Of a DNA stretch of 64,000 bases, positions 1 through 64,000 are shown in pieces. The notes under the pieces were generated by a model. That model saw only the letters and a program-made list of their open reading frames with translations. It ran no database searches and was not told where the DNA came from. The stretch is from Fructobacillus sp. CRL 2054 (GTDB lineage: Bacteria; Bacillota; Bacilli; Lactobacillales; Lactobacillaceae), in NCBI RefSeq assembly GCF_028764065.1, contig NZ_JACOFN010000003.1:1-64000 (forward strand), given 5' to 3'. How positions within the stretch are numbered: the first letter of the stretch is position 1; the number at the start of each line of letters is the position of its first letter. The translations under genes were made by a program, and so were the position numbers.

Positions 1-970
1 AGAAGTTCTGACGAGTATTATTCAGCGTTACTTGCGTGTTATGGGGAATAAACGGCGTGTCAACGATGGACACCACTTGTACAGCTGTTTTGATGTCACT
101 TTCCGGGATAACCAATGTCCACTGTTCCCCCATTTGCACATCTTCCGTCTGGGTCGATAAAGTCAATGATAGTGACGGAACTGGGACTAACTTACGCTTA
201 GCAGTCGCTGCACTCGCACTGGTATTGTTGTCCTTGTCGTTTTCAACACGTTCCCCATCACAAAGGCCCCATTGTTTAATGGAATCATCATCCGTCACAT
301 AGAACGGACTGAATTGTGGTGTGTCAGATGTCGATACGACCTGAACACGGTTCACAATAGTGGATGAGTCGTACTGCAGACTAATATCCGAAGAATTGTT
401 CTGATAAAAAAAGGCCTTTCTTGTCGCTTTAACAAAATTGGCCTCACTATATAAAACAATGTGTTTGTTATCGGGAACGATAGCATAGACACCGAAAGAA
501 CTAGATATGGTGGATAAACCGTCCATAATCGAACAGTTACCAAAATCAGTAATCGTCTGGGTGCTGTTTAGATCCCCGACAACATCAAATGAATAATCAG
601 TCACATCACTAGTCAGAAACGACAAAGCGCCCCAAATGTTATAAGTGGCATCGCCCTTATTCACATTATTCTGACGGCGTGCATTTAACTGATAGAACAC
701 ATGGGTCGCCGTTACTTGAACGGTATGAATACCCTGTGCGTAACCGTCAGTCGCTTGTTTAATGATGTATTCTTGGCCGTTCCAAAAAATGCTGTTTTCA
801 ACAGTCAAAAGGTTAAACGATTCACTGCCATCATCGAACGATGTGAAGTCTAATTGGTAACTATTGTTCTTTTCCCAAGTCGTCTGAAAACTAGAAAAAT
901 CTAGTCCTGTTAGTGGTAACGTCCTTGTCTGGTCACGCGAACGAACCACTACTTTATCAGATGTGTACAT
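1..970 (-). CDS. Prophage tail protein (endopeptidase/tail-spike type), 3' part outside window
   Basis: The frame is open from an ATG at 970 to the window edge (323 complete codons), so the C-terminal part is missing. It starts one base after the stop of the Dit-like gene with no clear Shine-Dalgarno sequence, which suggests translational coupling. In siphoviruses of Firmicutes the gene directly after dit is the Tal / prophage endopeptidase tail protein, which forms the tail tip and often carries a peptidoglycan-cleaving domain further on. The visible part is beta-rich with no catalytic motif I recognise. The assignment rests mainly on gene order. Confidence 0.72.
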   Translation of the reverse strand, partial: MYTSDKVVVRSRDQTRTLPLTGLDFSSFQTTWEKNNSYQLDFTSFDDGSESFNLLTVENSIFWNGQEYIIKQATDGYAQGIHTVQVTATHVFYQLNARRQNNVNKGDATYNIWGALSFLTSDVTDYSFDVVGDLNSTQTITDFGNCSIMDGLSTISSSFGVYAIVPDNKHIVLYSEANFVKATRKAFFYQNNSSDISLQYDSSTIVNRVQVVSTSDTPQFSPFYVTDDDSIKQWGLCDGERVENDKDNNTSASAATAKRKLVPVPSLSLTLSTQTEDVQMGEQWTLVIPESDIKTAVQVVSIVDTPFIPHNTQVTLNNTRQNF

Positions 971-971
971 T

Positions 972-1799
972 TTAAAAGTACAAGAATGGGAACGAGAACG
1001 TTACATCGAGATTCGATAGACCAGAAATCTGAATCTCATTGTTCCCTTTTTCCAGTTTAATGTGACCAAAGTCCGTATCAACTGCACCAGATTGTCCGTT
1101 GTAATACAGCGTGATGCCGTTCATGGCTAGTACATCGCTAGACCCCATGTTCACATTGGCTGTGAATGATGTCCCATTGGCCATGTTTTCAACCGTTACC
1201 GATGAACCAACTCCTTTGATACGAATAATCATATCGTGATGCTGTCGGTATGGGTCAATGGCTAGGTCGCTCGGATTGTTGACAACAAATGAGTTAGAAG
1301 TGAAATGATAGCTTGGAAGATTGTCCAAGTCTAAATTCATCCCGAACGCTAATTTATCCAAATTATCAGCCAATTCATCCGAATTAAACGGCGTGACCTT
1401 TGTTCCAGAAATCACTGTAAACGTGAAATTAACAACTGCATCATCAGCCCTATCTAGTGGATTGATGTCAGTCGGGTTAGCTAGTACCCAGACCGCTTTT
1501 CCGGGGTCGTCTGATGAACGAATCCGCATTGTTTTACGGCCGTACAATTCGCCTTGTAAGGCGCTCTTAGCAAGATTAAACTCTTGCCGTGTGTTTGCCT
1601 TAATCAGCATCGAAACGGTCGCTGTGGACGAGTTAAACGCTACTGTCTGCAATAACTGACCGTCACTGCCTTGGATAGAATTGTAAGCCGGTGTAATCTG
1701 TGGCGCACCCACGTTCATCTCTAACAAATCAATGTTCGGGTACTTGTCTGTCAAACAAAACTCCGTACCGTCTTTTGGCATGATATATAAATCTGACAT
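972..1799 (-). CDS. Distal tail protein (Dit-like, phage tail family)
   Basis: A 275-residue protein between the tape measure gene and the tail-tip gene, the standard place of Dit, the hub that joins the tail tube to the host-binding tip. The N-terminal part (about residues 25-140) has the pattern of the phage tail / Dit N-terminal family; the C-terminal part (about 160-275) looks like a beta-sandwich of the galectin or carbohydrate-binding type. A good ribosome binding site (GGAAAT region at about 1803) precedes the ATG. Family membership is by pattern and order. Confidence 0.75.
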   Translation of the reverse strand: MSDLYIMPKDGTEFCLTDKYPNIDLLEMNVGAPQITPAYNSIQGSDGQLLQTVAFNSSTATVSMLIKANTRQEFNLAKSALQGELYGRKTMRIRSSDDPGKAVWVLANPTDINPLDRADDAVVNFTFTVISGTKVTPFNSDELADNLDKLAFGMNLDLDNLPSYHFTSNSFVVNNPSDLAIDPYRQHHDMIIRIKGVGSSVTVENMANGTSFTANVNMGSSDVLAMNGITLYYNGQSGAVDTDFGHIKLEKGNNEIQISGLSNLDVTFSFPFLYF

Positions 1800-1810
1800 A
1801 TTTCCCCTTT

Positions 1811-4800
1811 CTAAGTCCGTTGCCAGTTTCGCATGGCATTATCCTTGGACATTTGCTGGTACAAACCAACTAATGAACCAGTTGACCCACTACCGGCCAA
1901 TTGTTCCTTATTCACACCCAAGATGAGTGCCAATAGTGAAATAATCTGGTCGAGCTTTGAGCTATCGATAGATGATTGCTGTGATGTTGGTGTTGATCGC
2001 ACTGAACTAGCTGACTGATTAAGCAAACCATAACCGTTTGATTCTTGAACACCAGAAACTGGAATAATCTCGCTTGGCTTGAAGTTATTAATCACGTTTG
2101 AAATGTTAGTTGTGCTATCACTGCCAACGATTCCACCGGTCGCATATTTCTTAATACCTTGCCTATCCATGATTTGCTTAGTATCCACACCAGAATAGAT
2201 GCGAGTTCCAACAGGCAACGGCATGATAGCGTTACGCTGGTTAGACATCATCAATTCACCAGTTGGTAGGTGCATCAACTCTTTCCAGTCGGGACCGGTT
2301 CCATCGTTGACCATAACAATTTGGTTGTTTTCCTTAACAATTCCACCCATGGCGAAATGTGGAATCAACTTACCAATTGACTTACCGACCTTTCCAACAG
2401 TGTCGGAAATACCTTTAATGATGGATTTAACCTTATCAACAGCTCTTTCAACTGTGGAAGTAATTCCATCCCAGATGGCACTGAAGGCGACTGCAATGCC
2501 ATGCCAAGCACCATTCCAAACACTCGAAATAGCACTTGTGGCACCAGAAATAATTGATTTCAAACCGTTCATTGCGCCAGATGCCACTGATTTGATACCG
2601 CCCCAAATTGAGCCGAACACTACACTAATGGCCGTCCAAATACCAGACCAAATCACCTGCAGGCCTTTGATTTCACCAGAAATAATGGTTGACACAACCT
2701 TAACCCCGGCTGAACCAACACCCTTCATTCCTGACCAAACACTGCTGAAGAATGATGCAATTCCACTCCAAGCGGAACTCCATGCACTAGCAATTCCTTT
2801 ACATGCAGATGAGATAACTTTTCCAATAGCTCCCATCACGTCACCAATGAAACTGCCCATTTTACCAAACACTTGACTGACCGTCTTACCTAGACCGTCA
2901 ACAAATTCACGGAATGGCTTGCACTTTTTGTAAGCAACGGCAAAAGCCGTTGATACCAGTGTCAGAACTGTTAAGAAAATACCTAATGGGTTCGCTTTTA
3001 GCACCGCATTAAATGCTTTTTGAGCAACTGTCATAACTTTGGTTGCAGCAGCCGATGCCTTACTTGCCAAAGTTGTTGACTTAATCATCTTCGCAAGGTT
3101 TTGGAACGACTTGACCCCGTTGTTAATAACGGTAAAGCCTTTCATTGCTGCAATCGTACCCTTGAAAGCAATGCCAAGTCCAATGATTGCCACACTTAAC
3201 ACCTTAAAAGTTGTTTTGTGTTTAGTTGCAAACTTTCCTGCTTGAATAAGTGCCGGAACTAGGATTTTAATCATTAGTCCACCAGTTGACATGGCCGAAC
3301 CGCCTACCGCTTTAATTCCTTTAGCTAAATCAACAATGTCATTGGCGTGTTTTGAAACGTAATCGCCAAATCTAGCGACTGCGTTTGTTGCTCGTACCAT
3401 GGTATCGTTGGCAAATGTTTCGAAGTCCTTGCTTTTGAACGATTTACCAAAAGCGGCCGTGATCGTGCTAAACGTTTTGCTTAACTGGTCACCAAACTTT
3501 CCAAACAGTGCGACCGTTCGGTCATCAGCTACCCAATTTGAAACCGCTTTGAAAAGTGGACTTTTAGTCGCCAAAATTGGTGCGGTAATTGAACCTGCCA
3601 AAACCTTACTCTGTGACTTAATACGCCGTTCCATTCCAGTGAATGTTGAAAGCATATTTTCAGAGGCCGATTTATAGTTATCGCCAAGTTCATTGATTAC
3701 CTTTGTAGCGTCATCAGCACTAATCTTTCCTGCTGACATTTGGTCACGCAATTGTGACATTGTCAGGTTTGAATTGTTTTGTACCTTCTTTTCGTACTCA
3801 AGAAGTTTTTCACCGTACATTGGCAGTTGGTCGGAAATCATGTTGAAATCGCCAAGCTGCAACTTAGATGACGTCATCATGTGCGTGAAATTAAGGCCCA
3901 GGCGTTCAACTTCTGCTGAACCCATTCCTAATGTATCGGCCAACGTAAGCATAGAACCAGTTAATTGCTGGGTTGGCTCTTTTTGATTGAAAACGTGGTA
4001 GAACTGTTGCTGCAATTCATTGACGACATCGTTCGACTGTCCAAAGGCCTTGGACATTCCGTTAATTGACTTAACCATGTCTTGACCTTTTTCAGCAGAA
4101 CCAGTCAACGTTTCCCAAGTGGCGCCCATAACTTGCTGTTCTTTGTTGAAATCAGCACCCGCATGGGTCATCGCAACAATTCCGCTTTTAGCGGACGTAA
4201 CGCCATTTGTAAACGCACTAGACAGTACATTTGCACCAAAAATTTTCGCGAACATGTGATTCGACTTATTGATCGCCTCATTCATCTTCGTTAATTTTTC
4301 ACGTGTCTTGTCAAGACTGGACGTGTTTAGCTTAATACCACGAGAGTTCATGGTCTTAATCTCTTTGTTCGCCTCGGCAATTTTGGCTTTCATTTGAGCA
4401 ACGCGCAGTTCTTGTTTCTTGTAAGCCTCCGAGTTTTTGTCGCCAGATTCTGACAACTTATTCAACTCGGACTGCTGAATCTTCAAGATGCTGTTTAGAC
4501 TCTCACGGGTCTTTTGTAGACCAGACAACTTAGCCTTGTTAGCCTCGTTTGTTTTACCCTCAGCCTCTAGTGCTTTCACATTGGCGTTGGTCATCTCGGT
4601 GTTGTGCTGGATGTCGCCATTCAACTTTGACAAACCAGACGACTGGTACTTATATGATTCACTAGCCTTGGTCAATTGACCATTGTAGCTGTTTAATTGC
4701 CGTTCAGCTTTCGCCAATTCTGCGGTCAAATAGGTCTGCAAATCTTTACCCTTTTGAGTGTCAGTATTGACATTACCAAGGGCAGTTTTAAGACTATCAA

Positions 4801-5017
4801 CCTTTTCCTTTTGCTTAGCGACCGTATCGGTAAGCCCGTCATACTTGGCTTTTGATGCACCAACAGCATCCCCTGCTGACTTCATCTGTGCTTCTTGCAC
4901 TTTCCAAGCGTTGTTGGTGGACTTAACTTCTTGCCCCAACTCCTTTAGCGAACTCTTTGCTTGGCTCACATCAAGAGTTAGGTTGGTCGCCATTTCTGTT
5001 GCAATTTTATTAGCCAT
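1811..5017 (-). CDS. Tail tape measure protein
   Basis: At 1068 residues this is the longest gene of the tail module. It sets tail length and is ejected with the DNA. The first 260 residues are charged and rich in K, E, Q and A, as expected for a coiled coil. Residues of about 560-720 contain hydrophobic helices typical of tape measure proteins, and about 720-880 carry repeated W-S-G-I segments typical of the family. An excellent ribosome binding site (AAAGGAGG, 5020-5028) precedes the ATG. It follows the gpG/gpGT chaperone genes, the classical siphovirus order. Confidence 0.93.
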   Translation of the reverse strand: MANKIATEMATNLTLDVSQAKSSLKELGQEVKSTNNAWKVQEAQMKSAGDAVGASKAKYDGLTDTVAKQKEKVDSLKTALGNVNTDTQKGKDLQTYLTAELAKAERQLNSYNGQLTKASESYKYQSSGLSKLNGDIQHNTEMTNANVKALEAEGKTNEANKAKLSGLQKTRESLNSILKIQQSELNKLSESGDKNSEAYKKQELRVAQMKAKIAEANKEIKTMNSRGIKLNTSSLDKTREKLTKMNEAINKSNHMFAKIFGANVLSSAFTNGVTSAKSGIVAMTHAGADFNKEQQVMGATWETLTGSAEKGQDMVKSINGMSKAFGQSNDVVNELQQQFYHVFNQKEPTQQLTGSMLTLADTLGMGSAEVERLGLNFTHMMTSSKLQLGDFNMISDQLPMYGEKLLEYEKKVQNNSNLTMSQLRDQMSAGKISADDATKVINELGDNYKSASENMLSTFTGMERRIKSQSKVLAGSITAPILATKSPLFKAVSNWVADDRTVALFGKFGDQLSKTFSTITAAFGKSFKSKDFETFANDTMVRATNAVARFGDYVSKHANDIVDLAKGIKAVGGSAMSTGGLMIKILVPALIQAGKFATKHKTTFKVLSVAIIGLGIAFKGTIAAMKGFTVINNGVKSFQNLAKMIKSTTLASKASAAATKVMTVAQKAFNAVLKANPLGIFLTVLTLVSTAFAVAYKKCKPFREFVDGLGKTVSQVFGKMGSFIGDVMGAIGKVISSACKGIASAWSSAWSGIASFFSSVWSGMKGVGSAGVKVVSTIISGEIKGLQVIWSGIWTAISVVFGSIWGGIKSVASGAMNGLKSIISGATSAISSVWNGAWHGIAVAFSAIWDGITSTVERAVDKVKSIIKGISDTVGKVGKSIGKLIPHFAMGGIVKENNQIVMVNDGTGPDWKELMHLPTGELMMSNQRNAIMPLPVGTRIYSGVDTKQIMDRQGIKKYATGGIVGSDSTTNISNVINNFKPSEIIPVSGVQESNGYGLLNQSASSVRSTPTSQQSSIDSSKLDQIISLLALILGVNKEQLAGSGSTGSLVGLYQQMSKDNAMRNWQRT

Positions 5018-5029
5018 TTATACCTCCTT

Positions 5030-5652
5030 TCATATTTTCTGCGCAGTCTTGCCGTCCGAGTTAAGGCCCATTGAACGCAAGAAAGCACCCGTTGATAATG
5101 GTCGGTCTTTCTTTTCTTTAGCGTTCATGATTTCGGCCATTCGGTAATAGTCTTGCTGATCAAAGTCACTCGGCAAGATGTGCAATTCAGACAATGCCTG
5201 TTGGTAGGTATAATCGAAATCTTTTAGCGCTTCGTCAAAGAAATCAAAACGCTGGGTTAGGCTTTTAAATCGTCCACCTCTCCCGTATTTTCTTCGGGTT
5301 CTACCTTTAAGATGGCCGATGTAATCTTAGTGGATAAATCAATGGTTTCATTGAAATCAAGATTATCGAGCTTTTCTTGATGCTCTTCATCAAGTCCAAG
5401 CATGTCAGTGATGTATTCTTGCGTGTTGGCCATGTTTTCCAACATTGAAGTGAACATCGTGTCCACTCCCTTAGCTGCGCTAGTATCATCAGACGCCTTT
5501 TCCATTTGTTTTTGCATCTGGGCTTGCTTGACCTGCAAACGAGCCTGTCCACGCTGAAACTCAAAGGTCTTGCGCATGTTCGCGTTCGTTTCTTTGATTT
5601 CAATCTTCTTCCGGATACCTAATTCTTGTAAAACACTAATTTTAACTGTCAT
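5030..5652 (-). CDS. Tail assembly chaperone gpGT (product of -1 frameshift)
   Basis: Reading gpG from 5652 to the heptamer T TTA AAA at 5269-5263 and slipping back one base continues into an open frame of 77 codons that ends at TGA 5030-5032, 12 bases before the tape measure ATG. This is the lambda G/GT arrangement: the slippery site has the X XXY YYZ form in the correct phase, sits four codons before the gpG stop, and the second frame has no start codon of its own. The T part (ending T-A-Q-K-I) is acidic at its start and has a sensible protein composition. The fused protein would recruit the tape measure during tail assembly. Frameshifting itself is inferred. Confidence 0.82.
5257..5652 (-). 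CDS. Tail assembly chaperone gpG
   Basis: A 131-residue helical, highly charged protein between the major tail protein and the tape measure. Siphovirus gpG-type chaperones coat the tape measure protein before tail tube polymerisation. It starts with ATG after an AAGGAG-type site at about 5657-5662. The C-terminal end overlaps the slippery sequence that gives gpGT. It has little recognisable sequence identity to named families; the call comes from position, size and the frameshift. Confidence 0.8.
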   Translation of the reverse strand: MTVKISVLQELGIRKKIEIKETNANMRKTFEFQRGQARLQVKQAQMQKQMEKASDDTSAAKGVDTMFTSMLENMANTQEYITDMLGLDEEHQEKLDNLDFNETIDLSTKITSAILKVEPEENTGEVDDLKA

Positions 5653-5694
5653 AATTTCTCCTTAACGATATTTTGGCGGCCTAGAAAGACCATA

Positions 5695-5721
5695 ATAAAA
5701 AGCCGACCGTTAGGCCGACCT
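5695..5721 (-). terminator. Terminator-like hairpin after the major tail protein gene
   Basis: A nine-pair stem (three G-U wobbles) with loop TAAC is followed by a T-run on the minus strand. It lies between the major tail protein gene and gpG, where partial terminators commonly keep tail tube protein expression higher than that of the chaperones. Confidence 0.6.
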
Positions 5722-5730
5722 GTAAAAAAA

Positions 5731-6369
5731 TCACTTGGATGGTGTTACTGGCGTAACAGATGATGCAGTGGTTGGGAAGATTTCAGAGAACATTTGGTCC
5801 TTGTTAAATCCTTGCTCTTCTGAGAAGTAATACTTACCAAAGCCATCGTCCCCACGTTCGATGTGTCCGAATGTCAACGCATCAGTTGTGCGCTTTTCAG
5901 CTGCATCGTTCGTTGCCATATTTTGGCTTGGTTCAGTAACAACGGCTGCGTAGAAACCAACGTAAACAGGTTGTGTTTCATCAAAGGCGTCTGCTGATTC
6001 AACCAGCAAAGCGATGCGGTTGTTAGAGTTTGACTTACCCGTGATGCCGTAGCCACCCTTGCCATCGGATTGGTTTCCAATCATGCGCTGCTTAATTTCA
6101 GCAGGCAAGTGGTTGACCGTCAAAACAGTCTGCACGTTACCCTTAGCGGCTGACTTGTAAACAATCTTGTTAGAACCGTAAATGTCAGACAAAGCACCTT
6201 GTAGGTTGGTCATGTTAGCAGATGCCAAACCATAAGAAGTTGATTCATCAATCAAGAACTTTCCGTCCTTGTCGTTGACGTCGCCGTTGATACCGTCAAC
6301 GCCTGTGATAACTTTGAAATTGCTATCAACACGTGCTACCCAAGCACGCTTAATACCCAATGTTGCCAT
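5731..6369 (-). CDS. Major tail protein
   Basis: A 212-residue protein forming the tail tube of the siphovirus. The size, position just after the tail completion genes and before gpG, and text such as the N-terminal M-A-T-L-G-I-K-R start fit the lactococcal/lactobacillus phage major tail protein group. The C-terminus is T/V/P-rich and disordered. Its ATG overlaps by one base the stop of the upstream gene at 6369. A terminator-like hairpin follows it. Confidence 0.85.
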   Translation of the reverse strand: MATLGIKRAWVARVDSNFKVITGVDGINGDVNDKDGKFLIDESTSYGLASANMTNLQGALSDIYGSNKIVYKSAAKGNVQTVLTVNHLPAEIKQRMIGNQSDGKGGYGITGKSNSNNRIALLVESADAFDETQPVYVGFYAAVVTEPSQNMATNDAAEKRTTDALTFGHIERGDDGFGKYYFSEEQGFNKDQMFSEIFPTTASSVTPVTPSK

Positions 6370-6734
6370 TAAATACCTCTTTCTGTCTTACCGACGATTA
6401 TTGTTTGATAGTCTTGAGCGGTATCTGGGTCTTGAATCCGACCACGCACCGTTTCGATGACATATCCGTTTGAAATTAAAAAGCGCATCAGATTTAACTC
6501 AACCGAGTCGTAATCTAATTCGCTTTCTGTGCTGTAATAAATTTGAATTTCTAGGTCGTACTGCATGGATCTAAACGCATTTGACCCAAAGTCCTTTAGT
6601 TGTTGCGTGCTGTCACGCATGAAAATGAATGTGCTATTGTTTGGCGCATCGTCTGGAATTGCTTTGATATAGGTGTTATCCACCCAATCAAAATGGCCAT
6701 CTAATAACCCATATAAGTTGCTTAATGCTGTCAT
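6369..6734 (-). CDS. Tail terminator-like protein (DUF806-type)
   Basis: A 121-residue protein immediately before the major tail protein gene, where the tail terminator or tail completion protein is found. The sequence resembles the DUF806-type proteins of lactococcal and lactobacillus phages (a short alpha/beta protein with an N-terminal helix and a Y-D-L-E-I-Q strand). Its ends overlap the neighbours by one base each, so it is translated as part of the morphogenesis operon. Confidence 0.65.
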   Translation of the reverse strand: MTALSNLYGLLDGHFDWVDNTYIKAIPDDAPNNSTFIFMRDSTQQLKDFGSNAFRSMQYDLEIQIYYSTESELDYDSVELNLMRFLISNGYVIETVRGRIQDPDTAQDYQTIIVGKTERGI

Positions 6735-7153
6735 TATTTAGCCTTTCTCGCTTGGACCTTAGACAAAGCCTCTTGAATAGCGTTTGAAGTGACGTCTTGA
6801 TACTGCACTTGAGCCTTATCTACAAATGAATTTCCCTCCATTTTTGACGTGCCATCGTTTACAAAACGGGCAATACGAGCATGATTAACACCGTCTGAAC
6901 CTTTTTTAGGAAAGCCAACGGCTGTGTTACCCATGCTTTTACTTTCATCTTCCAATCTCCCTATTTGAACGGAATCTCGAAGATGAATCATTTTGCCTTT
7001 ACGCTTTGAGTTATAAGGTGTGTCTGGTTTCAAATGGTCAGCGAAAACATCAGCACCAGCTTTTGTCACTTCTTCACGCTCTTCCACTGTTAGATTGACC
7101 AGCCCACCTACCTTGTTTAACCATCCCCCTAATTGACTTTCAAAATCGCTCAT
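6734..7153 (-). CDS. HK97 gp10-like head-tail/tail component
   Basis: A 139-residue protein with the pattern of the HK97-gp10 family: an N-terminal helical region, then a D-T-P-Y-N-S-K segment and a G-T-S-K-M-E-G-N-S-F motif close to the C-terminal helix. The family forms part of the head-to-tail or tail-completion interface. The 5' end overlaps the upstream adaptor gene by four bases. Confidence 0.75.
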   Translation of the reverse strand: MSDFESQLGGWLNKVGGLVNLTVEEREEVTKAGADVFADHLKPDTPYNSKRKGKMIHLRDSVQIGRLEDESKSMGNTAVGFPKKGSDGVNHARIARFVNDGTSKMEGNSFVDKAQVQYQDVTSNAIQEALSKVQARKAK

Positions 7154-7488
7154 GGCTTGGTTACCACCTTGAGTGTTAATAGGTCAAAGGTTTCACGCAT
7201 AGAACGGTTATCTGGACTGAACAAAACAAACTGATAGACCACGTCTTTGATACGAACCCGTAAGTCGGGCGTAATCGCACCATCATGACGAACAGCAATC
7301 TGCTTTGTGTCTGTATCAGTGACACCAATCAATTGATATTGCTGATTAAAGGTCTGATTACGCCAGCCAAACCAACGCGAAAACTTAGGCGTAAACGTTG
7401 GAACAGGATTACCATTCTTAGGGTTCGGAACTGTTTTATAAGTTCCAAACTCACACCTATCTGTGAATTCAAGTGGGTTGATTTGCAT
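7150..7488 (-). CDS. Phage head-tail adaptor (head closure-like)
   Basis: A protein of 112 residues if translation begins at the ATG at 7488, which has GGAGG nine bases upstream. A longer frame exists upstream but lies inside the preceding gene, and the nearer upstream ATG at 7497 abuts the GGAGG, so 7488 is preferred. The content (K-F-S-R-W-F-G-W-R-N, R-V-R-I-K-D) fits small head-tail joining proteins of the SPP1 gp16 / phage_H_T_join group, which close the capsid after packaging. Confidence 0.72.
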   Translation of the reverse strand: MQINPLEFTDRCEFGTYKTVPNPKNGNPVPTFTPKFSRWFGWRNQTFNQQYQLIGVTDTDTKQIAVRHDGAITPDLRVRIKDVVYQFVLFSPDNRSMRETFDLLTLKVVTKP

Positions 7489-7810
7489 TGGTTTCATCCT
7501 CCACAAACTTCGCATACTCGCCTTGTAATTGACTGACAATTGATTCAACCGCCAGTTCGATTGGATAGGACTGAACGAGTGACAAGGCCGTTCGGTATGA
7601 GTAATAAGCACTCGCTTGAGCAATCACTGCCACCCTAATCAACTCAACCACGTTCGGTTGGTCGTAAAAGGCTGGCTTATCGTTTCCAACAGCGTTTTTG
7701 ATATAGCTTTCGGCTGCAATAGCATAGCCACGCAACAACGCATCATCTGCGTTCGTGTCAACACGCAAGGACAGTTTCAAATCATCAATTAATACTAGTG
7801 GTTCAATCAT
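7469..7810 (-). CDS. Phage gp6-like head-tail connector
   Basis: A 113-residue, mainly helical protein directly downstream of the capsid gene. It has the helical pattern of the HK97 gp6 / SPP1 gp15 connector family, starting with a D-D-L-K-x-x-L-R-V-D helix and a long central helix rich in A, V and Y. The protein would form the ring under the portal. Its 3' end overlaps the next gene by 20 bases. Confidence 0.8.
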   Translation of the reverse strand: MIEPLVLIDDLKLSLRVDTNADDALLRGYAIAAESYIKNAVGNDKPAFYDQPNVVELIRVAVIAQASAYYSYRTALSLVQSYPIELAVESIVSQLQGEYAKFVEDETNANQPT

Positions 7811-7878
7811 CTGTCCCCCTTAATGCCGCCCCATTCTGCTTGGGTACTGTGTATTTATTCGGCGACAATTAAACTAAA

Positions 7879-9066
7879 TTAGTTTGATGTCTTTGGTGTT
7901 GATGCAGCAACTGACTTGAATGAGCCAACAACGACTGCGGCTTGGTCAACCAATTCAACATCGAAACGGTCGATAACACGCAACTTAGTTGTGTCAGTTG
8001 TAAAGGCATCAGCCCCAACGTTCGTCGTAGCGATTGACATTTGGTCACGATCAAACAAAGTGATAGCTTGTGACAAGTCACCAAAGACCAATGGGTTAGC
8101 ACCAGCAACAGCTGGGAAGAAACGGTCAGCCAAAACCTTAACTTGCTTACCTTCCATTACGTGGGCATCAGCTTGTTGTGGGTCTTGAGTGATAAGGTAC
8201 TGACCGTTACCGTCCTTCATCTTTGCCAATTCTGCGAAACCAGATTGGTTAGTGAAGAACATTGAAGTTTGAGCGATAGCTGGGTCCAAAGCTGTGATAG
8301 CCATGTCCTTTACATCGTCATAAGATGCAATCGTTGCCTTCTTTGGCAATGCTGGCAATTCGGCCAAGATAGCTGCGTTACGAGTAACAACAACCTTCTT
8401 TGAAATCCATCCAGTCAACCAAGCCAAGATGTTTTCAGCTGAATCTGAAAGCAATGAGTTCGTGATTGTCGTCATACCTGCGTAGCGCTTGATGAGGTAC
8501 TTGATGAGTGACAACTTAGGGTCGTCGTTTGCTGGGATAACACCATCTTCGGCATCCAAAACAGTCAATGGTGTCATGTCAGCTGACTTTTCAATTACAC
8601 GTGAACCAGAAAGAGTGCTTACCTTTTCCACGTTGACGTATTCTTGCAAAGAATCAAATTCACGAACCAATGAACGGATAGCAGTCTGGGCATCAACTGG
8701 GATAACCAAACCAATAGCGTTTCCATTTTCATCAGTAGATGAGTTCAATTCGTTCTTAAATGGCTTACCTGCCACCATGTTCTTGAAGTCTTGAATGAAA
8801 GTGTTCTTCTTGGCTTCTTCCTTAGCAGTCAAAGGCTTCTTTTCAGCGTTCATAACTTCCGCTGCCTTAATATCTGCTTGAGCTGATTCCAAGTTTTCCT
8901 TTGCCAAGTCACGCTTAGCAACAGCATTCTTGATTTCAGCTTGCTTTGCTGTGATTTCTTCGGCAGTAACTGCATCGTTAATTGCCATTGCTTGAGCTTC
9001 TGCTCGCAAATCTGATACCTTTTGTCCGGCATCAGTAAACGTCTTTTGAAGTGCGTTAATATCCAT
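7879..9066 (-). CDS. Major capsid protein (HK97 fold)
   Basis: A 395-residue HK97-type capsid protein. Residues of about 1-110 form a charged, alanine-rich coiled coil, the delta/scaffold domain that is normally cut off by the prohead protease encoded just upstream. The remainder holds the shell domain, with the E-loop-like segment near 150-180 and a spine helix around 210-240 (S-A-E-N-I-L-A-W-L). The ATG follows a GGAGAA site at about 9070. The exact cleavage point cannot be read from the sequence alone. Confidence 0.9.
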   Translation of the reverse strand: MDINALQKTFTDAGQKVSDLRAEAQAMAINDAVTAEEITAKQAEIKNAVAKRDLAKENLESAQADIKAAEVMNAEKKPLTAKEEAKKNTFIQDFKNMVAGKPFKNELNSSTDENGNAIGLVIPVDAQTAIRSLVREFDSLQEYVNVEKVSTLSGSRVIEKSADMTPLTVLDAEDGVIPANDDPKLSLIKYLIKRYAGMTTITNSLLSDSAENILAWLTGWISKKVVVTRNAAILAELPALPKKATIASYDDVKDMAITALDPAIAQTSMFFTNQSGFAELAKMKDGNGQYLITQDPQQADAHVMEGKQVKVLADRFFPAVAGANPLVFGDLSQAITLFDRDQMSIATTNVGADAFTTDTTKLRVIDRFDVELVDQAAVVVGSFKSVAASTPKTSN

Positions 9067-9080
9067 GTTTTCTTCTCCTA

Positions 9081-9824
9081 TTAGTTAAATGATTGCAACA
9101 AAATAGCCGCTTTCTGATTTCGTAAATCGGTCAAGCGACTTTCGTTAGTTACTTCTTCAATTTTTGATTTTTCCGTCTTTTCTGACGTGGCTGGTTCAGC
9201 CTTTTCTCGTTCGGCTTTCGCCTTTAAGTTGATGAACTTTTCAACTGCTGTCTTAGGAATAATTCCGGCCGTTGCGTTCATCAATTGTGGTGCTTGCTGT
9301 TCTTGGAACATGATGTTGTCAGCAAATCCCTTGTCAACAGCATCCTTAGCGCCTAGCCAAGTTTCATTGCTCATCATATTCAGCAACTGTCCTTGATCAA
9401 TACCCGTCTTTGCTTCATATGCCGATGCAATTGATTCGTCAATTCCTTGCAAAGCGTTAATCGTCTTGGCCATATCATCTTGATTACCCTCCGCCATTGT
9501 TGACGCTTGGTGAATCATAATTTGAGCAGTTGGACTGATGTTGACCGTGTCCCCTGCCATAGCGATTACTGATGCAGCCGATGCGGCAAGTCCTTGAATA
9601 TTGACCACCACGTTTCGGTCATCTGCTCGCAAGACTGAATAGATTTCAGATGCTGCGAACACATCCCCACCGTTTGATGCGATGTTAATTTGAATATCAT
9701 CCCCATCGTTGTCGGCCATTTGTTCAATAACTGATGCCGGGTTGACACAAGTCATGTCCAGCCAGTCGTAAATCATGGCCGATTGGTCGTCTACGATTGG
9801 CCCTTTAATATCAATAACTGTCAT
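9081..9824 (-). CDS. ClpP-like prohead maturation protease
   Basis: A 247-residue protein of the ClpP/crotonase-type phage head maturation proteases. The serine protease signature is visible: G-L-A-A-S with Ser82 as likely nucleophile and the M-I-H-Q-A-S segment with His105. The C-terminal 60 residues are charged and probably act as scaffold or capsid-binding tail. It sits between portal and capsid genes, the standard location, and overlaps the portal gene by four bases. Confidence 0.88.
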   Translation of the reverse strand: MTVIDIKGPIVDDQSAMIYDWLDMTCVNPASVIEQMADNDGDDIQINIASNGGDVFAASEIYSVLRADDRNVVVNIQGLAASAASVIAMAGDTVNISPTAQIMIHQASTMAEGNQDDMAKTINALQGIDESIASAYEAKTGIDQGQLLNMMSNETWLGAKDAVDKGFADNIMFQEQQAPQLMNATAGIIPKTAVEKFINLKAKAEREKAEPATSEKTEKSKIEEVTNESRLTDLRNQKAAILLQSFN

Positions 9825-10975
9825 TGGTTATCCTCCTTTCCTGTTGTTTCACTCGGAATGTCTGGCATGTCGCTAGGCAAGTAACCCGAGTTTTTCAACA
9901 GCCATTTAGCCTCTTCCGGACTAAGCATTCCATTGCTTTGGAACGTTGCAATGTTCGTGGTGTAGTCAGTGTTGACTGGGTCAATCGCTGGCTTAATGTC
10001 AATTGACACGTTCGTTCCTAATTTGTTTTTAAGTTCCGATATAACGGCGTTTGCAAATCGCATTAGTGACTTTGCATATTCACCTGCCATCATCGCTACT
10101 GATGATTGTTGGTCGCCTGTCCCGTTAATTACGGAATCTGGCACGCCGTAGACTTTGGCAATCTGCTTACCTGTCCAATCAGTCTGGGACAAAATCGACA
10201 TCACATCAGACTTCAGTTCCAGTGGCTGGTATTCGGACAACTTATCCAAGACAATTGGTCCACCGTTTGAGTTGTCTACCTGTGCTTTAAACGCACGGGA
10301 AACAGCAGACTTGGTCTTAGCATTTAGCATTCCAGAATCGACTTTCAGAACGCCATTTGACATCACCGACTGTGCCAGTGCCTTTAAGGTCAGCTTGTTT
10401 GAACCGTTTTTAATCTGGAACTCGGTTGCCAATGCCTTGAGCGGACTAACACCCGTTGCCCCACCGTTTTGGCTAAGCAATCGGAAGTGAATCATGTCAT
10501 TAGCTGGAATTGCCTGCATGTAACCGACATCTGGACTGTCAAAACTTGCGTTGTAATACAAGCCAGAGTAGTCAGACACCGCATTAACAGTGACTTGGCT
10601 TGGTCGCAAGTATTCCCAGCGCTGGTCGTTACCGTTGACGTTGCGCCATCGGTAGACGAATGCTTCTCCACCGAGCAACAATTGAGCGAAAACACCTTGC
10701 CAAAAAGCGTGTGCGTTCGTCCAGTCGTTACTGGGGTTGTCAATCATCGCCTGTGCCTGCTGTTTGTCAGCGTGTAAGACTGCCGATGCTAGGTCAGCAC
10801 TCAACTGATAGACGACCGAATAGACATCTGAGTTTTGCAGTGCTTTATCCGCTTGGATGTAGTCGTTTTGACTATCATCAACATTTAAAAAGTTGACAAT
10901 ATCAGCCGAATCGAAACCAATTTCTTGCCCATTAGGAACTACTAAGCCATTTGTAAAACTTGGCTTAAATAGCAT
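9821..10975 (-). CDS. Phage portal protein (HK97 gp3-type)
   Basis: A 384-residue portal protein, the dodecameric DNA gate at the unique capsid vertex. It has the family pattern of HK97-type portals: an N-terminal Y-S-V-V-Y-Q-L-S-A-D helix, the P-L-K-A-L segment near residue 180 and the helix containing G-V-P-D-S-V-I-N around 280. The order terminase, small membrane gene, portal, protease, capsid is conserved. Confidence 0.9.
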   Translation of the reverse strand: MLFKPSFTNGLVVPNGQEIGFDSADIVNFLNVDDSQNDYIQADKALQNSDVYSVVYQLSADLASAVLHADKQQAQAMIDNPSNDWTNAHAFWQGVFAQLLLGGEAFVYRWRNVNGNDQRWEYLRPSQVTVNAVSDYSGLYYNASFDSPDVGYMQAIPANDMIHFRLLSQNGGATGVSPLKALATEFQIKNGSNKLTLKALAQSVMSNGVLKVDSGMLNAKTKSAVSRAFKAQVDNSNGGPIVLDKLSEYQPLELKSDVMSILSQTDWTGKQIAKVYGVPDSVINGTGDQQSSVAMMAGEYAKSLMRFANAVISELKNKLGTNVSIDIKPAIDPVNTDYTTNIATFQSNGMLSPEEAKWLLKNSGYLPSDMPDIPSETTGKEDNQ

Positions 10976-11172
10976 TAACTTTTACCTCCTTGTTCGTTTG
11001 TCTGCGCCAGCATCTCACTTGCCAGCGCGATTAACACTGATGAAATGGCTAATGATAGCCATAACCAGCGAATACCAAAGGAATATGCAAAAATATTGGC
11101 GAAAATCAGTGCAATTAGGAAAAAAAGTGCATCAAAAAAGCCCCAAAATAGGGCTAAAAATTGCTTAATCAT
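10975..11172 (-). CDS. Small membrane protein between terminase and portal
   Basis: A 65-residue protein with two hydrophobic stretches (about 8-28 and 33-52) and polar ends. Similar short genes often sit between the large terminase and portal in phages of this type, but no function is established. The start overlaps the terminase stop by eight bases and its stop overlaps the portal ATG, so it is a coupled gene. Confidence 0.65.
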   Translation of the reverse strand: MIKQFLALFWGFFDALFFLIALIFANIFAYSFGIRWLWLSLAISSVLIALASEMLAQTNEQGGKS

Positions 11173-13048
11173 CTGTTAAATACTCCTTTGGAATGCCCCA
11201 TTGCTCTAATAATTGGGCGTTTTTTTCGTTATCAGACAGCCTATCGTAGGCTTTATCTGGGTCATTTACGGTCGAATAGGACTCAAAATGGTACATTGCT
11301 TGATAAAAAGCATCAATAATTGCATCGACAACATCAATTTTTAACGTTGCTTTAGCCTTATCGACCTGAATACCAATCTTATCTTCGACAACGCGCGCGT
11401 TGATCAGTGCCTTTTCCATAATCTTGTCGTCGAATCTGGTCAATGAACCCTCGACTAGTGACGACTGCAAGAACTTAGTTGGGTCTTTCAGCTCTGATGT
11501 TCGCTGACGAACTGCCAACAAAGGCCAAGAACTATTGTTCTCTAATTGCTTAATCGCTGGTGTTGCTCCCCACGCATCGTAACCAAAAAAGACCACATCT
11601 AACTGGTGGTCTTCAACAAATTCTCGTATCCATTGATAAACTTGGTCGTCGTTAATCAATCCTTGGGGATGAGATGTGATTGTGCAATATCCGAGTGCTT
11701 CAAGATGTCGGTATTCGATACCGTCTTGCTTTTCTTTGGCTTCAATCGAGCCTGCTTTCTCCCAAGGAATGAAAGAGTGCTGGAAGATGTGCCACTTCTT
11801 TTGTTCTCCGTCCATATAGGGGAAAACAAATGCGATAGCCGTGTTATCACTGAACATTGAGTAATCAAACCCGATATAAACTTGCTTGCCGTCAATGTCG
11901 AACTGCTCATCGGGGATGATTGACTTCTCAATATCAGACAACTTCAAGAATGCGTTCGTTGATTCTTGCAACCACATGTTCAAGTTCTTATTTTGGAAGT
12001 CTGATATAGTCCCTGACAGCGCGTCAGAATCTCGTTTGTCTGTAAGTCCACTGATAAGGTTCTGTCTTTGGTCTGACAATCCTAATAATGGATTCGACTT
12101 AGGCCAAGTATCAGGCTTGAATGTTTCTTCAAGTGAATCTTGGGACCAGATAAGGCCGAGATAGGTATCTGCATCTCGTTTCCAGTCTTGTTCCATTGCC
12201 TGCTGTACCATTCTTTGGTCATCGTGGAACGGAACATTGGGATTTGGATAGGCGGTACTAATCTGGACGAACTGTCGATTTTTAACTTTGACTTGCCCTG
12301 AAACAATCTTACTGATACGTTCCCGACTTGTGATTTCACCAATTTCATCAACAATGGCTGTTGTAAAGTGGTACGAATCATACTGCCCAGATTCGTGTGA
12401 GATGGCTCGAATCACATTGTTAGGACCTTTCATAATAACTTGGTCGTTTTGCACGGCCAAGTCCACCTTTTCGGCCAATGCTTTGAACACATCTGATTCA
12501 GCCAGTGAATTCAACATGGTGCGAACATAGCCAAACAACTTCTTTGTCTGTTTAAAGTTAATTGATGAAACTAAAAAGTCCTGGTTTTCTAAACCAAGAC
12601 TTTCAATCAGATATGAGTAAGCCATAAGAATGGCCATTAGATATGTTTTACCTTGCCCACGTGCCACCGACACAATAGCACGACTAAAACGCTTTCCGCC
12701 TTGCTGATCACGCCAACCAATTAACTGGGTAAGAATAAACTCTTGCCATGGCATCAACTCAGTTGGTTCGCCAGTGTCAACATTGGGACACATTGATGCG
12801 AACTTTAAAATCTGTTCAGCTTTCTTAGTGTCGTAAACGAAACGGAAGTCGTCTTGTCCTTGCCGTTGCAAGTCCCGAATGTGACGAAAACTAGCCAACT
12901 TAATCAAGTAGCCTGCCTGCACTTTACCGTCCAAGACATCCAGTGCGTACTTTGTTCCGTTATCAGTATACTTACTACGCAACTCTGCGATATTCAATTG
13001 TTCAAAAGCGCCATTCACATCATGGCTAACTGTTAAATCAATTTTCAT
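11165..13048 (-). CDS. terL: Terminase large subunit
   Basis: A 627-residue terminase ATPase/nuclease that drives DNA packaging. Walker A is A-R-G-Q-G-K-T (129-135), a Walker B-like A-I-V-D-E-I-G-E follows around 235, and the C-terminal RNase H-type nuclease shows acidic residues in Y-I-G-F-D-Y-S (about 393), F-G-Y-D-A-W-G and D-V-V-D-A-I-I-D. Length and motif spacing fit the Terminase_1 family. It is four bases from the small-subunit gene, and together they would cut at the nearby cos region. Confidence 0.95.
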   Translation of the reverse strand: MKIDLTVSHDVNGAFEQLNIAELRSKYTDNGTKYALDVLDGKVQAGYLIKLASFRHIRDLQRQGQDDFRFVYDTKKAEQILKFASMCPNVDTGEPTELMPWQEFILTQLIGWRDQQGGKRFSRAIVSVARGQGKTYLMAILMAYSYLIESLGLENQDFLVSSINFKQTKKLFGYVRTMLNSLAESDVFKALAEKVDLAVQNDQVIMKGPNNVIRAISHESGQYDSYHFTTAIVDEIGEITSRERISKIVSGQVKVKNRQFVQISTAYPNPNVPFHDDQRMVQQAMEQDWKRDADTYLGLIWSQDSLEETFKPDTWPKSNPLLGLSDQRQNLISGLTDKRDSDALSGTISDFQNKNLNMWLQESTNAFLKLSDIEKSIIPDEQFDIDGKQVYIGFDYSMFSDNTAIAFVFPYMDGEQKKWHIFQHSFIPWEKAGSIEAKEKQDGIEYRHLEALGYCTITSHPQGLINDDQVYQWIREFVEDHQLDVVFFGYDAWGATPAIKQLENNSSWPLLAVRQRTSELKDPTKFLQSSLVEGSLTRFDDKIMEKALINARVVEDKIGIQVDKAKATLKIDVVDAIIDAFYQAMYHFESYSTVNDPDKAYDRLSDNEKNAQLLEQWGIPKEYLTDD

Positions 13049-13051
13049 CTG

Positions 13052-13501
13052 TTATCCAAATAGCTTCTTGATGGCAGCTACTGACTCGCCATCCCCTTTA
13101 TCAATTGCATCAAACAATTCCTTACGTGACTTAGGTGTCAGACCCAATTCACGACTAATGTTGTTCAATGATTTAATCGCATCATTGTAGATGCTTGTCA
13201 TTGGGTTGCGTTTAAACCCTTTGAAGTCTTTTCCAATGGCTTCGCCCAAATTATTCTGGACTGTATCGTAAATCGGTTGCACTTCTCCGTTTTCTTGGAT
13301 GTGCTTGTAGGCGTTTCGATACAATTCGTACTGTGTGCAGTACATTTCAATCAACTTTGCATCAGATTTCTTTAATTCTTTGATTTCACCCAAAGCCGAA
13401 ACGATTTGGCGCCATGTCGTCTTTGCTTGAACACTCATATAGGCTGGTGGGTCTTGGCTCAAGCCATTTTTAGTGTAGCGTTTGCGCTTGTTTTCGGTCA
13501 T
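13052..13501 (-). CDS. terS: Terminase small subunit (P27 family)
   Basis: A 149-residue protein with the phage P27-type terminase small subunit pattern: W-R-Q-I-V-S-A-L-G-E near residue 30, an Y-x-x-Y-R-N-A motif around 58, and the N-P-M-T-S-I-Y-N-D-A segment near 100. It recognises the packaging site for TerL. It sits between the GC-rich intergenic region and TerL, as in HNH-associated cos phages. Confidence 0.88.
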   Translation of the reverse strand: MTENKRKRYTKNGLSQDPPAYMSVQAKTTWRQIVSALGEIKELKKSDAKLIEMYCTQYELYRNAYKHIQENGEVQPIYDTVQNNLGEAIGKDFKGFKRNPMTSIYNDAIKSLNNISRELGLTPKSRKELFDAIDKGDGESVAAIKKLFG

Positions 13502-13694
13502 TTGCCAATTTCCTTTCTGGGTCAGTCAGCCCCTTAATAAAAAAGTTTCAAAATTCGATTTTTATTTAAGACGACGATATGTGTGCGCTCTCTTCGCCAG
13601 ACCGACAGGGGCGGGGGTGTGTTGCATTTTTATTATAGTTTAGTGTAGTTACACTGCTACAAAATAAAAACGCTTAAATCGTCTTATATGGCGT
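13502..13694 (-). other. Candidate cos packaging region
   Basis: This gene-free stretch lies between the HNH endonuclease and small terminase genes, the usual position of cos in HK97-like phages of Firmicutes. It contains one abrupt GC-rich segment (13,602-13,621, with GGGGCGGGGG) in an otherwise AT-rich sequence. No perfect overhang or palindrome can be fixed from this sequence alone. Confidence 0.4.
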
Positions 13695-14177
13695 TTAAAC
13701 ACTATTCATTAATTTGTTGATTAAAGCGATGTCAGTGATTGGTCGTACAGGCTTTAATTCTCGCCCATTTCCCGTTCCATAATATCGTTGCTCAAACCTG
13801 GTCTTCTTTGTGTGACAAGACGGACAGACGACTGCTAGATTGTCTAGCTTAGTCGCCAGTCCTTGGTCTGCTTCTACTGGTACGATATGATCGACAACCT
13901 TAGCTGGTGTCACAACAGCAGACAGTCGGCAGTATTGGCAAACGTAATGGTCACGCTCCAACGCTTGTTGTCTAAGGTGAACCCATTGTCTTGTTCGATA
14001 GAAAGCGTACTGATTTGATTTGTTCTCATCCTTGTGTCTTGTTATCTGGTTGTATCGTGAGTAGTCACGCTTGGGCTTGTCGTCCTTGGCTAGGTACTCA
14101 TGTTGTTTGCAGTAACGTGACTCATACGCCACCATCTGATGACAACCATTTGCTCGACAGCGTTTCATTCTCGGCAT
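13695..14177 (-). CDS. HNH endonuclease
   Basis: A protein of about 160 residues if it starts at the ATG at 14,177; in-frame starts at 14,186 and 14,168 are possible. Two zinc-type cysteine pairs frame the HNH core: C-Q-Y-C, D-H-I-V-P-V, then a L-D-N-L-A-V-V-C-P-S-C-H segment. An N-terminal C-x(4)-C...C-x-x-H cluster may bind another zinc. HNH proteins beside terminases are needed for cos cleavage in HK97-type packaging. It overlaps the stop of the preceding membrane-protein gene. Confidence 0.9.
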   Translation of the reverse strand: MPRMKRCRANGCHQMVAYESRYCKQHEYLAKDDKPKRDYSRYNQITRHKDENKSNQYAFYRTRQWVHLRQQALERDHYVCQYCRLSAVVTPAKVVDHIVPVEADQGLATKLDNLAVVCPSCHTKKTRFEQRYYGTGNGRELKPVRPITDIALINKLMNSV

Positions 14178-14341
14178 TTGTACCAACCTACCAATAAGAA
14201 CAGCACAGCCAATGCGATGAAGAAACCAACACTACCAAACAACCAGTAGGCAAGTACCAACAGCGCAACGACTGTGACGAATAAGAATTCAAAGAACGAG
14301 AAGATTAAATAGAATCCGAGTAGTCCTAATATCAATAACAT
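14165..14341 (-). CDS. Small membrane protein (two hydrophobic segments)
   Basis: A 58-residue protein starting at an ATG that overlaps the upstream stop codon (TGATG at 14,343-14,339). It is very hydrophobic throughout, with two transmembrane segments, and ends in a short polar W-Y-K-C-R-E tail. Function unknown; holin-like size but position in the pre-terminase accessory cluster argues neither way. Confidence 0.55.
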   Translation of the reverse strand: MLLILGLLGFYLIFSFFEFLFVTVVALLVLAYWLFGSVGFFIALAVLFLLVGWYKCRE

Positions 14342-14523
14342 CAAATAACCTCGTACGTTCGCTTGAATATGTCTGACTTCACAGGCCATTGTTCTCCCTT
14401 AATGCCAGTGATGATGTAATCACCAATATTCGCCTTCATCGTTCCTTCAAGCGTTTCGATATATTCAGTATGTTCGGCAATACGTGCTTCACATATAACT
14501 GGTTTTTTTCTGACTAACATCAT
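14341..14523 (-). CDS. Conserved small phage protein (GDYIITGIKGE type)
   Basis: A 60-residue protein of a type often seen in Gram-positive phages, with an N-terminal K-K-P-V-I-C-E-A-R strand and G-D-Y-I-I-T-G-I-K-G-E-Q-W-P-V-K followed by D-I-F-K-R-T-Y-E. No function is known for this group. AAGGAAT lies six bases before the ATG, and the gene overlaps both neighbours by one to four bases, so it is co-translated. Confidence 0.65.
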   Translation of the reverse strand: MMLVRKKPVICEARIAEHTEYIETLEGTMKANIGDYIITGIKGEQWPVKSDIFKRTYEVI

Positions 14524-14774
14524 TTAATTCCTTTTATTTTAATCAAATCATCAACGTCTGGGTCAAAAACTCCGTACTTACCGGCATAAAAGTTAGGCTT
14601 AAATAAATTCTTAGGGTAATTACCACCGAATGACTTATTGTCTATATTCCCATAACTACCGGAGTAAAAAGCCCAGAGTAAATATAGACCATTTTGTATT
14701 TTTAATCGCGTAGGATTTTCAAGGTTGCTAATCAAATAATTAACTATCCTATACTTGTTAGTTGCATAATTCAT
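14520..14774 (-). CDS. Short Panacea/SocA-like domain protein
   Basis: The ATG at 14,774 overlaps the upstream stop (TAATG), giving 84 residues. The first part (N-Y-L-I-S-N then L-K-I-Q-N-G-L-Y-L-L-W-A-F-Y) and the later G-K-Y-G-V-F-D-P-D-V-D resemble the N-terminal half of Panacea (DUF4065/SocA-like) antitoxin domains, in which an L-K-L-Q-K-L-L-Y helix is followed by a K-Y-G-P-V-x-P-x-V motif. The protein is shorter than the usual 150 or more residues. No toxin-like partner is obvious beside it. Confidence 0.5.
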   Translation of the reverse strand: MNYATNKYRIVNYLISNLENPTRLKIQNGLYLLWAFYSGSYGNIDNKSFGGNYPKNLFKPNFYAGKYGVFDPDVDDLIKIKGIK

Positions 14775-14923
14775 TACAATGTTACCCCGAACCACAAAAA
14801 CTTAGCACCAATGATTATGACACCAGTTGCACCGGCAAGCAGTCCAGCCAATAACGTGTAGGCAACCGCGTTCGCCATGTATGCCATTGTCTTTGTGACC
14901 TTAAGCTTCAAATAATCTTTCAT
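14774..14923 (-). CDS. Small membrane protein
   Basis: Starting at the ATG at 14,923 (GGAG ten bases upstream) gives 49 residues. A longer frame to 14,965 lacks a suitable site. It has a basic N-terminal stretch (K-L-K-V-T-K) and one or two hydrophobic segments covering most of the remainder. Function unknown. Confidence 0.5.
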   Translation of the reverse strand: MKDYLKLKVTKTMAYMANAVAYTLLAGLLAGATGVIIIGAKFLWFGVTL

Positions 14924-14974
14924 GCTTTTCTCCAAATAAAAATGGTCATTTCCAATTGGAAACAACCACTGTGT

Positions 14975-15181
14975 TTAATCTTTCAACCAAGACATGTGTT
15001 GCGAGTAATTAACACCACCTTTCTTCAAATCACGGCGCATTTGATTTCGTCGACGTTGCTTTTGAACGTCACTTTGTTGACTCAACTTAATCTCACGTCG
15101 ATTAACTTCGCTCGACTTCTTCGCACGGATCTGTGATCGTTGGTGCTTATCTAAATAGATGCCTTCGTATTCTTCGTACAT
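14975..15181 (-). CDS. Small basic phage protein
   Basis: A 68-residue protein starting at the ATG at 15,181, which has AGGAGAAC just upstream; a slightly longer frame lacks such a site. It is rich in K, R, Q and S and probably helical, suggesting nucleic-acid contact, but no family is recognised. Confidence 0.5.
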   Translation of the reverse strand: MYEEYEGIYLDKHQRSQIRAKKSSEVNRREIKLSQQSDVQKQRRRNQMRRDLKKGGVNYSQHMSWLKD

Positions 15182-15318
15182 TCTTGTTCTCCTATGTATG
15201 AACAAGGCAACCCGTCGACTAAGTAAAATAAATAAAGAGTTCGATTGGGTGCTTGTGGCGTTTGCCTTGTTCTTTGTTGTATTTATATAAAATACTACTC
15301 TACTAATTTAACACGGTT

Positions 15319-15366
15319 TTTAGGGTCATTCGGGCATTAAAAGTGTCAAAAAAGTGACGCCCTAAA
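15319..15366. repeat. Imperfect inverted repeat near the late-regulator gene end
   Basis: TTTAGGGTCA at 15,319 is mirrored by TGACGCCCTAAA at 15,355-15,366, overlapping the last codons of the ArpU-type gene. It has no proper T-run. It could be a weak terminator or a binding site for a late-gene activator; the sequence does not decide. Confidence 0.35.
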
Positions 15367-15811
15367 CGTTTCTGTTATAAGTATACTTGGTAACTAGCTC
15401 ACGTGTGTACCAGACTGACTGCTTGAACATCTGTTTGATGTTGTGCATTTGTCGCTTGCATTGCCGTTCTGATTTACACATTCGGTTCGCCACTTCATAC
15501 CACGGATAGCAATTTCTTTTGTCATATCGGTAGTGCAATAGTGACAACGAACCTTCGTCTAGCGTTAAACAAAAGTCAGTCATTGACCGTTGCTTGCGTT
15601 CTAATGATTGAATCAGTGGGTTTGATTCTTCACGGATAAGGTTACCTTCAACCAAATCACGTTGCCCGTTCCGCCGACTTCCTCGACTACCACCGATGTT
15701 CTCGTCACCGTTTCCGACACGTTGCCGTATTTCCCATTTCAAGTAGGTTAACTGGCGTTCAGTTAGACCTGTGAAGAACTCTGAAAACAAACGGTCTACT
15801 TCGTCTGCCAA
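15362..15811 (-). CDS. ArpU/RinA-type late transcription regulator
   Basis: A 149-residue protein at the end of the early module and just before the HNH-terminase genes, where ArpU or RinA-type activators of late phage transcription lie. The C-terminal half shows a sigma-like helix-turn-helix pattern (Y-E-V-A-N-R-M-x-x-S-E-R-Q-C-K-R). The middle is low-complexity (G-G-S-R-G-S-R-R-N). A spaced AGGAGG site precedes the ATG. The call is by pattern and position. Confidence 0.7.
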   Translation of the reverse strand: MADEVDRLFSEFFTGLTERQLTYLKWEIRQRVGNGDENIGGSRGSRRNGQRDLVEGNLIREESNPLIQSLERKQRSMTDFCLTLDEGSLSLLHYRYDKRNCYPWYEVANRMCKSERQCKRQMHNIKQMFKQSVWYTRELVTKYTYNRNV

Positions 15812-15841
15812 TTATCCATCCTCCTTGTCTTTGTTAGTTGT

Positions 15842-15985
15842 TTACCATTTGTTGAAGAAGTCATCATCGAAGTGCTTCTTTTCAAATCGCTTAAGCATTG
15901 TTGCACCAATTACAAAACCAATTAAATTGATTAAAAAGTAGGCAGCAATCAGCGCCAATACAACATATAAAATAATCATCAACAT
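15842..15985 (-). CDS. 47-residue membrane protein
   Basis: A short frame whose ATG overlaps the stop of the upstream 56-residue gene (TGATG at 15,987-15,983), with AACGGAGG 9-16 bases before. It has one transmembrane helix (about 3-25) and a charged C-terminal tail (K-R-F-E-K-K-H-F-D-D-D). Coupled position and good initiation signals argue that it is real. Function unknown. Confidence 0.6.
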   Translation of the reverse strand: MLMIILYVVLALIAAYFLINLIGFVIGATMLKRFEKKHFDDDFFNKW

Positions 15986-16155
15986 CAGTCCACTACCTCC
16001 GTTAGTCCTTTTTCTGCGATAAACTGGTCAACCTTTTGACGATTGCCAACCAGCGTTTCGCCACTTAAACGGTTTGTAATATGCCAGATACCAAGAATCG
16101 AATTGTATTCGTAAATGATATATTCACAACCATCTGTGTCTTGATATACCTTCAT
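15985..16155 (-). CDS. 56-residue hypothetical phage protein
   Basis: A short frame starting at the ATG that overlaps the stop of the DUF3310 gene (ATGA at 16,155-16,152). The protein is a compact alpha/beta-type sequence (K-V-Y-Q-D-T-D-G start, then a V-D-Q-F-I-A-E-K helix). It is followed at once by the 47-residue membrane gene. Tight overlaps on both sides support it as a real gene. No family recognised. Confidence 0.6.
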   Translation of the reverse strand: MKVYQDTDGCEYIIYEYNSILGIWHITNRLSGETLVGNRQKVDQFIAEKGLTEVVD

Positions 16156-16391
16156 TCCATGTACCCCGCAATCATGTAGTCAAGATACACACGCGCTTTT
16201 TTCAAATCCGTTAGTCCACCTTTCTTCTTATAACGCAATAGATATTTCAATACATTTCCTTCGTAGTAATCAAGTCCAAATGAATTAATAATGTCAAACA
16301 CTTCTAATCCATCCCCCCCAATATAACGATTCGGTTTCTTTAATTCTTCTTCAGTCTGATTAGACTGTTCAGATAATGTAAATTGACTCAT
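16152..16391 (-). CDS. DUF3310 phage protein
   Basis: A 79-residue protein with the DUF3310 pattern: Y-I-G-G-D-G-L-E-V-F-D, then N-V-L-K-Y-L-L-R-Y-K-K-K-G-G and L-x-D-L-K-K-A-x-x-Y-L. The family is common in phage genomes and is suggested to be nucleotide-metabolism related, but this is not proven. It starts directly at the stop of the pnuC gene. Confidence 0.8.
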   Translation of the reverse strand: MSQFTLSEQSNQTEEELKKPNRYIGGDGLEVFDIINSFGLDYYEGNVLKYLLRYKKKGGLTDLKKARVYLDYMIAGYME

Positions 16392-17083
16392 TACTTACTC
16401 CAAACTGACTTAAATCGTCCATACAAAGCCGTCATTAGGTAGAATGCCATCGTTAGTAACATGGGTAAGGCACTTGCAGAATAACCATCTGTAAAAGCCG
16501 TAAACCACAGTGCGATGTTCACGAAGTCCGCCATTAGCCACAGTGAGTAGCTATCGCCATAGCCACGGAAGACATATACCGAAGCTGTTGCCCCAATAAT
16601 CAAAGTCAAGGCATCCCACATAGGATTCGTGTCACCGATGTGTTGATAGATGATAAACGTCACTGCCCAAGCAGCCATCATCAAAGCAAAGGTTGCCGAC
16701 CAACCAGCAACTGACAAATGCTTTACGCCGTTTTCAATACGATGTCCCCAATTCTTCCAAGTGACAATTAAGGGGATGTCAATCAGTGTCACAAAGACTA
16801 ACTGATCTAGAACGCTAGCATAGTGTCCTGCCGTCCAGTTGACGTAAATGAATCCGATTGCTGACAAAAGACCAAGTACACCGTTAATCGGTTTTCCAAT
16901 CATCATGTAGACCGTACATGCCGAACCAAGTAGTGTTGCCAATAATGTGACAGTTGATAGCACTGTGATTTCGTTCAATAAATAGAACATCAACTGTGCG
17001 CCTGTCATGAATGCCAACATCACAGCACCCGTTGTGTTCAATGACTTAATTTCTTCCTTAAGCCAAGCCAAATAATTCTTCAT
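16391..17083 (-). CDS. pnuC: PnuC-type nicotinamide riboside transporter, phage-encoded
   Basis: A 230-residue integral membrane protein with seven or so hydrophobic segments and the PnuC signature W-K-N-W near residue 130. PnuC proteins move nicotinamide riboside or related nucleosides across the membrane for NAD synthesis. The gene is inside the prophage operon, overlapping the next and previous genes by one to four bases, so it belongs to the phage and not the host. The host's NadV gene lies 15 kb away. Confidence 0.88.
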   Translation of the reverse strand: MKNYLAWLKEEIKSLNTTGAVMLAFMTGAQLMFYLLNEITVLSTVTLLATLLGSACTVYMMIGKPINGVLGLLSAIGFIYVNWTAGHYASVLDQLVFVTLIDIPLIVTWKNWGHRIENGVKHLSVAGWSATFALMMAAWAVTFIIYQHIGDTNPMWDALTLIIGATASVYVFRGYGDSYSLWLMADFVNIALWFTAFTDGYSASALPMLLTMAFYLMTALYGRFKSVWSK

Positions 17084-17259
17084 TTTTCGTTTTCCATTTC
17101 TTTTTCTATTTTTTCATTTAATTCGTGTAATCGTAGAATCGCTTTTACGGTTTGTTTCCTAGCACGGTCTTGCAGTACATTTTTAGTTAATTGCCACAAC
17201 ACTTGACCAGCTATAACTCCGGCTAAAGCAGCAATAAATATTTGAGTTGTTTCATTCAT
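17080..17259 (-). CDS. Short membrane protein before pnuC
   Basis: Starting from the ATG at 17,259 (GAGGAG eight bases upstream, inside the upstream gene's end) gives 59 residues. An N-terminal transmembrane helix (about 6-24) is followed by a charged helical tail. A GTG start nine bases upstream abuts the ribosome binding site and is less likely. Its position before pnuC could mean a joint role, but none is known. Confidence 0.55.
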   Translation of the reverse strand: MNETTQIFIAALAGVIAGQVLWQLTKNVLQDRARKQTVKAILRLHELNEKIEKEMENEK

Positions 17260-17264
17260 CGTTT

Positions 17265-17489
17265 TCACTCCTCGATAATTCCCATTAAGTACCAGACATG
17301 TACATCAAAGTAATTAGCTAGTGCGTGCCACATTTCAACACGCGGTTCATTTCGTCTGCATTCGATGTTTCTAATAAGTGAACCAGTCACTCCGAACACT
17401 TCTCCGAGTTCTTCTTCGGTCATGCCCTTTTCATGTCTGAGTTGACCAACACGATTTCTCACTTCTCCATATGCAGAAGTTAATTGCAT
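17265..17489 (-). CDS. XRE-family HTH regulator
   Basis: A 74-residue protein that is almost only a Cro/CI helix-turn-helix domain: V-G-Q-L-R-H-E-K-G-M-T-E-E-E-L-G-E-V-F-G-V followed by S-L-I-R-N-I-E-C. It sits between the putative origin and pnuC. It may control the late-early genes or bind the iteron region next to it; that is an inference. Confidence 0.8.
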   Translation of the reverse strand: MQLTSAYGEVRNRVGQLRHEKGMTEEELGEVFGVTGSLIRNIECRRNEPRVEMWHALANYFDVHVWYLMGIIEE

Positions 17490-17505
17490 TTTTTTACTCC
17501 ATTTC

Positions 17506-17820
17506 GGTTACAGGTTACAAGTTACAAAACTTTTCGTACATATTCTGTATATATGCCCTATACCCTATATAAAATATATATATATATATATATACTTGTA
17601 ACTTGTAACTATATAGGTATATCCTTACTCTCCCAACGTTTTCAGCGGTTACAAAACCGGTTACAAAACTTTTTCAATTTGTAACTTTCCCAGTCTAGAG
17701 CCTTTTTGGAATCACAAAGTTACAAAATAGAAAACTGTATTTTTATAATAAACAGTTACCTGACAAAAAGTTTTGTAACCTTTTCGGCGTTTTCGGACTT
17801 TTTGTAACTATTTCTGTAAC
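17506..17820. repeat. Iteron-like GTTACAAA repeats around AT-rich core: probable phage replication origin
   Basis: Roughly a dozen copies of GTTACA(A) in both orientations lie here. Three direct copies at 7-base steps (17,507, 17,514, 17,521) face an inverted cluster (ACTTGTAACTTGTAACT, 17,594-17,610). Between them is an alternating TA run of about 22 bases (17,573-17,594). Further copies (17,648, 17,660, 17,679, 17,719, 17,773, 17,801, 17,814) run on to and into the 3' end of the helicase gene. Iterons plus an AT-rich unwinding tract beside replicative helicase and primase genes is the usual look of a phage origin. Confidence 0.65.
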
Positions 17821-19022
17821 CCACTAAAAATCTCTTTCGCTCTAGTCGCATCAACGGTTTTAGCGTTTTCATCGACCATAACTCGTTTTGCCTTACCATT
17901 TTGTTTTGTAACCTTTTCTCGATAGCCCATTGACGACAAAACATCAACGATCTTCTTATTTAAGAAACGGACCGAGTTACCCTCTAGCAAGTTTGGGTCG
18001 TTCGATGTTAAGAACTGCAAGACTTCCTTTTTCGTAAAGGACTCATTTTGCAATTCAACGAACTTCCGCACTCGGTCAACAAAATCACCATCGCTCGATA
18101 ACTCTTCAATCGTTTCGGCCATAACTTCGCCAATCTGTCTGTCAAACTTACGTGATTCGCCCATTAGCTCGTCCCAGTCGTATTCGTGGACTGCTTCACC
18201 GATAATCTTTTGTGCTTCCAGTTCAGTGATTGTAGCTGGGTGTCGCTTGCGCTCGTTTTCATAAACGATAATTGGAACGATACGGCGATTACCAGTTAGG
18301 TCTTTGATGTAGCTGAAATCGTTGGTCGTTCTAGCGATAACAAATCGCCTGCGGTGTGTCTGTGAAACATAACCATAGGATGCACGAAATGTCAGTTTTG
18401 TTGATGAAACGAACTTCTTAAACTCAATGGCGGACTTACCAGACGAAACCAACATTTCATCATCATTGACCAGCAAACTACCAGACATCACTTCCAGACT
18501 GTCCTTGTCACGAAACGATGTAATCTGATCCGTGTAATACTCACCACCGATTTTCTTCAAGAATTGAGTTTTACCAGTTCCTTGACGACCAATAAAGTCT
18601 AATGTGTACTGCCAATTGACTGTGGCACCATAAGCACCAGCGACCATGTATAGCAACATCAACCGAATGGCTTCGTTAGCGTTTGAATTTCCGAAGAAAA
18701 CAGTTCCAAGCGTGTCTAAACGGTGTACTCCATCCCATTTTTTCTCATAACTATCAAAGCGCTTAGCCGGTTCGTTGAACTTCTCTTCAACGGCTATCAT
18801 GTTGAGTGCTTCTCGAATCTTGTTAATTGAAAACGGCTTGTCGTACTTGCGTTCCAAGTGCATCTGCAGCGTTGAGAATAGTGGGTCAGTGATTGGACCT
18901 TCTTCGACCCAGATGTTCTGAATTAGTTGGCGTTTCCGGTTAATCACTTTTCCAGAAAATTCATCCATGGCGAAATCAAGACCAGTTTTCTTAATCAATT
19001 CGGCTATTTCAACTGATTTCAT
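17808..19022 (-). CDS. VirE/D5-like replicative helicase
   Basis: A 404-residue P-loop ATPase of the virulence-associated E / phage-plasmid primase C-terminal type. Walker A is G-R-Q-G-T-G-K-T (145-152), followed by a Walker B-like L-V-N-D-D-E-M and an R-x-x-V-I-A-R-T-T-N (sensor-type) segment. It overlaps the PrimPol stop by one base, so the two likely act together in replication initiation. The GTTACAAA iterons run into its 3' end. Confidence 0.88.
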   Translation of the reverse strand: MKSVEIAELIKKTGLDFAMDEFSGKVINRKRQLIQNIWVEEGPITDPLFSTLQMHLERKYDKPFSINKIREALNMIAVEEKFNEPAKRFDSYEKKWDGVHRLDTLGTVFFGNSNANEAIRLMLLYMVAGAYGATVNWQYTLDFIGRQGTGKTQFLKKIGGEYYTDQITSFRDKDSLEVMSGSLLVNDDEMLVSSGKSAIEFKKFVSSTKLTFRASYGYVSQTHRRRFVIARTTNDFSYIKDLTGNRRIVPIIVYENERKRHPATITELEAQKIIGEAVHEYDWDELMGESRKFDRQIGEVMAETIEELSSDGDFVDRVRKFVELQNESFTKKEVLQFLTSNDPNLLEGNSVRFLNKKIVDVLSSMGYREKVTKQNGKAKRVMVDENAKTVDATRAKEIFSGLQK

Positions 19023-19726
19023 TAACTACTCCATTTCTGCCATGCGTAATCGACTTTCTTGGCTAATTCTTCCTTTTTGTAAGTTGATGTGGGGGTCATC
19101 GCATCGGCTAGTAAGACCATGTGTAAAACCGTTTCTGGACTAATACCGGTCATTAGCAATAACCAGATGTAGTCTTTAATCGTGTCGTCGTGCGTGCCAA
19201 CTTCGCCCCACCCGTCCTTAATCACATCAAACAATGGCTGATGTAAGAAATTAATTTCGCCATCACTGCTCATTGTCTGCTTGTGTTCAGGTTCGGTGTT
19301 TTCAATAAAGGCCAATAACTCATCCCCTGCATCGGGTAGGTCGTCCAATTCTGGTAATTCAGAATGGATAACGACATAGTTGTTTTTACTGGCCTTAATG
19401 TCCACATCATGAACTAGTCCGATTTTCTGGGTTAGTGGCTCATCTGGTTGCTTGAAGTAGGCATGATAACCACGCTTTGACTGCTCAATGTGACCACCGA
19501 CAACTAATGGCGCTAATTTCTCGTAGACGTCCTTATTATCGAAATCAACAGCGAACCAATCATCACCACCACAGACAATGGCAATGTCGTAATTTGGTTT
19601 CCAATTGCGCAAGACCCATTTTTTGTCACATTCAACTGATGCAAAAGGCAAAATTGGCTTTTTGTCGACTACTGGCGTTATCCGATAGCCCTTATTTAAA
19701 ACGTTAATTGCCTCTATTTTCTTCAT
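19022..19726 (-). CDS. PrimPol-type DNA primase/polymerase (N-terminal domain)
   Basis: A 234-residue protein with the bifunctional primase-polymerase N-terminal (Prim-Pol) pattern: W-F-A-V-D-F-D-N-K-D, which holds the acidic metal-binding residues, then a H-A-Y-F-K-Q segment. It primes DNA synthesis for the adjacent VirE-type helicase. The C-terminal 80 residues lack known motifs. It overlaps both neighbouring genes by one base. Splitting primase and helicase into two genes is common in Gram-positive phages. Confidence 0.88.
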   Translation of the reverse strand: MKKIEAINVLNKGYRITPVVDKKPILPFASVECDKKWVLRNWKPNYDIAIVCGGDDWFAVDFDNKDVYEKLAPLVVGGHIEQSKRGYHAYFKQPDEPLTQKIGLVHDVDIKASKNNYVVIHSELPELDDLPDAGDELLAFIENTEPEHKQTMSSDGEINFLHQPLFDVIKDGWGEVGTHDDTIKDYIWLLLMTGISPETVLHMVLLADAMTPTSTYKKEELAKKVDYAWQKWSS

Positions 19727-20205
19727 TAGTCAATAGGGTTCTTTTCGTGAGTATAGTTGACACTAGTTCCCTCTCCAGAACCGTCCTTTTTCTCGTAAGT
19801 GCGATGAGTTACCTTTGAGAAGAACTTAAGTCCCACCATTGGCAACAATGCTTCAGCGACTTTTTCATCCCCGCGTGTAATGTCGTCCATCGTTAGAATA
19901 CCGGCCATTTGTGTGGCAACAATCAACGCTTTCATACGATTAGCAGAACTGTTCAAAATGCTTTCGCGAGTATTAGCTCCGTTCTTATCTTTCAAATCAA
20001 ATGTGAAAGTTTCGTTTCCACGTTGTCCATCATTTGTTTCGTAATCAACTGCTAATGATGAACCTTTCTTAAATGGATCAAAGCGTACATCAACAATTTC
20101 CATTTCATAGTTACCCTCATCAATAAGTTTGAATCCACCCTCATTCACTTGAGTATCGTTTGTTACTTCTGCAAGGCTCTTGAAAATATCGTTATAGTTC
20201 GTCAT
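19726..20205 (-). CDS. DUF669 protein (phage replication/recombination)
   Basis: A 159-residue protein with the DUF669 pattern, including a N-E-G-G-F-K-L-I-D-E-G-N-Y-E-M-E-I start and an F-K-K-G-S-S-L-A-V-D-Y segment. It occurs next to ATPases of the Sak4 type and is thought to bind single-stranded DNA; this is not proven. It is followed closely (overlap 1 base) by the primase gene and preceded by the ATPase gene. Confidence 0.82.
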   Translation of the reverse strand: MTNYNDIFKSLAEVTNDTQVNEGGFKLIDEGNYEMEIVDVRFDPFKKGSSLAVDYETNDGQRGNETFTFDLKDKNGANTRESILNSSANRMKALIVATQMAGILTMDDITRGDEKVAEALLPMVGLKFFSKVTHRTYEKKDGSGEGTSVNYTHEKNPID

Positions 20206-20219
20206 TGGTTAATCTCCTC

Positions 20220-20912
20220 TTAGTTCTTCTTTTCTGCTGCTTTGTTCATCAATTCTTGACGGCGCTTGAGTGCTGCTTCCTTGCGTTCCTGTCCCTCACG
20301 TTCTGGGTCAGCAACATCTTTCAAATGGTCTGGCAATTCGTCTTGTTTCCAGTAGCCACGATGCGCACGCCATTCAGCTGTATGGTCTTTGTTGATAAAA
20401 ATCTCTCCGTCAATGCGACCCTTTAGCCATGAATAATTTTTCTCACGGGCATCTGACTTGATATTTCCGTCCGCATCAATGGTTGTACGAGCGATGAAAA
20501 CAGTAATCAACTTGCTGTCGTCAATGGCCGTTACCAACTTCTTAAATCGACCGTTCAACTTGGCCCAACCGTTAAATGAGTTGGTCATGTCAGTAATTGA
20601 CCCACCATTTGCCACGCCACGTTCGATGCCGTCTAGCATGTCTTCGATAGTGTCAACAACAATAGTCTTATAACCTGCTTTGACGATTTCGGGGATGGCA
20701 TTAATCACATCTTGATAATCAAACGCTCCTCGTAGGTCAACACCATCTCGTCCCTCTTTAATGGCGTTACCGTCAAACGATAGGAAAAATGGTGTTGGAA
20801 ACTTACCAACAAAAGTTGTCTTACCTGCCATAGCCTCACCAGACACAATCATCTTGGTAGGCAATGGGCTTTTTAATTGAATGTTGCCACTTGGCTTCTT
20901 AATCGTAATCAT
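20220..20912 (-). CDS. Sak4-like AAA ATPase (single-strand annealing/recombination)
   Basis: A 230-residue P-loop protein with Walker A G-E-A-M-A-G-K-T-T near residue 30 and a Walker B-like T-I-V-V-D-T-I-E. The family (phage nucleotide-binding, Sak4/RecA-like) is found with DUF669 proteins and phage recombination modules. The C-terminal part is charged (E-R-E-G-Q-E-R-K). It stands 14 bases upstream of the DUF669 gene. Confidence 0.8.
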   Translation of the reverse strand: MITIKKPSGNIQLKSPLPTKMIVSGEAMAGKTTFVGKFPTPFFLSFDGNAIKEGRDGVDLRGAFDYQDVINAIPEIVKAGYKTIVVDTIEDMLDGIERGVANGGSITDMTNSFNGWAKLNGRFKKLVTAIDDSKLITVFIARTTIDADGNIKSDAREKNYSWLKGRIDGEIFINKDHTAEWRAHRGYWKQDELPDHLKDVADPEREGQERKEAALKRRQELMNKAAEKKN

Positions 20913-21130
20913 TCGTTATCCTTTCTTACTGTCTTTGATAAGCAATAGCTTTTAACTTCATCAAAATTAAAATAATCGTTTACATAAATCGTTTCATTAT
21001 CGTTAATCTGGATTTTGTGATATATCCACAAAAATCTATCATCTTTTTGGAAGTCGGAAATACCATCAATATTTTTGATACTGCCATCTTTGAAAGCTAA
21101 ACTTAAGCAAAATAATTCATTTTCAGACAT
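20909..21130 (-). CDS. Hypothetical phage protein, 73 residues
   Basis: Two ATG codons in a row follow AGGAGCAG; the second (21,130) has the better spacing. The predicted protein is a small alpha/beta sequence with a W-I-Y-H-K-I-Q-I strand and no known motif. It overlaps genes on both sides, which supports translation. Confidence 0.6.
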   Translation of the reverse strand: MSENELFCLSLAFKDGSIKNIDGISDFQKDDRFLWIYHKIQINDNETIYVNDYFNFDEVKSYCLSKTVRKDNE

Positions 21131-21317
21131 CATCTGCTCCTAACTTCACTCTGATTAGTTCTGGTTGCTCATACGCCTTTTTCATTGAATGGAATAACTC
21201 GCTATCAATATCTGGGTTATAACCAGCCTTGAACATCTTGATTTGCAAAGCGTTTAGATCAACTGACTGCTCGACCATTCGTTTTTGGTCACGGGTTAGA
21301 TAAATGTAATCAGTCAT
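21123..21317 (-). CDS. Hypothetical phage protein, 64 residues
   Basis: It starts at the second of two adjacent ATG codons (21,317), eight bases after GGTGG. The sequence is charged and largely helical (R-D-Q-K-R-M-V-E-Q; F-H-S-M-K-K-A-Y-E-Q) with no recognised family. The end overlaps the next gene by eight bases. Confidence 0.55.
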   Translation of the reverse strand: MTDYIYLTRDQKRMVEQSVDLNALQIKMFKAGYNPDIDSELFHSMKKAYEQPELIRVKLGADDV

Positions 21318-21576
21318 CATTTACCACCTTGTAATATTTGCCTTTGTAAACAACGTATACTGGAATACCAGAACCGAAAATAACTTCTGCTTGTTGAAAC
21401 AAATCAATATCTTTCGCATCGATATTCAATTCCTTATAAATCTTGGCTTTAGTTTCAACCTTTGGCTTTCTAAGCCCACGGACATAAGCGCTAATCGAAT
21501 AAATTGATAAACCAGTTTTTTCAGCTAGTTCCTTTTGGGTCATGTTAGCTTTTTTTAAAGCGTTTTTAAGTTCCAC
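21310..21576 (-). CDS. XRE-type HTH protein
   Basis: An 88-residue protein with a Cro/CI-type helix-turn-helix in its first 50 residues (M-T-Q-K-E-L-A-E-K-T-G-L-S-I-Y-S-I-S-A-Y) and a short extra domain with a G-I-P-V-Y-V-V-Y-K-G-K-Y strand pair. Position among recombination genes suggests that it regulates this cluster, which is inference. It overlaps neighbours by 8 and 11 bases. Confidence 0.75.
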   Translation of the reverse strand: MELKNALKKANMTQKELAEKTGLSIYSISAYVRGLRKPKVETKAKIYKELNIDAKDIDLFQQAEVIFGSGIPVYVVYKGKYYKVVNDD

Positions 21577-22309
21577 TAATCACTCCTCCAAAATAATCAA
21601 ACGCCCATTTGCTACCGTCATTTACTGCCGGACAAGGTTCTGGGCTGTAAATGTAATTCACTGCCTTTTCAATCTCATCAGACATCTCATTGGCATATCG
21701 TAAAATCTCATCATGGTTCATCTTGAAGTCATAGATAAATGGTTTGTCTGGGTCTTTCTTGATGTAAATAAGGTGGGTTTCTTTCTTGTCGAACATGAAG
21801 GCATAGTAAGCGATTTGCTTTTTGTACTCTTCTTGCCGATTGTCACGGAACGAACCATACTCAATAAAACCATCAAAGTCCTTGGGTGCCACTGTCTTAA
21901 AATCAAACACTGCGTTTTCTGTTAGCATGTCTGCTCGACCGGTGGCGTCAAATTGAACACCTTGTCCCGTTTCTGCTGGTTCGTTGATTTCAACTTCAAA
22001 ATCAGCCTGACCAAATCGTTCAACGTATTCATGTACACGACCGCCGATGACTTCAGCATCTGTGTAGGCTTTCTTGAATTGCCCTTTCGTTTTGCCAGCC
22101 TTACTAATCAGCAGGTCTTTGTCTTCGTCCGACATGTCTTGTGTCTTGTCACGACCTTCAGCCACGTTGTGAACGATTGTTCCGAACAGCAGTGCATCTT
22201 TGCTTCCTTCCCACCATGGATATTTACCAATGTAGTCTTGGTAAGCACGCAGTGGGTTCTTGCTAAACTTGAATGCCCGTGTGGGGGACATGTGTATCTT
22301 GTCAGTCAT
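21566..22309 (-). CDS. PD-(D/E)XK exonuclease-like protein (DUF3799/RecE-type)
   Basis: A 247-residue protein of the phage RecE/Cas4-like nuclease group. The motif G-T-I-V-H near residue 45 is followed by a F-D-A-T-G-R-A-D-M segment and A-V-F-D-F-K-T-V, which supply the D and D-x-K catalytic residues. Such nucleases work with single-strand annealing proteins in phage recombination. It lies between the YopX gene and the Sak4/DUF669 pair and overlaps the upstream stop by four bases. Confidence 0.82.
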   Translation of the reverse strand: MTDKIHMSPTRAFKFSKNPLRAYQDYIGKYPWWEGSKDALLFGTIVHNVAEGRDKTQDMSDEDKDLLISKAGKTKGQFKKAYTDAEVIGGRVHEYVERFGQADFEVEINEPAETGQGVQFDATGRADMLTENAVFDFKTVAPKDFDGFIEYGSFRDNRQEEYKKQIAYYAFMFDKKETHLIYIKKDPDKPFIYDFKMNHDEILRYANEMSDEIEKAVNYIYSPEPCPAVNDGSKWAFDYFGGVISGT

Positions 22310-22512
22310 TGTTTAGCCTTCCTCAATTTAAATAATTTGTTAAACTCTATCAGTTGATAACTAGACATTTGTTCCTCTTTACCAGTTTTTTCTTCTAGTA
22401 CATTCCATATATCAAATTTTTGATAAGAAACAATATATCGTTCGCCTTTGTTATTTTTAAAGACATTCTCTTTATACTTACTAATAGTCGGATGGGTGGG
22501 TTTTTCAGTCAT
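22306..22512 (-). CDS. Hypothetical phage protein, 68 residues
   Basis: It starts at 22,512 with AAGGAGTTGC upstream and overlaps the YopX stop by eight bases. The sequence (V-F-K-N-N-K-G-E-R-Y-I-V-S-Y-Q-K-F-D) has beta character at the start and a charged helical end. No family recognised. Confidence 0.55.
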   Translation of the reverse strand: MTEKPTHPTISKYKENVFKNNKGERYIVSYQKFDIWNVLEEKTGKEEQMSSYQLIEFNKLFKLRKAKQ

Positions 22513-22918
22513 CTAGCAACTCCTTGTTTTCATGAATGTTACCAACAACTTCGTAATTTACTTCCGGTTCACCTTCTGAATTAACTTTAAATTCACCTTC
22601 TGAAAATGCCATTTCTGGTCTGTCTGTACCTGTGTCACAGAATCCATCAAGGGTAAAATAATAGTTTTCATAAACTACCTTACCGACAGTAACTTTTGAA
22701 AATCCGTAAACCTTAACAATGTCCCCTTCATAGATTTCTTTGCCGTTCTTGTCGTACAGGCCTGTGAATTGCTCTAAATCCCATTCACTTTCGACTTCGC
22801 CAATAATTTCATCAGAATCAACAATACATTCTGCACCGTTTGTGCCAAAATCAATCGTTTTAGCAAAAACCATTTCTTTAGCGAATCTGTCCCACGCCCT
22901 AAACTTAATATCTCGCAT
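22505..22918 (-). CDS. YopX family protein
   Basis: A 137-residue protein starting at the ATG at 22,918, which overlaps the preceding stop by one base. It has the full YopX pattern: R-D-I-K-F-R-A-W-D at the N-terminus, a L-E-Q-F-T-G-L-Y-D-K-N-G-K-E-I-Y-E-G-D-I-V segment, then a V-x-G-N-I-H-E-N-K end. YopX proteins are frequent in phages; their function is unknown. Confidence 0.88.
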   Translation of the reverse strand: MRDIKFRAWDRFAKEMVFAKTIDFGTNGAECIVDSDEIIGEVESEWDLEQFTGLYDKNGKEIYEGDIVKVYGFSKVTVGKVVYENYYFTLDGFCDTGTDRPEMAFSEGEFKVNSEGEPEVNYEVVGNIHENKELLDD

Positions 22919-23343
22919 CAATCCACCTCTTCCTTGTCGTAATAATCAGGGTTGTATCCCCATTCTCGGATTTCAGTTTCGGTAAGTGGAGTCACTCTGT
23001 TATAACTGGCTTCAACCGAATCATATTTGTTCATATTCAAATGCAACCTAATGTCACAGTTATCTTTCTTCTTACTTCTCCAGAAATATTTCTTCTCTTT
23101 CTCAACGTACTTGTCTTTAGCCTCTTCACGAGTAAGTGGGTTAGCAATCGCAATTGCTTTTTCGTAGTTATCAACAATAACTCCAAAATCACAAGTATCT
23201 TCCTCGAGAATTTCATAAAGGCTTTCAGAAGAATTAGAACCGCCATCTAACAAACCAAAATCAACATCTTCTTGTAGTAGCAATTTGTCATAAGCAATGA
23301 CAATCTTCTGGTACTGTTCTTCTGTAAAAATCTTCTTTTTCAT
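22918..23343 (-). CDS. Hypothetical phage protein, 141 residues
   Basis: The protein is very charged (K-K-K-I-F-T-E-E-Q-Y-Q start, D/E-rich centre) and ends with a E-E-V-D that overlaps the YopX start. Its ATG is preceded by a good ribosome binding region and a two-base gap from the helicase stop. No family is recognised; it may be a small alpha/beta protein specific to this phage group. Confidence 0.6.
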   Translation of the reverse strand: MKKKIFTEEQYQKIVIAYDKLLLQEDVDFGLLDGGSNSSESLYEILEEDTCDFGVIVDNYEKAIAIANPLTREEAKDKYVEKEKKYFWRSKKKDNCDIRLHLNMNKYDSVEASYNRVTPLTETEIREWGYNPDYYDKEEVD

Positions 23344-23345
23344 AA

Positions 23346-24503
23346 TTAGTCCTCAAACATTTCTGCGTTAAAATCTTGTTTCTGTTCTAGTGATGACCAT
23401 AATGCATCATCAATTGTTCCATGAACGACTAAATAGTCCCGGGTGATTTTGCTGTCTTGCCCGATACGGTAGTTTCGATATTTCGACTGGTCAAAGTCGA
23501 TAAAACTGTCAGGTAACGACCACCAGATGGCGTGCTTGTATTCGTTCAACGTCATCCCGGAACCAGCCGTTGATTGGATCAAGATAAAGTCGCCTCGGTC
23601 GTTAAATTTGTGACCGTTAACGTGACCAACTTCATATCCTTTTAACGCATTGTCTAACAGTTGAAGTTCCGTGTCATAGGTGTAGAAGATAAGGCACTTG
23701 TCTTGACCGTATTCTTCCTTAACGCTGTCCAACCATTCGAGCTTGGCCTTATTGTTCTGGTTTTGACGTTGATAGATACGCCGGGCAGTCGGATTAGCAA
23801 AGATAATCTTGTCGTCTTTTTTGTAGGACATCTTTGTCTTTTTATACTCACGGTCTGCTTTTAACGAGATAACGTGTTCGTTGACATCTGGCAGTTCAGT
23901 AATGTCATCAAGCGTGACGACATCAGACGTGATGGACTTAAACCACTTTGTCAGGTTTTCTGTATTCTTTCCGACTTTCCAAATGGGAAACTTTGACCAA
24001 CCTGGGTGTTCAGCGACCTTGTACAAGTCCTTGAACTGCTTCTTAGTTGGCACATGACCGAAGTACAAAGCGTACATTTCCAAGTCGTCTAACTTTCCAT
24101 TTGTTGGTGTCCCCGATAGGAAAACAAAACCAGCACAGCACTTGATCAGTGTTCGCAACTTTTCAGACCGACCAGAGCCGTTCTTAAACTTGTGGGCCTC
24201 ATCGATAATTAAGACCTTACCGACAACATCGGAATTGTTTAGTTTCTTAACGCCATCAGTCGTGATGACCTGCATGTCATTCTTAAAGCCAACCAGTTCA
24301 GAGTCTTTCTCCCACGACTTAGCCTTCACAACCTGCCGTGGTGCAATCACAATCACGTCTGACAATGGGAAGTGTTTCATTACATGGGATAAACCAACAA
24401 CGGTCTTTCCTGTTCCCATTTTCATGACGTAATAATAATTTGGTTGTGACTTAGCGACCTGCTTGGCCTGGGCTTCATAGAGGCTAAAAGAGTTTTTCGA
24501 CAT
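23346..24503 (-). CDS. SNF2/DEAD-like phage helicase
   Basis: The ATG at 24,503 has GGAGG nine bases upstream, so an upstream in-frame extension is not used; this gives about 385 residues. Walker A is K-M-G-T-G-K-T, followed by L-I-I-D-E-A-H (motif II), S-G-T-P-T-N-G (motif III) and a later Q-S-T-A-G-S-G-M and R-I-G-Q motif (motifs V-VI). That fits phage SNF2/DEAH-type helicases used in replication or recombination. It overlaps the VRR-NUC gene by 20 bases. Confidence 0.9.
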   Translation of the reverse strand: MSKNSFSLYEAQAKQVAKSQPNYYYVMKMGTGKTVVGLSHVMKHFPLSDVIVIAPRQVVKAKSWEKDSELVGFKNDMQVITTDGVKKLNNSDVVGKVLIIDEAHKFKNGSGRSEKLRTLIKCCAGFVFLSGTPTNGKLDDLEMYALYFGHVPTKKQFKDLYKVAEHPGWSKFPIWKVGKNTENLTKWFKSITSDVVTLDDITELPDVNEHVISLKADREYKKTKMSYKKDDKIIFANPTARRIYQRQNQNNKAKLEWLDSVKEEYGQDKCLIFYTYDTELQLLDNALKGYEVGHVNGHKFNDRGDFILIQSTAGSGMTLNEYKHAIWWSLPDSFIDFDQSKYRNYRIGQDSKITRDYLVVHGTIDDALWSSLEQKQDFNAEMFED

Positions 24504-24783
24504 CTTCGATAACCTCCAAGAAATCAGTAAAGCTATCAACCACGTACCAAAGTCCGTTATTGCGCTTAATTTGCGCACCAACCGCTTTCTGTTCGGCAGA
24601 TACCGTGCCTTGTCCGTCTGGTCGCTTAATCTCCAACCCTAAGAACTTTCCGTGCTTATCCATCGTGATGATATCTGGCGTTCCAATGTCAGTTCCGGGG
24701 CCCGCTTGGGTCTTGTTTACAAAGTAGTCATTTCGGCGAAGATAAGTCGTGATTTGTGACTGTAATCGTTGTTCAGGCTTCAT
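24484..24783 (-). CDS. VRR-NUC domain nuclease
   Basis: A compact VRR-NUC (PD-(D/E)XK) nuclease of 99 residues from the ATG at 24,783. The pattern P-G-T-D-I-G-T-P-D-I-I-T then F-L-G-L-E-I-K-R gives D and E-x-K catalytic residues, and the protein ends with a helical tail. Phage VRR-NUC proteins occur beside SNF2-type helicases, as here, and probably resolve replication intermediates. A GTG 12 bases upstream is possible but less likely. Confidence 0.88.
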   Translation of the reverse strand: MKPEQRLQSQITTYLRRNDYFVNKTQAGPGTDIGTPDIITMDKHGKFLGLEIKRPDGQGTVSAEQKAVGAQIKRNNGLWYVVDSFTDFLEVIEDVEKLF

Positions 24784-25084
24784 CGATACCCTCACTTGAA
24801 AACATCATTTGTTCATATTTTTTTGATGCCTCTTTCCTAAGCTGTGGATTTCCCGCCCACTCCTTAAACTCATCAAAGCTATTCCATTTAAATTCTGGAT
24901 TTCGACTCAATTCTCTGTCGGCCCAATCTTGCATTGTTTGAACTAAAATAGTCCCCATAATGTGCTGATTCTTATCTTCTTTTGGCGAATATGTTTTGCC
25001 ATAAATAATTTTTTCGTTTTGTTTTGCGGTAAAATCAAATTTATTCTTAGAATTTCTCTTATAAGTAATTTCAATCTTATTCAT
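24773..25084 (-). CDS. Hypothetical phage protein, 103 residues
   Basis: It starts at the ATG at 25,084 with AGAGGTGCT upstream. The sequence has several lysine-rich strands, then a W-A-D-R-E-L-S-R-N helix, and ends acidic. The end overlaps the VRR-NUC gene. No family recognised. Confidence 0.55.
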   Translation of the reverse strand: MNKIEITYKRNSKNKFDFTAKQNEKIIYGKTYSPKEDKNQHIMGTILVQTMQDWADRELSRNPEFKWNSFDEFKEWAGNPQLRKEASKKYEQMMFSSEGIDEA

Positions 25085-25095
25085 TTTTAGCACCT

Positions 25096-25347
25096 CTACT
25101 TTTTCATGTTGCTAACGAAAGATTGCATATATGCTTCTTGCTCTTTGAGTATGTGGGTAACAAAATGGCTCATATACAATTCTTGTTCTTGTTGCATTGT
25201 TGTAACAAAATTACCCATATAAATTTCTTGTTCTTGTTGCATTGTTGTAACAAAATTACCCATATAAATTTCTTGTAATGATGCCATGTTGCTGATAAAG
25301 TGGCCCATATAACGATTTATCTCTTGTAATTCAGCTAATCGGTTCAT
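25096..25347 (-). CDS. Small protein made of 15-residue tandem repeats
   Basis: An 83-residue protein whose residues 13-83 are five copies of a 15-residue unit beginning Y-M-G-x-F-V and ending in Q-E-Q-E (starts at 13, 28, 43, 58, 73). The unit has an aromatic-Met-x-x-Phe pattern and would form an amphipathic helix or coiled coil. The N-terminus R-L-A-E-L matches the start of the HTH gene 200 bases upstream (25,727). Overlaps the HTH gene by 17 bases. No known family. Confidence 0.6.
   Translation of the reverse strand: MNRLAELQEINRYMGHFISNMASLQEIYMGNFVTTMQQEQEIYMGNFVTTMQQEQELYMSHFVTHILKEQEAYMQSFVSNMKK
25136..25315. repeat. 45-bp tandem repeat inside a phage gene
   Basis: Two adjacent 45-base copies at 25,181-25,225 and 25,226-25,270 are identical or nearly so; diverged copies flank them (25,136-25,180 and 25,271-25,315). 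The period keeps the reading frame and creates the 15-residue protein repeat. Recent expansion by slippage is likely for the identical pair. Confidence 0.85.
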
Positions 25348-25540
25348 CCGTCCACCCCACTAGGTATTGCGGTGTCACATTGAAGAACTTTGCTAGTGCT
25401 TCCCATGTGACAAGTTTCGGCTCTCGTTTTCCACGTTCGTAATTGGATAATGTATTACTTGGAATTCCTGTTTTTTCAGAAACATCAATTAGCTTCAGCC
25501 CATCATCTATTCGTAAAATTCTCAATCTATTACCGTTCAT
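25331..25540 (-). CDS. XRE-family HTH protein
   Basis: A 69-residue Cro/CI-type regulator: L-R-I-L-R-I-D-D-G-L-K-L-I-D-V-S-E-K-T-G-I-P-x-N-T-L-S-N-Y-E is the helix-turn-helix, and the C-terminal Y-L-V-G-W is the common end of small repressors. It resembles the upstream HTH gene (25,530) and overlaps it by 11 bases, suggesting tandem duplication of small regulators. Confidence 0.8.
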   Translation of the reverse strand: MNGNRLRILRIDDGLKLIDVSEKTGIPSNTLSNYERGKREPKLVTWEALAKFFNVTPQYLVGWTDEPIS

Positions 25541-25727
25541 CGCTGTACCCCACTAAGTAATCAATTGAAACGTTGAAGTAAGTAGCCATCTTTTTGAGAT
25601 TGCTAATGTTCGGTTCTAATCCACCTGTTTCATACCGTGAAATTACGCTGTGAGAAAAACTAATTTGTTCGGCTAACTCAATTTGCGACACACCTTTTTC
25701 TTTTCTTAGTTCAGCTAATCGTTTCAT
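25530..25727 (-). CDS. XRE-family HTH protein
   Basis: A 65-residue regulator starting at the second of two ATG codons (25,727), seven bases after AGAGG. The helix-turn-helix is R-L-A-E-L-R-K-E-K-G-V-S-Q-I-E-L-A-E-Q with a S-V-I-S-R-Y-E recognition helix and Y-L-V-G-Y end. It and the next HTH gene are alike in length and plan. Confidence 0.8.
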   Translation of the reverse strand: MKRLAELRKEKGVSQIELAEQISFSHSVISRYETGGLEPNISNLKKMATYFNVSIDYLVGYSDER

Positions 25728-25830
25728 CATCTACCTCTTCGTCATACACAGACGACTGGTCGATATATCCAAGCCCTCGTTTGTTGAACTCGTCTTGATC
25801 AGTGACCATGTGATTTTCAATGTTAGGCAT
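25711..25830 (-). CDS. 39-residue acidic phage protein
   Basis: A short frame starting at the ATG that overlaps the preceding stop (TAATG at 25,832-25,828) and ending inside the start of the HTH gene. Strongly acidic (D-Q-D-E-F-N, D-E-E-V-D-D-E). The coupling at both ends favours a real gene, but its size leaves doubt. Confidence 0.45.
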   Translation of the reverse strand: MPNIENHMVTDQDEFNKRGLGYIDQSSVYDEEVDDETIS

Positions 25831-26198
25831 TATTTAATCCTTTCTAGCGTGTTACGGATTTCCCGAGACGCCTTTACTAGGTTGTCGACATCTTCCCCAC
25901 GTTCTGCTGCCTCATATATCATTTGTGCCATCTGACGGTAAATCTTCTTCTTGTAGTCCTTAGCGTCCCTAATCGCTTCACGATTTGTCATGAACTCGCC
26001 ATAGTCTAAGAAACGAACTGTTTGGTTAGTTTCTTCGTCGATATTTTCAAGCTTAGTTAATCGACCTTGTTTTAAATCACGGCTGATATAAGCCTTTACC
26101 GAATCAATATTTACGCCAGTTTTTTCGCTGATAGTCTTATTGTCAGCAGTAGGATTATTACGAATAAAATCTCTAACTTTATCAATTTGTGTTGCCAT
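25830..26198 (-). CDS. HTH-containing phage protein
   Basis: Starting at the ATG at 26,198 (AGAGAGA upstream) gives 122 residues. A N-P-T-A-D-N-K-T-I-S-E-K-T-G-V-x-x-D-S-V-K-A-Y-I-S segment is a winged helix/HTH of the type that senses a second small DNA motif; the rest is helical and charged. It overlaps the short acidic gene by one base. Function unknown; a regulator is likely. Confidence 0.65.
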   Translation of the reverse strand: MATQIDKVRDFIRNNPTADNKTISEKTGVNIDSVKAYISRDLKQGRLTKLENIDEETNQTVRFLDYGEFMTNREAIRDAKDYKKKIYRQMAQMIYEAAERGEDVDNLVKASREIRNTLERIK

Positions 26199-26243
26199 AT
26201 TGTCTCTCTGCTTTCTGTCCAACCATCAGCGATGGCCTCGTGC

Positions 26244-26318
26244 TATAATAGAGACATCAAATTCTGTCAGGAATTATTGATGTCACAGCTCACTTTACGA
26301 AGTGGGCTTTTTCTTTTT
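26244..26318 (+). ncRNA. Candidate antisense small RNA
   Basis: On the plus strand an extended -10 (TGCTATAAT, TATAAT at 26,244-26,249) is followed by an eight-pair hairpin with an inner four-pair stem (GACATCAA/TTGATGTC), and then a nine-pair hairpin ending in a T-rich run (about 26,286-26,318). This would make an RNA of about 60 bases antisense to the leftward early transcript, across the end of the 26,290 gene. No clear -35 is visible. Confidence 0.45.
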
Positions 26319-26478
26319 GCAATAAGTCGTGTAAATCGTTGTCTACAACGTTTCGTGTAATATCGTTGTGGGTATAAGTTGGCTTCATTGCCTTACTAAT
26401 GAACAAAGTCAAACCAATACCAACTGCCAACAAACAACCCCCTACGACAACATCATTCCAAAATATTAAGTTTTCCAT
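26290..26478 (-). CDS. Small phage membrane protein, 62 residues
   Basis: It has one transmembrane helix (about 10-28) and a polar tail with D-L-L-Q-K-E-K. The ATG has AAAGGATAAC upstream. The 3' end forms one arm of a strong hairpin used by a candidate antisense RNA. No family recognised. Confidence 0.6.
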   Translation of the reverse strand: MENLIFWNDVVVGGCLLAVGIGLTLFISKAMKPTYTHNDITRNVVDNDLHDLLQKEKAHFVK

Positions 26479-26490
26479 TGTTATCCTTTC

Positions 26491-26697
26491 TTATGCATAG
26501 CGATTCGCTTTTTTAAAGAAGTAATTTTGCAACGCTAGTCCGTCCCATTTAGGGTGTGTTTTGCTATCCATCACTGGATTCGGAAAGTCACGCCTATTCT
26601 TGTAGTATTTTCGAAAAGTGGCGTAAGACTTAATACCCAACTCGTCCATGATGTCTTTTTGCGAATACCACTTCGTTTGGTCAAAATGTCTTCCCAT
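26491..26697 (-). CDS. DUF771-like phage DNA-binding protein
   Basis: A 68-residue protein with an HTH-like D-I-M-D-E-L-G-I-K-S-Y-x-T-F-R-K-Y segment (aa 15-32) and F-P-N-P-V-M-x-x-K-T-x-P-K-W, close to the DUF771 / excisionase-like proteins encoded early in phages of lactic acid bacteria. AGGAGAC precedes the ATG. It may act as excisionase or early regulator. Confidence 0.7.
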   Translation of the reverse strand: MGRHFDQTKWYSQKDIMDELGIKSYATFRKYYKNRRDFPNPVMDSKTHPKWDGLALQNYFFKKANRYA

Positions 26698-26711
26698 TTA
26701 CGTCTCCTTTC

Positions 26712-26936
26712 TTAAAACCAGTTTTCGCCTTCGTAACCAGTGAACTCGAACAACTTTTGCAAATTATCATGGGCTGACTTGCCACTTGCTAATCCATTTA
26801 AAAGCTGACGAATGTATGATGTTGATGAACCAATGACTGGCGCCAACATAGCTTGCTTAATGCCCTTCTTTTTAAGGTAGAATTGAAACTTAAAACGTTC
26901 TTCTTCAAGAACCTGCTTAGCTTCTTTTACTGACAT
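26712..26936 (-). CDS. Cro-like HTH protein
   Basis: A 74-residue protein with an HTH pattern: F-Y-L-K-K-K-G-I-K-Q-A-M-L-A-P-V-I-G-S-S-T-S-Y-I-R-Q-L-L-N-G. The ATG is preceded by AAAGGAGG. As one of the first early genes, it is a candidate antagonist of the repressor. It is divergent from the small gene at 27,013. Confidence 0.7.
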   Translation of the reverse strand: MSVKEAKQVLEEERFKFQFYLKKKGIKQAMLAPVIGSSTSYIRQLLNGLASGKSAHDNLQKLFEFTGYEGENWF

Positions 26937-27012
26937 GGAGACCTCCTTTCTATATTTTTGTTATCCTTTAATTACTGACTCATTTGTCTAGTAAATTGAA
27001 AGGAGAGTTATT

Positions 27013-27183
27013 ATGACCAACGAACAACGTGCCCATGAAATGGCTATCGCATATGCGAAAACATTCTTAGAGCAATCATCACGACGTTCAGATCTATCTG
27101 ATATATCAGCTTTGAATTACTTTTCAGAAAAGTATGAAATCGCTTACCCTGAGTTTCTATCAGTTCTTGAACATGATGACTAA
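27013..27183 (+). CDS. 56-residue phage protein on the plus strand
   Basis: A strong AAAGGAGAG lies eight bases before the ATG. The protein is helical and polar (R-A-H-E-M-A-I-A-Y-A-K-T-F-L-E-Q) with no recognised family. It is the only plus-strand gene within the leftward early operon and its stop overlaps the stop of the opposite gene by three bases; transcription of one strand would interfere with the other. Confidence 0.55.
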   Translation: MTNEQRAHEMAIAYAKTFLEQSSRRSDLSDISALNYFSEKYEIAYPEFLSVLEHDD

Positions 27184-27356
27184 ATAAAATCGGACAATTT
27201 TTTGTCTTCGATACTAGGCTTAACTAATTTTGAAAGCATATCTGTGACGATCTCTGCTTCCAAAACAGTTAAGTCTTTTTTTGACAGTTGAAGCGCCAAT
27301 TCGTTAACGATCGGTTCTAACTTTTGCTTCTTTTCCCTAAAATCTGAAATTTTCAT
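27180..27356 (-). CDS. First leftward early gene, 58 residues
   Basis: The ATG at 27,356 follows AAAGGAGGGGAG, so an upstream frame extension is not used. The protein is helical and charged (D-F-R-E-K-K-Q-K-L) with a central L-A-L-Q-L-S-K-K-D-L-T segment. It lies directly downstream of the early promoter. No family recognised. Confidence 0.6.
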   Translation of the reverse strand: MKISDFREKKQKLEPIVNELALQLSKKDLTVLEAEIVTDMLSKLVKPSIEDKKLSDFI

Positions 27357-27398
27357 CCTTCTCCCCTCCTTTCGATAACAAATGTTTGTAAGTTTTAC

Positions 27399-27427
27399 TT
27401 TACTTGTATAAAAACTTATACTATAAT
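27399..27427 (+). promoter_or_regulatory. Rightward promoter with operator (repressor side)
   Basis: TTTACT (27,399-27,404), 17 bases, then TATAAT (27,422-27,427). The spacer holds the palindrome GTATA-N6-TATAC (27,406-27,421). On the other strand the same palindrome covers the -10 of a weaker leftward promoter (TTGTCA ... TATACA). It lies about 190 bases before the CI-type gene. Confidence 0.6.
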
Positions 27428-27531
27428 GACAAAGTAAAAGCATAACAAAAGACCTGTTATAACCTTTAGTAGCCCGCCAAGACACTTTAGTTTTAACTGT
27501 TTTTTGTTTGCGTAATTAACTTACAAGAAGA

Positions 27532-27560
27532 AGTATAGTATAGGAATTTATACAAGTCAA
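27532..27560 (-). promoter_or_regulatory. Strong leftward early promoter with operator
   Basis: On the minus strand TTGACT (27,560-27,555), 17 bases, then TATACT (27,537-27,532). The spacer is exactly the palindrome GTATA-N6-TATAC (27,538-27,553), the same as at 27,406. The match between the two sites makes this the likely repressor-controlled early promoter. Confidence 0.75.
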
Positions 27561-27614
27561 CACTTTTTATTTATTTTCTATACTTTTTCTTGTTTTCCAG
27601 GTAGGTATCCTTAT

Positions 27615-27962
27615 ATGACACTATTAGAAAACACAAAAAAGGTTGCTAAATTAAGGGGAAGATCCTTAAGCAACGTTGCACTTCAAGCAGGTTTGAGTGA
27701 AAAGGCTATATATCTTTGGGATAAAAATAGCCCAAGGTCAGAAACTCTACAGAAAGTTGCCGACGTATTAGATGTATCAACCGATTACTTACTGGGTCGT
27801 ACCAATCAAATGAACAGTTACAGTTCAAAAGACAAGGCGACTGACCTTGAAAACACAACTATTTTGGCATTCGATGGTAAGCCTATTGATGAAGAAGACC
27901 GCCAAAAGTTACTCCAGTACGCACGATTCATCATGCAAGAACGTGAGCGGGAGGGACGATGA
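27615..27962 (+). CDS. CI-type phage repressor (HTH)
   Basis: A 115-residue protein with an N-terminal HTH (S-L-S-N-V-A-L-Q-A-G-L-S-E-K-A-I-Y-L-W, residues about 18-36) followed by Y-L-L-G-R and a helical tail. It lacks a LexA-like self-cleaving domain; lysogeny is probably ended by the ImmA-type peptidase encoded next. The two genes overlap by four bases. It likely binds the GTATA-N6-TATAC sites upstream. Confidence 0.88.
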   Translation: MTLLENTKKVAKLRGRSLSNVALQAGLSEKAIYLWDKNSPRSETLQKVADVLDVSTDYLLGRTNQMNSYSSKDKATDLENTTILAFDGKPIDEEDRQKLLQYARFIMQEREREGR

Positions 27963-28384
27963 TCGATAATTATTTTAAAGAGTTTGTTTTAGATGAAGAG
28001 ATTCAAGAAACCTTACAAAACATAGCGACAAAAAACGGGATTAAGATTATTGATGTTGATGATGTTAAAAGTAATGTCCCAGACACGACCTGGCCTTCCA
28101 TCAAAGCAATCATGATGAATTTTAACTTTTCTACCAAAGTTTCATATAATTTTCGCCTTGCCCATGAATTGAGTCACCTTCTATATGGTGATACATCACT
28201 GCAAGATGTTTACCGATTTTGCGAGTTTGGAAAACGTGGAGAAGAATTATTAGCCCACAAGAATGCTGTTAAAATGTTAATGAAGATCAAGCAACCAACT
28301 AGTGTTGAAACTTTCATGAATTTTTATGATGTACCATCATGGTTAGAAGAATATGTAGAGGCTGAATACAGCCTGTTAAGTTAA
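27959..28384 (+). CDS. ImmA/IrrE-type metallopeptidase
   Basis: A 141-residue protein with the zinc motif H-E-L-S-H (His69, Glu70, His73) in R-L-A-H-E-L-S-H-L-L-Y-G-D. ImmA proteins cleave the partner repressor during the DNA damage response. It overlaps the repressor stop by four bases, as in ICEBs1 and many phages. The third zinc ligand is not certain from the sequence. Confidence 0.88.
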   Translation: MIDNYFKEFVLDEEIQETLQNIATKNGIKIIDVDDVKSNVPDTTWPSIKAIMMNFNFSTKVSYNFRLAHELSHLLYGDTSLQDVYRFCEFGKRGEELLAHKNAVKMLMKIKQPTSVETFMNFYDVPSWLEEYVEAEYSLLS

Positions 28385-28438
28385 ACGCTAAGTTACGTGC
28401 AGGACGGAACCACGTTAAAAGCTGATAGGAGAAGTATT

Positions 28439-28990
28439 GTGAAAGACAATAAAGGAAAAGAAAAGAAACCATTTTACAAAAAAGTATGGGTCTGGATTGT
28501 GGCTGTTATTATTGTGGTAATTGGAGTAAGTGCTTCAAGCAGTAGTGACGATAATGATGAAAAAAGTAATAAAGATAAAACTTCAAAAACTTCAAAATCT
28601 TCATCAACTTCAAAAGCATCAGATTCATCAGACACTTCTAGTTCTTCTAGTTCTTCTAGTTCTTCAAAATCTAGTTCAAAAGTTACGGCCCAACAAAAAG
28701 CCGCCCTGGGTAGTGCAAAAACGTACAGTAACTCAATGCACATGTCTAAGCAAGGTATTTATGATCAATTAACTTCTGATGATGGTGATAAATTCTCTGC
28801 TGCTGATGCTCAATATGCAGTTGACAATTTAAAAGCAGACTATAACAAAAATGCTCTTGAATCAGCTGAGTCTTATCAAAAAGACCAGGACATGTCTGTA
28901 GCGGACATTAAAGACCAACTAACTTCAAACGATGGAGAAAAGTTTACCGAATCAGAAGCGCAATATGCTATTGATCATTTAAGTAAGTAA
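28439..28990 (+). CDS. Ltp-like superinfection exclusion protein, membrane-anchored
   Basis: The GTG at 28,439 has AGGAG seven bases upstream, giving 183 residues; an upstream in-frame GTG at 28,397 has no such site. Residues of about 14-32 form one transmembrane helix with no lipobox cysteine, then a Ser-rich low-complexity spacer (about 33-83), then two repeats of about 45 residues with the pattern A-x-x-Y-S/Q-x(3)-M-S-x-x-x-I-x-D-Q-L-T-S. This repeat is the Ltp (PF07553) domain that blocks DNA entry in phage TP-J34. Position between repressor and integrase fits a lysogenic conversion gene. Confidence 0.8.
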   Translation: MKDNKGKEKKPFYKKVWVWIVAVIIVVIGVSASSSSDDNDEKSNKDKTSKTSKSSSTSKASDSSDTSSSSSSSSSSKSSSKVTAQQKAALGSAKTYSNSMHMSKQGIYDQLTSDDGDKFSAADAQYAVDNLKADYNKNALESAESYQKDQDMSVADIKDQLTSNDGEKFTESEAQYAIDHLSK

Positions 28991-28995
28991 ACAAA

Positions 28996-29043
28996 CGCCC
29001 TTTCGGGCATACATAACAATGATTAAGCCCTAGGCTTTTTTAT
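28996..29043 (+). terminator. Hairpin pair after the Ltp-like gene
   Basis: GCCC-TTTC-GGGC (28,997-29,008) has no T-run. A second small stem, AAGCC-CTA-GGCTT (29,025-29,037), is followed by a T-rich tract and is the more likely terminator of the plus-strand repressor operon before the integrase. Confidence 0.5.
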
Positions 29044-29071
29044 TTGTTCCAATTTTAGGAAAGGAACAATT

Positions 29072-30145
29072 ATGGCGAGTATTTTTAAACGAAAAGGCGC
29101 TAAAACTTGGACTGCTTCCGTCCTATTAAACGTTGATGGAAAACGTAAAACAAAACAGAAAAATGGCTTTGTAACTAAAGCAGAAGCAAACGAGTGGGTT
29201 GCCAAAGTTGAGTATGAAAAATCACTAGGAAAACTAGGCAAGTCAAACAATCTCTTTATTGACGAGATGAAAAAGTGGTATCAGATATTTAAAGAGCCAA
29301 AAGTATCAAGAGAAACGAACGTTTGGTATCGCAACGCCATTCGTATTGCCGAAGAAAAGTGGTCATCTAAAAAAGTGAATGATATTTCGGCTGCCGACTT
29401 TCAAATGCTTATCAATGATTATTCGCAAGAACATGTTCAATCATCAGCAAATCGAGTAAAAACCATCATCACTGCTTTTGTCAGATACGCAGTCGACGAG
29501 GAAATCATTAACAGAGATTTCACCAAAAGCGTGTACGTTGTCGCTAAAAAGACAGGCAAGAAACCTATTGACAAGTTTCTTGAGGACGATGAACTCAAAA
29601 AATTAATGAAACGGGCAAAAAAATCAAATGACTTATCGGCTCACATGATCATCACTCAATTAATGACAGGAATGCGTTATGCCGAGACAGCCGGATTAAC
29701 ACCAAACGATGTTGACTTGGAAAATAAAACAATCAGTATTAATAAAAACTGGGACTTGGTAACTAAAGACTTCAAACCAACAAAAACCCCATCATCAAAT
29801 CGAGTCATTACCATTTCCGAAGAATTGGCTAACCTGTTTAAAGAATGGGGTTTTGGAAAATATTTTGTTTTTGAAGGACGCAACGGACTACCCTTAACGA
29901 CAAACGGTCTTAATAAGTCGCTAAAATGTTTTTTGCAGAAAGATGGCTCAAAGGTCATAACATCTCACGGGCTTCGTCATACGCACGCTAGCTATCTTTT
30001 ATCGCATGATGTATCTGTTCAATATGTAAGCGAGCGATTGGGTCATGCCAACGTCAATATCACACTTGAAATATACGCTCACCTCTTTCAGAACAAAAGA
30101 GAGGCAGAAGATAAAAAAGCTCAAGCATTAATTAATAAATTATGA
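29072..30145 (+). CDS. int: Tyrosine-type phage integrase
   Basis: A 357-residue site-specific recombinase. The N-terminal AP2-like arm-binding region (residues 1-60) and core-binding domain are followed by the catalytic domain with Arg202 (T-G-M-R-Y), His299-Arg302 (H-G-L-R-H-T-H), His325 (L-G-H) and nucleophile Tyr335 (I-Y-A-H-L). AGGAAAGG precedes the ATG. It sits at the right end of the prophage, pointing toward the chromosome. Confidence 0.93.
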   Translation: MASIFKRKGAKTWTASVLLNVDGKRKTKQKNGFVTKAEANEWVAKVEYEKSLGKLGKSNNLFIDEMKKWYQIFKEPKVSRETNVWYRNAIRIAEEKWSSKKVNDISAADFQMLINDYSQEHVQSSANRVKTIITAFVRYAVDEEIINRDFTKSVYVVAKKTGKKPIDKFLEDDELKKLMKRAKKSNDLSAHMIITQLMTGMRYAETAGLTPNDVDLENKTISINKNWDLVTKDFKPTKTPSSNRVITISEELANLFKEWGFGKYFVFEGRNGLPLTTNGLNKSLKCFLQKDGSKVITSHGLRHTHASYLLSHDVSVQYVSERLGHANVNITLEIYAHLFQNKREAEDKKAQALINKL

Positions 30146-30335
30146 TGCACGACTTTTGCACGACTTTTTAGGAAAAACAGTGATAAAACGTGACAATACG
30201 TTTCAAAACATAACACAAAAACAGTTGATAAAAGTCGCTTGTAACAGCTTTATATCAACCATTCCAGCTTTTAACCTCTGTATAACAGCATTCTTTAATT
30301 TTATGCGTTAATGCAGGGCAGGTGCATCAATACAA
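30146..30335. other. Prophage right end / attachment region
   Basis: Between integrase and the first host terminator there is no gene. A direct repeat GCACGACTTTT at 30,148-30,168 and repeated ACGTTT/ACGT elements are compatible with integrase arm and core sites. The left boundary lies outside the window, so the core sequence cannot be defined here. Confidence 0.4.
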
Positions 30336-30338
30336 AAC

Positions 30339-30367
30339 AAAAAGTCAGCCCAGCAGGCTGACTTTTT
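30339..30367 (-). terminator. Terminator after ECF S component gene
   Basis: A GC-containing eight-pair stem (AGTCAGCC / GGCTGACT) with loop CAGCA and T-runs on both sides lies just before the stop of the 30,370 gene. The palindrome works in both directions. Confidence 0.8.
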
Positions 30368-30369
30368 CT

Positions 30370-30972
30370 TTAGTTAAATTTAGGTAGTCGTTTCAAAAGA
30401 ATACGACCGATTGCCGCCACTAAGATACCGTTAATCACTACTTCAAAAATAAAGTTAAAGGCCAAAATGCCAATTAACCAAAAGAACAAGTTTTCCTTTG
30501 GAATACCGTACCCGTTGTATGGCATCACAGTTAGAGATACCCAAGTCAATAAAATAACCATTGAAGTGTTAATAAAAGCTGCCAAGCTCCCCATTGAAAA
30601 AAGGAACCAAACCGGCTTTTCTTGATCAACAAAGCAACGCTTAGCAATGTAACCAATAACAACACCGACTAGTAAGCGAGGGATAAAGGCAACGAAGGGG
30701 TTCGAGAATAGCAAGGCCCCAAAGGTTCCTGGATGCAGCATGGCCTTAATCCATGAGTAACCTGCCCAGAAAAAGGCAACGACAAAGCCGGATTTTGGTC
30801 CCAGCGTAATTCCAGCAAGCGCAGCAGTTGCTGGTAAAATAACGGCTGAAGCGCCTACCACAACGGCTCCCAAAGGTACGTAACCAAGGAATGGCACAAC
30901 TGATTGTAGAAGAATAATGGCCACAAACATCGTTGTCGCCACAAAAAGTTGATTTTTCTGCTTTGATTTCAT
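30370..30972 (-). CDS. ECF-type vitamin uptake S component
   Basis: From the ATG at 30,972 (AGGAGAG six bases upstream) the protein has 200 residues with about six transmembrane segments. The pattern P-F-L-G-Y-V-P-L-G-A and G-x-x-x-G-P-K-S-G-F is that of ECF transporter substrate-binding (S) components, which bind a vitamin and dock to the shared EcfAA'T module. The sequence resembles pantothenate (PanT)-type S proteins, but the substrate is not certain. It has its own promoter and terminator. Confidence 0.78.
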   Translation of the reverse strand: MKSKQKNQLFVATTMFVAIILLQSVVPFLGYVPLGAVVVGASAVILPATAALAGITLGPKSGFVVAFFWAGYSWIKAMLHPGTFGALLFSNPFVAFIPRLLVGVVIGYIAKRCFVDQEKPVWFLFSMGSLAAFINTSMVILLTWVSLTVMPYNGYGIPKENLFFWLIGILAFNFIFEVVINGILVAAIGRILLKRLPKFN

Positions 30973-31000
30973 AATTAACTCTCCTAACGCTAATGTTAAG

Positions 31001-31029
31001 AGTATAGCGATAAGAAAAAAAGCTGTCAA
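31001..31029 (-). promoter_or_regulatory. Sigma-A promoter of the ECF S gene
   Basis: TTGACA (31,029-31,024), a 17-base spacer and TATACT (31,006-31,001) on the minus strand are close to consensus. The start point would be near 30,995, about 20 bases before the AGGAG site. Confidence 0.85.
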
Positions 31030-31065
31030 CCAAAATCAATTTCTTTGGTTACTGTCAGCTTTTTG
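31018..31065 (-). terminator. Hairpin terminator after fructosamine-kinase gene
   Basis: AAAGCTG...AACCAAA and TTTGGTT...CAGCTTT pair with small internal loops and are followed by a T-run. It sits between the kinase stop and the ECF promoter and partly overlaps its -35 box. Confidence 0.65.
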
Positions 31066-31079
31066 ATTTCCCAATTAAA

Positions 31080-31943
31080 TTAGAACTGCAAGAGCAATCG
31101 GTTCAAACGTGGTGCGTAAATATCACCAAAGCGAACAAAGTGCATCAAGATGTAGTAAAACTCATACCACTTGAAACGGTCCTCATAACCCTCATCGAGT
31201 GGATAGGCATTTTCATAGCCTTCGTAGAATTTCTTGTTAAATCCTGGGAAGACTTTGGTAATGGCAATATCGTACTCACGGTCACCGTAAAAGGCGTTCG
31301 GATCAATAAAGACGGGTTGACCCTGTTCATCGAACATGAAGTTACCAGCCCAAAGGTCACCGTGCAAGAGCGAAGGCTTCACATTCTTGACGTGTTCATC
31401 ATTCAAAATGGCTTTCTTCAAGTTGTCAAAGTGATCACCACGTTGCGTCAACCAAAAGCCCTTCTTAATGGCCTGTTCCATTAATGGCTCTAAACGCTGA
31501 TGAACAAAGAATTGACCCCATGAATCATTCCAAGTGTTGTCCTTTGGCACAAAGTCATATTCGTTTGATAAATCGAAGCCAAATTGACTCGATGTTGTTT
31601 GGTGCAAGACGGCCAATGCTCGACCGAGGTCGCCCTGGTTAGCAGGGCCAGATGGGACCCATGACAAAAGTAGGTAAGCAAAGCCCTGGCACTCCCCTTG
31701 CTTAATTACTTTTGGCACCGTCACATGCTTGCCTAGAGCCTTTAAAGATGCCACTTCTGAATCAAAGAAGTGCTTATCGTGATTAGGTTGAACCTTCAAA
31801 AAGTACCGGTCATTACCAGAGTACAAGGAATAGGCCAAGTTCACATCGCCACCGGAAACTGGCTTTAAATCGTGTGGATTCTGCAAATTTAAACGCGTTA
31901 AAAAGTCAGGTCCAATCAAATTAGCTTTTGCTGAAGACAGCAT
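31080..31943 (-). CDS. Fructosamine kinase family protein
   Basis: A 287-residue protein of the fructosamine-3-kinase/ketosamine-kinase family, a branch of the aminoglycoside phosphotransferase superfamily. Residues P-S-L-L-H-G-D-L-W-A-G-N form the catalytic H-G-D-x-W-x-x-N loop, followed by V-F-I-D-P-N-A-F-Y-G-D-R-E-Y-D with the metal-binding aspartate. Such kinases reverse protein glycation. The gene is behind an attenuator with its own leader peptide. AGGAGG lies seven bases before the ATG. Confidence 0.87.
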   Translation of the reverse strand: MLSSAKANLIGPDFLTRLNLQNPHDLKPVSGGDVNLAYSLYSGNDRYFLKVQPNHDKHFFDSEVASLKALGKHVTVPKVIKQGECQGFAYLLLSWVPSGPANQGDLGRALAVLHQTTSSQFGFDLSNEYDFVPKDNTWNDSWGQFFVHQRLEPLMEQAIKKGFWLTQRGDHFDNLKKAILNDEHVKNVKPSLLHGDLWAGNFMFDEQGQPVFIDPNAFYGDREYDIAITKVFPGFNKKFYEGYENAYPLDEGYEDRFKWYEFYYILMHFVRFGDIYAPRLNRLLLQF

Positions 31944-31961
31944 AAAGTACCTCCTAAAATA

Positions 31962-32001
31962 AATAAAAAACAGCCTTCGTTAGTAAACGAAAGCTGTTTT
32001 T
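31962..32001 (-). terminator. Attenuator hairpin before the kinase gene
   Basis: On the minus strand an 11-pair stem (CAGCTTTCGTT / AACGAAGGCTG, one wobble) with loop TACT is followed by TTTTTT and then AGGAGG of the kinase gene. It is a complete rho-independent terminator inside the 5' leader, so it must be overcome for expression. Confidence 0.8.
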
Positions 32002-32066
32002 GAGCAAATAAGGGCCTTAGGTAAGACAAGTTCATCAAGAATTGATTGCACGGTTAGTCGATACAT
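31980..32066 (-). CDS. 28-residue leader peptide
   Basis: An ATG at 32,066 (AAGAGG five bases before) opens a 28-codon frame (starts M-Y-R-L-T-V, ends K-T-A-F-V-Y) whose stop lies in the loop side of the attenuator stem. A ribosome travelling to the stop would cover the left arm of the terminator. The flanking GGCCTTA...TAAGGCC pair could form an alternative fold. No codon bias for one amino acid is obvious. Confidence 0.5.
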   Translation of the reverse strand: MYRLTVQSILDELVLPKALICSKTAFVY

Positions 32067-32132
32067 AAGGCCTCTTTTCTTTAATTCCACTGTACCACAG
32101 AAAATACTAGATAGGGAATATTTTCAACAAAA

Positions 32133-32161
32133 AAGGTTAACTAAGTATCCTAGTTAACCTT
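32133..32161 (-). terminator. Terminator after nadV
   Basis: An 11-pair perfect stem (AAGGTTAACTA / TAGTTAACCTT, loop AGTATCC) followed by T-rich sequence lies just before the stop of nadV (minus strand). Confidence 0.85.
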
Positions 32162-32169
32162 TCAACAAC

Positions 32170-33582
32170 TTAACCGTTTTCACGACCAAGGCTATTCTTT
32201 TCTTTTAATGGTTCTGCCGCTCGCTTCAAAATATCATCGGCTGATACCGGCGTAATCACACCATTTTCATAAACGGTCTGCAAGAGGTCTTTCCCCTCTT
32301 TATGCTGTGGTACAGTCTGTAACTGTCCACTGCTATCAACAATGACTTTCAACAAACCAGCCTTTGAAGCCTTCGTTGGGTCTGTCTTAGGCTGCTTCTT
32401 GATATCCAGGTCTTCTCCTTCAATCGTGTGCGCATAGGCCGCCTTAATGGCAAAGCGTTCCGTATCACGGGTGAAGCCTTCCTGAAGGAGTCCACCACCA
32501 GAACCAACAACGAGGTTATCCGTTGACCATCCTCGTTCAATCAAGGCTTCGTACAACTTAATGATGGTGTTGGCCTTCATACCATCTCCTTGAATCAAAC
32601 CAACGTTATGCTTCAAGACCTTGTAGCCCTTATCATTCACATCCGTTCCAAAGATTTCGGCCAAAATATCCAAAACCGCCAGGTCCATGGTGATTGGATC
32701 ACCGGAATCAGGACGGAGAACAACCCGGCCTTCACGATTCTTGATTCGTTCCACCATCTGTTCGGAACCCACAACGTGGCGAACAAAGTTAAAAGTATCG
32801 TAGGAATCAATCACAATTGAAAGAGGCGCATCGTCTGGGGTACGATCCAGCTGGGCGTTCAAGTAATCGAACTCACCCTGTCCTGATCCATAGGAAGTGG
32901 CCACGGAGTGCTCCGTCGCCCAGATGGACAAGGCCCGTCCCTCTTTACCATAAACCTTAGCAAAGTAGTTTGAGGCAGCCAGATTATCAGAACCGCGGAA
33001 ATGCAAGAGATGGGCTGCTCCTCCACGCTCACCAGATTCAAGTGATGTTGCACCGCGCAATCCAAAGTCATTGACCATCAATGGCAGCATCTCAACGGTG
33101 CCAGTCTTTTCAACCAGTGGTAACAAGCGCTTCTTAATGTACAAAGAGTTGGTGGCAATGGTTGTAGGATACCAAACGTGCATGAGCATGACTTCTAGGG
33201 CATTCAATGACGTGGCAAACCATTCTTCCGTTGATTCGATGGTAAAGAGTGCTGTACCAGTTGGTACCTCCAATCCTTCAGGCAAGGCCTTAACCTTCAC
33301 TGGGAAATAGCCAAGGTCACGAACCTTTTCCCAAACGGAACGGTTAAAGTATTCCTTTGTTCCAAAAGTTTCTTCTGAGACTTTTTCAGCCTCATCAATC
33401 ATTTCGGTCGTAATCTTTGTCTGAAAGTAGTCGTGTAAAATCATTGACATTCCAAACCATGAAACCGTTGGGTACTTTCCACCAACACGGGCTTCCCCGT
33501 ATGAATAAAGCTTGTTAATGTTTTGTGGATATTGCAAGTGGTGGGTTAACTTGTAAGCATCAGTTGCCAAAATCAAGTTCAT
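32170..33582 (-). CDS. nadV: Nicotinamide phosphoribosyltransferase
   Basis: From the ATG at 33,582 (GAGG nine bases upstream) the protein has 470 residues. It joins nicotinamide and PRPP to NMN. Signatures of the NAMPT/NadV group are seen: F-G-L-R-G-A-T-S, the V-L-R-P-D-S-G-D-P loop and D-S-Y-D-x-F-N near the centre. NadV-type enzymes let the cell use nicotinamide rather than nicotinate. It stands alone with its own terminator. Confidence 0.92.
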   Translation of the reverse strand: MNLILATDAYKLTHHLQYPQNINKLYSYGEARVGGKYPTVSWFGMSMILHDYFQTKITTEMIDEAEKVSEETFGTKEYFNRSVWEKVRDLGYFPVKVKALPEGLEVPTGTALFTIESTEEWFATSLNALEVMLMHVWYPTTIATNSLYIKKRLLPLVEKTGTVEMLPLMVNDFGLRGATSLESGERGGAAHLLHFRGSDNLAASNYFAKVYGKEGRALSIWATEHSVATSYGSGQGEFDYLNAQLDRTPDDAPLSIVIDSYDTFNFVRHVVGSEQMVERIKNREGRVVLRPDSGDPITMDLAVLDILAEIFGTDVNDKGYKVLKHNVGLIQGDGMKANTIIKLYEALIERGWSTDNLVVGSGGGLLQEGFTRDTERFAIKAAYAHTIEGEDLDIKKQPKTDPTKASKAGLLKVIVDSSGQLQTVPQHKEGKDLLQTVYENGVITPVSADDILKRAAEPLKEKNSLGRENG

Positions 33583-33698
33583 CAGAATGTTCCTCTTCAT
33601 CTTCTGCCGAGTATTTCAAGAACTAAAACGATTACATCGCCTTCAATAGTCCTTGCTAAAACATTGTTTCTATTATAACGAAGCTCGCTACAAAAAGC

Positions 33699-33731
33699 GA
33701 AAAAAGCGCTAAGACAACAGGCCTAGCGCTT
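33699..33731 (-). terminator. Terminator after dedA gene
   Basis: AAGCGCTA...TAGCGCTT stem (33,705-33,731) followed by a T-run on the minus strand, between the dedA stop and the nadV promoter (-10 TATAAT at 33,677-33,672). Confidence 0.8.
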
Positions 33732-33742
33732 CTTTTAAATGC

Positions 33743-34399
33743 TTATTTCTTTTTCTTAGCCATAATTGACTTAATCAGAGCAATGATTGATGGCAACAAG
33801 GTCACAAAGACGATACCAAGAATAATTGCTGAGAAGTGGTTAGCCACGAATGGAATATTTCCAAAGAGGGCACCTGCTCCCGTCATCAAGAATGACCACG
33901 AGAAAGCCGCAATCAAAGTAAATTCAATAAAACGACGGAATGAAAACGCTGATAACCCAGCCACGAACGGCATGAAAGTTCGGATGATTGGAATATAACG
34001 TCCCATAATCACCGCAACACCACCATGCTTTTGGAAGAAGACTTCCGCTTCTTCAATATTCTTAGGCTTAATAAAAGTCGAAAAGGGCTTCTTATCAAGT
34101 AAGGCACGCCCACCCTTGCGAGCAATCGTGTAGTTCAACGTATCACCAGTAACGGCAGCTACGAAGAAGACAATCATGAATACCCAGTGGTTTAACCCGG
34201 CTGACTGACCAGCGGGGGTCATCGAAATGGCACCTGCGGCAAAAAGCAAGGAGTCCCCAGGTAGGAAAGGCAAAATAATTGCCCCCGTTTCAATCAGGAT
34301 AACCGCAAATAAAATTAAGTAGGTCCAAGCACCAAAATTCTGAACTAAGTTCGCAATATGGTCATCAATATGCAAGATAAAGTTGATCAAAAAAGACAT
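33743..34399 (-). CDS. DedA family membrane protein
   Basis: A 218-residue membrane protein of the DedA/SNARE-associated family, now linked to undecaprenyl-phosphate or lipid flipping. It shows the motif F-L-P-G-D-S-L-L-F near residue 45, the G-R-x-x-P-x-x-R-T-x-x-P-F-V-A-G motif around 130, and about five transmembrane segments. The highly basic C-terminus (K-S-I-M-A-K-K-K-K) is cytoplasmic. Confidence 0.9.
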   Translation of the reverse strand: MSFLINFILHIDDHIANLVQNFGAWTYLILFAVILIETGAIILPFLPGDSLLFAAGAISMTPAGQSAGLNHWVFMIVFFVAAVTGDTLNYTIARKGGRALLDKKPFSTFIKPKNIEEAEVFFQKHGGVAVIMGRYIPIIRTFMPFVAGLSAFSFRRFIEFTLIAAFSWSFLMTGAGALFGNIPFVANHFSAIILGIVFVTLLPSIIALIKSIMAKKKK

Positions 34400-34464
34400 T
34401 AAAAGTCTCCATTCTAGATTTATAACTACTATTTATACCCTACTCACATTAAATCAAAGAAAAA

Positions 34465-35835
34465 TTACTTAAGTGAAGGGGCTTCCTTTGGCTGGAAATA
34501 AGAAATAATTCCGAAGACAACCAACCAAACAGTGGCACCAATGGCAGGTACAACGGATGAATCGTTGAAGAACAACGTAACGTAAACAAATACGAAGAAG
34601 ATAACAGCCATTGGAACAAAGACACGTGGTGCCTTCATCAAGAAACCATCTGGCATGTAATCAGATGACTTACGGTACTCCCAGTATGCCCACAAAATCA
34701 TGATGTAAATCATCAAGAAAAGATCAGTAGCTGCAGACGTCACGAAGACAAAGGCATCGTTGATTGCAGGAATTGATGAGAAGATTGGTGAACCAATTGA
34801 AACCAAGGCTGAGAAGAGCAAGGCCTTTGATGGCAAGCCAGACTTTGACAACTTAGCAAATGGCTTCAAGAACTTAGCGTGTGATTCGTTAGCAAGTGAG
34901 TAGAAGTTACGACCTGCGGAGAACAAAATTGAGTTAAATGATGAGGCGGCGGCTGTCAAAACAACGAAGTTAATGATAGCAGCGGCACCCTTCAAGCCAA
35001 CCAATTCAAAGACCATAACGAATGGTGATTGGTGGGCAGGGATTTGCTTCCATGGGTAGATAGTCATAATGACAAACAAGGCACCCAAGTAGAAGAACAA
35101 GACACGGAAAGGAATTTGGTTAATTGCCTTTGGCAAAATCTTTCGAGGATTTTCCGTTTCGGCAACCGTCATTCCAATGAATTCCATACCAACAAAGGCA
35201 AACATAACCATCTGGAAGGCGTTCACGAAGTTACCAATACCATTTGGGAACAAGTTGAAATTGTGCCAAACGTTTGAGAATTCAACGTAACCAACTGGCG
35301 TCTTGAAATGCCCAAAGGCCATCATGATTCCAGTCACAATCAAAGCTAAGATAGCAGTCACCTTAATCATTGAGAACCAGAATTCCATTTCCCCAAAGAC
35401 GGCAACAGCAATCAAGTTCACACCGGCCAATACAACCAAGAAGATGATTTGAATCAACCACTCAGGCATTGATGGGAACCAGAACTGAACATACTTCCCA
35501 ATGGCCGTTAATTCAGCCATTCCGAAGAAGATGGTCGTTAACCAGTAGGACCAGCGAGCAAAGAACCCGACACGGTTACCCAAGTACTTGGTCATGTATG
35601 AAATAAAAGTTGGTTGTGAGGGATCTTGATAAAGCATTTCCCCCATGGCGCGCATCATAACAAACATCATGGCACCGATAATTGCGTAAACAAGCAAGAT
35701 GGCGGGACCTGCAAAGTGGATTGAGTTTCCGGCACCCATGAAGAGTCCAGTTCCAATCGTTCCACCAATGGCAATCAACTGCACGTGGCGGTTTTGCAAG
35801 CCCTTTTGCAAGCTTGGTTCATTTTCTTTTGACAT
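34465..35835 (-). CDS. Amino acid permease (APC family, CycA-like)
   Basis: A 456-residue transporter with 12 transmembrane segments. The N-terminal I-G-G-T-I-G-T-G-L-F motif is typical of APC amino acid permeases; the long G-E-M-L-Y and W-S-Y-W segments match the AroP/CycA (amino acid:proton symporter) subfamily. The ATG at 35,835 is preferred; an upstream TTG has no good site. Substrate is not certain (D-serine, D-alanine, glycine or aromatic acids are possible). Confidence 0.87.
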   Translation of the reverse strand: MSKENEPSLQKGLQNRHVQLIAIGGTIGTGLFMGAGNSIHFAGPAILLVYAIIGAMMFVMMRAMGEMLYQDPSQPTFISYMTKYLGNRVGFFARWSYWLTTIFFGMAELTAIGKYVQFWFPSMPEWLIQIIFLVVLAGVNLIAVAVFGEMEFWFSMIKVTAILALIVTGIMMAFGHFKTPVGYVEFSNVWHNFNLFPNGIGNFVNAFQMVMFAFVGMEFIGMTVAETENPRKILPKAINQIPFRVLFFYLGALFVIMTIYPWKQIPAHQSPFVMVFELVGLKGAAAIINFVVLTAAASSFNSILFSAGRNFYSLANESHAKFLKPFAKLSKSGLPSKALLFSALVSIGSPIFSSIPAINDAFVFVTSAATDLFLMIYIMILWAYWEYRKSSDYMPDGFLMKAPRVFVPMAVIFFVFVYVTLFFNDSSVVPAIGATVWLVVFGIISYFQPKEAPSLK

Positions 35836-35862
35836 AATAATTTTTCTCTCTCGTATTTCCGA

Positions 35863-35892
35863 CAAAGGACACCCATTAGCAGGTGTCCTTTG
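35863..35892 (-). terminator. Hairpin between thrS and the permease
   Basis: An 11-pair stem CAAAGGACACC / GGTGTCCTTTG lies just after thrS. It has no strong T-run on the minus strand, so readthrough into the permease is possible. Confidence 0.5.
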
Positions 35893-35901
35893 CTTTACTA
35901 A

Positions 35902-37866
35902 TTATTTCTCTTCGTCAGGACGTGAGTAACGGGCAACATCCTTCAAAACAAGTGCCTTGAAGTCCGCAGCAGCCATTGCTTCTGTTTCCTGATGGCCGTA
36001 GCGACGAACCGTTACAGTACCATCTTCTTGTTCCTTATCTCCCAGAACAAGCGTGTATGGCACCTTCTTAGTTTGTGCATCACGGATAAGATAACCCATC
36101 TTTGCAGAACGGTTATCGACATTTGCACGGAGTCCAGCAGCAGCCAAATCCTTTTGGATTTGCTTTGCGTAGGCACCGTGTGCTTCCGCGTTAACAGGAA
36201 TGATTTGTACTTGAAGTGGCGCTAACCATGTTGGGAAGGCACCCTTGTACATTTCAATCAAGTAAGCCGTGAAGCGTTCCATCGTTCCAACGATTCCACG
36301 GTGGAGCATAACAGGACGGTGGTTATCTTGACCATCTTCACCAACATAAGTTAAGTTAAAGCGTTCTGGCAACAAGAAGTCCAACTGGATAGTTGACAAA
36401 GTCTCTTCCCCACCAAGGGCAGTCTTTGTTTGAACATCCAACTTAGGACCGTAGAATGCGGCTTCACCTGGTGCTTCGAAGTAATCCAAGCCCATGTCGT
36501 CCATGGCACGCTTCAACTGTGCCTGTGACTTTTCCCACATCTCGTCGTCATCAAAGTACTTTTCCGTATTTTCTGGGTCACGGTATGACAAACGGAAGCG
36601 GTAGTCCGTGATGTTGAAGTCTTCGTAAACTTCCATCATCATGGCCAAGATTGACTTGAATTCTTCTTCTAGTTGTTCTTGTGCAACGAATGTGTGGCCA
36701 TCATTCAAAGTCATTTCACGAACACGTGACAAACCTGTCAAGGCTCCTGACTTTTCGTAACGGTGCATCATTCCAAGTTCAGCAACACGCATTGGCAAGT
36801 CACGGTATGAACGTGGCTTGTGTTGGTAAACGGCAATGTGTGAAGGGCAGTTCATTGGACGCAATTCAAGGAATTCGCCATCACCCATGTCCATTGGTGG
36901 GAACATGTCTTCACGGTAGTGGTCCCAGTGACCTGAAGTCTTATAAAGGTTCAAGTTTGACAACACTGGTGTGTAAACGTGCAAGTAATCGTTGGCCAAT
37001 TCCTTGTCCACGATGTAACGTTCAACTTGACGACGGATAGTTGCACCATTTGGCAACCAAACTGGCAATCCTGAACCAACCTTTTGGCTAGTAAAGAAGA
37101 GGTCCAAGTCACGACCGATGTTACGGTGGTCTCGTTCCTTAGCTTCGGCACGACGTTGCAAATCCGCTTCCAAGTCATCGGCGTTCCAGAAGGCCGTTCC
37201 GTAGATACGTTGCATAACGGCCTTGTCAGAATCACCACGCCAGTATGAACCGGCAACGGAAACCAACTTGAAGTGCTTCATCCAACCGGTTGATGGAACC
37301 AATCCACCACGGTCCAATTCGACGTGTTCACCTTGAACAGCAACCGTAATCTTTTCATCAGCAGGCAAATCGTTAATCAATTCAACCTTGTAAGGATCGT
37401 TTTTAAAAGTCTCAAGGGCTTCTTCACGTGAAATCTGGTGTGACAAGATTGGAAGGTCTTCCTTCACAATCTTCTTCATCATTGCTTCGATTTCTGGGAA
37501 GTCATCGACAGAAACTTGCTTACCAGCACCGTTGTCAGTGTCATAGTAGAAGCCGTTTTCGATGGCTGGTCCAACACCAAAGTGCATATCCGCAAACTTT
37601 GGCATGCGACGAAGAGCCTGTGCCAACAAGTGGGCGGTTGAGTGACGAAGAATCTTCAAACCTTCTTCGTCTGACTTTGTAATCAATGCAAAGTCGCCCG
37701 ATTCGTTCATTGGGTCATTCATGCCAACGTAAGCCCCGTTCAGCTTTGCTGAAACGGACTTCTTAGCCAAAGACTTCGCAATTGATTCTGCAACTTCAAT
37801 TGGCTTAACCCCTTCATCAAAGGACTTCTTGGCCCCATCTGGGAATGTTAAGGTAATTTCTGCCAT
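35902..37866 (-). CDS. thrS: Threonyl-tRNA synthetase
   Basis: A 654-residue class II synthetase. The N-terminal TGS domain (1-62) is followed by the editing domain with H-S-T-A-H-L-L near 75 and A-G-S-Y-W-R-G near 210, the catalytic core with M-N-C-P-S-H (zinc ligand Cys) near 340 and H-R-G-I-V-G-T in motif 3, and the C-terminal anticodon-binding domain. Controlled by the T-box leader upstream. Confidence 0.97.
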
Positions 37867-37939
37867 TTGTACTGCCTTCTTTCTTTTCTATCCTTGCTGA
37901 TGATTAACCGTTTTTATCTTGAATAATGATTGATAAAAA

Positions 37940-38165
37940 GAAAAACGCCCCTTTTGCTTAAAACTAAGCAAAAGGGACGTTAGACCGTGGTACCACCCAT
38001 TTCTCTGAGATAACTCAGACTCAAGAAACGTTTAACGGTGTCACCCGGGTGAAGTTTCAAAAATACTCCTTCACCATTCCGAGGTAGTCTTAATCTCACC
38101 ACTAGACCAACTCACACCAACCGTTGGCTCTCTTTTCTAGTTAAGCAAGACAAGTTATCCTCATC
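37940..38165 (-). promoter_or_regulatory. T-box leader of thrS (tRNA-Thr sensor)
   Basis: On the minus strand the leader has the conserved T-box motif GGGTGGTACCACGG (37,998-37,985) followed by a rho-independent terminator (37,941-37,980, stem of AACGTCCC/GGGGCGTT type with T-run). The Stem I base GAGG...CCTC brackets ACTACC, so the specifier reads ACT or ACC; both are threonine codons. Uncharged tRNA-Thr would stop termination. Confidence 0.92.
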
Positions 38166-38215
38166 AGCAATTTATTGAACTAATTATTACACACTTTTTA
38201 AAAAGTTACAAGGAA

Positions 38216-38332
38216 TTACTTGTTATCCTCTAAAACTTGGGCAAGTGCTTGGCGCGCCTTGTCATCATGATCCAAAATTCCGTGGTCGTAAACATTTTGC
38301 AATGCAGCCACTTGTTCTTTTGATAATGCCAT
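38216..38332 (-). CDS. Small host protein, 38 residues
   Basis: GGAGGAG lies just before the ATG at 38,332. The short protein begins M-A-L-S-K-E-Q-V-A-A-L and is helical and polar with H-G-I-L-D-H-D-D-K-A in the centre. It has its own region between the thrS T-box and the flavodoxin gene. No known function. Confidence 0.55.
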   Translation of the reverse strand: MALSKEQVAALQNVYDHGILDHDDKARQALAQVLEDNK

Positions 38333-38469
38333 CGTTCTCTCCTCCAAGTATTTTTGACTATTATAAAGCAGGCTAATTTAAAATACCAGTCTGTGATTAA
38401 AAAAGTCTCAGAAGTCCCCTGGCATTTCTTGTATAATAGTATCTAAATAAAGCTTTCACAGGAGGCAAT

Positions 38470-38928
38470 ATGTCTACAGACGGATTAAAAGCACAGGTCG
38501 TTTTTGCCACAATCACTGGTAACAACGAAGCAGTAGCAGATAACCTGGTCGAAATCTTAACGGATAAAGGGCTTCAAGTTACCAAAAGCGAAATTTCTCA
38601 AACGGAACCTGAAGAACTAGAAGACTACGATGTGGCCTTCTTGGTTCCCTACACTTACGACGAGGGTTCCCTTCCCGAAGAAGGGCTCGACTACTTTGAC
38701 GATCTGGCCGATGTCGATTTGCCAAATCTGTCATATGGTATTGCCGGCTCAGGGGATACCTTCTACGAAGAGTATTACTGCATGGCCTTGGACAAGTTCG
38801 ATAAGCAAATTCAAAAAACTGGTGCAAAGCGTGCTGGTGAATTAGTACGTATCAACCTTTATCCATCTCCTAAAGATAAAGAACGTTTAACCGATTTGGT
38901 TGATAACGTTCTAAAAGAAGTTCAATAA
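38470..38928 (+). CDS. Flavodoxin
   Basis: A 152-residue flavodoxin, an FMN-binding electron carrier. The phosphate loop T-I-T-G-N-N-E-A (residues 16-23) and the aromatic Y-T-Y-D-E-G and G-S-G-D-T-F-Y loops around FMN are clear. AGGAGG is five bases before ATG; -10 TATAAT at 38,432-38,437. It is followed by a bidirectional terminator. Confidence 0.92.
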   Translation: MSTDGLKAQVVFATITGNNEAVADNLVEILTDKGLQVTKSEISQTEPEELEDYDVAFLVPYTYDEGSLPEEGLDYFDDLADVDLPNLSYGIAGSGDTFYEEYYCMALDKFDKQIQKTGAKRAGELVRINLYPSPKDKERLTDLVDNVLKEVQ

Positions 38929-38932
38929 AAAA

Positions 38933-38957
38933 ACCGCCTTTCGGCGGTCTTTTTTAT
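38933..38957. terminator. Bidirectional terminator between flavodoxin and yebC
   Basis: ACCGCC-TTTC-GGCGGT stem with A-run on one side and T-run on the other; it ends both the plus-strand flavodoxin gene and the minus-strand yebC-like gene. Confidence 0.85.
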
Positions 38958-38964
38958 TTGAAGA

Positions 38965-39690
38965 TTAGTCTTCAGCAGTTGTATAAACGGCCAAAACATC
39001 TTCGTTGTCTTCTAATTCATCGACAAGCTTATCAAGCTTTTCACGGTCTTCATCAGAAATTGACATTGGGTTTTGAGCAATCATCGTTACTTCTGATTCA
39101 GCCAATGTGTAACCAGCTTCAGTCAAAGCAGCTTCAACTGCTTGGAAATCAGATGGTGCCGTGTAAATTTCGAAAGCTTCGTCTGAAGTTTGTACATCAT
39201 CTGCACCAGCTTCAAGAGCAACTTCCAAAACTGCATCTTCGTCGGCTTCTGGGTTTTCTTCGCGGTCAATCACCAAGTAACCCTTACGGTCGAATTGGAA
39301 GGCCACTGAACCTGAAGTTCCGAGTGAACCACCAAAGTGCTTGAATGAGTTACGAACTGATGAAACAGTACGGTTGATGTTATCAGTTGATGCTTCAACC
39401 AACACGGCAACACCGGCAGTACCATAACCTTCGTAAGTAACTTCTTCGAACTTTGCACCACCAGCACCGGATGCCTTATCCAAGGCACGTTGAATGTTGT
39501 CCTTTGGCATGTTGGCGGCCTTCGCCTTATCAACTACCAAACGAAGTGAGGCGTTCATTTCGGGATCAGCACCGCCAGCCTTTGCTGCAACATATAAGTC
39601 GTGCGCAAGCTTTTGGAAAATCTTTCCACGCTTAGCATCTTGGGCGTTTTTACGACCTTGAATGTTATGCCATTTACTATGTCCTGACAT
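38965..39690 (-). CDS. yebC: YebC/PmpR family regulator (translation factor)
   Basis: A 241-residue protein with the family start [14 protein letters not shown], then the M-P-K-D-N-I motif and acidic C-terminal domain. YebC/TACO1 proteins act in translation of polyproline stretches and were earlier described as transcription regulators. The gene is alone with its own terminator. Confidence 0.95.
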
Positions 39691-39777
39691 TGTGTCTTCT
39701 CCTTAAAATTTAAAAATCTTACTTATTGTATCAAAGTTGTTGGTTGATTACTAGTAATTCAATTGATATTTATTCTA

Positions 39778-39803
39778 ATAAAAAGTCGGCCACAGGGGCC
39801 GAC
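39778..39803 (-). terminator. Terminator after PAP2 gene
   Basis: Stem GTCGGCC / GGCCGAC with a short loop, followed by a T-run on the minus strand, located right after the 39,830 stop codon. Confidence 0.8.
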
Positions 39804-39829
39804 CTTAAGAAATAAATCGATAAATGACT

Positions 39830-40768
39830 CTATTCAATTGCATCCTCAACTAAATGTGCCTTTAATACTCTTGAAGTAACAAAAATCATCGTCCCAACAA
39901 TCAAAGAAGCAGCGGTCACATCAGACAACCAGTGTGCCCCATAACGCACTCGACTAAGGGCAATGGTGATGGCCAACAAGACAGTCCCAATCAATACATA
40001 TTTTTGCATGTTATGGTACTTTCTTGGCAAAAGGAAGGTCAGATAGACGAGCAACCAACCCGAGGTCGTATGACCCGACGGAAATGAGAAATGTCCATTG
40101 GAACCATTCGGTTGATACCATGGCGTAAACTGGCTCATCGCCTGATCCATTTGGAATGGACGGTAACGCCCCCAGTGCAACTTCAAATCACCAATAATAA
40201 CCGAAACGATAAAGACTAATGCAATGCCGAACACGGCTGCTTTTAAAAGGTAATTTTGTTCATTTTCGTCTTGTAAATCAACATAACGGTAAAACAAATA
40301 AGACATAACTACGGTGAAGATAAGGGCCAACACCCACTGCTGAAGGTCAACGTCTGCTACCGTTTTAATATTTCCGTTGAGCAACCTCGCTAAGGTGTAG
40401 GCAAAATAACCATTTACCCCCAATAAGACTTGGTGCATGGCTAATATTAGGAAAAGTGTCGTCAGCAACAATCTTTCCAAGCGAGCCCTCTGAGAACAGT
40501 AAATCGTCCAGGCTACTATTTCGAAGCAAGAAAACAAAACAATGTTCGGTCCCTTCGTCCCGTATTTTTGAAAGAAATCCCCGACAATCGACGACCGGTT
40601 CATCACCAGGTTGGTCACATCACGATCAAAAAAGGCAGCAAAGGTTAACACAGATAAAGTAACGAGTAAGAATGATATAAATATCGTTTTTTCATACCGC
40701 TTAGTATAAAATTCTTTTCCAAGAGAAAAGGTGGAAGAATTCGAGAATTGGTTTTCTGAATGATACAT
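39830..40768 (-). CDS. PAP2-family membrane phosphatase
   Basis: A 312-residue protein with six to eight transmembrane segments. The three PAP2 motifs are present: K-x(6)-R-P (K-L-H-W-G-R-Y-R-P), P-S-G-H (F-P-S-G-H-T-T-S) and S-R-x(5)-H-x(3)-D (S-R-V-R-Y-G-A-H-W-L-S-D). The unusual N-terminus (about 60 residues) is polar. It may dephosphorylate undecaprenyl-PP or phosphatidic acid. Confidence 0.9.
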   Translation of the reverse strand: MYHSENQFSNSSTFSLGKEFYTKRYEKTIFISFLLVTLSVLTFAAFFDRDVTNLVMNRSSIVGDFFQKYGTKGPNIVLFSCFEIVAWTIYCSQRARLERLLLTTLFLILAMHQVLLGVNGYFAYTLARLLNGNIKTVADVDLQQWVLALIFTVVMSYLFYRYVDLQDENEQNYLLKAAVFGIALVFIVSVIIGDLKLHWGRYRPFQMDQAMSQFTPWYQPNGSNGHFSFPSGHTTSGWLLVYLTFLLPRKYHNMQKYVLIGTVLLAITIALSRVRYGAHWLSDVTAASLIVGTMIFVTSRVLKAHLVEDAIE

Positions 40769-40892
40769 AACATCTCTCCTTTATTTGTTAAATTAATTAT
40801 ATCGGGCTAAACATCCCCTGCACAGACACTAGAGGGAGCAATATGTATAATAAGATGAATTTTCATAAAGCATGTAAATTCCACGCTTTTAC

Positions 40893-40921
40893 TTGTCAGG
40901 CTCTCCTACAAAAGATATAAT
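40893..40921 (+). promoter_or_regulatory. Promoter of tRNA-Leu
   Basis: TTGTCA (40,893-40,898), 17 bases, TATAAT (40,916-40,921). The tRNA begins 15 bases after the -10 box. Confidence 0.85.
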
Positions 40922-40936
40922 AATGATTGTTTTATT

Positions 40937-41020
40937 GCCGATGTGGCGGAACTGGCAGACGCGTACCGTTCAGGTCGGTATGGAGTTATCTCCGTGCAGG
41001 TTCGATTCCTGTCATCGGCA
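40937..41020 (+). tRNA. tRNA-Leu (CAG anticodon)
   Basis: The 84-base gene folds as a class II tRNA: acceptor stem GCCGATG/CATCGGC, D arm with GGCGGAACTGGCAGACGC, anticodon stem TACCG-TTCAGGT-CGGTA (anticodon CAG), a long variable arm and the T arm GCAGGTTCGATTCCTGT. CCA is not encoded. It has its own promoter and terminator. Confidence 0.97.
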
Positions 41021-41028
41021 CTAAATTA

Positions 41029-41060
41029 GAAAAAGCACTCACCCCGTGAGTGCTTTTTTT
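41029..41060 (+). terminator. Terminator after tRNA-Leu
   Basis: Ten-pair stem AAGCACTCAC / GTGAGTGCTT with loop CCC, followed by a long T-run. Confidence 0.9.
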
Positions 41061-41101
41061 GTTTCAATATTTAACCTTTCATTAAGGGTTGATGAACTTT
41101 C

Positions 41102-41130
41102 TTGCAGCACATTTTAATCAAGACTATACT
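41102..41130 (+). promoter_or_regulatory. Promoter of TauE-type permease
   Basis: TTGCAG (41,102-41,107), 17 bases and TATACT (41,125-41,130) lie 70 bases before the start codon. Confidence 0.7.
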
Positions 41131-41199
41131 TAAATATGTTATTTAAAACTTTTTCAAGCGTTAATTAATAAATTCAAAGAATGAACGAGGTATTTATCG

Positions 41200-41994
41200 A
41201 TGGCTGACTATTGGCAGCACTTTCTCTTCCTACTTCCAATGGGAATACTAGCTGGTATTGTTTCCACAACTGCCGGATTGGCTTCACTTGTTTCCTACCC
41301 CGCCCTACTAGCTGTTGGTATCCCACCACTTTTTGCTAACGTGACCAACACGGCGGCCCTTGTCATGACTGGACTGGGTGCGACCGTTTCCTCCCGTAAG
41401 GATCTCGGCCGACACAAAAAAGAACTTTTCCGAATTCTGCCACTGACCCTTGGTGGATCAATTCTTGGTGCCTGGTTGCTAATGGCAGCACCCGCAACGA
41501 CTTTTGAAAAAGCCGTACCATTTTTCGTTCTATTGGCTGGTTTACTCCTAATGTCACAGGTTAACAAGTCTAAGAACGCTGAAACGAACTTAACCCGTGA
41601 TGATTCAATTGAAAACGAAGACCATCACCCAGTTTACAAAGTCGTTGTCTCAATTGGCATTTTACTAGTTGGTATGTACTGTGGTTACTTCGGAGCTGCT
41701 GGTGGTGTCCTGCTTTTGGCCATCCTTTCAGCCACAACCACCATGCCTTTCGCATCATACAACGCGCTAAAGAACCTTTCATTGGGTGCCGCAAACCTGA
41801 TTGCAACAGTGATCTATATCTTCTCTTCGCACATTTACTGGGCGCTCGTTATCCCAATGGGAATCGGTCTCTTTATCGGTGGTTGGATTGGACCGCACAT
41901 CGTTAAAATCATCCCCGAAAAGATTCTGAAAATCTTAATTTCCTTGGCAGCCATTGGACTGGCAATCAACCTGTTTATGGAAGCTTATTTCTAA
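41200..41994 (+). CDS. TauE/SafE-type sulfite exporter family protein
   Basis: A 264-residue protein with seven to eight transmembrane segments. The G-x-x-A-G-x-V-S-T-T-A-G start near residue 20 and the second half repeat (G-A-A-G-G-V-L-L-L-A) are typical of TauE/SafE/YfcA. Substrate unknown (anionic sulfur compounds in characterised members). A bidirectional terminator follows. Confidence 0.88.
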   Translation: MADYWQHFLFLLPMGILAGIVSTTAGLASLVSYPALLAVGIPPLFANVTNTAALVMTGLGATVSSRKDLGRHKKELFRILPLTLGGSILGAWLLMAAPATTFEKAVPFFVLLAGLLLMSQVNKSKNAETNLTRDDSIENEDHHPVYKVVVSIGILLVGMYCGYFGAAGGVLLLAILSATTTMPFASYNALKNLSLGAANLIATVIYIFSSHIYWALVIPMGIGLFIGGWIGPHIVKIIPEKILKILISLAAIGLAINLFMEAYF

Positions 41995-42001
41995 ATACAA
42001 A

Positions 42002-42031
42002 AAAAAGAGACACCCCAATGGGTGTCTTTTT
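42002..42031. terminator. Bidirectional terminator between TauE and asp3 genes
   Basis: AGACACCC-CAAT-GGGTGTCT stem with A- and T-runs on both sides, ending both converging transcripts. Confidence 0.88.
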
Positions 42032-43345
42032 TTATGAGCGATTTTTGGTAAAAAAGTCCTGTAAAAGTTGACTAGACGTTGGCTTTTCTTTCATTTCTTC
42101 AGCACGCTCTAATTGATGCTTACGGAATCCATGACCTCGTCTAAACAGGGACTTCTTCGTTGTAACAGGCTTTTCGTCTTCTTCAGCTGCCTTTTTCTCT
42201 TGAACAGCACGAATGTTAGCTGATCCCAATTCCTTAGTTGATTGGCCTGCCATCTGCTTTTTATCCTGCTTGGCACGGAGCTTTTCAGCTTTCTCCGCTT
42301 GCACGTGGGCAGCGTGTTCTTCTGCTTTACGTTTCTTCTCGGCTTTTTTATCAAGAGGCCAATCCAAATACGTCAACGAAGCCAGCAGTTCACCCTTTGC
42401 CGCCAAGGCTTGCACTGGCGCATCATTGGCTAGTAAGGATGGTTGAGTCAGAAGGCCATCTTCTGAACGACGTTCTTCTTCAATTTTTGCAGGCAGTGAT
42501 TGAAGGAAAGTTGCCAGTCCAGGTGAACGACGGTTGTAACCAGCAGGGAGTTCCAATTCTTCCTTTGTTGGAATCACAGCAGTTGAACCCTTTACTGCCT
42601 GTCGATATAGTAAGGCGGTCAAAGATGAAATCGGTCCGTAACCAACGAATTCGATATTTTTCGCCTTAACCGCCCGCTTAGACTGGCTAATAAAGTCTAA
42701 GGCCTTCTCATCGTAATAAGATTGGCAGTGCATTAAATCCGTAGCCATAAATAAGACAGCCTGTGGCGATGATTGAATATCCTTAATTGGATAATCCATG
42801 GTCCGGAAAGCAGGTTCTGAAAGAACGACGCGCAGTGTTTTTGAAACAACCTTTTCAGGAACTTCTAAGTAGGCTGATAAGTGGTCCGTCAAGGCATGGT
42901 CACCATCAATCAAAACACCATCCACCGCTGGGGCTAACTGAATTTCATGAAAAACAAAGGAGCCAACACCGGCAGATAAGAGATCTAAACGGTAACTAGC
43001 ATAGTTAGCAGGAACAACAAAAGTATCCTCATCCCCATTTTGATAATGTTGGTCAATCAATTGACCCTTTTCATCATAGAAGCGCCAGGATAAATAGGCA
43101 TGCATTTTATCCGAATTGTCGATAAAACGCTTGACCCTGTATTTTTTTCCAACTTCTAACTGAGGTAATTCACCAATCGCTTTATTTTGAAAATAGTTGT
43201 CCGAATCAGTCCAGGAAGCAATGATTCGTCCTGAAGGCAAAAAGTGGTTTTGATAGTGCACTTCGTCTTCTTTAACAAAGTCAATCACCGCCCCCTGCAA
43301 TTCATGAAGCATGGTCTGGGGCTGCCAGTAAATTTGTGTTTGCAT
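42032..43345 (-). CDS. asp3: Accessory Sec protein Asp3, extended
   Basis: The N-terminal 150 residues match Asp3 (I-Y-W-Q-P start, S-G-R-I-I-A-S-W, W-R-F-Y-D, S-Y-R-L-D-L). Asp3 forms a complex with Asp1 and Asp2 that modifies and delivers the serine-rich adhesin to SecA2. Here the protein is 437 residues; the last 100 are lysine- and glutamate-rich and probably a coiled coil. Starts immediately after the asp2 stop with GGGAGG upstream. End of the locus. Confidence 0.82.
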   Translation of the reverse strand: MQTQIYWQPQTMLHELQGAVIDFVKEDEVHYQNHFLPSGRIIASWTDSDNYFQNKAIGELPQLEVGKKYRVKRFIDNSDKMHAYLSWRFYDEKGQLIDQHYQNGDEDTFVVPANYASYRLDLLSAGVGSFVFHEIQLAPAVDGVLIDGDHALTDHLSAYLEVPEKVVSKTLRVVLSEPAFRTMDYPIKDIQSSPQAVLFMATDLMHCQSYYDEKALDFISQSKRAVKAKNIEFVGYGPISSLTALLYRQAVKGSTAVIPTKEELELPAGYNRRSPGLATFLQSLPAKIEEERRSEDGLLTQPSLLANDAPVQALAAKGELLASLTYLDWPLDKKAEKKRKAEEHAAHVQAEKAEKLRAKQDKKQMAGQSTKELGSANIRAVQEKKAAEEDEKPVTTKKSLFRRGHGFRKHQLERAEEMKEKPTSSQLLQDFFTKNRS

Positions 43346-44884
43346 TTATCTGAGCCCTCCCATTTGCTGTTGCGCTTGCTGGTCAATCGACTTCTGAAGA
43401 AAGTCAATCATAACCGCAATCTTATCTTCATGACGGCCAGGCACCTCCACATGGTGTACCTTAGCTTGCTTTTCTTCTAAGTAATCCAAGAATTGGGGCA
43501 GCGATTCCCCATCGTATTCGTCCTGCTGCATCGTGTAGAGATCGATCTTTGTCTTGGCCCAGTTTAACTGATCAAGCGCTGACCACAATTTTTGATTCAA
43601 TCGACCAGTATCACGCTCATCCAAACGGCCCGTCAATACTTGTCGAATATCAATTGGCCAATCATGGTTAATTCCCTGGTGGGCAAAGTTTCCTTTTGCA
43701 GTGAAAGTACCAAGGTTAATAATGGGCTTGGCAATGGCTAAGTAGCGACCGTTCCTTTTACCCGCGTAGTACATGGCTGGGTAAGAACCCATTGAGTAAC
43801 CAGTAAAAATCGTATTTTCAGTTTCCTGCCCTAACTGTAACTCTGCTTCGGCAATACGAGCCATCACTAATTGCTCAAATTCTTCACTACCAACCATAAA
43901 GGCGCCACCCTGGGCTCTTGTATCCGTAAAGAGCAAATATGGGTAGCCCAGTTCATTTAAGGGTCCCATCATTTCAAAGCCTTCAACGTGCAGGCGGGTA
44001 CCTGCAAAGGCAACGACAAGGGGGCCCTTTCGGCATCCTGGATTGAAGTAAGAATGAATTTCCTGCCCATCTGCGGTCAGCAGTCGTTCACCGCCTGGAA
44101 TAAAATAGCCCACACCGTGACGGGATTTACGCTGGTGTAAATTACGCAACGTTAAACTACCATTCCCCTTCGCCAGCACCATAATTTGATAATTTTGATA
44201 ATCTTTTGGTGCACGAACCATTGGTAAATTCTTCGCATCCGGGTTTTGGAAGAGCTTCAGTTGCTGGAGTCCACCATTTTGAAAGAACACAAAGGACAGG
44301 GCCAACTCAACATTACCAGTCGTTGAATAGTCTGCGTAAAGCAGGTTCTCCTGACTAGGTTGAAAGTCGCCTGGGAATGTCTTCAAAGTCCCTATCTGCT
44401 GGAAGTTTTCTCCAAAGTCCCCCGTGACCGTTGTTTCAAAACGCCCTGCGCGACGCCAGTGCCAAGCATAGTTATTTTCCGGTAGGAATTGATTTTCTGA
44501 AAAACGGGTCGCAAAACCAGCTTGCCCTAGGTAGAAATCTCTTAGAATCTTTTCAGCGACTGATTCGGCCGTCTGTTCAATCAAGGAAAAAGCCCGACGC
44601 TTAATTAAGGCCGCTTGGACAGCTGGTGCGAAGTCTTGTAACTCCCCTAGATAAAGGACACGATAAGCAGGCCACTCTTGAATTTGCCGCGCTAAAACAC
44701 CCGAATCCAAGATGGAATCCGTTAATAGAACATAGTTAAAAGTGAGGTCACTTGGGCTTTTTTGCCGAGCCAGTAAAACCGGGAGATCAATGTTTTGGCA
44801 GTAGGTCCAATCCAGTGGATAGTCAGCCACCTGATTGGTCCAATCAGTCCCCCCGATTTGTAAAATTGACATAGTTTGTGCCAT
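43346..44884 (-). CDS. asp2: Accessory Sec protein Asp2 (acetyltransferase-like)
   Basis: A 512-residue alpha/beta-hydrolase-fold protein. The nucleophile motif is G-Y-S-M-G with Ser364; candidate Asp and His lie near the end (M-Q-Q-D-E and P-G-R-H-E-D). Asp2 O-acetylates N-acetylglucosamine on the adhesin and is needed for export. AAGGAGTAGC precedes the ATG. It is adjacent to asp3 without a gap. Confidence 0.88.
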   Translation of the reverse strand: MAQTMSILQIGGTDWTNQVADYPLDWTYCQNIDLPVLLARQKSPSDLTFNYVLLTDSILDSGVLARQIQEWPAYRVLYLGELQDFAPAVQAALIKRRAFSLIEQTAESVAEKILRDFYLGQAGFATRFSENQFLPENNYAWHWRRAGRFETTVTGDFGENFQQIGTLKTFPGDFQPSQENLLYADYSTTGNVELALSFVFFQNGGLQQLKLFQNPDAKNLPMVRAPKDYQNYQIMVLAKGNGSLTLRNLHQRKSRHGVGYFIPGGERLLTADGQEIHSYFNPGCRKGPLVVAFAGTRLHVEGFEMMGPLNELGYPYLLFTDTRAQGGAFMVGSEEFEQLVMARIAEAELQLGQETENTIFTGYSMGSYPAMYYAGKRNGRYLAIAKPIINLGTFTAKGNFAHQGINHDWPIDIRQVLTGRLDERDTGRLNQKLWSALDQLNWAKTKIDLYTMQQDEYDGESLPQFLDYLEEKQAKVHHVEVPGRHEDKIAVMIDFLQKSIDQQAQQQMGGLR

Positions 44885-44914
44885 AGCTACTCCTTAAAAC
44901 AAAAATAGAATGCT

Positions 44915-46336
44915 TTATTTTTTTAATCGTTCCTGCCACTGCTGGTTTAAGGCGGCAATGGCCAATCCCGCTTGTTGCTGAATCAGTTGTTCTTGCGCCT
45001 GTTGCCAGCCTTCAGCAGTCAATAAGTTCGTTACCTTGTCGGACAACTCCTCGGGTTCAACCGAATCAAATCCATCAAGCAGTGAATAGGCGGTCTTAAC
45101 CGCTGTAAAAGTTGGAAGGCCCAACGCAACGGTCGTCGCTAGCACTTCTAAATCAGGTTGCTTTGACAAATCAACATAGAGTGAACTGGTTGCTAAGTAT
45201 TGCAAACGACTTTTGACTGATTGTTCCCCTAAGAAAACAAAATGCGCCTTGGCTTCCGTTAAGAGCTGTTCGTCTAAATGAAGGTCTACTAATTGTTCAC
45301 TAAGCGCCTGTTCTAATCGAGCCGGAAAAGTCGCTGGGACAGTCGCCCCTTCAAAAATCACGGTCCGATTTTCATCCTGATTAAACAGTTTCACCGCTTG
45401 GTCCATTAAAGTCGCTTGTTTTGAAGAATCTAAATCACCGACTTTAATGTACAAAACCGTTTGGTTTTTCCGCTGAACCAACTCTTTGGGATGAACCGGG
45501 TATGGTGCTATTAGCACACCCGAATCAGCGTCATCCCCGCTAACGGAACTGACCTGACTCTGCAAAATTTGTACGTCAGTCGACACAGACCGCCAACTAT
45601 CCTGCAAATCAGCAGCGTCTTCCTGACCGGCCCACAAAAACAAGCGGTTAAAACTAACTTGCTGAGCAATCCGATAGTTCAATTCTGAATTGGCAACCAA
45701 GGCTTCCCCCTGGTGGTGTGCCTTTAGATAAGCCACCGTTAACTCCTGAACTAAATCAATCATCTGAGAGTAAGAAACTTTACGCCCATCAGGCAAAATA
45801 GCTTGCACTTGCCCAGTTAAACAATCTTGCTCGGCAACAACAGCTCCAGACTGTGAAAGATAGGAGGCCTTCGTTAACTGACCGTCCTTATAGTTCAACA
45901 CTCTAGAAATAAAGCCACGGTCATCAACTGTTAGCTGCTGACTGAGCTTCCCTTTTTTCAGCAAATCAATTCGATCGATTTGATCAGCTTTAGGATAGGT
46001 AAAAAAGACCGTTCCATAAATTGTTGTACCTGAAAGGACAATAATTCGATCAAACATGCGAACAAATTGCGCGTCTTTTGGCCAAGTTAAATCTTCCAAC
46101 TGCAATGGTCGTTTTTCTTTTACACTGACTTTCTGTAAAGCATCAAAGGCCGACCAATAGGGTACATCAACTAAGCCCAACTGCCGGCGCATCGACTGCC
46201 ACTTTGGTAAGTAAGTTGGTAAAACTAAAAAAGGCTCTGTCTGCGATTGAACCTGCTGGATTAATGCGTTTAATTGTTTGTCTTCTTGACCAATCTGAAA
46301 ATTATTTGGCCAACTGGGAATTACAGCAAATGACAC
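44915..46336 (-). CDS. asp1: Accessory Sec protein Asp1
   Basis: A 473-residue protein of the Asp1 family, which adopts a GT-B-like fold without glycosyltransferase activity and joins the Asp complex. The start is a GTG with GAGG seven bases upstream. The N-terminus P-S-W-P-N-N and later S-L-Y-V-D-L-S-K-Q-P-D-L-E match the family. It stands 39 bases after the short GtfB-like gene. Confidence 0.86.
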   Translation of the reverse strand: MSFAVIPSWPNNFQIGQEDKQLNALIQQVQSQTEPFLVLPTYLPKWQSMRRQLGLVDVPYWSAFDALQKVSVKEKRPLQLEDLTWPKDAQFVRMFDRIIVLSGTTIYGTVFFTYPKADQIDRIDLLKKGKLSQQLTVDDRGFISRVLNYKDGQLTKASYLSQSGAVVAEQDCLTGQVQAILPDGRKVSYSQMIDLVQELTVAYLKAHHQGEALVANSELNYRIAQQVSFNRLFLWAGQEDAADLQDSWRSVSTDVQILQSQVSSVSGDDADSGVLIAPYPVHPKELVQRKNQTVLYIKVGDLDSSKQATLMDQAVKLFNQDENRTVIFEGATVPATFPARLEQALSEQLVDLHLDEQLLTEAKAHFVFLGEQSVKSRLQYLATSSLYVDLSKQPDLEVLATTVALGLPTFTAVKTAYSLLDGFDSVEPEELSDKVTNLLTAEGWQQAQEQLIQQQAGLAIAALNQQWQERLKK

Positions 46337-46375
46337 AACGATTCCTCTTTCACTACTATGTACGCCCGCTCGGGC

Positions 46376-47209
46376 TTAAAAATTGACTACTTTCAATTTG
46401 TATAGGGGGAGTCCAAGTCGCTCAGCCTTTTGATAATCTTCAGCTGAAACCCTTACTTCATCAATCGGATAACTTGGATTTTCCAATATCATTTGAACTT
46501 CAGCATCCACGGCTTCGTTTTCATCAAATAGCCCCTGGGGTAAGGCCAGAACGGCCTTTTTCGCAATCGTCCCCAAAGAACCGATTTTGGTTATCTCAAC
46601 TTCACTCTCGCCTTCAATCTTAGCAAAGTAATCTTGCTGAGCTGCTTCGTAGCTTGGATAGCTAATTCCAAAAACACGGGAGAAATTTCGGCGGCCAAGG
46701 AAATAAAAGTCCGATAAAACTGCGATATCATGTCCAAAATAGAAATCAGATTCTAACAGCTCACCACGGTTAAAATACTGCTGCGCAAATAGCTGCCCAT
46801 TCCGTCTGTAGACATCCTTGCGACTCACATGGCCGTCTTGGTCAAGCCAAGCAATCGCCTGTACAAGGTAATGGCTGTTTGAGAATAAAACGACATTTGC
46901 TATTCGCTGCCCGGCTGAGGAGAAGTTCACAGCCCCTTCTTCGTCCAAATTAATCTGCCCCTGATTGGGCACCTTTATATCAAAGAGAAAACGACCGGAA
47001 CCACCAGGCACAGATTCCAAAGACTCCCGGCTAGCCATATCAAAAACCTGACTATCCTTTAATCCTAACGATTCACAAATGGACTTAGCATCCTCATGGG
47101 GATTCAGCAAAAACAAGCAGTCGGCCTGTCCCCTTCGAACCTGTTCAATTTGCCAGGCAACTGAAGGTTCCGCACGCTTATCAAGTGATTCGATCAACTC
47201 AATTTTCAT
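46376..47209 (-). CDS. gtfB: GtfB-like glycosylation chaperone, short
   Basis: A 277-residue protein resembling the DUF1975-containing N-terminal part of GtfB (S-S-A-G-Q-R-I-A-N-V-V-L-F, V-Y-R-R-N-G-Q-L-F-A). GtfB pairs with GtfA to add GlcNAc to the adhesin. Typical GtfB is about 440 residues; the C-terminal domain is missing here with no obvious frameshift, since asp1 follows directly. Its ATG overlaps the gtfA stop. Confidence 0.7.
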   Translation of the reverse strand: MKIELIESLDKRAEPSVAWQIEQVRRGQADCLFLLNPHEDAKSICESLGLKDSQVFDMASRESLESVPGGSGRFLFDIKVPNQGQINLDEEGAVNFSSAGQRIANVVLFSNSHYLVQAIAWLDQDGHVSRKDVYRRNGQLFAQQYFNRGELLESDFYFGHDIAVLSDFYFLGRRNFSRVFGISYPSYEAAQQDYFAKIEGESEVEITKIGSLGTIAKKAVLALPQGLFDENEAVDAEVQMILENPSYPIDEVRVSAEDYQKAERLGLPLYKLKVVNF

Positions 47210-48668
47210 GAAGGTCCTCCAATAACTTTTGCCAAGCCTTTGTTACAGCTTCTTTCAAATAACCTTGGGCTGTCAAACCAGCACCCTGGCTGAGCTCTTC
47301 TAACTGGCCCTCGGCCTTAATGATCGCTGAAACCAAAGCGTCCACGTTTTCAGGGATTTGATTATCATCAATTGAAAAAGGCGCCAGATAGCCATTATAA
47401 CCGTCTGAAACCAATTCCTGGGCACCATATTCATTGGCATAGGAAATGATTGGCAATCGCTGGCTCAACGCTTCCAAATAGGTTAAACCAAAACCCTCCG
47501 AATAGGAAGCCGAAACATATAGGTCAAACTCCCCTAAATCACTTGAGAGGTTCTGTGAAAGTCCTGCGAGGTGGACGTACTTCTGCAGCCCCTGCTCTTT
47601 TATGAGTTGCTCCAAAGCCTTCTGTTCCTGGCCTGAACCATAAATCGTCAAATCTGCTAGAACCCCTGCCCGCCTCAGCGCAGCAACGGCTAAAATAATT
47701 TGATCAATATGCTTTTCCTGGTGTAAACGAGAAGCAGTAACCAAACGCAATGTTTTTTCAGAATCAGATACCGTTGAGGATTCGGCCCGAACCTGCTTCA
47801 CAAAGCCAACTGGAATAGCATGAACCTTCGCCTTTTCATCATTACCATAGCCGAGCAAATCCAAATCAGATTGCAAGGCAACTTGCTGATGACGGGTCGC
47901 CACCACCACCGCGTCATAGGCGGATAAGTGATTTGCCAAATACTGGTAAAACTGATTAAAAACCAGCCGTTTCCCAATGTTTGCCAAACGGTGGTTGGCA
48001 TGAACAACGGCAATCAATTGATCCTGCTGGTGTTCCTTACGATTAGCCACAAGGTACTCGTCATAGTCTAACCCCCGGTCAAAGAAGTAACGAGATGGGC
48101 CAAAATGCTCTTGTAATGCCTCCATGAAAAAGGTTAAAAGCTGGTAAAAGTTTTGAAAATAATAGTTTTTTCCCTGAAAATTTTCCAGAGAAATTGCCGT
48201 CATCTCCCGTGTTTCATCCACCAGGCGGTAACCCCATGATAAACGGCGCTTTCCAGCAGAAAGCACCACTTGCGCATCAGAAACAATGTAAAGCTGCTTC
48301 TTATCGTTGAAGACTTTTTCTTTCATTCGTCGAATGACGTAACCGGATGTTGCCTGTTCAATGATCACCCGGTTGGTTTTGCTAAAGTCCGACAAAACCG
48401 TTTGGTCATAGGGTTCCTGCTCTGCCTCGGTTAACCCCTCTTCAAGATACCGTTCCGGATCATCTGCCATCAAATAATCGTAAAGATTAATGACGTTCTT
48501 TTCCGCCAAATGCCATTCGCGCATGTGTTCGTGCAGCTTAGGAAGTAAGTCCGAATAAACTAGCTTAACTGGCTGATTTAAATCCTCAAAAGCTTGCTTA
48601 CGGTAGAATTGGGCGTGCTCAACCCCTGAATTTCCATGTCCTAATCCTTTGTTCAAAAAGAAATTCAT
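47199..48668 (-). CDS. gtfA: Glycosyltransferase GtfA (accessory Sec)
   Basis: Starting at the ATG at 48,668 (GGAGGACC upstream) gives 489 residues. A GT4-type, GT-B fold protein with F-F-D-R-G-L-D-Y-D in the N-terminal half and the E-x7-E motif S-E-G-F-G-L-T-Y-L-E-A in the donor domain. GtfA is the catalytic subunit that starts O-GlcNAc addition to serine-rich adhesins. It is 36 bases from pta with no terminator between. Confidence 0.9.
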   Translation of the reverse strand: MNFFLNKGLGHGNSGVEHAQFYRKQAFEDLNQPVKLVYSDLLPKLHEHMREWHLAEKNVINLYDYLMADDPERYLEEGLTEAEQEPYDQTVLSDFSKTNRVIIEQATSGYVIRRMKEKVFNDKKQLYIVSDAQVVLSAGKRRLSWGYRLVDETREMTAISLENFQGKNYYFQNFYQLLTFFMEALQEHFGPSRYFFDRGLDYDEYLVANRKEHQQDQLIAVVHANHRLANIGKRLVFNQFYQYLANHLSAYDAVVVATRHQQVALQSDLDLLGYGNDEKAKVHAIPVGFVKQVRAESSTVSDSEKTLRLVTASRLHQEKHIDQIILAVAALRRAGVLADLTIYGSGQEQKALEQLIKEQGLQKYVHLAGLSQNLSSDLGEFDLYVSASYSEGFGLTYLEALSQRLPIISYANEYGAQELVSDGYNGYLAPFSIDDNQIPENVDALVSAIIKAEGQLEELSQGAGLTAQGYLKEAVTKAWQKLLEDLHEN

Positions 48669-48704
48669 TTGGTCCTCCAAAGTCTTCTACCGTCAACTGA
48701 TCCA

Positions 48705-49694
48705 TTACTTTTGGTTCTGGAATTGGATTGCCGTAATAATAGCAACCTTATAAACATCCTCTTCTGAACAACCACGTGACAAATCAGAAACAGGCTTAGC
48801 CAATCCCTGCAAAATTGGTCCCATTGCTTCAAAACCACCAAGGCGTTGGGCAATCTTGTAACCGATGTTTCCAGCTTCCAAACTTGGGAAAACAAAGATA
48901 TTGGCCTGTCCAGCCACAGTTGAATTGGGGGCTTTCGCTTCCGCTACTGAAGGAACAAAAGCGGCATCAAACTGCAGCTCGCCATCAATCTTATCAGCCA
49001 ATTCAGGCGCCATTTCCTTGGCTAGCTTGGTTGCTTCAACAACCTTGTCAACCATTTCCCCCTTAGCCGATCCCTTCGTTGAAAAGGAAAGCATGGCAAT
49101 CTTTGGGTCTACACCAAAGGCCTTAGCGGTTTGCGCTGATTGAATCGCAACTTGGGCCATCGTTGGCGCATCGAGTTCAATGTTAATGGCACAATCAGCA
49201 AAGACATAGCGCTGATCGCCCTTTTGCAAGAAGAAAGCCCCTGAAATTCGTCGTGAACCAGGTTCAGTCTTAATCAACTGCAAAGCTGGTCGAACCGTGT
49301 CACCAGTTGGATGTACGGCACCAGAAACCATACCGTCGGCTTGGCCCATTTGAACCATCATCGTTCCAAAGTAGTTGACGTCAGTTAGCCACTTTTTGGC
49401 CGTACTTGCATCGGTCTTACCATTTCGGCGTTCAACCAAGGCTTCTACCATAGCGGATTGGTCAGCAGCAGACTGCTTGGCTGGATCAACCACTTGAACT
49501 TTACTTAAATCAAAGCCAGCCGTCTCTGCCGTTTCTTGAATGGCATCTGTATCACCCAATAGAATTGGTTGAACGAGTCCTTCATCTGCTAAGCGCGTGG
49601 CAGCACCTTGGATACGAACATCTTCCCCTTCAGGAAAAACGAGGCGAATCTGCTCGTCTTGAATCTTTTCTTTTAGTTCATCAAATAGTGACAT
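48705..49694 (-). CDS. pta: Phosphate acetyltransferase
   Basis: A 329-residue enzyme that converts acetyl-CoA and phosphate to acetyl-phosphate; in heterofermentative lactic acid bacteria it feeds acetate or ethanol formation. The start ATG has GAGGAGAG upstream; a longer TTG frame is possible. The G-A-V-H-P-T-G-D-T-V motif and the G-x-I-L-Q-G-L-A-K-P-V-S-D-L-S-R-G end are typical. No terminator separates it from gtfA. Confidence 0.94.
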   Translation of the reverse strand: MSLFDELKEKIQDEQIRLVFPEGEDVRIQGAATRLADEGLVQPILLGDTDAIQETAETAGFDLSKVQVVDPAKQSAADQSAMVEALVERRNGKTDASTAKKWLTDVNYFGTMMVQMGQADGMVSGAVHPTGDTVRPALQLIKTEPGSRRISGAFFLQKGDQRYVFADCAINIELDAPTMAQVAIQSAQTAKAFGVDPKIAMLSFSTKGSAKGEMVDKVVEATKLAKEMAPELADKIDGELQFDAAFVPSVAEAKAPNSTVAGQANIFVFPSLEAGNIGYKIAQRLGGFEAMGPILQGLAKPVSDLSRGCSEEDVYKVAIITAIQFQNQK

Positions 49695-49757
49695 GATGGC
49701 TCTCCTCAAAAAAGTAATTACTTAATTAAATTATAGCAAAGTCCCTTTAAAAAGAAG

Positions 49758-50432
49758 TCACTCTAACCAGTTAATTGGCGAAAGTGAAGACTTTTTTAAA
49801 AAGTCATTGGCCCGACTGAATGGCTTTGAACCGAAAAAGCCACGATAGGCCGACAATGGGCTAGGATGAGCCGATTGAATAATGCAGTGTCGACTCGAAT
49901 CAATCAGTTTCGCCTTCTTCTGTGCAAAACTTCCCCAGAGAATAAAAACCTTCGGGCTGGAATCATCAGATGCCAATTGAATGGTAGCATCTGTCAGGCT
50001 TTCCCAAATTTGCCCCTGGTGGGCGTTAGCCTGCGAATCCTTAACAGTTAACACGGCGTTTAAAAGCAGAACCCCCTGTTTGGCCCAAGGCGTTAAGTCC
50101 TGGTGCAAACGAACCGCGCCAAGGTCATCATCAAGCTCTTTTAGAATATTACGAAGAGAAGGTGGCGTTTTCATACCGTCTGGAACGGAAAAAGAAAGAC
50201 CTTGTGCCTGTCCAGGTTGGTGATAGGGATCCTGGCCTAAGATAATGACTTTCGTCTTTTCTAAGGGCGTTTCCTGGTAGGCATAAAAAACGCGCTGACG
50301 CGCTGGATAAGTGGGTGTATCTTCGTTATAGACCCGATTCAAAAAGGCCGCTGCCTGCTCCTGATAGCCTGCTGGCAGGAGTCGTCCGAGTCCTTCGTCC
50401 CAAGTTGAATCCGTTAAGTGAAATGTCGCCAT
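49758..50432 (-). CDS. ung: Uracil-DNA glycosylase
   Basis: A 224-residue family 1 uracil-DNA glycosylase. The motif G-Q-D-P-Y-H (catalytic Asp) around residue 66 and H-P-S-P-L-S-A-Y-R-G near the C-terminus are complete. It excises uracil from DNA. Divergent from the next plus-strand gene. Confidence 0.96.
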   Translation of the reverse strand: MATFHLTDSTWDEGLGRLLPAGYQEQAAAFLNRVYNEDTPTYPARQRVFYAYQETPLEKTKVIILGQDPYHQPGQAQGLSFSVPDGMKTPPSLRNILKELDDDLGAVRLHQDLTPWAKQGVLLLNAVLTVKDSQANAHQGQIWESLTDATIQLASDDSSPKVFILWGSFAQKKAKLIDSSRHCIIQSAHPSPLSAYRGFFGSKPFSRANDFLKKSSLSPINWLE

Positions 50433-50511
50433 GGTATACTAACTCCTAGAAATAACCTTTCTTTCTACTTTACCAGAGGTAGATTATGAATCAATATCAG
50501 GGAGATTAAAA

Positions 50512-51246
50512 ATGTTAGATGACAAACGGCTGTCTGAATTAAAGGTACGCTATGCGGGGCGGACAAAACAGCTCAATCAAATTCAAGCAGTCGAAAACAG
50601 CTTGCATGCCCTAGCGAAGAAAGAAATCCCCGCACATGCTCTTCCTCCATTGCTATACAGTGAAAAGCAATTGCTCCGCGACCCTAGCCTTCTCCCACTA
50701 GATGAAGCCATGTCGGAAGTCCGAGAAACCATTATCAACCAATATGGTATCTGGTTCCTTCTAAATAAGTACTTCCTACATGACCTGGCCACTTGGCTAG
50801 GCGGTCGTTCCCTAATTGAACTTGCCGCTGGTAATGCAGCTATTTCATCTGGAATACAGTCACTGGGTCTGCAAGCAAGCCCAATTGATAAACTCGATTG
50901 GGTCGGACAAGATGTGGAAGAAGCCGAACCCTGGACAACAGTTAAGAAACAAGACGCCTTAGAAGCAGTGAAAGAAGCCATCCATACAGTTCAATCCGGG
51001 CAAGCAAGAACACTCCCCGTTTTTTTACTTGCCTGGTCACCCAATGGTCAAACCTTTGATTGGGAGATTTTAAAGGAATTACGATCATCCGGTCTTCCCT
51101 TCGACCTCATTGTCATTGGCGAAAAGGGACCCTCAACCAATTCGAAGCGTTTCTGGGATAATGCCAAGCTTTCACTGCCAGAAAGCTTAAACGCTCACTA
51201 CCAAGCCTTCGACGCCTTCGATGATAAAATCTACCTTGCCAAATAA
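50512..51246 (+). CDS. Uncharacterised SAM-methyltransferase-like protein
   Basis: A 244-residue protein. A L-I-E-L-A-A-G-N-A-A motif near residue 102 looks like a Rossmann-type SAM-binding loop (motif I), and later segments (A-W-S-P-N-G-Q, L-I-V-I-G-E-K-G) could be further core strands. No full family match is visible. GGGAG lies seven bases before the ATG. Confidence 0.6.
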   Translation: MLDDKRLSELKVRYAGRTKQLNQIQAVENSLHALAKKEIPAHALPPLLYSEKQLLRDPSLLPLDEAMSEVRETIINQYGIWFLLNKYFLHDLATWLGGRSLIELAAGNAAISSGIQSLGLQASPIDKLDWVGQDVEEAEPWTTVKKQDALEAVKEAIHTVQSGQARTLPVFLLAWSPNGQTFDWEILKELRSSGLPFDLIVIGEKGPSTNSKRFWDNAKLSLPESLNAHYQAFDAFDDKIYLAK

Positions 51247-51272
51247 AAAAGAGCCCTTCGGCTCTTTTTCTT
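51246..51272. terminator. Terminator between the 50,512 gene and cls
   Basis: GAGCC-CTTC-GGCTC stem flanked by A and T runs; serves both converging genes. Confidence 0.85.
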
Positions 51273-52727
51273 TTATAAAATTGGTGCCAGTAAACGCGAG
51301 AATACCTGTTTAAAGCGCAACCAACGGCCTTGTTCAGCAAAGCTCTCAACGGTTTGCTCCGTTGAACATTCAATATCCTTTTCATACTGAGCGGCTAATT
51401 GCTGAGCAATTTCCTTATCGTATAGAAAAGCATTCGCCTCAAAGTTTAATTTAAAGGAACGGAAATCAAAGTTAGCGGAACCAACTGATGAAAGTTGGTC
51501 ATCCACTACCATCGTCTTCGCATGCAAGAACCCGTTGTTATAGCAATAGACTTTAATACCATCTTTGACTAGCTGAGAAGCGAAATACTGCGTAGCTCGA
51601 TAAACAAACATGTGATCTGGCATGCAAGGAATCATGATACGAACATCTACCCCAGAATTAGCGGCAATTCGTAAGGCATCAATCGTCGAATCGTCCGGAA
51701 TTAGGTAAGGTGTTTGAATCCAACAGCGCTTTTTAGCCAACTGAATTAAACGAATATAGCCCATCTTGATTTGTTCATCATCCGAATCAGGTCCTGAAGT
51801 AACAATCTGTAAATCGGTATCACCAATTTTATGCTCTGGTAATTCAGGGAAGTAGTGCTCATCGGAAACATGCATTGGCTTTGTCAAAACAGAAGCATTC
51901 CAATCGAGCAGGAAGTGTGCTTGAAGATAGTAAACCCCAGAACCAACTATTTTCAAATGCGTATCCCGCCAATGGCCAAACTTCTTCTTACGACCTAAAT
52001 ACTGGTCACCAATGTTAAATCCTCCAATGTAGCCAACTTGACCATCAATCACAACAATCTTACGGTGATCGCGGAAGTTCAACTGGAAGTTCACAATGTT
52101 AAAACGACGTTTCAAGAAGGGAGCGGCATGACCACCCGCAGCGCGTAATGGAGCAAAAAAACGTAAAGTCGTACCGGCCGAACCAAGGGAATCGTACAAG
52201 ACATGTACTTCTACCCCCGCTTTAGCCCGTTCAACAAGAATGTCTAATATTTCATGTCCTAAATCATCGGAATAAAAAGTGTAGAATTCGATGTTAATGC
52301 TTGTCTTCGCCTCGCGTAACGACCGCTTCAACCGGTCAAAGAAGTCCTGACCAGAGGTCAACAAACGAACTTGGTTATTGGTCGCCAGAGGGGTTCTGTT
52401 AATCCGCTGAAAGAGTGTCACTAGGGACTGGGCAGAGCGAGGGAGCATTGCGACTTTATCAGCAACAGATGGTCCCGGTCCATCTGTCATCCGCTTTCGA
52501 ATCAATTTCTCAATTTCTGAAATATCCTGATCTTGATACGCAAAAAGCTGCCTTTGGGGCAGCTTTCGACCAGCGAAAGAGTAAATCAGAAATCCGATAA
52601 CGGGGATAAAAATCAACACCAGAATCCAGGCCCAGGTTGCTGCGATATCCCGCGGTTCACGAAAGACAGTAATCAAGGCCAACAGGCCGTTGACAATAAT
52701 GATAATGAACAACGCCCACCATAGCAT
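51273..52727 (-). CDS. cls: Cardiolipin synthase
   Basis: A 484-residue phospholipase-D-type enzyme that makes cardiolipin. Two N-terminal transmembrane helices are followed by two HKD motifs: H-R-K-I-V-V-I-D-G and H-A-K-T-M-V-V-D-D, each with G-S or G-G after it. The order and length match bacterial Cls. Confidence 0.93.
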   Translation of the reverse strand: MLWWALFIIIIVNGLLALITVFREPRDIAATWAWILVLIFIPVIGFLIYSFAGRKLPQRQLFAYQDQDISEIEKLIRKRMTDGPGPSVADKVAMLPRSAQSLVTLFQRINRTPLATNNQVRLLTSGQDFFDRLKRSLREAKTSINIEFYTFYSDDLGHEILDILVERAKAGVEVHVLYDSLGSAGTTLRFFAPLRAAGGHAAPFLKRRFNIVNFQLNFRDHRKIVVIDGQVGYIGGFNIGDQYLGRKKKFGHWRDTHLKIVGSGVYYLQAHFLLDWNASVLTKPMHVSDEHYFPELPEHKIGDTDLQIVTSGPDSDDEQIKMGYIRLIQLAKKRCWIQTPYLIPDDSTIDALRIAANSGVDVRIMIPCMPDHMFVYRATQYFASQLVKDGIKVYCYNNGFLHAKTMVVDDQLSSVGSANFDFRSFKLNFEANAFLYDKEIAQQLAAQYEKDIECSTEQTVESFAEQGRWLRFKQVFSRLLAPIL

Positions 52728-52760
52728 TTGTCTCTCTTCTCCCTCTTACTACTCTCTTTT

Positions 52761-53294
52761 TTAGTATTCCATCAAAGCCAAGAATGGTACTTGACCCGCT
52801 TGCATAATCTTGTCACGGCCATGCAAGTCTTTCAATTCGATAATGAAGGCCACACCAGCAACAACGCCGCCAAGCTCTTCAACAATCTTACGGGTTGCAT
52901 TAATGGTTCCACCAGTTGCCAACAAATCGTCAACAATCAACACGCGTTGACCAGGCTTAATGGCATCTTCGTGAATCTCCAATTCATTCACACCACCGTA
53001 TTCCAAAGTGTATGATGCAGAAACGGCCTTACGTGGCAACTTTCCCATCTTACGGGCTGGCACGAAGCCGATTCCCATCGCATAGGCCAATGGTGAACCA
53101 ACAATAAATCCACGTGATTCTGGTCCGGCAATCAAATCAACGTTCAAATCCTTGGCAAAATCAACAATTTGGTCAATCGATTCCTTATAAGCTTCACCGT
53201 TTCCCATCAATGGTGAGATGTCACGGAAGATAACACCTTCTTCTGGATAGTCCTTTACGGAAGCAACGTAGTCATGTAAATCAATCTTAGTCAT
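52761..53294 (-). CDS. apt: Adenine phosphoribosyltransferase
   Basis: From the ATG at 53,294 the protein has about 177 residues and salvages adenine with PRPP to AMP. The PRPP-binding motif [13 protein letters not shown] (residues about 112-124) and the E-S-R-G-F base-binding segment are clear. It lies 19 bases after recJ. Confidence 0.94.
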
Positions 53295-53312
53295 ATTATT
53301 CCTCACACCGGT

Positions 53313-55364
53313 TTAACCGGCAAAATAGCGTTGATATGTTATTGAATCAGTAAGTGCTCGTTTTTCGGTTTGCTTTAAGCAACGAATACGTCCTGTTTCC
53401 ATTTTAACAAAACCAAGGTCTAAAAAGACCTGAATTATTAATTTAAATTCAATTTCTTGAATCGTCAAATCAGTTAATACTTGACTTAAACCATCGACCA
53501 CATTCTCTTCTTGATGAACATAAAGATATTTATAAATCCTTGCAAAGTCCGCCTTTGTTGAAGAAAACTGGCTCTTTGATTGTGAATGGTTCTCAATTTT
53601 TGAAGCTGCGGACGCGACTTTTTCTTCGGCCTGCCCCATCTGGCTACTTTTCTTTTCGTTCGAAAATTTCAAATCAGCCAACATTAATTGTAAGCGAGTC
53701 CGGCCAGCAAAGGTGTTCACACCAACCGTTCCGGCCATGGTTGCTTCACGCTTCCCCTGCGCCTCTTTAACGAGTGCTGGGTCATTAAAGACCAGCGCCT
53801 CAACCGGACCACGTCCACCATTAAAGCTGATCTTCAGGTGCTTTTTTTCAGCACCCAATGCTTGAACATTAGTCAACGAAACGTTCTTTAGGCCAATCAC
53901 TGGTTGCGCATTATCTTGCCCAAATGGTTCCAAGAGAGTCGCTTGATCATAGAAGTCCTTGGTAACCATCGAAGGCTCCATCAACAAGTTAACAGCCAAA
54001 GGCTCTTCATCAAAAGTCAGACCCGAACCAGCCGCCAAAACACGTTCGCGAACTTTTTCCAGCTTATCGACATCAATGGCAATTCCCAAAGCACCGGCAT
54101 GTCCACCAAAGGAGGCGTAGTCGTCTTGGAAATCAGCTAAGAAAGCGTGTAAATCAAAATCCCCGTATGAACGACCGGACCCCTTGTAGAGCCCGTCGAC
54201 CTTTGTCATCACAACTACCGGCTTTGCTACAACATCAGTTAAACGCGCAGCCGCAATACCTAGAACTCCTTGATGCCAGTCTTCACCGGCAATTAGCAGA
54301 ACCGGTTGGTCCGCCTGTTCAGGTGAAAGGGCCTGTTCCTTGGCTTCTTCAAAGACCCGGTCAGCTAACTCACGCCGTTGATTGTTAATCTCTTCTACCT
54401 GCTTAGCCAACTCCTTGGCTTTTGCTTCATCCTTCGTCCTTAATAAATCAAGCCCCAAGCTACCATCCCCTAAACGGCCAATGGCATTCAAACGGGGCGC
54501 AATCTTAAAGCCAACGGTTTCAGATAGAACCGGCGCATCCTTGGCGTGCTTAGCAGACTTTAAAAGTGCTGCCAAACCTGGCCGGGGATTCTGCTCAATT
54601 TCTTTCAGACCCCAGGTCACAAAAGCCCGGTTTTCATCAGTTAGTGAAACCACATCAGCAATGGCGCCCATGGCAACTAAGTCAAAGAACTCGGTTGGCA
54701 AGTCAGCTAGACTTTCAGCCGGCATTCCGTCTTGAAGAACGGCCTGAGCGACTTTGAAAGCCACACCAGCACCAGACAAATCGTTAAATGGATAATTTCC
54801 TTCAGGATGACGAGGATGAATCACCGCCACTGCATCCGGTAATTCCTCGGGCAAGGCATGGTGGTCGGTCACGACCACATCAACGCCCTGGCTCTTGGCC
54901 CAGGCAATCGGCTCCTTACCAGAAACACCGTTATCGACGGTGATAATGAGGCTAGCCCCCGTTTCGTCAATCAAGCGCTCGTAGGTTGCTTGATTAGGAC
55001 CATAACCGTCAGTAAAGCGGTTGGGAATATAGGACACAAGATCGGCACCCAAAGAGGTCAAAGCCTCTGTCATGATGGTGGTCGAAGTGAGACCATCGAC
55101 GTCGTAATCGCCGTAAACTAAAATCGTTTCTCCGGAGAAAACGGCCTCTTGAATCCGCTCCACCGCGACATCCATCTGGTAGAAGTCGTTTGGGTCGTGC
55201 AGTTGATCAAAGGACGGATTCAAGAAGGCCTCTGCCGCCTTCACCGTATCAATTCCCTTTTGAACTAAAAAACCGGCAGTGACGGGGCCAAGGCCCAAAC
55301 CGTCCTGTAAGATCCGGCTCTTATCGCTATCTGGTTGTGCAAGTATTTGCCACTTCCTAGTCAT
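53313..55364 (-). CDS. recJ: Single-strand DNA exonuclease RecJ
   Basis: Starting at the ATG at 55,364 (AAAAGGAGC upstream, inside the rnz gene end) gives 683 residues. The DHH-family motifs are visible: Y-G-D-Y-D-V-D-G (motif I) and D-H-H (motif III) plus the DHHA1 C-terminal part. It degrades single-stranded DNA 5'-3' in repair and recombination. The last 150 residues are an OB-fold and a charged tail. It overlaps rnz by eight bases. Confidence 0.94.
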
Positions 55365-56307
55365 GCTGCTCCTTTTCAAATGGGACATTGACAATGTCCA
55401 TGTCACGGGCGACATAGGTGTTAGCAAAGTTCTTATGTACGTCTGCGATAAATTTCTGTAAGAGTGGTCCGATGTAACGGGCTGAGATATGTGTCAAGAT
55501 GAGCTTCTTAACGCCAGCCTTCTTGGCAAGATTAGTAGCATCCCGTGAAGTAGAATGGCCGTGTGCACGAGCCATTTTTCCTTCTTCCTTTGACATCCCG
55601 TAGGTTGCCTCGTGTACCAAAACATCAGCGTCCTTTGCCAAAGAATACTCTGCTTCAGCTGGCATCGTGTCAAAAATAATGGTAATCACACGGCCCGGCT
55701 GTGCAGGACCAAGGTAATCTTTACCGTTCACAACACGTCCGTCTTCCAAGGTAACCGTTTCACCGGCCTTCAACTGGCCATAAACAGGACCAGAAGGAAT
55801 CTTATCCGCCTTGACCTTGTCAATCAAAAGCTCACCTGGGTGTGGCTTTTCTTCAACACGGAAGCCCCAGGCCGCAATGCGGTGACGTAGAGGTTCTGCA
55901 ATCACCTTGAAGATTTCATCCTCAAAAATCACACCCTCTTCTAGTTCCACGTAGTTAATTGGATAAGAGAGGTGTGTTTCAGAAACGCGTAGAGCGGCCG
56001 TCACAAAGGAACGGACACCCTTTGGTCCGTAAATGGTCAAAGGTTCGTTCTTATCCGCTCCTTGAAAAGAACGGGAAGAAAGTAAGCCTGGCAAACCAAA
56101 AATGTGGTCACCATGTAGGTGGGAAATAAAAATCTTTTCGATTTTTCGAGGACGAATCGTCGTCTTTAAGATTTGGTGTTGCGTTGCTTCACCAACGTCA
56201 AAAAGCCAGACGGCGTTTCGCTCGTCTAGCAAACGGAGGGCAATGCTTGCAACATTGCGAAATTTTGATGGCTGACCAGATCCGGTCCCTAAAAATTCTA
56301 ATTCCAT
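55357..56307 (-). CDS. rnz: Ribonuclease Z
   Basis: A 316-residue metallo-beta-lactamase-fold tRNA 3' processing endonuclease. The zinc motif is H-L-H-G-D-H, and a G-H-S-T-S and H-I-S-A-R-Y segment supply further ligands. It removes the 3' trailer of tRNAs without encoded CCA; the tRNA-Leu in this window is one such substrate. Two ATG codons lie together; either could be used. Confidence 0.95.
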
Positions 56308-56333
56308 CATTCTACCCCTCTGTTGGACGTCTT

Positions 56334-57077
56334 TTACCCTTCGTCCAACTCTGTTTTAATATCATCCAGAAGGTCACGTTCCTCTTTCGTGAACTGACGT
56401 CCTTCTAGTAAGTCTGGGCGACGTAAGTAGGTCTTTTTCAACGACTCCTTCAAACGCCATTCTGCAATTTTTTGATGGTTACCAGAGGTTAGCACTTCCG
56501 GCACCTTCATCCCGCGAAAGTCAGCAGGACGCGTGTACTGTGGGTACTCCAACAAGCCATCTTGGAAAGAATCCCCAGTGGCTGACTCCCGGTTACCCAA
56601 AACATCTGGTAAGAAACGAACCGTGGCATCAATCATGACCATGGCTCCAAGTTCCCCACCGGTCAACACGTAGTCACCAAGTGATAGCTCTTCGTCTACC
56701 AAAGTCTTGATTCGCTCGTCATAGCCTTCGTAGTGGCCACAGACAAAGGTCAAATGGTCATAGGAAGCCAAGCGTTCCGCATCGGTGTGGTCAAACTTTT
56801 TCCCAGCTGGATCAAGCAAAACAACGTGGCCAGCGGACTTCTTGTCATCCTTTTCCTTGATGGCTTCGATGGCATCAAACATTGGCTGTGCCATCAAAAG
56901 CATTCCTGCCCCACCACCGAATGGATAATCATCCACGTTATTGTGCTTGTTGGTTGTGTAGTCACGAAAGTCCGTTACGGAAAATGACAGTGAACCACGG
57001 TCAATGGCCTTTCCAATAATGGACTCTTGCATTGGCGCAAACATGTTTGGAAAAAGTGAGAGCACGTCGATTTTCAT
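56334..57077 (-). CDS. trmD: tRNA (guanine-37-N1) methyltransferase
   Basis: A 247-residue TrmD with the SAM knot motif L-T-G-G-E-L-G-A-M and the Y-T-R-P-A-D-F-R segment. It methylates G37 to stop frameshifting. It follows rimM with a one-base overlap. Confidence 0.96.
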
Positions 57078-57595
57078 TAGTCTAATAACCCTTCCAAAAC
57101 GTCAATCGTAATGACTTTATCATCGATATTCACGTCTTTGACAACGTCAGCAATAACCGGAATCAAGGCATCGGCACCCTTTGGACGCTTCACAATCCAA
57201 ACGTCGTTGGCACCGGTTTCCATGATTTCCTTAACAGCACCAATTACCTGTCCGTCTTCATCCTGAACGGTACAGTCGATGATATCAGAGTAGTAGTACT
57301 CCCCATCATCGAGATCATCACGGTCGGCTTCAGCTACGTAAAGGTCTTCGCCCTTATAGGCTTCGACTTCGTTAATGTTGGTAATCCCCTTAAAGGTAAT
57401 CAACCACATTCCCTTGTGGACACGGGCTTTTTCAACCGTTTCCGCAATGTACTGGTTGTTTGACAAGCGGTAGACCGTTGCTCCTTTTGCAAAGCGTTCT
57501 TCAGCAAAGTCCGTAATGGCCTTTACCTTTAGTTCCCCACGGATACCATGAGTATTCACAATGCTTCCAATTTTAAAATAATTTGTACTTTCCAT
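57077..57595 (-). CDS. rimM: Ribosome maturation factor RimM
   Basis: A 172-residue protein with the RimM N-terminal barrel ([15 protein letters not shown]) and the PRC-like C-terminal domain (W-I-V-K-R-P-K-G). It binds S19 during 30S assembly. It is co-transcribed with trmD; rpsP is separated by a terminator. Confidence 0.95.
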
Positions 57596-57680
57596 ACCGT
57601 CTATTATAGCAAATTATTTGCTATCACTCCTATTTAAAAGATGTCCCGCAAGCCAAATCATTTTTCAAAGAAAATAAAAA

Positions 57681-57703
57681 AACTACCCGAAGGTAGTTTT
57701 TTA
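57681..57703 (-). terminator. Terminator after rpsP
   Basis: AACTACC-CGAA-GGTAGTT stem followed by a T-run on the minus strand, just after the rpsP stop codon. Confidence 0.88.
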
Positions 57704-57711
57704 ACACTTGA

Positions 57712-58167
57712 TTAAACCAAGTCCAACAAGTCAGCCTTCTTAGCTGATGATGGGTACTTAGTACCTGCTGCGTCCAAGTATGCCTTGATTTCAGCAACTG
57801 TGTTCTTAGTCGTTGGCTTTGAAGATGAAGCAGCAGCTTCCTTCTTAGCAGCTGGCTTAGCTGCAGCCTTCTTTGCTGGCTTTGCAGCGGCTGGCTTCTT
57901 GCCTGCCTTAGTTTCAGCGTACTTAGCCATGATTCCAGCCTTTGACAACAAGTTACGAACTGTGTCTGAAGGTTGTGCACCATTTGCCAACCAACCCATG
58001 ATCTTTTCTTCGTCCAAGTTAACTTGGGCAGGAACAGTGATTGGGTTGTAAGTTCCAACGATTTCGATAAAACGACCATCACGTGGTGAACGTGAGTCGG
58101 CGATAACAACACGGTAGAATGGACGCTTCTTAGCACCCATGCGCTTCAAACGAATCTTTACTGACAT
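57712..58167 (-). CDS. rpsP: 30S ribosomal protein S16 with C-terminal extension
   Basis: The first 88 residues are a normal S16 ([14 protein letters not shown]). The protein then continues to 151 residues: an Ala/Lys/Pro-rich linker (about 89-118) and a 30-residue module (121-151; [10 protein letters not shown] then K-A-D-L-L-D-L) that looks like a HeH/SAP-type helix-extension-helix fold. Typical S16 has 80-100 residues. It is highly expressed with its own terminator. Confidence 0.93.
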
Positions 58168-58217
58168 GAATAATTTCCTCCGATTTCTTTACAAGTAATA
58201 GTATGCCAGATATCAAA

Positions 58218-58250
58218 AAGCATGTCAAGCTAAATTACTTGACATGCTTT
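58218..58250 (-). terminator. Terminator after ileS
   Basis: A perfect 12-pair stem (AAGCATGTCAAG / CTTGACATGCTT) followed by a T-run on the minus strand. Confidence 0.9.
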
Positions 58251-58287
58251 TAATTTTGATTTTATTTAGGCCAAGTCGGAAAGAAAA

Positions 58288-61086
58288 TTACTTTTCAAAT
58301 CCTTCTTCAACAGCTTCAGGATAGTACTCGCGTACAATCTTCGCTTCGTATCCAGCCAATTCTGGGAAGGCAGGGTCAACACCCAAGTCTTCGTGGTAAC
58401 GACGGTCACGTGGCGACAAACCACCGCGGGCCTTTTCGACTTCAATCTTCATACCATCGAATTCCTTGACGCCAGATGAAGCTTCATCAGCCTTCTTAAC
58501 ATCAAGCTGTGAAACCATCATGACAAGTGTCAGGTTAACACCCAAGGCATCCACCGTGGCGATTTGCTCGTCTGACAAGTACAAAGTCAAAGCCGCTTCC
58601 GCGTTCTTACCAATCAGGTTAGCTGAACGGGCTTCTTCAATGGCCTTGTTAGCAGCCGAACGGATTTCAAAGACCGTCTGCCACTTAGCCTTGATGTCTT
58701 CTGCACCTGGCAAGTCACGTACTTCAGGCATCTCTTGCAAGTAGGCAAACTTTGTTGAATCGTCTGGTAAGTATGACCAGATTTCTTCGGCCGTGTGTGG
58801 CAAAACTGGCAAGATCAACTTCGTCAATGCTTGAACCGTTTCGTAGAAGACCGTTTGCATTGAACGACGTTCTGCTGAATCAGGAGCATCAACGTAGACA
58901 ACGTCCTTGGCAACATCCAAGTAGAAGGCTGACAAATCAACGTTAATGAAGTTAATCAACTTTGAGAAAACATCGCTGAAACGGTAGTTCTCATAAGCGT
59001 CTTCCAAATCCTTAACAAGATCATTCAACAAAACAGTGGCGTACTTGTCATGGGCTTGACGGTCTTCGAATGGCACAGCATCCTTGGCGTAGTCAAAGTC
59101 AGACGTGTTAGCCAACAAGAAACGCATCGTGTTACGGATCTTACGGTATGAATCCGCAACCTGCTTCAAGATTTCGTTTGAAACAGGCATGTCCTGTGAC
59201 GTATCAACTGTGATAGTCCACAAACGCAAGATTTCAACACCTAATTGGTCACCGACTTCAGCAGGTGAAATCGTATTTCCAAGGGACTTTGACATCTTGT
59301 TTCCCTTACCATCCAAAGTAAATCCTTGTGATAGCAAGTTCTTGTATGGTGCCTTACCCGTTACGGCAACTGACGTGATCAAGGATGAGTTGAACCATCC
59401 ACGGTATTGGTCAGAACCTTCCAGGTAAAGGTCAGCTGGGTAGTCCAAGTTAGGGCGCTGACGCATCACACCGTTCCATGAAGAACCGGAATCGAACCAA
59501 ACATCCATGATGTCTTCTTCCTTCTTGAAGATACCATTTGGTGAGTGAACGTTCGTGTAACCTTCAGGAAGCAAGTCCTTGGCGTCTTTTTCGAACCAGA
59601 TGTTTGAGCCATGCTTTTCAACAAGCTTAGCAACGTGTTCGATGATGTCAGCATCCAAGATAGCTTCGCCGTCTTCAGCATAGAAGATTGGCAATGGCAC
59701 ACCCCAAACACGCTGACGGGAGATAACCCAGTCGCCACGTCCGGCAATCATGTTGTGCAAACGCTTTTGACCCCATGCTGGGTAGAACTTTACTTCATCC
59801 AACTGGTCCAAGATGTCTTGACGGAAGTTGTCAATTGAAGCAAACCACTGTGGCACGGCACGCCAGATGATTGGCTTCTTTGTACGCCAGTCAAATGGGT
59901 AGGAGTGCTTGATTGTTTCCTTAGCCAAGAAGAGACCAGCATCTTGCAACTTCGTAATAACCGTTCCAGTGACGTCATCGTAGAAACGACCTTCAAAGTC
60001 AGGACCGGCATTCTTGGTCATCATTCCCTTTTCGTCAACGGTAACAGCAACTTCCAAACCGTAAGGCTTTGAAACGTTGTAATCGTCTTCACCAAAACCA
60101 GGGGCCGTGTGGACCAAACCAGTTCCAGAATCCAAGGTAACGTGATCACCAACCATGACAACTTCGGCAACATCCTTGTCCCATGGGTGGTAGGCTGTGA
60201 TGTTTTCAAGTTCTGAACCCTTGTGCTCTTCAAGAACTTCGTACTTATCCCAACCAAACTTTGGCGCGATGGTTTCAAGCAATTCCTTGGCAACCACGTA
60301 CTTCTTATCAGAACCTTCAGGCTTCACCACAACGTAGTCAAAGTCGGGTCCGACTGTCACACCACGTGAGGCAGTAACCGTAAATGGTGTCGTCGTCCAA
60401 ACAACCAAGTAAGTATCGTTGTCCAAGACACCCTTACCATCCTTCACTTGGTTGGCATAGAAGAGTGACGTTGACTTCAAGTCGTGGTATTCGATTTCGG
60501 CTTCAGCCAAGGCTGATTCAGATGACCATGACCAGTAAACAGGCTTAGCACCCTTAAAGATGTAGCCCTTCTTAGCCATTGCACCGAAGACACGCAATTG
60601 TGCTGCTTCGAATTCAGGCTGCAAAGTAATGTATGGGTGGTCCCAGTCAGCCATGACCCCAAGACGCTTGAAGTCTTTCTTTTGCTTTTCAACTTGTTCC
60701 AAGGCGAAGTCCTTGGCCAAGTTACGCCATTGCGACTTTGGCATTGACTTACGGTCGTGACCGGCCTTCGTCAATTGCTGCTCGATTGGCAAACCGTGCG
60801 TATCCCATCCAGGAACATAAGGCGCGTAGAAGCCAGACATATTCTTGTAGCGAACAATGATATCCTTGGTAATCTTGTTCAAAGCGTGACCAATGTGGAT
60901 GTTACCGTTGGCGTATGGAGGGCCGTCGTGTAGGTTAAAGTGAGGCTTCTTTTCGTTTTGGGCCAAACGTTGACCGTAAAGGTCTTCTTCAAACCAGACC
61001 TTTTGACGTTCTGGTTCAGTCTTTGGCAAGGAGCCACGCATTGGAAAGGCTGTCTTTCCGAGGTTCAGGGTGTCTTTGTACTTCAT
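58288..61086 (-). CDS. ileS: Isoleucyl-tRNA synthetase
   Basis: A 932-residue class I synthetase. The H-I-G-H and K-M-S-K-S motifs are intact, as are the CP1 editing domain and the anticodon-binding domain. The region that normally carries the C-terminal zinc site shows a well-aligned stretch ([13 protein letters not shown] ... F-P-E-L-A-G-Y) in which the expected cysteines appear to be replaced. Controlled by a T-box leader. Confidence 0.95.
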
Positions 61087-61127
61087 GGGATTCTCCTCTA
61101 TTAATTTTTAGCGAATGTAATAAAAAA

Positions 61128-61345
61128 GTCCTGTTTACCCCAAAGGGTAAACAGGACGAACGAACGTGGTACCACCTATTCTTCCACCAACCAAAAAGTT
61201 GGTGCTTCATACAGCTCTAACGGGCTGTCCTTCGCCAGGGCCTACTAGGATTCAGCCTTGGAATAACGCAAGTGATACTAAGGACTCGAGGGATTGGCCA
61301 TCTTTCACCGGACATGGCTCGCTTTCAATATCTAGTCAATAGCGC
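61128..61345 (-). promoter_or_regulatory. T-box leader of ileS (tRNA-Ile sensor)
   Basis: The minus-strand motif AGGTGGTACCACGT (61,177-61,164) is a T-box sequence, followed by a terminator (61,129-61,158, stem GTCCTGTTTACCC / GGGTAAACAGGAC). A likely specifier is ATC (61,277-61,275), an isoleucine codon in a TATC-A context. It lies between divIVA and ileS. Confidence 0.9.
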
Positions 61346-61362
61346 GTCTTACGCTTCAATCT

Positions 61363-62085
61363 TTATTTTTCTTCTGATTCTGGGAAAACAACAACCGTTG
61401 GTTCAGCAGACTCTTTCGCGTCCGCATCGTCTTCTTCGGCGTCTTCATTACTAACTTCAGAATCGGCCTGCTTTTCGATTGGGCCCTTAGCAAAGTCAGG
61501 AATTTCACCCAAATCAGTTGGCAACTCTAACTCTTCTTCACCGTCTAGTTCTTCTAACACTTGGTCAGAAATAATAGAAGCAGGCAAAGCTTCAACAGCC
61601 TGAGACAACTTATCCTCTTGCAAAAGTGCCTTTTGCTCATCAATCAATTCAACAAATGAATTCTTAAATGACTGAACACGCTCACGCAAACGGTTTTGTT
61701 CATCAATCAAATCAACGTTTTGTTGAGCCAAGCGCTTTGATTCGTCTTCCGCCTTACGACGGGCGTTATCAACAATTTCCTTAGCTTCTTGTTGAGCCTT
61801 TTCCAATTGAGACTTCACTTCTTCTTCCGTTTCAGAGCGAAGACGTGAGGCTGCAGACTGAGCGAACATAATTGATTCGTTCACTTGGTCCTTTTGTGCA
61901 TCCAATTGTTCAATACGTTCTTGTTGCTGGCGGCTCTTCTTTTGCAATTCTTGATAATCCGCAATGATTGAGCGATAGTCGTTGTTCACTTCGTCTAAGA
62001 AGGAATCCACTTCACGAGCAACATACGCACGAGATCCCTTACGGGTAAATTCATGGTTTAAAATTTCATCAGGTGTTAATGCCAT
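61363..62085 (-). CDS. divIVA: Cell division protein DivIVA
   Basis: A 240-residue coiled-coil protein that marks cell poles and division sites. The DivIVA N-terminus is clear (L-T-P-D-E-I-L-N-H-E-F and the basic F-L-D-E-V segment), followed by a long coiled coil and an acidic, low-complexity C-terminus. It lies after ylmH in the standard order. Confidence 0.95.
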   Translation of the reverse strand: MALTPDEILNHEFTRKGSRAYVAREVDSFLDEVNNDYRSIIADYQELQKKSRQQQERIEQLDAQKDQVNESIMFAQSAASRLRSETEEEVKSQLEKAQQEAKEIVDNARRKAEDESKRLAQQNVDLIDEQNRLRERVQSFKNSFVELIDEQKALLQEDKLSQAVEALPASIISDQVLEELDGEEELELPTDLGEIPDFAKGPIEKQADSEVSNEDAEEDDADAKESAEPTVVVFPESEEK

Positions 62086-62112
62086 CTGTTCTTCCTTTCT
62101 GCATCATTCTAT

Positions 62113-62907
62113 TCAACGGTGAATGATTTGAAAAACTGCTTTTATTTTATCGCTTTTACTGTGTCCTGCCAAGCTTTGGAGAGCAATTCGCCCTTTTTTT
62201 CGAACAGAAATCACATCATGTAAGTGAATTGTTCGATTTGCTTTCAAAGTCTTAGACCAATTCACTGCAACGAATCCGCTTTCAATCAATTCTTTGACTT
62301 GGCTTCGAGAGAGGTTAAAACAACTTGCAATCACAGCATCCAAACGTAGTGAAGGAACAAGTAGAAACTTTTCCTCCCCTTCCTCTTCTTTTACAAGTGC
62401 CTGTTCAATGGGAACAGACTGCCAGTCCGTGCTGACTTTTCCAATTTGTAAAATCTCTTGTTCGATAAAGGATTGCTGTCTTTTTTCAATCGCCACCTGG
62501 GCAATGCCGGCATCCTTATCTAACAAAATATCGCCAAAAACAGAACGGTCGATACCGGCAGAAAGAAAAGCGCCAAGTAAATCCTTATGGCGTAACTCCA
62601 AAAACTTTTTTGGAAAATGAATTTGCAAGAGTAATTCTTCAAAATCAGACTGTTCAATCTCGATGAATTCGGGAGCAATCACTACCCGCCTTTTTTCAGC
62701 ACGATCAAACATCCCGAAGGATTCAAATTTAATATCCGTTCGATCACCAATAAGGATCGATAAGATATGTCGTTCTCTTGGATTCAAAAAATGTGTTAAA
62801 ACAACCCGATATTCATTTGAAACTGTTTGCAACCAATCGGTTGCTTGTGAAACAAAAGCCCGCTCTTCGGAATCGAAGTGCTGGGCTACTGCTTGATTAT
62901 CAACCAT
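62113..62907 (-). CDS. ylmH: RNA-binding S4-domain protein YlmH
   Basis: A 264-residue protein of the YlmH family, which acts in division-cluster and ribosome-rescue functions. The S4 domain (L-I-E-S-G-F-V-A-V-N-W, residues about 195-250) is at the C-terminus and the N-terminal ferredoxin-like domain precedes it. It overlaps no gene; two-base spacing to yggT. Confidence 0.92.
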   Translation of the reverse strand: MVDNQAVAQHFDSEERAFVSQATDWLQTVSNEYRVVLTHFLNPRERHILSILIGDRTDIKFESFGMFDRAEKRRVVIAPEFIEIEQSDFEELLLQIHFPKKFLELRHKDLLGAFLSAGIDRSVFGDILLDKDAGIAQVAIEKRQQSFIEQEILQIGKVSTDWQSVPIEQALVKEEEGEEKFLLVPSLRLDAVIASCFNLSRSQVKELIESGFVAVNWSKTLKANRTIHLHDVISVRKKGRIALQSLAGHSKSDKIKAVFQIIHR

Positions 62908-62908
62908 C

Positions 62909-63175
62909 TTAACTCACCAGCACCTGAAGGTATGCCAAAGCATAACTTAAGGCTTCCAAACCAAAGAAGGCAACAAGTGGACGTAAGTCCAAAATGCCAA
63001 GAGGCTTAATAAAGGAAAATAAAGCTAAGTATGGTTCAATAATTTTTCCTAATTCTCGACCAAACCATGTATGGTACAAGCCAGGTAACCAGGACATTAA
63101 AATGTATATCACCAGAGCATAGGAATAAATCTGAATGACATAACTAAGGATGATGAAAATCATCGATAAAATCAT
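62909..63175 (-). CDS. yggT: YggT family protein
   Basis: An 88-residue protein with two transmembrane segments joined by a P-x(3)-P-x-x-x-F segment (I-I-E-P-Y-L-A-L-F), typical of YggT. It is part of the division cluster; role in membrane organisation or osmotic adaptation is suggested elsewhere but not proven. Confidence 0.9.
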   Translation of the reverse strand: MILSMIFIILSYVIQIYSYALVIYILMSWLPGLYHTWFGRELGKIIEPYLALFSFIKPLGILDLRPLVAFFGLEALSYALAYLQVLVS

Positions 63176-63178
63176 ATA

Positions 63179-63625
63179 TTAATACCGAGTTTGGTTGTCC
63201 AAATTTTCACTCATTGAACCGGCAACTTCATAAGTTGATGGTGTCAACAAGAAAATCTTCTCACCAATGCGTTCCATGGAACCATCAACAGCATAAACAG
63301 CGCCACCAATGTAGTCCAAAATTCGACGTGCAGGGTCTTCTTCGAGTTGAGAGAAGTTAACAATAACAGCGTCACCTTCAATCACTTGTGAGGCAATGGC
63401 ACGGGAATCGGCATAAACCTTTGGTTCAAACAAAGCGATACGTGCAATAGCATCACTTGTTTCCGCTGTGTTAACAGTGTTCTTGTTTTGCTTCTTCACT
63501 GGTGCCATCTGCTTATTTACCTTAGCAGGAGCAGGCTTTTCCTGTTCTTGCGCTGTTTCTTCATACTCTTCCTCATAGTAATCATCATCACCAGAGAATA
63601 GTGTTTTAATTTTATCAAAAGCCAT
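63179..63625 (-). CDS. sepF: Cell division protein SepF
   Basis: A 148-residue SepF: an N-terminal amphipathic/acidic region (D-D-D-Y-Y-E-E-E-Y), a linker, and the core domain (D-S-R-A-I-A-S-Q-V-I-E-G-D-A-V-I-V-N-F). SepF polymers anchor FtsZ to the membrane in Gram-positive cells. Adjacent to ftsZ as usual. Confidence 0.95.
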   Translation of the reverse strand: MAFDKIKTLFSGDDDYYEEEYEETAQEQEKPAPAKVNKQMAPVKKQNKNTVNTAETSDAIARIALFEPKVYADSRAIASQVIEGDAVIVNFSQLEEDPARRILDYIGGAVYAVDGSMERIGEKIFLLTPSTYEVAGSMSENLDNQTRY

Positions 63626-63638
63626 CTGTCATTCCTCC

Positions 63639-64000
63639 TTAGCGCTTCTTAAAGAAAGGTGGTTTGTCATCGTCTTCTGAAGAGAGGTCGAGGTCAATAT
63701 TTTGGTTAACAGGCTCAACGGGATCAAAAGCTTGCTTGGCAACGCCATCGAATTGCTTTTCGTCTTGCTTTGGTTGTTGTTGCTTTGTGGTAATGTCCCA
63801 GTCAGCAAATGGGTCGTTCTTAGCATCAACACCTTCAGCTCCGTCTGAAGCTGAGCGTGAGAACAATCCGGCTTGGTTGTTCGTTGGTGCTGACTGTTCA
63901 GCGGCTGGCTTTTCAGCCTTTGGTGCTGCAACAGTGTTAGTGTGCGTTGCAGGACGCTTCTTACCATCTTGCAAACCGGTTGCAATAACCGTCACACGGA
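63639..64000 (-). CDS. ftsZ: Cell division GTPase FtsZ, C-terminal part only
   Basis: The frame is open from the window edge; the visible 120 residues are the end of the tubulin-like domain (V-T-V-I-A-T-G), a Q/E/D-rich disordered linker and the conserved C-terminal peptide D-K-P-P-F-F-K-K-R that binds SepF and other partners. The N-terminal GTPase domain is outside the window. Confidence 0.95.
   Translation of the reverse strand, partial: RVTVIATGLQDGKKRPATHTNTVAAPKAEKPAAEQSAPTNNQAGLFSRSASDGAEGVDAKNDPFADWDITTKQQQPKQDEKQFDGVAKQAFDPVEPVNQNIDLDLSSEDDDKPPFFKKR

Follow-up and report, generated by a model that had tools for sequence, protein, structure and literature searches.

An accessory Sec-like gtfA-gtfB-asp1-asp2-asp3 block without SecA2 and SecY2 in Fructobacillus and its relatives

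Organization of the locus

The window, that is, the whole stretch of 64,000 nucleotides analysed here, derives from Fructobacillus sp. CRL 2054 and belongs to a draft assembly (GCF_028764065.1; 27 contigs, 91.8% complete). It carries gtfA, a short gtfB, asp1, asp2, and asp3 as a single operon-like run 3' of pta, all on the minus strand. A sequence-only reading had described these genes as contiguous and ordered, and its coordinates and order are correct. The features of the locus are listed below.

48705..49694 from the ATG (listed open reading frame to 49709), minus strand: pta, housekeeping phosphotransacetylase directly upstream of the block, NF007233 above cut-off
47199..48668, minus strand: gtfA, GtfA-like glycosyltransferase of family GT4, 489 aa with the ATG start and 493 aa with the listed TTG start
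46376..47209, minus strand: gtfB, short form of 277 aa with one Rossmann domain and a beta-meander, second Rossmann domain absent
44915..46336, minus strand: asp1, PF16993 and TIGR03713 profile matches
43346..44884, minus strand: asp2, predicted carbohydrate O-acetyltransferase, TIGR03712 and PF16929
43793..43795, minus strand: Asp2 Ser364, nucleophile position, equivalent to published Ser362
43520..43522, minus strand: Asp2 Asp455, conserved acid near published residue 452, putative catalytic acid from the alignment
43430..43432, minus strand: Asp2 His485, equivalent to published His482
42032..43345, minus strand: asp3, 437 aa, TIGR03711 and PF15432
42035..42070, minus strand: C-terminal tip of Asp3, ending LQDFFTKNRS
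42008..42027, minus strand: strong intrinsic terminator-like site, 8-pair stem and run of T, closing the run after asp3

The ATG of gtfA is preceded by GGAGG, and the listed TTG (48680) falls inside this ribosome-binding site. Depending on the start codon, 24 or 36 bases separate pta from gtfA, and a terminator scan (16 such sites found versus 10.5 in shuffles) placed no terminator-like site in this gap, as had been claimed, the strong one lying past asp3. The pta gene is upstream of the block in 17/17 loci of Fructobacillus, Convivina, and g39 (window included) and is likely co-transcribed with it.

Protein families and the type-B class

GtfA scores 201.8 bits against TIGR02918, below the cut-off of 575, and 181 and 152 bits against the SdgA/SdgB models; Pfam Glycos_transf_1 is also matched. 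Its closest solved relative is Gtf1 (5e9t_A, E 1e-47), and among solved proteins GtfA/Gtf1 (166 bits) ranks above SdgB (124) and TarM (62). GtfB, with 277 aa for 438 profile positions, reaches 27.5 bits against TIGR02919 (cut-off 338) and had no Pfam match in the profile search. Its structure model (pLDDT 92, pTM 0.86) aligns to residues 1-304 of SdgB (7vfo_B; Z 21.2, rmsd 3.1, 274 aligned) and to residues 1-274 of GtfB (5e9t_B; Z 18.8, rmsd 4.4, 255 aligned). The predicted protein has the first Rossmann domain with the beta-meander, the part by which the GtfB chaperone pairs with GtfA, and its last residue pairs with residue 274 of the 447-residue 5e9t_B, so that the second Rossmann domain is missing. 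Because of this absence, the modelled short GtfB probably does not form a complete GT-B enzyme. It had been described as cut; however, the short form is present in 27/27 genomes searched and is the rule in the clade, not a truncation. In Leuconostoc, it is retained together with asp1-3, though the two parts are located apart. Such a half-size GtfB offers a minimal partner for learning how GtfB aids GtfA.

The same ordered block occurs in 13/13 Fructobacillus genomes, and the gene set and order also in 2/2 Convivina and 2/2 g39. In a tree of Asp2, 39 rows (38 distinct) split from 32 canonical rows with 100/100 support, and on this sequence evidence we treat the block as a distinct class, termed type B. 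Among the genomes sampled, 37 carry it, and they belong to Fructobacillus, Leuconostoc, L. fallax, Convivina, and the genus g39. The block genes are open in 13/13 Fructobacillus species, with one Asp3 running into masked bases, and comparison with F. durionis shows purifying selection on each of the five (Ka/Ks 0.02-0.09).

All three Asp proteins are present. Asp1 is above the Pfam cut-off (PF16993, 84 bits; cut-off 26) and below that of NCBIfam (TIGR03713, 116.7 bits; cut-off 136). Asp2 matches TIGR03712 (274 bits; cut-off 211), PF16929 (266 bits), and solved 6lnw_B (E 4e-49), and Asp3 matches TIGR03711 (111 bits; cut-off 67), PF15432 (89 bits), and solved 6oyc_C (E 2e-19). The acetyltransferase residues Ser-Asp/Glu-His of Asp2 (S364, D455, H485) are all kept in the window; across the type-B rows the histidine is found in 39/39 and the serine in 34/39, and the five rows with a lost nucleophile retain the gene. 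In one of these five cases, L. fallax, gtfA is broken as well.

Asp3 comprises a beta-sandwich (1-140), an alpha/beta domain (~150-300), a charged linker, and the C-terminal tip; its model is mostly confident over 1-300 and mostly poor past 300 (pTM 0.47). The linker varies greatly in length across type-B Asp3, and the tip is conserved, being present in 35/37 usable type-B rows versus 2/32 canonical rows. The tip is basic, and since its helical moment is not above that of canonical ends (0.46 vs 0.51), membrane binding would be a guess. Asp3 is long, as had been noted, although not peculiarly so: it measures 340-592 aa in 36 unmasked relatives, where the long form is the rule, and considerable length is also reached by canonical Asp3s (142-368 aa) and by Gap3 of S. 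agalactiae.

Absence of a dedicated translocase

The sequence-only reading saw no secA2 or secY2 in the window, and a profile search of the whole assembly likewise found neither, only housekeeping SecA and SecY. The sole full-length SecA is above cut-off for TIGR00963 and NF009538, adjoins prfB, and scores 910 against the SecA2 model (cut-off 930); the sole SecY is above cut-off for TIGR00967 and adjoins adk. As the window assembly is a draft, proof of absence rests on relatives. In 12/13 Fructobacillus genomes, among them a single-contig genome, no SecA2 was found beyond weak partial matches (14-18 bits), and no SecY2, with a single SecY match each. The ordered block without a translocase is thereby confirmed as real and no artefact. 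The two possibilities raised earlier fare differently: a split locus is not borne out, the missing genes not being found elsewhere in these genomes, whereas a reduced system gains support as an accessory Sec block without its own translocase.

SecA2 and SecY2 were also not found in 2/2 Convivina, 2/2 g39, and 10/19 Leuconostoc, and in all, 26/37 sampled type-B genomes are without them. Canonical Asp2 goes together with SecY2: among the type-B genomes, a second SecY match and a canonical Asp2 are found in the same 11, the remaining 26 have no canonical Asp2 above cut-off, and 75/75 other sampled Lactobacillaceae genomes with curated-level Asp2 have at least two SecY matches. The finding that was to speak against the earlier reading, a complete second locus, exists in F. 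pseudoficulneus, as a separate canonical locus besides the ordered block, and in 9/19 Leuconostoc, which carry a canonical set as well as a type-B set (SecA2 in pieces in one of the nine), but not in 12/13 Fructobacillus. L. fallax has both sets, its canonical SecA2 being broken, in pieces with stops.

Such five-gene sets normally modify adhesive, serine-rich surface proteins that leave through a dedicated channel. Canonical accessory Sec systems (S. gordonii GspB, Limosilactobacillus reuteri, Leuconostoc gelidum) share with the block a GtfA-like and a GtfB-like protein, Asp1, Asp2 with Ser/Asp/His, and Asp3, and serine-rich KxYKxGKxW proteins occur in some type-B relatives. The block differs in having no SecA2 or SecY2, a GtfA-like protein below the equivalog cut-off, and, in place of a full-length GtfB, one of half length. 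Type-B Asp2 lies on a separate branch, type-B Asp3 has the conserved basic tip, and the Fructobacillus block is linked to pta instead of an adhesin gene. The Gap1-Gap2-Gap3 (6oyc) and Asp1-Asp2-Asp3 (6lnw) complexes, solved sequence relatives of the block's Asp2 and Asp3, come from species in which SecA2/SecY2 systems are known. The staphylococcal SdgA/SdgB pair, which acts on SD-repeat adhesins, is alike in its GtfA-like protein and in SdgB, whose fold is the closest solved match (Z 21) for the short GtfB. The short GtfB, in contrast, lacks the second Rossmann domain, and the staphylococcal pair is not known to be accompanied by Asp proteins. The general O-GlcNAc system Gtf1/Gtf2 of L. plantarum (Acm2) likewise has a GtfA/GtfB-like pair without SecA2/SecY2. 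However, Gtf1 and Gtf2 both have a C-terminal GT domain, and the Asps are extra in the block, Asp1-3 not being mentioned where the source describes that system (PMC5796085).

Candidate substrates, proposed route, and alternatives

No Ser/Thr-rich open reading frame was seen around the window's block or in the block loci (~17 kb) of 12 Fructobacillus relatives, in keeping with the missing serine-rich protein of the earlier reading. A linked serine-rich gene, absent from these Fructobacillus loci, does lie next to the type-B-like block of two further genomes. In L. pseudomesenteroides (G252), a full type-B block has the gene for a 2557-aa serine-rich KxYKxGKxW protein two genes upstream, and SecA/SecY were not found in that 30-kb stretch; this genome also has a canonical system, which could serve the neighbouring protein. 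In G174, the end of a serine-rich LPxTG protein adjoins the block, and the contig stops just past asp3. Among the KxYKxGKxW matches read in Fructobacillus, a set that excludes the canonical SRRP of F. pseudoficulneus, 10/94 have a serine-rich stretch versus 1/260 background ORFs, and eight of the ten belong to five translocase-free genomes. In the window genome and six others of the 13, no serine-rich stretch was found among the KxYKxGKxW proteins read. The signal is no proof of a link to the block, and served proteins, if any, would be candidates only. As regards the earlier idea that the system modifies something else, the serine-rich KxYKxGKxW proteins of translocase-free relatives and the serine-rich genes beside two type-B-like blocks suggest that the substrate may be of the usual type but exported by a different route.

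With about even confidence, we propose that GtfAB glycosylates KxYKxGKxW preproteins and that Asp1-3 acetylate them and, we infer, escort them to ordinary SecA-SecYEG. The half-size GtfB would hold GtfA in the cytosol, and GtfA would add GlcNAc to Ser/Thr-rich segments of preproteins, the likeliest of which are surface proteins bearing the KxYKxGKxW signal peptide. The Asp1-Asp2-Asp3 complex would bind the glycosylated chain, Asp2 would O-acetylate its sugars, and the complex would hold the chain unfolded and might then deliver it to SecA and SecYEG at the membrane, perhaps via the basic tip of Asp3. Retention of Asp2 despite nucleophile loss fits a non-catalytic, possibly escort, role, since in S. 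gordonii export persists in catalytic mutants and a rerouted glycoform without acetylation exits by general Sec, as described in PMC5578698. The same source reports O-acetylation only during SecA2/SecY2 export, with none on GspB that took the general Sec route instead. Its authors suggest that the acetylated glycan may be incompatible with Sec, and that a possible failure of acetylated chains to pass Sec is part of the reason why a SecA2/SecY2 pair evolved (PMC5578698). Reviews state that glycosylation inhibits or blocks SecA export (PMC6973325, PMC5796085). If such incompatibility held here, the proposed route would be barred. A lineage keeping GtfAB and Asp1-3 without SecA2/SecY2 is a natural test of the idea. 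The papers cited here treat Asp1-3 as components of a dedicated translocase. We tentatively suggest, at somewhat short of even confidence, that they may instead be an older or separable glycoprotein escort able to feed ordinary SecA-SecYEG, not servants of SecA2/SecY2, and that the Leuconostoc-Fructobacillus class, with its half-size GtfB and tipped Asp3, may act alone, beside or instead of the canonical system.

A less likely, still serious, reading is that GtfAB glycosylates proteins in the cytosol, that Asp1-3 do no more than acetylate or proof-read these glycoproteins, and that the glycoproteins then exit by normal Sec unaided by the Asps; this would be the L. plantarum Gtf1/Gtf2 pathway with an Asp acetylation step. 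The Ser/Asp/His residues kept in 34/39 Asp2 rows favour it, but the loss of the nucleophile in 5/39 with the gene still kept, and the fact that no catalytic role is known for Asp1 or Asp3, mean that modification alone does not account for the retention of all three Asps. Also in favour of this reading, in L. plantarum a GtfA/GtfB-like pair is described as glycosylating Acm2 and other proteins (PMC5796085), and an account of SRRPs found none with a SecA2/Y2 system there (PMC6973325).

It is improbable that the target of the block is not a protein but some other acceptor, for instance teichoic acid or a wall polysaccharide. TarM shares a fold with the short GtfB and distant sequence with GtfA, and serine-rich stretches were not seen in 7/13 Fructobacillus, the window genome included; against this, GtfA matches GtfA/Gtf1 and SdgB better than TarM, and serine-rich genes adjoin two type-B-like blocks. 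We also give little weight, and slightly less, to a single SecA adapted in this clade to the part of SecA2, as a dual-role motor specialised for the Asps. If the Asps serve export, they need a motor, and 26/37 genomes offer just one, yet this SecA scores as ordinary and keeps its place beside prfB. That the block is a decaying remnant of a canonical locus is very improbable: the lack of SecA2 and SecY2 and the decay of canonical loci elsewhere, as in L. fallax, speak for it, but the open genes, the low Ka/Ks, the separate deep Asp2 branch, the coexistence with canonical loci, and the universal conservation of the block in the clade argue against it. An assembly artefact, with SecA2/SecY2 missing from a fragmented draft, can be set aside and is refuted for the genus by the same absence in single-contig G001 and ten other Fructobacillus relatives.

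The hosts of the block are plant- and food-associated bacteria, and food-associated bacteria are available for studying the Asps apart from SecA2/SecY2.

The block and the translocase genes

The genes pta, gtfA, gtfB, asp1, asp2 and asp3, all on the minus strand, form a closely spaced run (42032-49694), in which gtfA and gtfB overlap by 11 bases and asp2 abuts asp3. The window opens a 142-kb contig, of which it covers the first 64 kb, in a draft assembly of 1.33 Mb; F. durionis is the nearest among the named records (Asp2 identity 89%). The gap between pta and gtfA is 24 or 36 bases, depending on the start codon, and a terminator scan found no terminator-like site in it and a clear one directly past asp3. 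Asp2 and Asp3 pass their NCBIfam cut-offs, Asp1 is over the Pfam cut-off only, and GtfA and GtfB match NCBIfam models, both under cut-off. The gene map and family scores confirm the sequence-only reading of a contiguous, ordered gtfA, GtfB-like gene and asp1-3, and the scan agrees with its view that the locus follows pta without a terminator.

That reading had also found the translocase genes missing from the window, and this holds for the whole genome, in which the search gave only a housekeeping SecA and SecY: a single full-length SecA and a single SecY, both over the housekeeping models and encoded beside prfB and adk, respectively. Asp2 is present in all 13 genomes of the genus. With partial SecA-model matches of 14-18 bits disregarded, 12 of them, the single-contig genome G001 included, encode a single full-length SecA and show a single SecY match. 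The complete second locus with full-length GtfB that had been envisaged as a contrary case exists in the 13th genome, F. pseudoficulneus (G010), and in none of the 12. Here the type-B block is accompanied, on a different contig, by a canonical locus with SecA2, SecY2, a 444-aa GtfB, Asp1-3 and a serine-rich KxYKxGKxW protein (the two loci are L095 and L096, from contigs 11 and 17). This genome serves as a positive control, with SecA2 at 933 bits against a cut-off of 930; its SecY2, the second SecY match, scores 215 and is under the SecY2 cut-off of 250. That cut-off is passed in only 39 of 397 genomes, F. pseudoficulneus not among them, and any second SecY match was counted as SecY2; some may be fragments of one SecY. 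F. pseudoficulneus is the sole genome of the 13 with a canonical locus; its canonical Asp2 lies on a long branch (2.03) and was perhaps acquired from outside.

A damaged or decayed locus and an assembly gap are set aside. The earlier choice between a split and a reduced locus is settled for the second, as a lineage-wide, maintained form; the split locus is set aside as well, SecA2 and SecY2 being absent elsewhere in 12 of the 13 genomes.

Distribution and gene order of the type-B module

Asp2 is over the cut-off in 113 of 397 sampled Lactobacillaceae genomes. A low-scoring class of 233-297 bits, type B, occurs in 37: 13/13 Fructobacillus, 2/2 Convivina, 2/2 of the genus tagged g39, 19/19 Leuconostoc (g16) and L. 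fallax, the sole g7 genome. G174, from another genus and 65% complete, is counted apart; in the tree it joins a single type-B row with support of only 89/84 and sits on a long branch. Its GtfB-like protein measures 484 aa, the end of a serine-rich LPxTG protein lies directly before its gtfA, and the contig stops just past asp3. In the Asp2 tree, 39 type-B rows (38 distinct) separate with support of 100/100 from 32 canonical rows (30 distinct), which comprise 29 of the 30 best-scoring Asp2 and F. pseudoficulneus, middling canonical Asp2 being left unplaced. The type-B profile, run over 395 genomes of the order, exceeds 800 bits in six (the window's and five Leuconostoc) and reaches 285 at best elsewhere.

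Of the type-B genomes, 26 show a single SecY match and lack a canonical Asp2 over cut-off, and the other 11 combine a second SecY match with a canonical Asp2; G337, with a 27-bit match besides its type-B Asp2, is counted as lacking the canonical one. Outside the genus, the ten type-B genomes (of 24) with a second SecY are those with SecA2, over cut-off in eight and in pieces in two, and the remaining 14 have one full-length SecA. In all 75 other genomes where Asp2 exceeds its cut-off, SecY matches number two or more; the converse holds less strictly, as two SecY matches also occur in a few genomes that lack an Asp2 over cut-off (e.g., G033, G074, G090, G367). The block is a lineage-wide, maintained form of the accessory Sec module.

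The order pta-gtfA-gtfB-asp1-asp2-asp3 is found in 17/17 loci of Fructobacillus, Convivina and g39, and no SecA or SecY lies within the locus stretches of the 16 relatives. In all 19 Leuconostoc genomes, the module is split over two sites, asp1-2-3 at one and gtfA-gtfB at the other; the gene downstream of the pair, of 409 or 420 aa, is a phosphoglycerate kinase (pgk) by Pfam in the one tested. The pair at this second site rules out a Leuconostoc module without GtfAB, as drawn in the first gene maps; the parts are thus kept even when unlinked. Supply of acetyl groups to Asp2 by pta was considered as a possible link; in Leuconostoc, pta was seen beside neither the asp nor the gtfAB part.

In L. 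pseudomesenteroides (G252), the five genes occur once more as a contiguous second copy. Two genes upstream of that gtfA is encoded a 2557-aa protein with a KxYKxGKxW signal, long serine repeats and 25% Ser, followed by a 215-aa protein (L138:4198-4845) with hydrophobic N-terminal stretches, judged by eye, and no match in Pfam or NCBIfam. No SecA or SecY lies in the 30 kb around this block; the canonical locus of G252 is carried by a different contig (L139).

In two Leuconostoc genomes, a GT4 pair of 541 and 490 aa lies directly upstream of type-B asp1-2-3 (L104:2889-5983, L119:2668-5762), additional to the gtfA-gtfB pair at the other site; the best models for the L104 pair are SdgA/SdgB. The gtfA of L. 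fallax (G018) falls into three ORFs (L243:3901-5376), and in the same genome the canonical SecA2 is fragmented, with stop codons; this may be real decay or draft error.

Short GtfB, Asp2, Asp3 and selection

The 277-aa GtfB had been described as cut. Local truncation is rejected, since the short form occurs in 27/27 genomes searched (3 of the genus' 13 among them), with open frames of 279-308 aa; the other ten loci of the genus have GtfB ORFs of 235-345 aa, varying with the start codon. The structure model, of high confidence (pLDDT 92), spans the first Rossmann domain plus the beta-meander of the solved relatives and then ends. It matches residues 1-274 of 447 of GtfB (5e9t_B) at Z 18.8, SdgB at Z 21.2 and GtfA at Z 18.4.

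Asp2 of the block retains Ser364, Asp455 and His485. Five of 39 type-B rows lack the serine, every gene being open (507-516 codons), and have Asp in L097, Gly in L101, L117 and L121, and Ala in L116; these natural Asp2 variants are probably catalytically dead.

Beyond the Asp3 fold, type-B Asp3 contains a second domain, for which Gap3 of S. agalactiae is also a match, then a linker that varies widely in length, and finally a C-terminal tip. The tip has an LxxFF-basic form in 35 of 37 usable type-B rows versus 2 of 32 canonical ones, and the mean net charge of the last 15 residues is +3.4 versus +0.1; the canonical set counts one broken gene as two halves and has some short members, and the type-B Asp3 of F. 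tropaeoli, which runs into masked bases, was dropped. A membrane-targeting helix was considered for this end from its likeness to the MinD tail; motif and charge favour it, but the helical hydrophobic moment, no higher than that of canonical ends, gives it no support.

Against F. durionis, Ka/Ks lies between 0.02 and 0.09 in each of the five genes and at 0.035 in the Asp3 tail (one Asp3 part was not computable), values that are rough because synonymous sites are near saturation.

Proposed export route and candidate substrates

The analysis shows which genes are present and where, the selection on them, the folds predicted for them and the residues they keep; for enzymatic roles, substrates and hand-over, we infer the following. 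By homology, GtfA with GtfB would modify Ser/Thr with GlcNAc in the cytosol, and the sugar would be acetylated by Asp2; the Asp complex would hand the glycosylated preprotein to SecA. As only SecA and SecYEG are present, the partner of the Asp proteins is these or none. In S. gordonii, according to PMC5578698, export is also aided by the Asp complex and the Asp2 catalytic residues are dispensable for this, with which the probably dead Asp2s kept in type B agree. The same paper counts against the hand-over to SecA-SecYEG as well: acetylation was seen solely with SecA2/SecY2 export, although a non-acetylated glycoform could leave via general Sec. A precedent for glycosylation by a GtfA/GtfB-like pair without SecA2 appears in L. 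plantarum (PMC5796085, in part). Asp1-3 without SecA2/SecY2 are not described in the partial and mostly non-subscription literature searched, which includes parts of PMC12863079, PMC4895993, PMC9537375, PMC5578698, PMC6973325, PMC7948813, PMC5796085 and PMC4696137.

KxYKxGKxW signals give 117 matches in the 13 genomes (E up to 0.05). Of these, 95 were read, or 94 without the canonical SRRP of F. pseudoficulneus; the 22 unread are mostly short open frames. A serine-rich stretch (100 residues with at least 25% Ser, in frames of 200 aa or more) is found in 10 of the 94, close behind the signal in nine and near the protein end in one, compared with a background of 1 in 260 ORFs of 200 aa or more, taken start to stop and not as whole frames from 12 block loci plus 12 stretches of the own genome, whose KxYKxGKxW proteins were left in. 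The ten belong to F. sp. EFB-N1 (G003), F. ficulneus (G005, three, one with a TGA near the signal), G006, F. pseudoficulneus (two), G011 and F. tropaeoli (G012, two). They remain from 18 serine-rich rows after removal of four non-KxYKxGKxW frames (L129, L182, L186, L123 plus strand), the duplicate L177 and the reference rows L140, L123 and L138. A loose motif count (81 frames) was set aside, five being plainly spurious and three of the ten missed.

The serine-rich protein that the sequence-only reading had found absent beside the block has candidates, among the matches read, in five relatives without SecA2/SecY2 (of the six genomes concerned) and none in the own genome, where one such gene is cut near a contig end, or in G001, G002, G004, G007, G008 and G009. 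The own genome does encode KxYKxGKxW proteins that carry mucin-binding domains and end in LPxTG-like sequences. Its best signal (L126:1-351, 49 bits) is in a frame that stops after 84 codons near a contig end; at a guess, this edge sequence may be part of a repeat or an insertion element. Giant KxYKxGKxW proteins of ~3,570 to 4,810 aa are encoded in L169, L170 and L178-L180 (G001 contig 1, G011 contig 20), together with an open frame of 7,868 codons, and some have LPxT-like ends; related giant proteins of Fructobacillus appear in part of PMC12863079.
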